Shown here one piece after another: positions 1 to 20,486 of a DNA stretch of 20,486 nucleotides. Made by a program: the position numbers and the translations under genes. Source of the stretch: a virus; the IMG/VR virus record IMGVR_UViG_3300017738_000060, positions 1 to 20,486 of that record; one strand, given 5' to 3'. The notes under the pieces are model-generated. The model searched no databases. It saw nothing but the letters and a program-made list of their open reading frames with translations, and was not told where the DNA came from. How positions within the stretch are numbered: the first letter of the stretch is position 1; each line of letters opens with the position of its first letter.

Positions 1-57
1 TCGGGGGCATCTAGTAGCTTTTCACCATGAAAAGGGTAGAAGGTAGCCCTGATTTGA

Positions 58-2943
58 CTATGCTGCTTTTACATAGCCTACGCCTTCAACGTATCTTCTT
101 TCACCCATAATACCTGAACCTTTATCTTCTTTTACAGGTATTGCTGATGCTCCTCTATCACTATCTAGGATACTTGCTGCATAACCTAGTTTTTGAGGAT
201 CAGCAGGTCCATCTAAATCATAAGACTTAATTGCTGCCTTATATTCTTCTGTAGCTTCAGGATTAAAATTATCTGGATCTTGATTTATTATACCAGTTAT
301 TTTATCATTAGCTTGGTAGTTATTATAATCTAATTCTGCACCAAAGTCATCAATTTCATTAAAGAATATTTTCTTTAACATATCTCTATTGGTAGCACCT
401 TCAGGTATATCTTCAGCTTTTATACCATCTCTAAGCATTCTACGTTTATCTGTTAATGCATCTAAACCATTTTTTAACTGTTCGTTTAATGTGCTTGGAC
501 CCTGACCAAGTAAATCATTTGAACCAGTTTTGTATTGATCCATTACGTCAACAAAATTTTCACTGTCTACTCCTGCTTTTCTTAATAACACTTGCAATTC
601 TTGATCGTTATTGTATGCATTATTTCTATCTTGATTAGGTCTATATACAAGGTCAGCTTTTTCTTGACGTTGTTTAAACAAATCACCCTGTAGTTTACGA
701 CCATAATAGTTCTCACTATCAGGATCTGTACTAGCTGTATTTAATTCAGGAAACTCAAATCCTTGTATATCCCCTTTTATTTCGTCATACGTTTTAGGTT
801 TAGGTAAGGCTTCTGCCATTTCATTCATAGCACCTTGAGTAAGATTACCACCTACTTGACCTACACCAGCTATGTTATAGTTTACTGAACCACCATTAGC
901 ATAACCTTTACGTTGCATGAGTCCACCTTTATTTATTTCCGCACCACCACCCATGCCACCATCTTCTTGTCCTTCTCCTGTATCATCTCCTGCTGATTCC
1001 TGATCAGTTGCACCTAAACCATGTTGAGGTGACTGAGTTTCATCTTCATCACCAGGATCTACTTCTGATTGTGGATCGTAACCTAAGCTAATAGCTTTGT
1101 CATCATCGCTTACAGTATCGTCATCACCTGACATACCAATGATATCTTTAAGAGATTTAATTGCTGCTTTTTTAAAATCTTCAAATGTTTCATACTCTTT
1201 TTCAATGCCTTGATTTTTTCCACCAGGATCGCCTTGATCCCCAGATTGATCAGGATCTTGATTATAATTAACTATAGTATCATCCATAGTAATATTACCA
1301 CTAGGAGTTTTTATGTTTATAATACCTACATCACGATCATAGGTAGTAGTAAATCCTTGTGGGGATCTTTCACTAGCAATGTTTTCTCGTAGATCTCCTA
1401 TATCTACATTTCTATTTATGGCAGCACCCTCATTAAGTTTAGGTGGACACATCATACCTTCTTTAGGTTTACCTGCAATAATTATAGTTTCATGCATTAC
1501 ACCTTCTTTAGGCTCTAGAAAAGTCATTTCTTTATCATCATCTTCAGGCTTGCCATTCTCATCAACATTCTGGATCATACCTAGATCCTCCATCTGTTGT
1601 ATCTCACGTAGCACACCTCTATGCATATCCATGATACGCTCTAAGCCTATATACTTTACAACATTAGCAGGTAATACATACTCACCTTCAGATAACATAG
1701 CAGGTATATCATCAGCTACTTCTTCTGGTGTAGCTCCTGGTGGAGGATCATTCTTCTCAGACTTTTCTTTTACAAAATCTACTTCTTTAACTGATCCACC
1801 TTCTTTAAGGTTTAGCTCATCTGCTTCAAATACTTCATCTTCATCACTAACATCACCTAGACTAGAAAAGAACTCAGTAAATATACTGTCACCTGTAGGT
1901 ATTTCTTCCATTTCTTCTTCTGAAGGTATCAGAGTTCTATCCTCTGGTGCTTCTATTTGAGGCGGTATGTCTTTAAATTTTCTAGGTGACTCCTCATTAA
2001 TTAACATTTTTAAAGTATCATCTATGGGTTTTACTATAGGCATAGGTACAACTTCTCTATCATCATTTATAGTTGTAGTTGCTTCAAACTCAGGATCAAT
2101 ATCAGAAAATTCCTTTAATGGATCATTAGTTTCATTAGCAACAAACTCAGGATCAATATCAGAAAATTCCTTTAATGGATCATTAGTTTCATTAGCAACA
2201 AACTCAGGATCAATTAAGTTTCTTTCTCTAGGAGTTATTGCTTGAGGAGGTAAATCTAATTGTGTTCTAGGATTTTCTTCATCTCCAGAATCTACTTCTA
2301 ATGTAGGTTCTGGTATTCTCTCTTCTTCTAACATTCTGTCTGTATCAGACATAGTTTGCTCTGTAAATTCTTGAGCTAATTTTACATCTTCTGGTAATAC
2401 ATCTACTTTATCTAAACCGTATTTAGCAACATCATTAGGATTTGAAATAATTCCTACCATAGTAGCTAATTTACCTACTCTGTTATCTAATCCTTTAACT
2501 GTTTTACCTTTTGAAATTCTTCTAGATTCTTTTATTACATCATATAATGTATCTTCATTTTTATCTGACATATACGTAGTAGATGCTTTTATTAAATTTT
2601 TAAACATTTTACCAGTGTTAAACATAGCATCGATAACTAATGTTTTAAGATTGTCTGATAAATCTGCATACTCTTTTCCTACTTTTGAATCTTCAGATAA
2701 TTCTTTATCTATATCGTTTGATATTTTAGTAGCGACTTCTTTTGCTTGATCAATGGTTAAATCATTTAAATTATAACCTAAACTTTTAGCAGCTTTTTTA
2801 TTTCTAGTAGTAGCCGTTGGATTTTTATCTGGATCGTTTACAATACCATAAGGTAAAGTTTTAATTTTTTTTAAATCTTTATGCTTTACAGTGCCTTCTA
2901 AAGTAGGTAATGTTTTTATATGTAATTCTACTGCTGTAGCCAT
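58..2943 (-). CDS. 961-aa virion-associated protein with lysozyme-like N-terminal domain
   Basis: Probably a structural or internal virion protein; its exact role is unknown. Residues about 10-165 resemble the T4-type lysozyme fold: an LEG near residue 16 where the catalytic Glu would lie, then the helix TLVIDAMFNTGKMF (101-114), and an NRVGKLATM segment (154-162) like the C-terminal part of that fold. The Asp/Thr part of the active site is not clear, so activity is uncertain. Residues about 249-287 hold two identical 19-residue acidic repeats. Near 408-440 lies a segment with IPAMLSEGEYVLPANVV, a motif I remember from many uncultured marine phage proteins. A Gly-rich stretch with KGGLMQRKGYANGG lies near 665-685. 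The protein is acidic and low in complexity between domains. The ATG is preceded by AAAAGGA and lies one base after the stop of the upstream gene. It is the last complete minus-strand gene seen here. Function is inferred; the reading frame is certain. Confidence 0.8.
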   Translation of the reverse strand: MATAVELHIKTLPTLEGTVKHKDLKKIKTLPYGIVNDPDKNPTATTRNKKAAKSLGYNLNDLTIDQAKEVATKISNDIDKELSEDSKVGKEYADLSDNLKTLVIDAMFNTGKMFKNLIKASTTYMSDKNEDTLYDVIKESRRISKGKTVKGLDNRVGKLATMVGIISNPNDVAKYGLDKVDVLPEDVKLAQEFTEQTMSDTDRMLEEERIPEPTLEVDSGDEENPRTQLDLPPQAITPRERNLIDPEFVANETNDPLKEFSDIDPEFVANETNDPLKEFSDIDPEFEATTTINDDREVVPMPIVKPIDDTLKMLINEESPRKFKDIPPQIEAPEDRTLIPSEEEMEEIPTGDSIFTEFFSSLGDVSDEDEVFEADELNLKEGGSVKEVDFVKEKSEKNDPPPGATPEEVADDIPAMLSEGEYVLPANVVKYIGLERIMDMHRGVLREIQQMEDLGMIQNVDENGKPEDDDKEMTFLEPKEGVMHETIIIAGKPKEGMMCPPKLNEGAAINRNVDIGDLRENIASERSPQGFTTTYDRDVGIINIKTPSGNITMDDTIVNYNQDPDQSGDQGDPGGKNQGIEKEYETFEDFKKAAIKSLKDIIGMSGDDDTVSDDDKAISLGYDPQSEVDPGDEDETQSPQHGLGATDQESAGDDTGEGQEDGGMGGGAEINKGGLMQRKGYANGGSVNYNIAGVGQVGGNLTQGAMNEMAEALPKPKTYDEIKGDIQGFEFPELNTASTDPDSENYYGRKLQGDLFKQRQEKADLVYRPNQDRNNAYNNDQELQVLLRKAGVDSENFVDVMDQYKTGSNDLLGQGPSTLNEQLKNGLDALTDKRRMLRDGIKAEDIPEGATNRDMLKKIFFNEIDDFGAELDYNNYQANDKITGIINQDPDNFNPEATEEYKAAIKSYDLDGPADPQKLGYAASILDSDRGASAIPVKEDKGSGIMGERRYVEGVGYVKAA
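2085..2214. repeat. 57-bp tandem direct repeat inside the 961-aa gene
   Basis: Two identical 57-bp copies (2085-2141 and 2142-2198) are followed by 16 bases of a third (2199-2214). The unit is a multiple of three and codes for a 19-residue acidic repeat containing DPEFVANETNDPLKEF, so copy number can change without breaking the frame. Exact identity at the DNA level suggests a recent duplication. Confidence 0.95.
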
Positions 2944-2944
2944 A

Positions 2945-3169
2945 TCAAGTTCCTTTTAATACTGTCTGTACTTCTACTTGCATAGACTTTAACTTTCTAA
3001 GCATAGCAATAGCACCTTGCGCTCTGTATATCTCTACTTCATCATCACTCTGCTCTAGCACACGTAGCGCATCGTGTCTCTTAGAGTCTAAGTATAAACT
3101 AAATAGTTCCTCAAAATCTGGTGTATTGACTAACGGTAAAATGTCTCTAGCAGTTTTAACGTCAAGCAT
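2945..3169 (-). CDS. 74-aa protein of unknown function downstream of portal
   Basis: A small helical protein of unknown function directly after the portal gene. I place the start at the ATG at 3169, not at the GTG at 3178, because a very strong Shine-Dalgarno (AAGGAGGT, 3177-3184 region) lies about 7 bases upstream of that ATG. The ATG overlaps the portal stop by 8 bases, so translation is probably coupled. The sequence is rich in charged helical segments (for example LDSKRHDALRVLEQ) and includes AQGAIAMLRKL near the C-terminus. I recall similar small proteins after the portal gene in other marine podoviruses, but cannot name a family. It could be a minor head-completion or assembly factor; that is only inference from position. 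Confidence 0.8.
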   Translation of the reverse strand: MLDVKTARDILPLVNTPDFEELFSLYLDSKRHDALRVLEQSDDEVEIYRAQGAIAMLRKLKSMQVEVQTVLKGT

Positions 3170-5339
3170 TACCACCACCTCCTTGCTGTAGCATAGCCAT
3201 TAGCTCTGGTGGTATTTGTTCTCCACCACCTTGCGGTGCTTGTGCTTGTTGTTGTTGCTGTTGTGTTCCTGCATTAGGTCCACCACCTGTAGCAAATCCC
3301 TGTTCTCCTGGTGCTGGTGCTTGACCAGTTCCTATATTACCACCTCCTGCACCTGTAGGATCTTGTTGTGGTTGTGGGTTCTCTGCTACAATTTGTTGTT
3401 GCATCTGTTGTAATAGTAATGCCTGTCTAAATGCTTCTTCAGGATTGTTTGTTACCTTATCTACATCCAGATCCATAGTTGCTGCTATCTCACGCATGAT
3501 GTATGGGAACTTAGCAAATGGTGCTAGTACAGGACTGCTTGCAATCTGTAAGAAACTAATAAGACGCTGAGATCTAACTTCATTCTTCATAAAGCTTTCA
3601 GTACCTCTAGCCCTAATTTCTAAATCACCTTTTATCTCTGGATCAAAGTCAAACTGCATATTAAATGCAAACAATGCCTCACCCATAGGACGTAGCATAT
3701 AGTCATCCATGTTTTTAATTACTGTACGGATAGCATTACTGGCTGCACCCATCAACATAGATATGCCTGATGCAGTTCTACCTGTACCTTGCACACCAGT
3801 TTGTCCATATGAATATGACGGTAATCCTGATGACTCATCTGATAATACTCTTGCCTTATCAAACAACATCATATTTTCACTTGACACGTTTGGAAATTTA
3901 GTACCAAATATAGCTTGACCAGGCGCACCACCTTGTCTTCTAAAAATTTTACCAGGATATACTGTAAGATCCTGACCAGGTGCTAGGTTTGTTTCATCTA
4001 CCTCAATTAATAGATTACCAGATAGAATAGCATTGTCAACTGCTAATCTCATAAAGCCATTCATTAGTGTTTGAGTATCATCCATGTTTTCTGATAATCC
4101 TACACCAAAGAAACTATATGGGTTTAGTTCGTATGGACTAGCAACATAAGGAATACGTTTAGGTACAAACGGATTGATAACAAATCTTAGAATCTCATTA
4201 TTACAGGTCCAACAGTTAATCTGTATCTCATCATCATTTAGATACTGCTTCGGTATTTCTAGTCCTTGATCTTCCGCTATCTCTTTATCTATTGTACCCC
4301 AGAACTCTAATACTTCAAAGCGTTCTACATCACTACCACCAGAATAGTTACCTGAACCAAACTCTGAGCTTACTTCATTGTCTGTTAGGCTTTCTTCCCA
4401 CCATTCACGATCATAGTTCTCACCACCTAGTATAGCTTCTTCTATTGCAGAGGATCTAAAGAATGGACGTTTCTTTAATGCACGTAGTTGAGATCTGGTA
4501 AGTCTGTGTCTTTCTACTACATAGGTACAGTCTTCTATATTAAATGCATCTGGATCTGGATAAAAATCCCAAACTGATGTATGCTCTACTTTAGGTACAG
4601 TTACAATAGATGGATCGTAGTTACCCTCTTCATCCCAATTAGGATACTCTTTATCTACAGCAAACGGACCTTTCATTATTGCAGTACCAAACAATACACA
4701 CTCAAATACAGAGTGCCTTAAATGTTTAGTTGCAGCGGATTCTTCTAGTTGATCTTTAATTTTCTTTTCCATCTTCTTAGCAGCAGCCATAGCTGGATGG
4801 AATGTAATAGCAGATTGTGTCTGTCCTGGTCCTTCTTTAAGACCTTCTAAATCTTCTAGGTCTTCCTGTAGTGAACCTAATCTTTCTTTTAGAATATCTG
4901 TGGTATCACCTGGTTGTAGATCATTACCATCACCAGGAGAACCATACATACTCCTAAACTCTTCCATAGCCTTTTCTTGTTCTTGTTCTTTGGGATCTAT
5001 ATGTACTGACTCTGCCACACCTTCAGGTATTGTAGTAGGCTCTACACCAATAGGAAATCTATTTTGACTAAATAGAACATCTATAATCTGACCATATGCA
5101 GCTAATACTTTAGTTTTAGTTACTTTAATAAATACTCTGGACTTCTCTGTTTCTGTAAACTGAACATCAGGACCGTACAATCCACGATAGTTTCTATATG
5201 CCTGAGTCCATCTTTCTTCATCTGAATACCTACTAGTCTTTGCTCTTTCAAATCTGGAGTTAACATAGCTAACTAGGTTATCATACTTTTTATCTGTCTT
5301 GGCATCGTCAAGAGCAGAGATTTCATTTTCATCTACCAT
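3162..5339 (-). CDS. Portal protein (head-tail connector)
   Basis: Forms the ring at the capsid vertex through which the terminase pumps DNA. At 725 aa it is in the size class of P22-like podovirus portals, larger than the T7 type. The N-terminus (about 15-75) has the YDNLVSYVNSRFERAKTSRYSDEERW helix-rich start (read here as two adjacent helices) and a KSRVFIKVTKTKVLAAYGQI segment typical of large podoviral portals. The middle contains ENMDDTQTLMNGFMRLAVDN, and near 520-545 a Gly/Ser-rich SYSYGQTGVQGTGRTASG stretch that matches the portal tunnel-loop region in related phages. The last 75 residues are Gln/Pro/Gly-rich and look disordered. An AAAGGAG site lies 6 bases before the ATG, and the preceding gene stops one base upstream. 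The assignment rests on pattern recognition plus the position beside the terminase. Confidence 0.87.
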   Translation of the reverse strand: MVDENEISALDDAKTDKKYDNLVSYVNSRFERAKTSRYSDEERWTQAYRNYRGLYGPDVQFTETEKSRVFIKVTKTKVLAAYGQIIDVLFSQNRFPIGVEPTTIPEGVAESVHIDPKEQEQEKAMEEFRSMYGSPGDGNDLQPGDTTDILKERLGSLQEDLEDLEGLKEGPGQTQSAITFHPAMAAAKKMEKKIKDQLEESAATKHLRHSVFECVLFGTAIMKGPFAVDKEYPNWDEEGNYDPSIVTVPKVEHTSVWDFYPDPDAFNIEDCTYVVERHRLTRSQLRALKKRPFFRSSAIEEAILGGENYDREWWEESLTDNEVSSEFGSGNYSGGSDVERFEVLEFWGTIDKEIAEDQGLEIPKQYLNDDEIQINCWTCNNEILRFVINPFVPKRIPYVASPYELNPYSFFGVGLSENMDDTQTLMNGFMRLAVDNAILSGNLLIEVDETNLAPGQDLTVYPGKIFRRQGGAPGQAIFGTKFPNVSSENMMLFDKARVLSDESSGLPSYSYGQTGVQGTGRTASGISMLMGAASNAIRTVIKNMDDYMLRPMGEALFAFNMQFDFDPEIKGDLEIRARGTESFMKNEVRSQRLISFLQIASSPVLAPFAKFPYIMREIAATMDLDVDKVTNNPEEAFRQALLLQQMQQQIVAENPQPQQDPTGAGGGNIGTGQAPAPGEQGFATGGGPNAGTQQQQQQAQAPQGGGEQIPPELMAMLQQGGGGNA

Positions 5340-5340
5340 T

Positions 5341-5571
5341 TTAACTCCTTTTAGTTCTTTTGGGTTGTAAGGTTCTGTTTCGTTTTTTAGTTATTACTTT
5401 TAGATTTGATCTTCTATTGTCTCTAGGATTACCATTCTTATGATGTACTTCCATACCTTTTTTAGGTTTTACAATTTTTCTAGCTTTGTTTCGACCTGCT
5501 CTATCTAGTTTACCTTTAGTAGTACCATGTGTCTTAGCATATTCTTTTTTGTAATCTCTAGTTTTTTTCAT
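5341..5571 (-). CDS. Small HNH-type nuclease-like protein
   Basis: A 76-aa very basic protein with an HNH-like core: EVHHKNGNPRDNRRSNLKVI at about residues 41-60, with His43, His44, Asn52 and Asn56 as likely catalytic or metal-site positions. I use the ATG at 5571, which follows the stop of the upstream membrane peptide by a single base (TGA-T-ATG). A GTG at 5601 would extend it by 10 residues but would overlap that gene. HNH proteins next to terminase genes are known in several phages to work with terminase in DNA packaging. Here it lies between the large terminase and the portal, so a packaging role is plausible. A homing-type nuclease is the alternative, but the tight operon packing argues against an inserted free-standing element. 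Confidence 0.75.
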   Translation of the reverse strand: MKKTRDYKKEYAKTHGTTKGKLDRAGRNKARKIVKPKKGMEVHHKNGNPRDNRRSNLKVITKKRNRTLQPKRTKRS

Positions 5572-5572
5572 A

Positions 5573-5650
5573 TCAATACCAATGACTATAAACAAACACA
5601 CCGATGATAAGTATTAACCCAAGTATCATACCAGCATATGCCCAAAACAT
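5573..5650 (-). CDS. 25-aa single-pass membrane micro-protein
   Basis: This short gene exactly fills the gap between the large terminase and the HNH gene. Its ATG (5650-5648) begins on the base after the terminase TAG, and its TGA ends one base before the HNH ATG. The product starts MFWAYAGMILGLI and is hydrophobic from residue 2 to about 21, ending in YSHWY, so it should form one transmembrane helix. No strong ribosome binding site is seen, so translation is probably coupled to terminase translation. It could be a small lysis-related or membrane-docking peptide; no family is recognised. The zero-base and one-base junctions on both sides are the main evidence that it is real. Confidence 0.65.
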   Translation of the reverse strand: MFWAYAGMILGLILIIGVFVYSHWY

Positions 5651-7471
5651 CTAATATCCAAACGTAGCATCCGATGCTTGGTAACGGTGTTTAGGTGTAT
5701 TCTCATACGCTACTCTTATATTCGTAGGTCTAGACATTATCATATACCTTAGTGCATCATATAAGTGATCTTCAGACTTAGTATCAACATCTTCAGGGTT
5801 TCTAGCATCCACTGGTAATGCTGCTATCTGACTGATCAGGTTCTTACAATTCTTTAATATCTTTATCTTAGGCTCACCAGTATCTTCATCAATCATCAAT
5901 CTCTTATGTAACTCTATCTTACCTGCTACCCTAGATCCTGGTGATCTGTCTGATGGTCTAAATCTACATCCTTCTCTATTCATAGTCTCTGCTATTGATG
6001 GACCTGCATCACCTCTCTTAGCCCAACACGAACTATCTAGTAATGCATCCTGTATTCTACCATCGTTTTCTTCTACTTCTATAATCATCTGACCTAATCT
6101 ATCTGCTGTCAAACGATTAACATATAACTCTCTGTATATCCACAAACACCCATCGTAATCTACTGCACCCCATAATATACCTGAATGTGCTGCATATCCA
6201 AAGTCTGCTGATCTTATCTTAGTCCATCCATTAGGTATCTCAAAACTATCACACGTATGTATTTCTTTATTAAACTCAGGGAATGCACCTTCATCTACTA
6301 CATCCCAATCACCATACAGAAACTGCTTACGTTTTACTTCTGGTAGTGATGCCAACATAGCAACATAACTTTGATCTTGTGTGAGATACGGATTATCCCA
6401 TACTGATGCTGCTATAAACTTTCTTGTTATTTCGCTTGACAGTGTTCTACCATCTAGCTCATACTCTATCTTCTCAGTTATTCTAGTGTTTGGTTCAGCA
6501 GGATCTATAAATAACTTCTTAACCCATGCTGATCCTATATTACCTGGATTACCTGTAGCTCTCATATGCAAAGGTATACTAGGATCTGTAGTACGTAACG
6601 ATGATTTTAAGAACTGCCATATATCTGAATTAGCATACTGAGGTAACTCGTCTATACCAATCCATGAATAGGACTGTCCTTGATATCTTAACACATCTTG
6701 TAAGTTTTCGCAATACCCAAATTCTATTCTGGCTCCACTTGGAAAGTACCACGTATTCTCCTGACTTTTAAACTTAGCACCAGATGCAGCTTTAGGATAT
6801 ATCTGTTGCGTCTGAAATATAACATCTCTTAGTTCTGGCATCGAACGTCTTATAAGCAACGCACGATGAGCAGGTTTATGTACATATCTTAATGGAGCTA
6901 TAAGAAGAGAGTAAGTTTTACCACCACCTCTTGCACCTCCATAGAAAACTTCACGTTCATTAGCAGAAAGAAATTGTGTTTGAGGTCCAGGATTGGGCTT
7001 GAAAACAACTTCAGGTTCTTTCTGTTTAGTATCCGTAAAGTTTATAGATTCTTCTGGCTCCTTACCATTGTCTAATTCTTTACTTAATCGTCTCTTCGCT
7101 TGTTCTGCCTTGATTCGTGTTTGCTTTTCGGTATTTTTAAGGTCTTCGATTCTTCGTTGCTTGGGAGATAGTTTGCGTCTGCGAGTCTTTCTCCTAGCAT
7201 CCAACTCTTCTTCAGTCCATGCCAACTTGTGTAACCTAGTAGCAGAAAGTTTTCTACCAGTTTCATTTTCTAACCACGCCGCCACCTTTCGTACAGAGTG
7301 ATTACCTTCACGAATTTGAGTAACCGCTTCATCGAATTTACTAAGGACTCCTTCATTAGGCATATACCATGCCACATTCCTTTTGTCAACTTGATAATCA
7401 TATCCGTATGGAATTTTACCAATTGCTTTAATTTTTCTACGACTTGCATGATCAATCCTTTTGAGTGTCAT
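5651..7471 (-). CDS. terL: Terminase large subunit (packaging ATPase and nuclease)
   Basis: Drives DNA translocation into the prohead and cuts the concatemer. Residue numbers count from the first ATG at 7474 (607 aa). The ATPase has a Walker A GGARGGGKT (179-187, Lys186) and Walker B WIGIDELPQ (Asp275, Glu276). The RNase H-like nuclease has acidic residues at Asp424 (SADFGY), Asp480 (ALLDSS) and Asp573 (HLYDALRYM). Residues about 20-85 form an extra N-terminal domain starting IPYGYDYQV, which resembles the recombinase domain of large serine recombinases, followed by a basic coiled segment to about 150. Two ATGs stand in tandem; I prefer the second (7471) because AGAGG lies 6 bases before it but only 3 before the first. 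The gene overlaps the end of the small-subunit gene by about 20 bases. Confidence 0.95.
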   Translation of the reverse strand: MTLKRIDHASRRKIKAIGKIPYGYDYQVDKRNVAWYMPNEGVLSKFDEAVTQIREGNHSVRKVAAWLENETGRKLSATRLHKLAWTEEELDARRKTRRRKLSPKQRRIEDLKNTEKQTRIKAEQAKRRLSKELDNGKEPEESINFTDTKQKEPEVVFKPNPGPQTQFLSANEREVFYGGARGGGKTYSLLIAPLRYVHKPAHRALLIRRSMPELRDVIFQTQQIYPKAASGAKFKSQENTWYFPSGARIEFGYCENLQDVLRYQGQSYSWIGIDELPQYANSDIWQFLKSSLRTTDPSIPLHMRATGNPGNIGSAWVKKLFIDPAEPNTRITEKIEYELDGRTLSSEITRKFIAASVWDNPYLTQDQSYVAMLASLPEVKRKQFLYGDWDVVDEGAFPEFNKEIHTCDSFEIPNGWTKIRSADFGYAAHSGILWGAVDYDGCLWIYRELYVNRLTADRLGQMIIEVEENDGRIQDALLDSSCWAKRGDAGPSIAETMNREGCRFRPSDRSPGSRVAGKIELHKRLMIDEDTGEPKIKILKNCKNLISQIAALPVDARNPEDVDTKSEDHLYDALRYMIMSRPTNIRVAYENTPKHRYQASDATFGY

Positions 7472-7823
7472 CATCTTCCTCTAGGGGAGGCAATATCACA
7501 ACAGCAGAAGCTACGCCCTTATGCTCGATCTTCTCTGTTTTAACTATACCAGTACGGTCTAGGATTTCTTTGGCAGCAGCTAAACGATCTCTATTACCTA
7601 ATGCACTAGGATCATCTAGTATGCCTGACATAGAGAGAACAGCTTTAGGAGCATTAGCTGCTAACATATTCTCTGCTCTCTCTATTATCTCACTCTTCAT
7701 TTGGCGAATGAGTCTAGCAGGATACTCTGTTGGAGCATAACCTGCAATGTTCATAGCGTTACGGAAGTTACCTTGCGCTTCTCCAAACAAAGCATTTAGA
7801 AAAGCTTCTTGTTGCTCAGTCAC
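7452..7823 (-). CDS. terS: Terminase small subunit (probable)
   Basis: A 123-aa protein that likely recognises phage DNA and regulates the large subunit. It begins with TEQQEAFLNALFGEAQGNFRNAMNIAGYAP, read here as two helices, which matches the N-terminal DNA-binding part of small terminases (a helical domain with an 'xxAxxxAGYxP' step). A central helical region (LIRQMKSEIIERAENML) is the likely oligomerisation part. The C-terminus is acidic (LEEDDDTQKD). I choose GTG at 7823: it lies one base after the TAA of the previous gene, with AAAGG upstream. A GTG at 7868 would add 15 residues that overlap the previous gene by 44 bases. Position immediately before the large subunit supports the call. 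Confidence 0.8.
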   Translation of the reverse strand: MTEQQEAFLNALFGEAQGNFRNAMNIAGYAPTEYPARLIRQMKSEIIERAENMLAANAPKAVLSMSGILDDPSALGNRDRLAAAKEILDRTGIVKTEKIEHKGVASAVVILPPLEEDDDTQKD

Positions 7824-7824
7824 A

Positions 7825-8592
7825 TTAATAACCTTTCTTGTACATCCCACCTCGTTTGGTGAAACCACCTTCTCTCATGCCGTATTTCTTTTTAACAGCA
7901 CCGCCTTTACGGAAGTTCATTTCTTCGTCTTCCATTTGTTGTCTTATCTCATCTTTAGTACCAAGAAACTTGCTCATACCCTCATCAGTAGAATCAATTG
8001 TAACATTACCAACTTTAGTTTTTTTCTGACCACCAGATAAAGCTCTAGCTAATTGTTTACCGATACCTTCTTCTTTAGGTAAGGTAGCTTGTCTTGATTT
8101 TTGATTAGGAGATACAGTAGCCTTACCACCCATTCCTTCTTTTTTCTTATCTTCTTTTTTCTTAGATCCTGCTGATGGTCCTAAAGGATCTTGTCCTACA
8201 GTTTGTTGAAGACCTCTTAATCTTTGTGTTCTAAATCTAGTTGGTTCTTTATCTCCTAAATCTGTTCTAGGAGCAGATCTGCTAGAACTGTTTTGTCTAT
8301 CAGTTTGTTTTTTAGCGTTTAATCTTTTTGTACCTACTCCACTTAAACTAGATATTCCTGAGTCTGTAGTTTTTGTTAATTTTTCTTTAACAGCTTTTTT
8401 TATTTCTGGTGCAGATAAATCTGTCATGTTTTTTGATTCTGCTAATCTTTTTATTCTAGCTTTTTGAGCATCATAGTTAAAATCAAATTTCTTTTTTTTA
8501 TTTTTTTTCTTTGAAAGATTTTTAAACCATGATGTTAAATCATTAAGTAGTTTTTCTGAAGCTTTTGCACCTTTGTTTTTAGTCTCTGCCAT
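7825..8592 (-). CDS. 255-aa lysine-rich protein with C-terminal KGG/YGM motifs, function unknown
   Basis: Strongly basic and probably mostly disordered. The N-terminal 40 residues contain a lysine run (about 28-35). The middle is Ser/Thr/Lys/Gln-rich, and the last 30 residues repeat short Gly/Lys/Tyr units (FRKGGAVKKKYGMREGG, then TKRGGMYKKGY). Similar Gly-Lys units occur in the 73-aa gene at 9861 and once in the 961-aa protein. Ribosome binding site AGGAGA lies 10 bases before the ATG. It sits immediately before the terminase genes, and its TAA is one base from the small-subunit start. It may bind DNA or act as a virion or scaffold component; this is inference from charge and position. Two runs of eight A on the coding strand near codons 28-34 could allow slippage. 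Confidence 0.75.
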   Translation of the reverse strand: MAETKNKGAKASEKLLNDLTSWFKNLSKKKNKKKKFDFNYDAQKARIKRLAESKNMTDLSAPEIKKAVKEKLTKTTDSGISSLSGVGTKRLNAKKQTDRQNSSSRSAPRTDLGDKEPTRFRTQRLRGLQQTVGQDPLGPSAGSKKKEDKKKEGMGGKATVSPNQKSRQATLPKEEGIGKQLARALSGGQKKTKVGNVTIDSTDEGMSKFLGTKDEIRQQMEDEEMNFRKGGAVKKKYGMREGGFTKRGGMYKKGY

Positions 8593-8594
8593 AA

Positions 8595-8846
8595 TTATGT
8601 TCTCCTATATGATCGGGTCTTCCTTGCAATGCGCTTGGGTTGTTTTACGTGTTGCTTCCCTGCTTTTCTGCCTTTACGTTTTGCCTTAGTTGTAGCTGCA
8701 TACTCAGCGGAACTAAGCGACTTAATTGCTGCTGAAGGAAGATACCTTTCACCAGTAGCTTTCGGACCTTGCGTAGATGGTTTACCTGACTTGGTACGCC
8801 ACTTCTGCTTAGTCCATTTCTTTAAACTTCTTTGTGGTGCTTTCAT
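8595..8846 (-). CDS. 83-aa conserved basic phage protein
   Basis: A member of a family of small basic proteins that I recognise from tailed phages, marked by KWTKQKWRTKSGKPSTQG, then GPKATGERYLP, AEYAATTKAKRKG and GKQHVKQPKRIA. Function is unknown. The conserved Ser/Gly/Lys-rich core and high positive charge fit nucleic acid binding or a virion-internal role, but nothing in the sequence proves this. Its ATG overlaps the TGA of the upstream 51-aa membrane gene (ATGA), and only two bases separate its TAA from the next ATG. An AAGG-type site is not obvious at this start, so coupled translation is likely. Confidence 0.8.
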   Translation of the reverse strand: MKAPQRSLKKWTKQKWRTKSGKPSTQGPKATGERYLPSAAIKSLSSAEYAATTKAKRKGRKAGKQHVKQPKRIARKTRSYRRT

Positions 8847-8998
8847 TTTTCTCTAGAGTTCCATAAATCAAATAGTACTTTTACTTTTTCTTTAAGTGTA
8901 TCTATCTCTCCATGCATTTTAGCTAACACTATAACTAAGGTTACGAAACCAAATGCTATAGGCCAACCAGATACGATTACCGACCAAGTATCATCCAT
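8843..8998 (-). CDS. 51-aa membrane protein with C-terminal amphipathic helix
   Basis: Starts MDDTWSVIVSGWPIAFGF; residues about 5-26 form one hydrophobic segment, followed by Lys27 and a charged helix (GEIDTLKEKVKVLFDLW) with heptad-like spacing of Ile, Leu and Val. The ATG lies one base after the TGA of the upstream 63-aa gene, and its TGA overlaps the ATG of the next gene (ATGA), so both ends fit the operon exactly. Its topology, a short periplasmic or luminal N-terminus, one membrane segment and a cytoplasmic coil, resembles small holin or spanin-like phage membrane proteins, but no family is recognised. A lysis role is only a hypothesis. Confidence 0.75.
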   Translation of the reverse strand: MDDTWSVIVSGWPIAFGFVTLVIVLAKMHGEIDTLKEKVKVLFDLWNSREK

Positions 8999-8999
8999 G

Positions 9000-9191
9000 T
9001 CACGACTTATAACCTCCCCCAGCTTTTTTATAAGCTTTTGCTAACATCTGAGCTTTTCTCGCTGACCATTGTCCACTAGCACCACCCTTACTACCTGCTT
9101 TAATACGATTGAATATCTTTTTACGCATACCAGGCTTAGTATAATTACCTGATTTATTTACTGTGCTTTTGCTTTTTGTTTTTGCTGCCAT
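9000..9191 (-). CDS. 63-aa basic protein of the GxWSARKAQ family
   Basis: A small conserved basic protein carrying GSKGGASGQWSARKAQMLAK (about 33-52) and ending in KKAGGGYKS. I associate this motif with DUF5872-type proteins of phages and large viruses, from memory. Function unknown. The first 38 bases overlap the end of the upstream 235-aa gene. No strong ribosome binding site is visible at the ATG at 9191; an alternative start at the internal Met22 (9128) would keep the whole conserved block. The alternation of this gene, the 51-aa membrane gene and the 83-aa gene with 1-base and 4-base junctions suggests they are translated as a set. Confidence 0.8.
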   Translation of the reverse strand: MAAKTKSKSTVNKSGNYTKPGMRKKIFNRIKAGSKGGASGQWSARKAQMLAKAYKKAGGGYKS

Positions 9192-9861
9192 CTGAATACA
9201 AGTTGTTAAAAGTGGTATTTGGATCTAGATAGGATTCATGTCCTTCTGCTGAATGAACCCATTGAGAAGGAGCAAAATCTGGTACACCTTCACCTGTTCT
9301 CCACAAAGCAGGACTCGTAGCTCTTACTCTATTGTTTGGTAACGCTACAAAGTTACCTGTCCATTTACCTGCGTCAGTCAAGTATAACACATGAGACTGC
9401 TTATGTTGTGCAGGATCATCAGCTATATCATTGCCTGTATAATCTACAGTAAATAAATATTTACCTGTATGAAACTCCCCATCAATCTTACATATCCAAG
9501 GTGATGAGCTAACCCTGTCCATTGTTATTACACTATGCTCTCTCGATTCACAATCCCAAGGCTGACACAAATGGTCTTGCATTGGTTTAGGCCATTTCTT
9601 TAAGGGGATATCAGCTACTAATGCTTCAATTGGAAGTCTTGCCCACATTGCTCCACCATGTATATTTTCTTCTGGCCCACCTTCCAGATCTGCCTCACAA
9701 CCAGTAAACACTACTTGAAAGCTTAATGATCTATCTGGTATTGTATTAACCGCGATAGCGATTGCATGAAGAAACTCACCGTGATATTCAGTATGATTAC
9801 TAGTGAACTCCCTCCGTACCCAACAATTAAAATGGGGTACATTACTTATGAGGTAAGACAT
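9154..9861 (-). CDS. 235-aa conserved marine phage protein, function unknown
   Basis: A soluble-looking protein without signal peptide or membrane segments. Recognisable conserved blocks are FNCWVRREFT near the N-terminus, SFQVVFTGCEADLEGG, GGAMWARLPIEALVAD, QPWDCESREHSV, FTVDYTGNDIADDPAQHKQS and NNRVRATSPALWRTGEG. I recall close relatives in many marine phage genomes, always listed as hypothetical. The mix of beta-rich blocks, conserved Trp and several His/Asp/Cys residues could suit an enzyme or a virion decoration protein; I do not assign one. Its ATG shares one base with the TAA of the upstream gene (TAATG). The last 12 residues are Lys-rich and overlap the next gene. Confidence 0.85.
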   Translation of the reverse strand: MSYLISNVPHFNCWVRREFTSNHTEYHGEFLHAIAIAVNTIPDRSLSFQVVFTGCEADLEGGPEENIHGGAMWARLPIEALVADIPLKKWPKPMQDHLCQPWDCESREHSVITMDRVSSSPWICKIDGEFHTGKYLFTVDYTGNDIADDPAQHKQSHVLYLTDAGKWTGNFVALPNNRVRATSPALWRTGEGVPDFAPSQWVHSAEGHESYLDPNTTFNNLYSDGSKNKKQKHSK

Positions 9862-10082
9862 TACTTACGTTTAGCTGCTCCACCCTTTGACATTTTCTTA
9901 GTTTTCTTTTTACCCATAGCACCACCATACATCATTTTTTTAGTAGTACCACCCTTTGACATTTTTTTAGTCTTTTTCATAGTCTTACCTTTCTTATTAC
10001 GGAGCATAGCCAGATCTTTACCAGTGATCTTTCCATCTCCATCCTTGTCTAATTTTTTTCTATTACCTGTTGCGTTAGCCAT
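9861..10082 (-). CDS. 73-aa protein with one EF-hand loop and KKMSKGG repeats
   Basis: Residues 12-23 read DKDGDGKITGKD, a complete EF-hand calcium loop (Asp12, Asp14, Asp16, Thr20, Asp23 at the usual ligand positions), followed by a short helix. The remaining 45 residues are almost only Lys, Gly, Met and Thr, with KKTKKMSKGG twice (DNA copies near 9880-9903 and 9949-9972). Ribosome binding site AAAAGGA precedes the ATG. One EF-hand loop with a short helix recalls single-loop calcium-binding or dockerin-like units. The function is unknown. The Gly/Lys tail is shared in style with the 255-aa protein. Confidence 0.75.
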   Translation of the reverse strand: MANATGNRKKLDKDGDGKITGKDLAMLRNKKGKTMKKTKKMSKGGTTKKMMYGGAMGKKKTKKMSKGGAAKRK

Positions 10083-10153
10083 ATATAATCCTTTTCAAAT
10101 AGTCACTGCTAAATATAAAAGCCCCCACCTATATGACTACCTTGCCCACGTTA

Positions 10154-10459
10154 TCAACCTCTATTACGCCAAAACTCTTTACTCTTAACGTATTTATTAA
10201 CATCTACCATTTCTTTATTAGCTTTATGACAGTCACATCTACATATATTTGGATCACACCCACATTCAATACAACTATCACAATGCGTTCCATTAGTTGT
10301 TAGAGTATCACACTCACATATTTGACCTTCTGCTGCATCATCACACTCGCATAACTTAACTGAATCTACTTTTACCCATTCTTCATCAAGTAATAACTGT
10401 TCACCTTTGTCTTTCACTGCATAATCCCTTTGCATATAGTATCTTCTGTAATAACTCAT
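10154..10459 (-). CDS. 101-aa cysteine-rich protein, probable metal binding
   Basis: Eleven cysteines lie between residues 37 and 77 (37, 39, 48, 50, 60, 63, 66, 68, 73, 75, 77) plus His59 and His78, arranged as repeated CxC and CxxC units (for example HCDSCIECGCDP and ICRCDCH). This density fits a zinc or other metal cluster more than disulfides, since no signal peptide is present. The N-terminus is Tyr/Arg-rich (SYYRRYYMQRDY). The ATG follows the TAG of the upstream gene with no gap (TAG|ATG). No family is recognised. It may be a virion protein or a metal-dependent regulator expressed with the late operon. Confidence 0.75.
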   Translation of the reverse strand: MSYYRRYYMQRDYAVKDKGEQLLLDEEWVKVDSVKLCECDDAAEGQICECDTLTTNGTHCDSCIECGCDPNICRCDCHKANKEMVDVNKYVKSKEFWRNRG

Positions 10460-10732
10460 CTACCACTTCACTTTATGACTCCAGTATTTAGCAGAGAGTT
10501 TACTTTTAGGCTTACCTTGTGCATTATGTCTTGCGTAATACGACTTCTTCCTGGCTTTATCTTTAGCAGTTTTAGGATTCTTACCTGCTCCACGCACTCC
10601 TTGCTGACCAAATCTAATTAATCTGATCTTATCACCCTCTTTTGCAAGCACTGCATGGCTTTTCTTAGGATGTTTCGGTGTTCTTTTAGGCTTATTGTAG
10701 CCAGAAAACTTCTCTCCACTCTTTTCAACCAT
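10460..10732 (-). CDS. 90-aa conserved basic protein, first gene of the minus-strand operon
   Basis: A small, very basic protein with the blocks FSGYNKPKRTPKHPKKSHAV, KIRLIRFGQQGVRGAG, KKSYYARHNA and a C-terminal LSAKYWSHKVKW. I recognise this as a widespread family in marine phages and large viruses (FGQQG...RH...YWxxxVKW), annotated as unknown function. Charge and conserved Arg/His suggest nucleic acid contact, but there is no direct evidence. GGAG lies 5 bases before the ATG, and an inverted repeat with a T-run ends about 17 bases upstream. As first gene of the operon, it would be the most exposed to regulation by that leader. Confidence 0.8.
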   Translation of the reverse strand: MVEKSGEKFSGYNKPKRTPKHPKKSHAVLAKEGDKIRLIRFGQQGVRGAGKNPKTAKDKARKKSYYARHNAQGKPKSKLSAKYWSHKVKW

Positions 10733-10743
10733 AACATCTCCAT

Positions 10744-10786
10744 AAAAATAAGGGAGTTACCTACTACACTTTGGAAGACTCCCTTA
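10744..10786 (-). promoter_or_regulatory. Attenuator-like hairpin in the leader of the minus operon
   Basis: Arms TAAGGGAGT and ACTCCCTTA (10778-10786 and 10749-10757) can form a 9-bp stem with a 20-base loop, followed on the minus strand by five T (10748-10744). This looks like an intrinsic terminator, yet it lies only about 12 bases before the first ribosome binding site of the operon and downstream of the promoter at 10878-10906. The loop carries AGTAGGTA (minus strand, 10765-10758), which is complementary to TACCTACT near the predicted transcript start (10866-10859). Confidence 0.6.
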
Positions 10787-10826
10787 AAAATCTGTTTTTC
10801 GCTGCAATCACTAGCCTAATCACCGT

Positions 10827-10882
10827 ATACTCCGCAGAAATATAGATAATATAGTCGCAGTAGGTATTATGGTACGGAGTAT
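10827..10882. repeat. Inverted repeat ATACTCCG/CGGAGTAT overlapping the promoter -10
   Basis: ATACTCCG at 10827-10834 and its inverse CGGAGTAT at 10875-10882 are 40 bases apart, and a third ATACTCCG lies at 11098-11105. The 10875-10882 copy overlaps the -10 box of the main minus-strand promoter, so these could be operator half-sites for a repressor. Confidence 0.45.
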
Positions 10883-10906
10883 ATCACATTTACGCTAAAT
10901 TGTCAA
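10878..10906 (-). promoter_or_regulatory. Sigma70-type promoter for the minus-strand operon
   Basis: On the minus strand, TTGACA (10906-10901), a 17-bp spacer and TATACT (10883-10878). The match to consensus is 6/6 and 5/6. Transcription would start near 10871 and give a leader of about 140 bases before the first ATG at 10732. This implies use of host RNA polymerase. Confidence 0.75.
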
Positions 10907-10960
10907 GCAAAATTACGGAATTACTGCTTAAAATACGCAAAATACGTCTATACGTGAGGT

Positions 10961-10978
10961 CCAGCCCTCAAAGGCTGG
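10961..10978. other. GC-rich hairpin
   Basis: CCAGCC (10961-10966) and GGCTGG (10973-10978) form a 6-bp stem with a 6-base loop in an otherwise AT-rich area. No T-run follows on either strand, so it is not a typical intrinsic terminator. It lies upstream of the main minus promoter and beside the AT-rich stretch. Confidence 0.5.
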
Positions 10979-10984
10979 GCCGAT

Positions 10985-11070
10985 CTACTGTTAATAATGT
11001 TAATAAACTATTTATTTATGCTAATATGTGTTTACAATGTTAATATTTTATGATATTATATATAATATAT
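10985..11070. other. AT-rich stretch with TGTTAATA repeats, possible origin unwinding element
   Basis: Nearly pure A/T over about 85 bases, with TGTTAATA at 10989-10996, 10998-11005 and 11038-11045. It is bounded by a GC hairpin on the left and a folded element on the right. Such a layout fits a DNA unwinding element, but no initiator-binding site is recognised. Confidence 0.35.
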
Positions 11071-11142
11071 AGGGTTCCCGTTGCAACCCTTAGTAAGATA
11101 CTCCGTTGGAGCTTCGTATCCAACTAAGATTACGAATCTTAC
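11071..11142. other. Multi-stem folded element
   Basis: AGGGTT/AACCCT (11071-11076 with 11085-11090) forms one hairpin. GTAAGAT (11093-11099) pairs with ATCTTAC (11136-11142) around an inner hairpin GTTGGA/TCCAAC (11105-11110 with 11119-11124). An alternative hairpin TAAGATT/AATCTTA (11125-11131 with 11135-11141) competes with the outer stem. It is not a tRNA: no T-loop or acceptor arm fits. It overlaps the -10 of the second minus promoter. Confidence 0.5.
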
Positions 11143-11164
11143 CATACTTTTATCCATTTGTCAA
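11136..11164 (-). promoter_or_regulatory. Second sigma70-type minus-strand promoter
   Basis: On the minus strand, TTGACA (11164-11159), a 17-bp spacer and TAAGAT (11141-11136), 6/6 and 4/6 to consensus. Its -10 lies inside the inverted repeat 11125-11141. Its transcript would run through the folded element and then into the main promoter region. Confidence 0.5.
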
Positions 11165-11235
11165 ATCACAAATTGTTACAATGACTGTAATATTTCGTGA
11201 TAATTCTGTATTAACTACTTGTTTACATTGAATTT

Positions 11236-11263
11236 TAGACAATTTTTCATAATCACATAATAC
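11236..11263 (+). promoter_or_regulatory. Weak candidate plus-strand promoter
   Basis: TAGACA (11236-11241), a 16-bp spacer and TAATAC (11258-11263). It would drive rightward transcription toward the replication module about 500 bases downstream. The match is moderate. A TATAAT at 11667-11672, closer to the first gene, has no good -35. Confidence 0.25.
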
Positions 11264-11498
11264 GTATCCCCTAGGCAGCACGTGGCGACTGCCCGCCCTT
11301 AATCGTCGCAGGGTTCATCAGGGAATATATGATGATAGGGTGATAGGAATAGATATTATTGAGCTATTTTAAGACCATCAAACATTATTGGGATCTATTC
11401 GGAATGGTTTCGGCTCTTTCTGTGGATATATCCCCTTATTTGAGAGCAGATACATATCCCCTTAGATAATACGGATGTTATTAATAGGTTCCGTGATT

Positions 11499-11552
11499 TC
11501 TCTTATCACTCTCTCTTATCACTCTCTCTTTCTTATCGTTAATCATCGTTAA
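11499..11552. repeat. Short direct repeat cluster
   Basis: TTATCACTCTCT occurs twice with a 13-base period (TTATC at 11503 and 11516), followed by TTATC at 11533 and by ATCGTTAA twice (11535-11542 and 11545-11552, period 10). The 12-mer CACTCTCTCTTT at 11520-11531 recurs at 11653-11664. Periods near one helical turn suggest protein binding sites, such as replication iterons or early operators. Confidence 0.5.
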
Positions 11553-11586
11553 TTGTATCGATTTAATAGCGTTAAAAAATGGGTGG

Positions 11587-11617
11587 TAGCCTGGATTTCA
11601 TGCTGCGAAATAGGCTA
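11587..11617 (+). other. Bulged 11-bp hairpin
   Basis: TAGCCT (11587-11592) pairs with AGGCTA (11612-11617), and ATTTC (11595-11599) with GAAAT (11607-11611), leaving a GG bulge and a 7-base loop. It is not followed by a T-run. It lies in the probable leader of the plus-strand module. Confidence 0.5.
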
Positions 11618-11782
11618 AATAACTTAATAAAAACAATAACTTAACCTAATTTCACTCTCTCTTTGATATAATTAATTTTAATCTTTTTTATTTTTATGCT
11701 TGCTAATGAATAAGAACTAGTATCTATTAGCAGTCAGGGAATAAACCCTATTGAGAACAAAATGAGAACAAAGGAAAAACAG

Positions 11783-12124
11783 ATGATTATAGGTAACGCA
11801 GAATACTTTGAAAACTTGAACAAAGAGATCAAAGAAAAGCAAAACGAACTATCTCTATCAAATAGCAAAGTTGTCGCAATGAAACAAATGATTGCAGATA
11901 GAGATCAAGAGATTGAAACATTAAAAGAAGATCTAAAGAGATCCGAAGGAATGCATCAATATTGCTTACATAGAGAAATGGTATTATCTAGAAAAGCAAT
12001 GGAGATGGGATATAATCCAATGATTGGTGCAAATTTATTTAAAGATGGTTTCGTAACATTAGAAGAAGAACCATTGACTGATAAAATGATTGAGATCTAT
12101 AACGACCCAATCTGGAATGACTAA
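11783..12124 (+). CDS. 113-aa coiled-coil protein, function unknown
   Basis: First gene of the plus-strand module. Residues about 10-60 form a long charged helix with heptad-like Leu/Ile spacing (NLNKEIKEKQNELSLSNSK, then DQEIETLKEDLKRSEG), so a coiled-coil dimer is likely. I choose the ATG at 11783 because AAAGGA lies 7 bases before it; an upstream ATG at 11762 lacks a ribosome binding site but would add 7 residues. The C-terminal third is mixed, with a YNPMIGANLF segment and an acidic end. No family is recognised. As an early gene it could be a host-takeover or regulatory protein; that is inference from position. Confidence 0.75.
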   Translation: MIIGNAEYFENLNKEIKEKQNELSLSNSKVVAMKQMIADRDQEIETLKEDLKRSEGMHQYCLHREMVLSRKAMEMGYNPMIGANLFKDGFVTLEEEPLTDKMIEIYNDPIWND

Positions 12125-12133
12125 TCAACAATC

Positions 12134-12157
12134 GGGGAAAGTAATCAAGCTTTCCCC
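12134..12157 (+). other. Perfect 8-bp hairpin between early genes
   Basis: GGGGAAAG (12134-12141) and CTTTCCCC (12150-12157) pair around an 8-base loop. There is no T-run, so it is not a standard terminator. It sits 18 bases before the methyltransferase ATG and ends 7 bases before its AGGAGA site, so RNA processing, mRNA stability or translation control is possible. Confidence 0.65.
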
Positions 12158-12175
12158 TAACTTAGGAGAAAACCA

Positions 12176-12988
12176 ATGAACGTATTATCTTTATTTGACG
12201 GAATGTCAGGAACTCAACTAGCACTCAAAAAACTAGGTATCAAAGTTGATAACTATTATGCTAGTGAAATTGACAAGTATGCTATCAAAGTAACGCAAGC
12301 AAACTTTCCCAATACTAAACAATTAGGAGATGTTACTAAGCTTTGTTTTGATGTTCATATTGATCTATTGGTTATGGGTTCACCTTGTCAGGATCTAAGC
12401 TTTGCTTCGCGTGATAAGAAGGGATTAGAAGGAGAAAGATCGGGCCTATTCTTTGAAGGTCTAAGACTTGTCAAAGCTTGTTTAGCTATCAATCCCGATC
12501 TAAAGATATTAGTTGAAAATGTAAGAATGACTAAAGCTAATCAAGATCGAATGACTAAGGCCTTATCGGATGTTATGGGGCAAGTCATAGAACCCGTAGC
12601 AATTAATTCTAATATCTTTTCGGCCCAAAACAGATATAGATTGTATTGGACTAACTTGAATATCCCAACGCTACCAAGTGACAAGGGAATAGTTATGAAT
12701 GATATTCTTGAAGATGGTTTTTCTGATAGAGACAAATCTCATTGTTTAGATGCTAATTATTTTAAAGGCGGTAATCTAAAATCATACTTTGAAAAGAATA
12801 GAAGACAATTAAAATTTTCTGATAGCAGCTGCAAAGAATATTCTAAATTGTCGGTTATAGAATGCGAGCGATTGCAAACGGTTCCAGATAACTATACAAA
12901 CCACGTAAGCAATACCCAAAGATACAAGATGTTAGGTAATGGATTTACAATAGATACAATCTGCCATATTCTAACTGAACTTAAATAA
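12176..12988 (+). CDS. DNA (cytosine-5) methyltransferase, orphan
   Basis: Transfers a methyl group from S-adenosylmethionine to C5 of cytosine in DNA. At 270 aa it is a compact single-domain enzyme with all main motifs: motif I SLFDGMSGTQLAL (5-17), the catalytic GSPCQDLSF (Cys71), motif VI LVENV (about 111-115), motif VIII QNRYRLYW, motif IX IECERLQTVPDNYT and motif X YKMLGNGF. The target-recognition region is short. The ERLQTVPDNYT form recalls phage orphan methyltransferases of the Dnmt3-like group. No restriction endonuclease lies nearby, so protection from host restriction or control of phage DNA is more likely than a restriction-modification pair. AGGAGA precedes the ATG. Confidence 0.93.
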   Translation: MNVLSLFDGMSGTQLALKKLGIKVDNYYASEIDKYAIKVTQANFPNTKQLGDVTKLCFDVHIDLLVMGSPCQDLSFASRDKKGLEGERSGLFFEGLRLVKACLAINPDLKILVENVRMTKANQDRMTKALSDVMGQVIEPVAINSNIFSAQNRYRLYWTNLNIPTLPSDKGIVMNDILEDGFSDRDKSHCLDANYFKGGNLKSYFEKNRRQLKFSDSSCKEYSKLSVIECERLQTVPDNYTNHVSNTQRYKMLGNGFTIDTICHILTELK

Positions 12989-13011
12989 TCTTAACTCATA
13001 GGAGAGACACA

Positions 13012-13848
13012 ATGACTATATCAAACACAATCAAAACAATCACTGAAGAAGATTCACTAGTTATCAAATCCCGTCATAGTGCAAAGATGAAGATAGCACG
13101 TGCTACCAATAAAGACGGCTCACTTGATTGGTCGAAGCTTCCAAAGCTTGTCACTACTAACACCAAGCTAGAAAAGCATAGCGACGATATCAAATATTTA
13201 ACGGCAGGCTTTCAGTTAGCACCTACATGGGTATCTGGATATAATACTTGCGCCGGTGCTAGTCTTGGATGTGCGAAAGCTTGCCTAGTATTTTCGGGTC
13301 ATGGTCAACGGCATATGGTTCACGATGGAAACCATACAGTATTGATTGCGCGTATCACTCGAACAATCCTATGGTTTGATTATCGCGATCAATTCATTGG
13401 ACAAGCTTTGAAAGAGATCGAAGCAATGAAAAGAAAAGCATTACGATTGCAAGCAAAGACCGCATTTAGACCAAACGTAATTAGTGACATAAATTTCTAT
13501 TTTTTATTCCCCCAATTATGGGATATGGGATTGGATGCGATCTATGATTATACAAAAGTAATTAAGCATACTAAGCTTAATCTTATCGGACGTTATAGCG
13601 TTACCTTATCGCGCACGGAGACAACTACAGATAAGACTATACACGATGCTATCAAGTCAGGCGTTAATGTGGCTGTAGTCTTTGATACTAAGAAGGGTCA
13701 AGACTTGCCAATCAAATATCTAGGTCATCGTGTTATAGACGGCGATCTAACTGATAACAGGTTCTTAGATGATCAAGGCGTTATAGTAGGATTACGTGAA
13801 AAGAAAACGGGCAACACCGATAAGACTGGATTTGTTGTAAATGTTTGA
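13012..13848 (+). CDS. Gene product 88 (GP88) family protein
   Basis: I recognise the GP88 domain family, widespread in phages and of unknown biochemical function. Typical features are LAPTWVSGYNTCAGASLG (about 70-87), a three-cysteine cluster Cys80, Cys87 and Cys91 (CAGASLGCAKAC), SGHGQRH just after, SDINFYF near 158 and YDYTK at 178-182, then IGRYSVTLSRTE. The Cys spacing suggests a metal or iron-sulfur site. At 278 aa the length is normal for the family. AGGAGAG lies 7 bases before the ATG. It follows the methyltransferase by 23 bases, so the two are co-transcribed; whether they act together is not known. Confidence 0.82.
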   Translation: MTISNTIKTITEEDSLVIKSRHSAKMKIARATNKDGSLDWSKLPKLVTTNTKLEKHSDDIKYLTAGFQLAPTWVSGYNTCAGASLGCAKACLVFSGHGQRHMVHDGNHTVLIARITRTILWFDYRDQFIGQALKEIEAMKRKALRLQAKTAFRPNVISDINFYFLFPQLWDMGLDAIYDYTKVIKHTKLNLIGRYSVTLSRTETTTDKTIHDAIKSGVNVAVVFDTKKGQDLPIKYLGHRVIDGDLTDNRFLDDQGVIVGLREKKTGNTDKTGFVVNV

Positions 13849-13921
13849 ACTAGTAGTAACGGCGATAATGATAACGATGTTTATTGTTATCGCCATAACC
13901 GCAATAATAATATCTAGATGA
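13841..13921 (+). CDS. 26-aa membrane micro-protein
   Basis: Starts MFELVVTAIMITMFIVIA and is hydrophobic from residue 4 to 24, ending SR, so one membrane helix is expected. Its ATG overlaps the stop of the GP88 gene by 8 bases, and its TGA lies just before the AGGAGAG site of the next gene. No strong ribosome binding site is seen, so coupling to the GP88 gene is likely. The coding DNA holds an 8-bp inverted repeat (GGCGATAA at 13861-13868, TTATCGCC at 13887-13894). Function unknown. Confidence 0.5.
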   Translation: MFELVVTAIMITMFIVIAITAIIISR

Positions 13922-13935
13922 TAGGAGAGTAAACA

Positions 13936-14160
13936 ATGACATATATTAAGATAGAGATACCAACAGAATGCAAAGAGTTTACCCAATTAGATTGTGAGGA
14001 ACTAGAACAGTTCATAAGAGATAAACAGTCTGATAGAGTAGCCGATGATTTAACTACTAAAATAAAAAATACATTTGGCAGCAAAGTCAAAGAAGTTGAA
14101 AGTAGAGTTTTTGATATAATCCAATTACATAAATTTCTAGACAATAAAGAGGGGATCTAA
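13936..14160 (+). CDS. 74-aa early protein, unknown
   Basis: A small acidic, helical protein (CEELEQFIRDKQSDRVADDL, then a KVKEVESRVFDIIQLHKF helix). Preceded by AGGAGAGTAAACA, one of the standard ribosome binding cassettes of this module. No family is recognised. Lies between a membrane micro-protein and two further small genes in a run typical of early host-takeover genes. Confidence 0.75.
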   Translation: MTYIKIEIPTECKEFTQLDCEELEQFIRDKQSDRVADDLTTKIKNTFGSKVKEVESRVFDIIQLHKFLDNKEGI

Positions 14161-14163
14161 ACA

Positions 14164-14349
14164 ATGAAACGGATTAGAGTTAAACTAAAAGAAATCAAAC
14201 ATCTTTTAAGACTTAATAGTGATGCTGTTAAACATGGTTTAAGTGAGGGATACTTCCAACAATCCAGACCTGAGACTATAATTGATTGGCATATTAATAA
14301 AACCAGGAAAATCATGCATGAACAATTAAGGGATATACACAATGTCTGA
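14164..14349 (+). CDS. 61-aa basic early protein, unknown
   Basis: Basic N-terminal helix (KRIRVKLKEIKHLLRL), then a GYFQQSRPETIIDWHINKTR segment. Starts four bases after the previous stop with GAGGGGAT upstream. Overlaps the next gene by 8 bases. Function unknown; small basic proteins in early modules often bind host targets, but nothing specific is visible. Confidence 0.7.
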   Translation: MKRIRVKLKEIKHLLRLNSDAVKHGLSEGYFQQSRPETIIDWHINKTRKIMHEQLRDIHNV

Positions 14350-14542
14350 TTTATCTGATGCAATTACAGAAATGATCTGGACGGCAGCCCATAATAATAA
14401 AGATTATGGATTGAAAGAAGCGAAGGTATTATCTGAGACTTTGAAAGTGCCAGTTAAGACTATAATGAAAATCATTCAACATGGCAGAAGAACGCCTAAA
14501 GGTGTTGATTGGGATATTGTAAAGAGTAGGAAAATAAATTAA
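14342..14542 (+). CDS. 66-aa protein, possible helix-turn-helix
   Basis: Residues about 22-50 (GLKEAKVLSETLKVPVKTIM followed by KIIQHGRR) have the spacing of a helix-turn-helix: a helix, a short turn at the Val-Pro-Val region and a basic second helix. Preceded by AGGGAT. Could be a small DNA-binding regulator, but the match is weak and no family is recognised. Confidence 0.65.
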   Translation: MSDLSDAITEMIWTAAHNNKDYGLKEAKVLSETLKVPVKTIMKIIQHGRRTPKGVDWDIVKSRKIN

Positions 14543-14595
14543 TGATGTATCTTATTATTTGGTTTTGTGTTAGTACAATATTAATAAACTTATAG
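14542..14595 (+). CDS. 17-aa hydrophobic micro-ORF
   Basis: Starts on the last base of the previous TAA (TAATG) with two ATGs in a row and codes for an almost wholly hydrophobic peptide (MMYLIIWFCVSTILINL). It stops just before the AGGAGAG site of the next gene. Its length makes chance possible; it is listed because the placement matches that of the other membrane micro-proteins. Confidence 0.3.
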   Translation: MMYLIIWFCVSTILINL

Positions 14596-14604
14596 GAGAG
14601 TAAA

Positions 14605-14757
14605 ATGGATAAAGTAACTAAAAAAGATGTAATGGATGCAATAGAGTATTTTTGGGCAGGTGGATATATTGATGAGTTGACAACTGATAAAAGATTTTAT
14701 ACAGAGATATTATTAAAATGTTGCGCTAAAAAATATAATGTAGTATTAGAAGATTAA
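14605..14757 (+). CDS. 50-aa early protein, unknown
   Basis: Starts after the cassette AGGAGAGTAAA and ends 13 bases before the next ATG. A compact mixed-charge protein with a DAIEYFWAGGYIDEL core and KCCAKKYNVV near the C-terminus. No family recognised. The strong ribosome binding site and tight spacing make it a real gene. Confidence 0.75.
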   Translation: MDKVTKKDVMDAIEYFWAGGYIDELTTDKRFYTEILLKCCAKKYNVVLED

Positions 14758-14769
14758 AGGAGAGTAAAA

Positions 14770-14970
14770 ATGGATTTAGATAAATTTACATTAATGAGTA
14801 AATTAAAACCAGTAGATAGATGGAGGCTTGAGAATATGTATGATGGCCCAATACCTATAGAAGTAATTAAAGGTAAGCTTGCATCATATGAAGGTGAGCC
14901 AGATATTGATAATGCTTACGGGTATAACGGAGCTACAGTAGATCCTAGAAATGAGATAGACGATGACTGA
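14770..14970 (+). CDS. 66-aa acidic early protein, unknown
   Basis: Preceded by AAAGGAGAG. The N-terminus is amphipathic (LDKFTLMSKLKPVDRWRLEN), and the C-terminus is acidic with an AYGYNGATVDPRNEIDDD end. The stop overlaps the start of the next membrane gene by 8 bases. No family recognised. Confidence 0.75.
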   Translation: MDLDKFTLMSKLKPVDRWRLENMYDGPIPIEVIKGKLASYEGEPDIDNAYGYNGATVDPRNEIDDD

Positions 14971-15082
14971 TATTCTAATAGATATAATATTCAGTAATGA
15001 GTTTTTTATAATCATGTGTTGCATCGGATGTGTGGCAGCATACACTTTAGTTAAGATTTACAATGATAAATGGGAAGGATAA
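14963..15082 (+). CDS. 39-aa membrane micro-protein
   Basis: Starts inside the end of the previous gene and codes for one hydrophobic segment (about residues 5-29, including IIMCCIGCVAAYTL with three cysteines), then a short charged tail (KIYNDKWEG). Its last codons carry the AAGGATAAA that serves as ribosome binding site for the next gene. One transmembrane helix is expected. Function unknown. Confidence 0.6.
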   Translation: MTDILIDIIFSNEFFIIMCCIGCVAAYTLVKIYNDKWEG

Positions 15083-15087
15083 AGTAG

Positions 15088-15240
15088 ATGTTTACTGAAA
15101 AGATAAGCCAGGAAAAAGTTGATGAAATAAGACTTGCATTAGAAGCATCTACAGGGTATAAGAGTTCATTAAGTAATTTAGAATTAAAAGCAATTATATA
15201 CTTTGGTAATAAGATAGCAGAGAAAGGATTAAAAGTATGA
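15088..15240 (+). CDS. 50-aa early protein, unknown
   Basis: Helical and charged (KISQEKVDEIRLALEAS, then SNLELKAIIYFGNKIA). AAGGAT lies 8 bases upstream. The TGA overlaps the ATG of the next gene (ATGA), so translation is coupled. No family recognised. Confidence 0.7.
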   Translation: MFTEKISQEKVDEIRLALEASTGYKSSLSNLELKAIIYFGNKIAEKGLKV

Positions 15241-15389
15241 ATAAATTAACCGAAGATTTTGAATTAGTTTGGGATGTTCTACAGGAATATCGTGAAGAGA
15301 CTAAGGCAGTAGGGTTTAAATCAAATGATCGGCGTTGGGAAAAACTCTGCAACGCAATGGCTAGGATTGAGGAGCGAGCCAATGGCTAA
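15237..15389 (+). CDS. 50-aa early protein, unknown
   Basis: Starts by ATGA overlap. An alternating charged and aromatic helix (EDFELVWDVLQEYREETK), then NDRRWEKLCNAMARIEER. It overlaps the next gene by 8 bases. AGAAAGGA lies 9 bases before the start. No family recognised. Confidence 0.7.
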   Translation: MNKLTEDFELVWDVLQEYREETKAVGFKSNDRRWEKLCNAMARIEERANG

Positions 15390-15582
15390 AACAACAACGG
15401 TAATCCAGAGAACCAATCGTTTCACTGGTGAGAAGGATGTAGTAGAGATTGAGAATAAGGCAGCATCGGCAGGCGGTGATGTAAATGGTAGGGTATATAA
15501 ACAATACCTTACAAAGACTATCAAATATAAGTATAAGTTATTAGGTATTCGCGGAACTAAATTAGGAAGGTTTGTAGCGTGA
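15382..15582 (+). CDS. 66-aa basic protein, unknown
   Basis: I choose the ATG at 15382, preceded by GAGGAGC; a longer in-frame start at 15325 would overlap the upstream gene by 65 bases and lacks a clear site. The sequence is beta-like and basic (TTTVIQRTNRFTGEKDVVEI, then KQYLTKTIKYKYKLLGI). Overlaps the next gene by four bases (GTGA). No family recognised. Confidence 0.75.
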   Translation: MAKTTTVIQRTNRFTGEKDVVEIENKAASAGGDVNGRVYKQYLTKTIKYKYKLLGIRGTKLGRFVA

Positions 15583-15797
15583 AGATAGCAAGTAGTTATA
15601 ATCCATTGTATAATGATTTTGCACCAGAGAAAAACTATAAAGATTTAGTTACAATAGGTGATGATCCAAAGATTGCATATCAAGAGAAGGAGATTAATGC
15701 TTTAATGGAAGAGAAAAAAATACTAAACGAACTGCTAACGAAGCAGGACCACATGATTGAAGAACTAGTTAGAAGATTAAAGGAGTTAACACCATGA
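15579..15797 (+). CDS. 72-aa coiled-coil protein, GTG start
   Basis: Starts with GTG in a GTGA overlap, with AGGAAGG 7-13 bases upstream. The C-terminal half (EKEINALMEEKKILNELL, then DHMIEELVRRLKEL) is a strong coiled coil. Function unknown; may oligomerise or bind a partner protein. Confidence 0.75.
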   Translation: MKIASSYNPLYNDFAPEKNYKDLVTIGDDPKIAYQEKEINALMEEKKILNELLTKQDHMIEELVRRLKELTP

Positions 15798-16003
15798 GTA
15801 TAGACCACATAGGCACTAGTACATTATTAAAACATCCTGTATACTCTCCGTCAGGAGACCTGGTTTTACATAAGAGTAAGCTTAGTCATGCACATAAAGC
15901 CCAATCAAATGTACCAGTTCCACCAGTAGAGAAAGCAGATTTCCTGCAGCCGACTAAAGATAATTCAAAATCAATCGGTAAAATTATAGATATAAAGGTA
16001 TAA
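15794..16003 (+). CDS. 69-aa early protein, unknown
   Basis: Starts by ATGA overlap with AAAGGAG upstream. The sequence is Ser/His/Pro/Lys-rich (KHPVYSPSGDLVLHKSKL, then AQSNVPVPPVEKADFLQP) and looks partly disordered. It ends three bases before the MazG-like gene. No family recognised. Confidence 0.7.
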   Translation: MSIDHIGTSTLLKHPVYSPSGDLVLHKSKLSHAHKAQSNVPVPPVEKADFLQPTKDNSKSIGKIIDIKV

Positions 16004-16006
16004 AAA

Positions 16007-16330
16007 ATGAGTGATTTAACAGGCTATCAAATGTGGACGCAATCGACTGCGATATATACTAACCCAATTATCTATCCATCATTGGAGTTAGCAGGTGAAG
16101 TTGGAGAAGTATGTAACCAAGTTAAAAAGATTTATAGAGATGATAATGGAGAGGTTACTTACAAACGTAAAAAAGATTTAGAGAAAGAGTTAGGTGATGT
16201 TCTATGGGCATTAGCTAGACTGATTGATGATCTAGGTTTGGACTTTGATAAAGTTAAAGAACTAAACGTGATGAAGCTAGAAGATAGACTGCAAAGAAAT
16301 GTTATCGGTGGAAGTGGAGATAATAGATGA
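16007..16330 (+). CDS. MazG-like nucleotide pyrophosphohydrolase
   Basis: Cleaves nucleoside triphosphates or related alarmones to monophosphate and pyrophosphate. A 107-aa single MazG-like domain with the all-alpha NTP-pyrophosphatase motif: Glu31 and Glu34 in ELAGEVGEV, then Glu61 and Asp64 in EKELGDVLW, giving the ExxE...ExxD magnesium site. The N-terminus (LTGYQMWTQSTA) is typical. Phage MazG-like proteins are thought to alter host nucleotide or (p)ppGpp pools, or to clear unusual nucleotides. It shares an ATGA overlap with the following membrane micro-gene. Confidence 0.9.
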   Translation: MSDLTGYQMWTQSTAIYTNPIIYPSLELAGEVGEVCNQVKKIYRDDNGEVTYKRKKDLEKELGDVLWALARLIDDLGLDFDKVKELNVMKLEDRLQRNVIGGSGDNR

Positions 16331-16434
16331 TTATGGATGGCGCAGCAGTATGGATTATATCATTATTAATATATGTATTTTTTATGTATAGTGTATATAA
16401 AATGGAGCAATGGAGAGAAGGGGATGGGAAATAA
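16327..16434 (+). CDS. 35-aa membrane micro-protein
   Basis: Begins by ATGA overlap with the MazG-like gene. Residues about 6-21 (AAVWIISLLIYVFFMY) form one membrane segment, followed by a short charged tail (KMEQWREGDGK). It overlaps the start of the next gene by 11 bases; its tail codons carry that gene's GGAG/AGGGG site. Function unknown. Confidence 0.6.
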   Translation: MIMDGAAVWIISLLIYVFFMYSVYKMEQWREGDGK

Positions 16435-16576
16435 GTTAATAGATGATCCCCTCTCAGATATTATAGATGAATGGTTGGAGACTTTTGATGAGTGGGAAGA
16501 AGAAAACATTGATCAAGAGATCCAACCCTATCGCAAAAGACTTGAGAACATCAAAGTATCAGACCAGGATAATTAA
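16424..16576 (+). CDS. 50-aa acidic early protein, unknown
   Basis: A very acidic helix (SDIIDEWLETFDEWEEENID). I choose ATG 16424, preceded by GGAGAGAAGGGG. An in-frame ATG at 16373 would add 17 residues but would lie wholly inside the membrane micro-gene in another frame. The charge resembles small acidic phage proteins that mimic nucleic acid, but this is only suggestive. Confidence 0.65.
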   Translation: MGNKLIDDPLSDIIDEWLETFDEWEEENIDQEIQPYRKRLENIKVSDQDN

Positions 16577-16599
16577 AAATAAAAAGAAAGAGGCTAAGA

Positions 16600-17349
16600 A
16601 TGATCCAAGATTTGATAGACGATCTATTCTTGAGTGATGGTGAAACTAAACGTATCAACTGCCCAAACTGTGCAGGGATAAAAACATTCACCATAACTTG
16701 TAAGGATGGTTTAGTAATCTGGAATTGCTATAAGGCATCGTGCAATGCTAAAGGTGCTACTGCTGTAGCCATGTCTAAAGATGCATTAGTAAATAGAATA
16801 ACCAAACCAGTTGGACTTACAAAGAAAAGAGTAGTGCCGTTGGTAGTACCTTCACATTTCTCTTCTTATTTCCCAGAGAAGATGGTGAGATATATGGATA
16901 AGAATAATGTAACAAAAGCATGGCGAGAGGGGAGGGTAGAGTTATTCCATGATGTTATCCAAGATCGTGCTGTCTTTACAATAGCATCAGCAGGTAGAGC
17001 AGTTGATGCAGTTGGTAGGGCATTAAGTAGAGGAACCAAGTGGCATAAGTATGAGAACACTGGTGAGCCATTCATTGCAGGATATGGTGAGACACTATAC
17101 ATTGTAGAGGATGCAGCCAGTGCTTGTGCAATCAGTCATTATGGTACTGCTATGGCTTTACTTGGTACTGATCTATCAGACAGAGCAATAGGTATAGCTA
17201 AAGGATATTCTAATTGCGTTATCTGTTTAGATAAAGATGCAAGTAGAAAAGCTTTATCGTTGACTAAAAGATTAAAACAATTTACTGAAACAACCATGAA
17301 AGTATTAAAGTATGATCCCAAAGAATATCCACAAGGAGTATTAGCATGA
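16600..17349 (+). CDS. DNA primase (zinc finger plus TOPRIM), stand-alone
   Basis: Makes RNA primers for lagging-strand synthesis. The N-terminus has a zinc ribbon (Cys21, Cys24, Cys43, Cys48, in INCPNC and WNCYKASC). The C-terminal half is a TOPRIM fold with Glu170 (YIVEDAAS) and the metal-binding Asp211 and Asp213 (CLDKDAS). At 249 aa it matches the primase half of T7 gp4 without the helicase. The next gene supplies the helicase and overlaps the stop by four bases (ATGA), so the two are made together as a split primase-helicase. AGAGG precedes the ATG. Confidence 0.88.
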   Translation: MIQDLIDDLFLSDGETKRINCPNCAGIKTFTITCKDGLVIWNCYKASCNAKGATAVAMSKDALVNRITKPVGLTKKRVVPLVVPSHFSSYFPEKMVRYMDKNNVTKAWREGRVELFHDVIQDRAVFTIASAGRAVDAVGRALSRGTKWHKYENTGEPFIAGYGETLYIVEDAASACAISHYGTAMALLGTDLSDRAIGIAKGYSNCVICLDKDASRKALSLTKRLKQFTETTMKVLKYDPKEYPQGVLA

Positions 17350-18611
17350 TGGCAGACATAGTACCATTCAATGAATCACCAAAGCCAGAAGATAGCGTAG
17401 CTAATATGTTACTAGAGTTATTTCTTAATCATAACTTCTGGCGTGATCACAATCACATGATATCAAAAGATTACTTTGAAAAAGAAAGCAAGAAGATCTT
17501 TGATGTAGTAAATAACTCTCACTCTAAGTATGAAAGAGATCTCACTGTAGCTGAAGTCGAGGCATTAATATTTGCAGAGAACCCTATGCTTACTGGATCT
17601 CAGAGGGCAGCCATACTTGATATAACAAGAAGAATGAAGGGTGAGATCAAACCAGACATAGGTTCAGATATTCTTCAGTCTGCATTCAGGGAACATCTAG
17701 GACAGACCATAGCTAACTTAGGTTTACAGTTAATGGATGGGTCAATTAAAAGTTTAGAACCTATTCAAGAACTGTTAGATCAATATGAAGGTGGTATAGA
17801 AGTTCAGGATGATATAGGTTTCATATCAAAAGAATGGGATGATATGTTTAATCCCACCAAACAAACTTATCCGTGGACTTGGAATTTATCTCAACTGCAT
17901 ATGTTATGTCCTGGAATTGGTGCAGGAACTTTAACTACTGTGTTTGCATTGGTCGAAACTGGTAAGTCTGCATTTGCAGTCAGCACTGCATTCTCTCCTA
18001 GAGGTTTTGCTGATCAAGGTGCAAGGGTACTCATGGTATGTAATGAAGAACCTGCTGAGAGAACTATGACAAGGGCAGGTTCTGCTTACTCTGCATTAGA
18101 AGTAGATGAAGCTATGACTGATGGAGTTATGGGTAAAACTTCATGGGCAAAAGTAAAAGATAATATTGAGATGATTAACAGTGACAAGTGTGAATCAATG
18201 GAGAAGCTTAACTCAATTATCGCAAGGTCAGGTCCATTTGATATTGTGATTATAGATCAGTTAGATAAGATGCAAGTAGGTGGTACTTTTCCCAGAGATG
18301 ATTTAAGGTTAAGTGAAATTTATATTAAGGCTAGAACCATAGCTAAGAAACATGAGTTAGCATTGATTGCTGTATCTCAGGCTGATGCTACTGCTGATGG
18401 TAGAACGTCATTAAGGTTTACTCAGATGGCTAACTCTAAGATTGGTAAGGCAGCCGAAGCTGATGTAATCATTGGTATAGGTAAAGAGAATACAGAAGGT
18501 AAAGATGATAACTTCTTGAGGTATCTACACGTATCAAAGAACAAATTAGGAGGGTCACATGGTCGTGCTACAGTACGTATTGAACCAAAAATATCAAGAT
18601 ATGTTGATTGA
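17346..18611 (+). CDS. DnaB-like replicative helicase
   Basis: Unwinds DNA ahead of the polymerase as a RecA-fold ring. The N-terminal part (about 1-150) is helical and DnaB-like. The motor has a Walker A LVETGKSAF (Lys207; Ala in place of the first Gly of the usual motif), Walker B FDIVIIDQLD (Asp304) and the AVSQADATADG strand with Gln/Ser sensor, then SKIGKAAEADVII and a C-terminal HVSKNKLGGSHG with basic residues that may include the arginine finger. At 421 aa it is slightly shorter than bacterial DnaB. The ATG overlaps the primase stop by four bases. Confidence 0.9.
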   Translation: MMADIVPFNESPKPEDSVANMLLELFLNHNFWRDHNHMISKDYFEKESKKIFDVVNNSHSKYERDLTVAEVEALIFAENPMLTGSQRAAILDITRRMKGEIKPDIGSDILQSAFREHLGQTIANLGLQLMDGSIKSLEPIQELLDQYEGGIEVQDDIGFISKEWDDMFNPTKQTYPWTWNLSQLHMLCPGIGAGTLTTVFALVETGKSAFAVSTAFSPRGFADQGARVLMVCNEEPAERTMTRAGSAYSALEVDEAMTDGVMGKTSWAKVKDNIEMINSDKCESMEKLNSIIARSGPFDIVIIDQLDKMQVGGTFPRDDLRLSEIYIKARTIAKKHELALIAVSQADATADGRTSLRFTQMANSKIGKAAEADVIIGIGKENTEGKDDNFLRYLHVSKNKLGGSHGRATVRIEPKISRYVD

Positions 18612-18732
18612 TAGTGCATTTTTTACTTGACATACCTTAAAATTCATGATATATGGGTGAGTTATCAGCTTTAGAGAACCCCTATATACTATATAATAAT
18701 ATATAATATAATACTATATAAGGATATATAAT
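18612..18732 (+). promoter_or_regulatory. Intergenic promoter region upstream of the polymerase genes
   Basis: TTGACA (18627-18632), a 17-bp spacer and TATATG (18650-18655) make a good sigma70-type promoter. It is followed by an A/T-only stretch (18685-18732, TATA-type repeats) and AAGGAT about 8 bases before the next ATG. It separates polymerase expression from the upstream module. No terminator hairpin is seen after the helicase. Confidence 0.6.
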
Positions 18733-18879
18733 ATGCCAAAGAGAAAAAAATCTGGTGCTACTTACACTTCAAAAGGAGAGAGAAGAAACGTAAAGAAATC
18801 AATATTAAAAGCAGTTAAGCGTGATCGTAGTGTTATAGATCGTGTGTTGGATAAACAGGCAGCAGGACTAAAACGATGA
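18733..18879 (+). CDS. 48-aa basic peptide before DNA polymerase
   Basis: A very basic short protein starting MPKRKKSGATYTSKGERR and ending with an amphipathic helix (SVIDRVLDKQAAGLKR). Its TGA overlaps the polymerase ATG (ATGA), so the two are translationally coupled. I recall short basic peptides with TYTSKGERRN in other marine phages, function unknown. It may bind DNA or the polymerase; this is inference from position and charge. Confidence 0.75.
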   Translation: MPKRKKSGATYTSKGERRNVKKSILKAVKRDRSVIDRVLDKQAAGLKR

Positions 18880-20486
18880 CTGAATATGCAGTCGTATTAG
18901 ATCTTGAAATAGATTTAGGAGGTGATCGTAAAGATCCCTCACCATACAACAAGGATAATACGTTCGTAGCATTAGGTTACACACTAAGATCTCCGCATGG
19001 TTATCTTCTTAATGGTAATACTGAAGTAGTTATTTTGAATGTAGAAGATAATAATTTTACTGAGTTTAATACTTTTAAACGTGTATTGAGTAATGCAAAG
19101 TATGTCGTAGCACACAATGCTAAGTTTGATGTTGCGTGGTTACGTGAGATTGGTATTGATTGTGATGTAAAGATTATTGATACCATGATTAATGAATATG
19201 TATTAAGTAAAGGTATCCGTAACAAGCTTAGTCTTGAAGCATTATCTCATAAGTATGATTCTATAAGAAAGCAGGACGTACTAAAGAATATGCTTGATAA
19301 AGGACTAAACTACAGCGATCTTCCTAAAAACCTACAGATCTCATACCTACGTGACGATATACTAGCTACTGCTGATATATTCCAGAAACAAGAAAGATTA
19401 TTCAGAGAGGATGACAACATATCCCTGCTTCCTATAAGAGATCTTATGTGTGAGTTTTGCTCTGTCCTAACAGATATAGAAAGATCTGGTATGGCAATTG
19501 ATATGAATGTCCTTGATCAGGTGGATATAGATTATCAAAGAGAACAGGAAGAACTTACTCGATATCTTCAAACAGAAACCAGGAAACTTATGGGTGATAA
19601 GGATATAAACTTATCTTCTCCTGAACAGTTATCTACTGTTGTGTATTCCTGTAACCTCACAGATAAGAAGCTCTGGAAAGAGGTAATGGATATAGGTGTA
19701 GATGATAAGGGAAAGCCCAAGAGAAGACCTTACATGAAGGATGAGGGTTTCAGATCAGCATTTAAATCTTGCTTCAGTGTTGCATTTAAAACCAGAGCGA
19801 TTAAGTGTGGCAGCTGTTATGGTAAAGGACACTATTATAAAGTTAAGAAGAATGGAGAGAAGTTTAAGAAACCTACTAAATGCGAACACTGCGAAGGACT
19901 AGGTGTACTTTATCTAGAAGTAGATGAGGTAGCAGGGTTACGGATCAGACCTAAGTTAGAACTAGCATCAGCAGGTGGTTTTAAGACTGACAAGATAACA
20001 TTAACTGAGAACATCAAGACAACTACTAATCCACAAGTTAAGAAGTTTCTTGAATCATTAGTTAGGTTGTCTGCAATAGATACTTATCGTGCATCATTTA
20101 TTGAAGGTATAAAGAAAGGTATGAAATCAGATGGTTTACTTCATTCTAATTTTAATCAGTGCATTACTGCAACTGGTCGTTTAAGTAGTTCTAATCCCAA
20201 TCTACAGAATATGCCTAAGGGTAGATTGTTTCCAGTTCGCAAGGCATTTGTAAGTAGATTTGAAGGGGGAACACTTGTCGAAATTGATTACAGTCAACTT
20301 GAGTTTAGAGTTGCAGGAATACTCGCCTCAGATGAAACAGTTAAACAAGAAGTCGAATCTGGTTTTGACGTTCACGCCTACACTGCCAAAGTCCTCTCCG
20401 ACAATGGAGAAGTTACTGACAGAGGAGCAGCAAAAGCTTCTACCTTCCGTCCACTTTACGGTGGAACTCAAGGAACTCCTGCTCAA
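18876..20486 (+). CDS. polA: DNA polymerase I family (family A), partial at right edge, with DnaJ-type zinc insert
   Basis: Replicative phage DNA polymerase; 537 codons are open to the window edge with no stop, so the C-terminus is missing. The 3'-5' exonuclease has motif I LDLEID (Asp9, Glu11), motif II HNAKFDV (Asn81, Asp85) and motif III YLRDD (Tyr157, Asp161). Residues 311-344 carry two CxxCxGxG units (Cys311, Cys314; Cys336, Cys339), a DnaJ-like zinc motif inserted before the fingers region. The polymerase domain then has TATGRLSSSNPNLQNMP (Arg435), motif A VEIDYSQLEFR (Asp471) and motif B RGAAKASTFRPLYGG (Arg516, Lys520, Phe524). Phe524 aligns with E. coli Pol I Phe762. The zinc insert recalls HMO-2011-type phages (from memory). 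Confidence 0.93.
   Translation, partial: MTEYAVVLDLEIDLGGDRKDPSPYNKDNTFVALGYTLRSPHGYLLNGNTEVVILNVEDNNFTEFNTFKRVLSNAKYVVAHNAKFDVAWLREIGIDCDVKIIDTMINEYVLSKGIRNKLSLEALSHKYDSIRKQDVLKNMLDKGLNYSDLPKNLQISYLRDDILATADIFQKQERLFREDDNISLLPIRDLMCEFCSVLTDIERSGMAIDMNVLDQVDIDYQREQEELTRYLQTETRKLMGDKDINLSSPEQLSTVVYSCNLTDKKLWKEVMDIGVDDKGKPKRRPYMKDEGFRSAFKSCFSVAFKTRAIKCGSCYGKGHYYKVKKNGEKFKKPTKCEHCEGLGVLYLEVDEVAGLRIRPKLELASAGGFKTDKITLTENIKTTTNPQVKKFLESLVRLSAIDTYRASFIEGIKKGMKSDGLLHSNFNQCITATGRLSSSNPNLQNMPKGRLFPVRKAFVSRFEGGTLVEIDYSQLEFRVAGILASDETVKQEVESGFDVHAYTAKVLSDNGEVTDRGAAKASTFRPLYGGTQGTPAQ

Follow-up and report, generated by a model that had tools for sequence, protein, structure and literature searches.

Gene content of the window and its six micro-ORFs

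The window, a virus record of 20,486 bases, derives from an HMO-2011-type podophage, a group that ranks among the dominant marine phages (PMC9038755). Over 94% of its length, the portal protein shares 63% identity with its counterpart in Puniceispirillum phage HMO-2011; portal and TerL are homologous to those of the group, and primase and helicase are encoded separately, as is characteristic of HMO-2011-type members. The genes recognised in it include those for TerL, a primase, a DnaB-like helicase, MazG, and a DNA methyltransferase. By gene content, the plus-strand half is a DNA-metabolism and replication module, which is probably expressed early. No DNA nearly identical to the window was found among phage records. 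HMO-2011-type relatives were collected from IMG/VR using primase, GP88, and TerL, and the group of close relatives is small, since profile searches with 13841 and 14963 and scans with the hairpin pattern, MazG, and the gene at 14342 returned mostly the same contigs.

The earlier note had listed six micro-ORFs, each with one hydrophobic segment and several starting within or at the stop of the preceding gene, and all of them are present. Four lie on the plus strand: 13841-13921 (26 aa, one hydrophobic helix), whose start overlaps by 8 nt the stop of a gene of the GP88 family (PF17338) directly 5′ of it; 14542-14595 (17 aa, one hydrophobic stretch), which begins at a TAATG with a 1-nt overlap; 14963-15082 (39 aa, one helix), which again overlaps the upstream stop by 8 nt; and 16327-16434 (35 aa, one helix), which begins at an ATGA with a 4-nt overlap with the gene for a MazG-like pyrophosphatase (plus strand, 16007-16330; phrog_229, E 5.6e-27). 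On the minus strand, the start of 5573-5650 (25 aa, one helix) lies immediately at the stop of TerL, and 8843-8998 (51 aa) encodes one helix followed by a charged, helix-like C-terminal tail. Both 5573-5650 and 8843-8998 belong to the packaging and structural side, and their function may differ from that of the set in the replication module.

The single hydrophobic segment of each micro-ORF reaches a mean Kyte-Doolittle value of 2.1-3.0 over 17 residues. Hydrophobicity exceeds the expectation from the base composition of the module in all six (p 0.0005-0.013), but caution is needed here, as AT-rich DNA by itself favours hydrophobic microproteins (PMC11188072). Measured against the base composition of each frame itself, the excess shrinks: among the window ORFs, five remain significant and 14542-14595 does not (p=0.10), and in total 4 of the 12 ORFs tested are not significant. 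Lysine and arginine are absent N-terminal to the helix in nearly all families and occur in the tail in most; the exceptions are one MazG-slot group (F2, below), with an acidic tail devoid of K/R, and an L051-type family with K/R before the helix, so that the orientation does not appear to be the same throughout.

A further candidate at 20131-20184 (MVYFILILISALLQLVV) was dropped, as a same-strand open frame of 544 aa, probably a polymerase (no profile confirms it), spans this region downstream of the helicase. A mechanical scan for such frames also yields clusters on the antisense strand; these shadow conserved genes, and the number of clusters alone was therefore not taken as evidence.

Conservation and selection

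Complete frames of all six micro-ORFs recur in several IMG/VR relatives. Selection was assessed by comparing the pooled pN/pS of each family with neutral simulations on the tree of that family. The ratio is 0.27 for 8843-8998 (20 distinct sequences) and 0.34 for 5573-5650 (15 distinct sequences), both at the simulation floor of p=0.0025; 0.39 for 14542-14595 and 0.42 for 14963-15082 (9 homologues), both with p=0.001; and 0.63 for 16327-16434 (p=0.043, from the four sequences of the window, L009, L013, and L014). Thus, the low ratio that the earlier note had named as a check is found for five of the six, which show purifying selection. The exception is 13841-13921 (pN/pS 0.63, 7 distinct sequences), which taken singly gives p=0.07, while as a class the micro-ORFs are short conserved frames under purifying selection. 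Ordinary neighbouring genes have ratios of 0.05-0.25; the microproteins thus change more rapidly than the genes around them, though in five of six cases not neutrally.

Disrupted frames beside intact neighbours, which would have spoken against the micro-ORFs, were looked for and none was found; only clean absences occur, at the MazG and TerL slots, which argues for accessory rather than spurious genes. The earlier note's view of a phage employing many micro-membrane proteins is borne out, and relatives use still more. No credible match was obtained in Pfam or PHROGs for five of the window micro-ORFs (14542-14595 was left out as too short) or for the other MazG-slot groups F2-F5, the best E value being about 0.002, to a profile without function. 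Likewise, tblastn against 50,697 phage records found no credible homologues of 8843-8998, 5573-5650, or 14963-15082.

Junctions with exchanged occupants

The gene for MazG is the constant upstream partner of a variable slot. A one-helix microprotein of 28-39 aa directly follows it in 15 of 20 relatives, the window included, and wherever MazG is in view the start is an RTGA (ATGA or GTGA) overlapping the MazG stop (the contig of L013 begins at the micro-ORF, with MazG out of view). In the remaining five (L001-L003, L017, and L020), the slot is cleanly empty. The occupants fall into five sequence groups, namely F1 (the window, L009, L013, and L014), F2, with MSDL (L004, L008, and L012), F3, with MIKW (L016 and L018), F4, with MSLFW (L005, L011, and L019), and F5, with MSYNE (L006, L007, and L010), and groups F2-F5 have pN/pS ratios of 0.07-0.17 (p<=0.007). 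The five may in fact be three, because F1 and F5 share a W-I-S/C...Y pattern and F2 and F3 an N..EY pattern, and the members of each pair may be remotely homologous. On the primase-helicase tree, about ten changes of occupant are counted, against a minimum of five. Exchange is also seen between very close relatives: L005 (F4) and L006 (F5) are identical at 264 of 266 positions of MazG DNA and 736 of 747 of primase, and the filled window and the empty L003 share 712 of 750 primase positions, with 38 bases differing.

At the TerL slot, a one-helix ORF is found in 37 of 40 loci whose TerL is at least 80% identical, and it comes in two sequence types, the second of which accounts for 13 loci. It is cleanly absent from L113-L115 and from every locus with TerL below 78% identity, where three TTG-start matches were rejected as spurious, lying inside the following gene. 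A resemblance of the 5573-5650 product to CydX was likewise abandoned, as no Pfam match supports it.

The junction after the gene of the 14342 type carries the 17-aa ORF in eight loci, the window included, and an unrelated 22-aa hydrophobic ORF in L017-L019. The 14963 frame stands behind two different genes with an overlap, one of them in L011, where it has been relocated; in L007 and L010 it is free-standing and preceded by its own AAGGAAG ribosome site. The gain of a ribosome site where the coupled neighbour has been lost is hard to explain unless the frame is translated.

A moving frame with an internal hairpin at 13841-13921

The 13841 frame is intact in seven distinct sequences and behaves as a unit. 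It occurs behind three different upstream genes (GP88, one ending in DEYGDQNV, and one ending in VDLN), with its ATG overlapping the upstream stop in every context (ATGTTTGA or TAATG), and precedes several different downstream genes. In L011 and L016, the similarity spans exactly the ATG to the stop, and the sole indel among the homologues is a 3-nt in-frame deletion in L004.

Within this frame, at 13861-13894 on the plus strand, lies an RNA hairpin overlooked in the earlier note, with a 14-bp stem (13861-13874 pairing with 13881-13894) and a 6-nt loop. An intrinsic terminator is unlikely, as no T-run follows it in the sequence. No hairpin beyond chance was detected in the other micro-ORFs, and a hairpin-pattern match in L182, which lacks such a frame, was discarded as fortuitous. 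It is conceivable that the hairpin is the conserved object at this position, with a role in the processing or stability of the mRNA or in the control of translation between adjacent genes, and that the hydrophobic frame is incidental or secondary. The stem forms in all seven distinct sequences (98 of 98 cells paired), and its five variable columns are all one-sided and pair-preserving, four of them changing an amino acid. Variation is also lower in stem columns than elsewhere in the frame (5/28 versus 23/50, p=0.015), as it is when third positions inside and outside the stem are compared (1/10 versus 9/16), and 0.5-2% of synonymous recodings produce a stem of 14 bp or more; the pN/pS of the frame, as given above, is not significantly below neutral. 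However, the seven sequences contain no two-sided compensatory change, so that covariation support is absent and the conservation of the stem could reflect a single ancestral event, while the homologous block running from ATG to stop, the start overlapping three different upstream stops, the in-frame indel, and a hydrophobicity far above base composition (p 0.0005) all speak for the peptide. We consider the hairpin-only explanation unlikely. A dual constraint on peptide and RNA hairpin is probable from these patterns, the hairpin probably acting in cis on the mRNA; the frame at 13841-13921 is conserved, with weak evidence of selection at the amino-acid level.

Nature and possible function of the microproteins

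Comparison of the sequences establishes conserved frames, starts on upstream stops, exchange of one-helix proteins, and clean gain and loss. The best explanation, which we hold with a probability of roughly 0.7 for the whole including its mechanism, is that the micro-ORFs are genuine genes of an accessory kind, each coding for a membrane microprotein with a single span. Its components differ in strength. That the micro-ORFs are real translated genes is very likely, and insertion of their products into the membrane as a single span, suggested by hydropathy and charge, is only slightly less so; an accessory function in interaction with the host or its membrane is put forward tentatively and at somewhat less than even odds, as this step rests on analogy, no family having been identified by Pfam or PHROGs. 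In the proposed mechanism, ribosomes that finish the upstream gene would re-initiate at the overlapping start (termination-reinitiation), yielding a small amount of product tied to the upstream gene without the need for a strong ribosome-binding site. The peptide would then insert in the inner membrane, probably N-out/C-in, so that its short, acidic N-terminus faces outward and the tail carrying K/R lies on the inner side. Once inserted, it may bind membrane complexes of the host or the phage and alter them, in the service of host takeover, exclusion, or counter-defence. Such action on membrane complexes would account for a slot that persists although its occupant varies.

A different role is suggested by the size and hydrophobicity of the microproteins, in which they resemble Ibs/TisB-type peptides and pinholins: they could be membrane-active killers, similar to type I toxins or pinholins, that depolarise the membrane or aid lysis instead of binding specific complexes. 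HMO-2011 itself has a 37-aa one-helix protein adjoining its lysozyme, and in two alphaproteobacterial MAG contigs (L274 and L275) a distant homologue of 8843-8998 has an ATGA start overlapping the gene for a predicted membrane protein of 131 aa, which is itself preceded by another 51-aa one-helix protein. This array of predicted membrane proteins resembles a lysis cassette, although no endolysin was identified in the neighbourhood and neither Pfam nor PHROGs provides a lysis-family profile for 8843-8998, a distant homologue being spanin-like at E 0.096 at best. Moreover, the replication module, which houses most of the microproteins, is not a place where one would look for lysis genes, and each genome holds several of the families; a killing role is thus quite improbable. 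The hydrophobic codons favoured by AT-rich DNA (PMC11188072) could also be taken to mean that the micro-ORFs are mostly chance frames in AT-rich junctions, kept by the constraints of overlapping genes and ribosome-binding sites. The overlaps, however, extend over merely 1-8 nt, two of the genes (13841-13921 and 14963-15082) relocate as units, and pN/pS is lower than neutral for groups F2-F5 as well as for five of the six ORFs of the window, by which this explanation is largely refuted and left with a very small residual probability.

A more far-reaching possibility, which we regard as less likely than not, is that in HMO-2011-type phages the junctions after MazG, TerL, and the 14342-type gene are dedicated, translationally coupled exchange slots for non-homologous one-helix microproteins. 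Together these would form a polymorphic micro-arsenal under changing selection driven by hosts or rival phages, with one member a dual gene carrying a conserved regulatory hairpin. A fixed slot with interchangeable occupants offers a clean comparison, in which the phage backbone is the same and the microprotein different. If genomes of the HMO-2011 type carry six or more one-helix microproteins that annotation is prone to leave out, a recurrent part of their host interaction is invisible.

Comparison with known systems

Transmembrane microproteins of phages and bacteria are already known as a class (PMC11188072; PMC11364881). The intergenic microproteins of Enterobacteriaceae, with 15-70 codons, evolve under purifying selection, and most of them are hydrophobic and could span a membrane (PMC11188072). 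The window set resembles them in size range, selection, and hydrophobicity; they reside, however, in bacterial chromosomes, whereas the window set lies in phage operons with starts on upstream stops. Closer counterparts exist in cultured HMO-2011-type roseophages. CRP-1 has a 32-aa one-helix ORF that overlaps the helicase stop and is unannotated, in line with the expectation that standard gene calling misses such genes, which thereby holds in one published genome; its relative in CRP-345 is annotated as gp23. These proteins of 28-32 aa share with the window set a single helix, an acidic N-terminus, K in the tail, and a place in the replication module, but differ in sequence and in junction, being located downstream of helicase and before thymidylate synthase.

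Among T4-type phages, mobile regulatory cassettes have reportedly been described by Arbiol et al. 2010, in which small early genes are shuffled between fixed neighbours with a stem-loop at the junction. The exchange of small genes between constant neighbours and the presence of a stem-loop are common to both systems, whereas in the window the hairpin is internal to a reading frame, and most exchanged slots are without a hairpin. Families of small genes are also said to have been predicted across global phage genomes by Fremin et al. 2022 (Cell Rep 39:110984), and in both cases the phage genes are short, for the most part unannotated, and recognised through their conservation. What this phage and its relatives add to such families is the pattern of exchange at one slot, a fixed junction whose occupants are replaced.

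Micro-ORF families and neighbouring genes

A V/L-Y-x-H-x-D-like motif (variants VYSHKD, VYVHWD and VYAHFD) marks the helix end of several microproteins, very short predicted one-helix membrane proteins, that differ elsewhere in sequence. Its carriers, encoded in packaging and replication modules alike, include the micro-ORF at window positions 5573-5650 (minus strand), L016 3058-3144, and micro-ORFs in L030, L048, L051, L058 and L066. An additional conserved hydrophobic micro-ORF family, MGLVDIIISLLIFLILAALTL, is present at 12 loci (L031-L042, e.g., L035 5497-5562) of a more distant phage group. In L026, also a more distant relative, the membrane microprotein 3′ of MazG is replaced by a 69-aa ORF (at about 6735, with an ATGA overlap) built from QVxxQVWYQV-like repeats.

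The string GGAGAGTAA recurs in the window at 13924, 14595 and 14759, exclusively on the plus strand and each time shortly 5′ of a gene in the replication module; it is possibly a ribosome-site linker common to the three genes, and such a linker could aid recombination between cassettes. Elsewhere in the window, a 235-aa protein encoded at 9154-9861 (minus strand) matches phrog_3704 (E 3.4e-30), which is labelled ferredoxin/host takeover.

Comparison with relatives and cultured phages

Two alphaproteobacterial MAG contigs each encode three small predicted membrane proteins in succession (L274 2340-3039; L275 3457-4156), possibly constituting an undescribed lysis cassette. Among cultured HMO-2011-type roseophages, CRP-1 (L185) contains an unannotated 32-aa one-helix ORF at 9140-9238 that overlaps the helicase stop, with an annotated relative in CRP-345 (gp23) and a weaker one in CRP-2.
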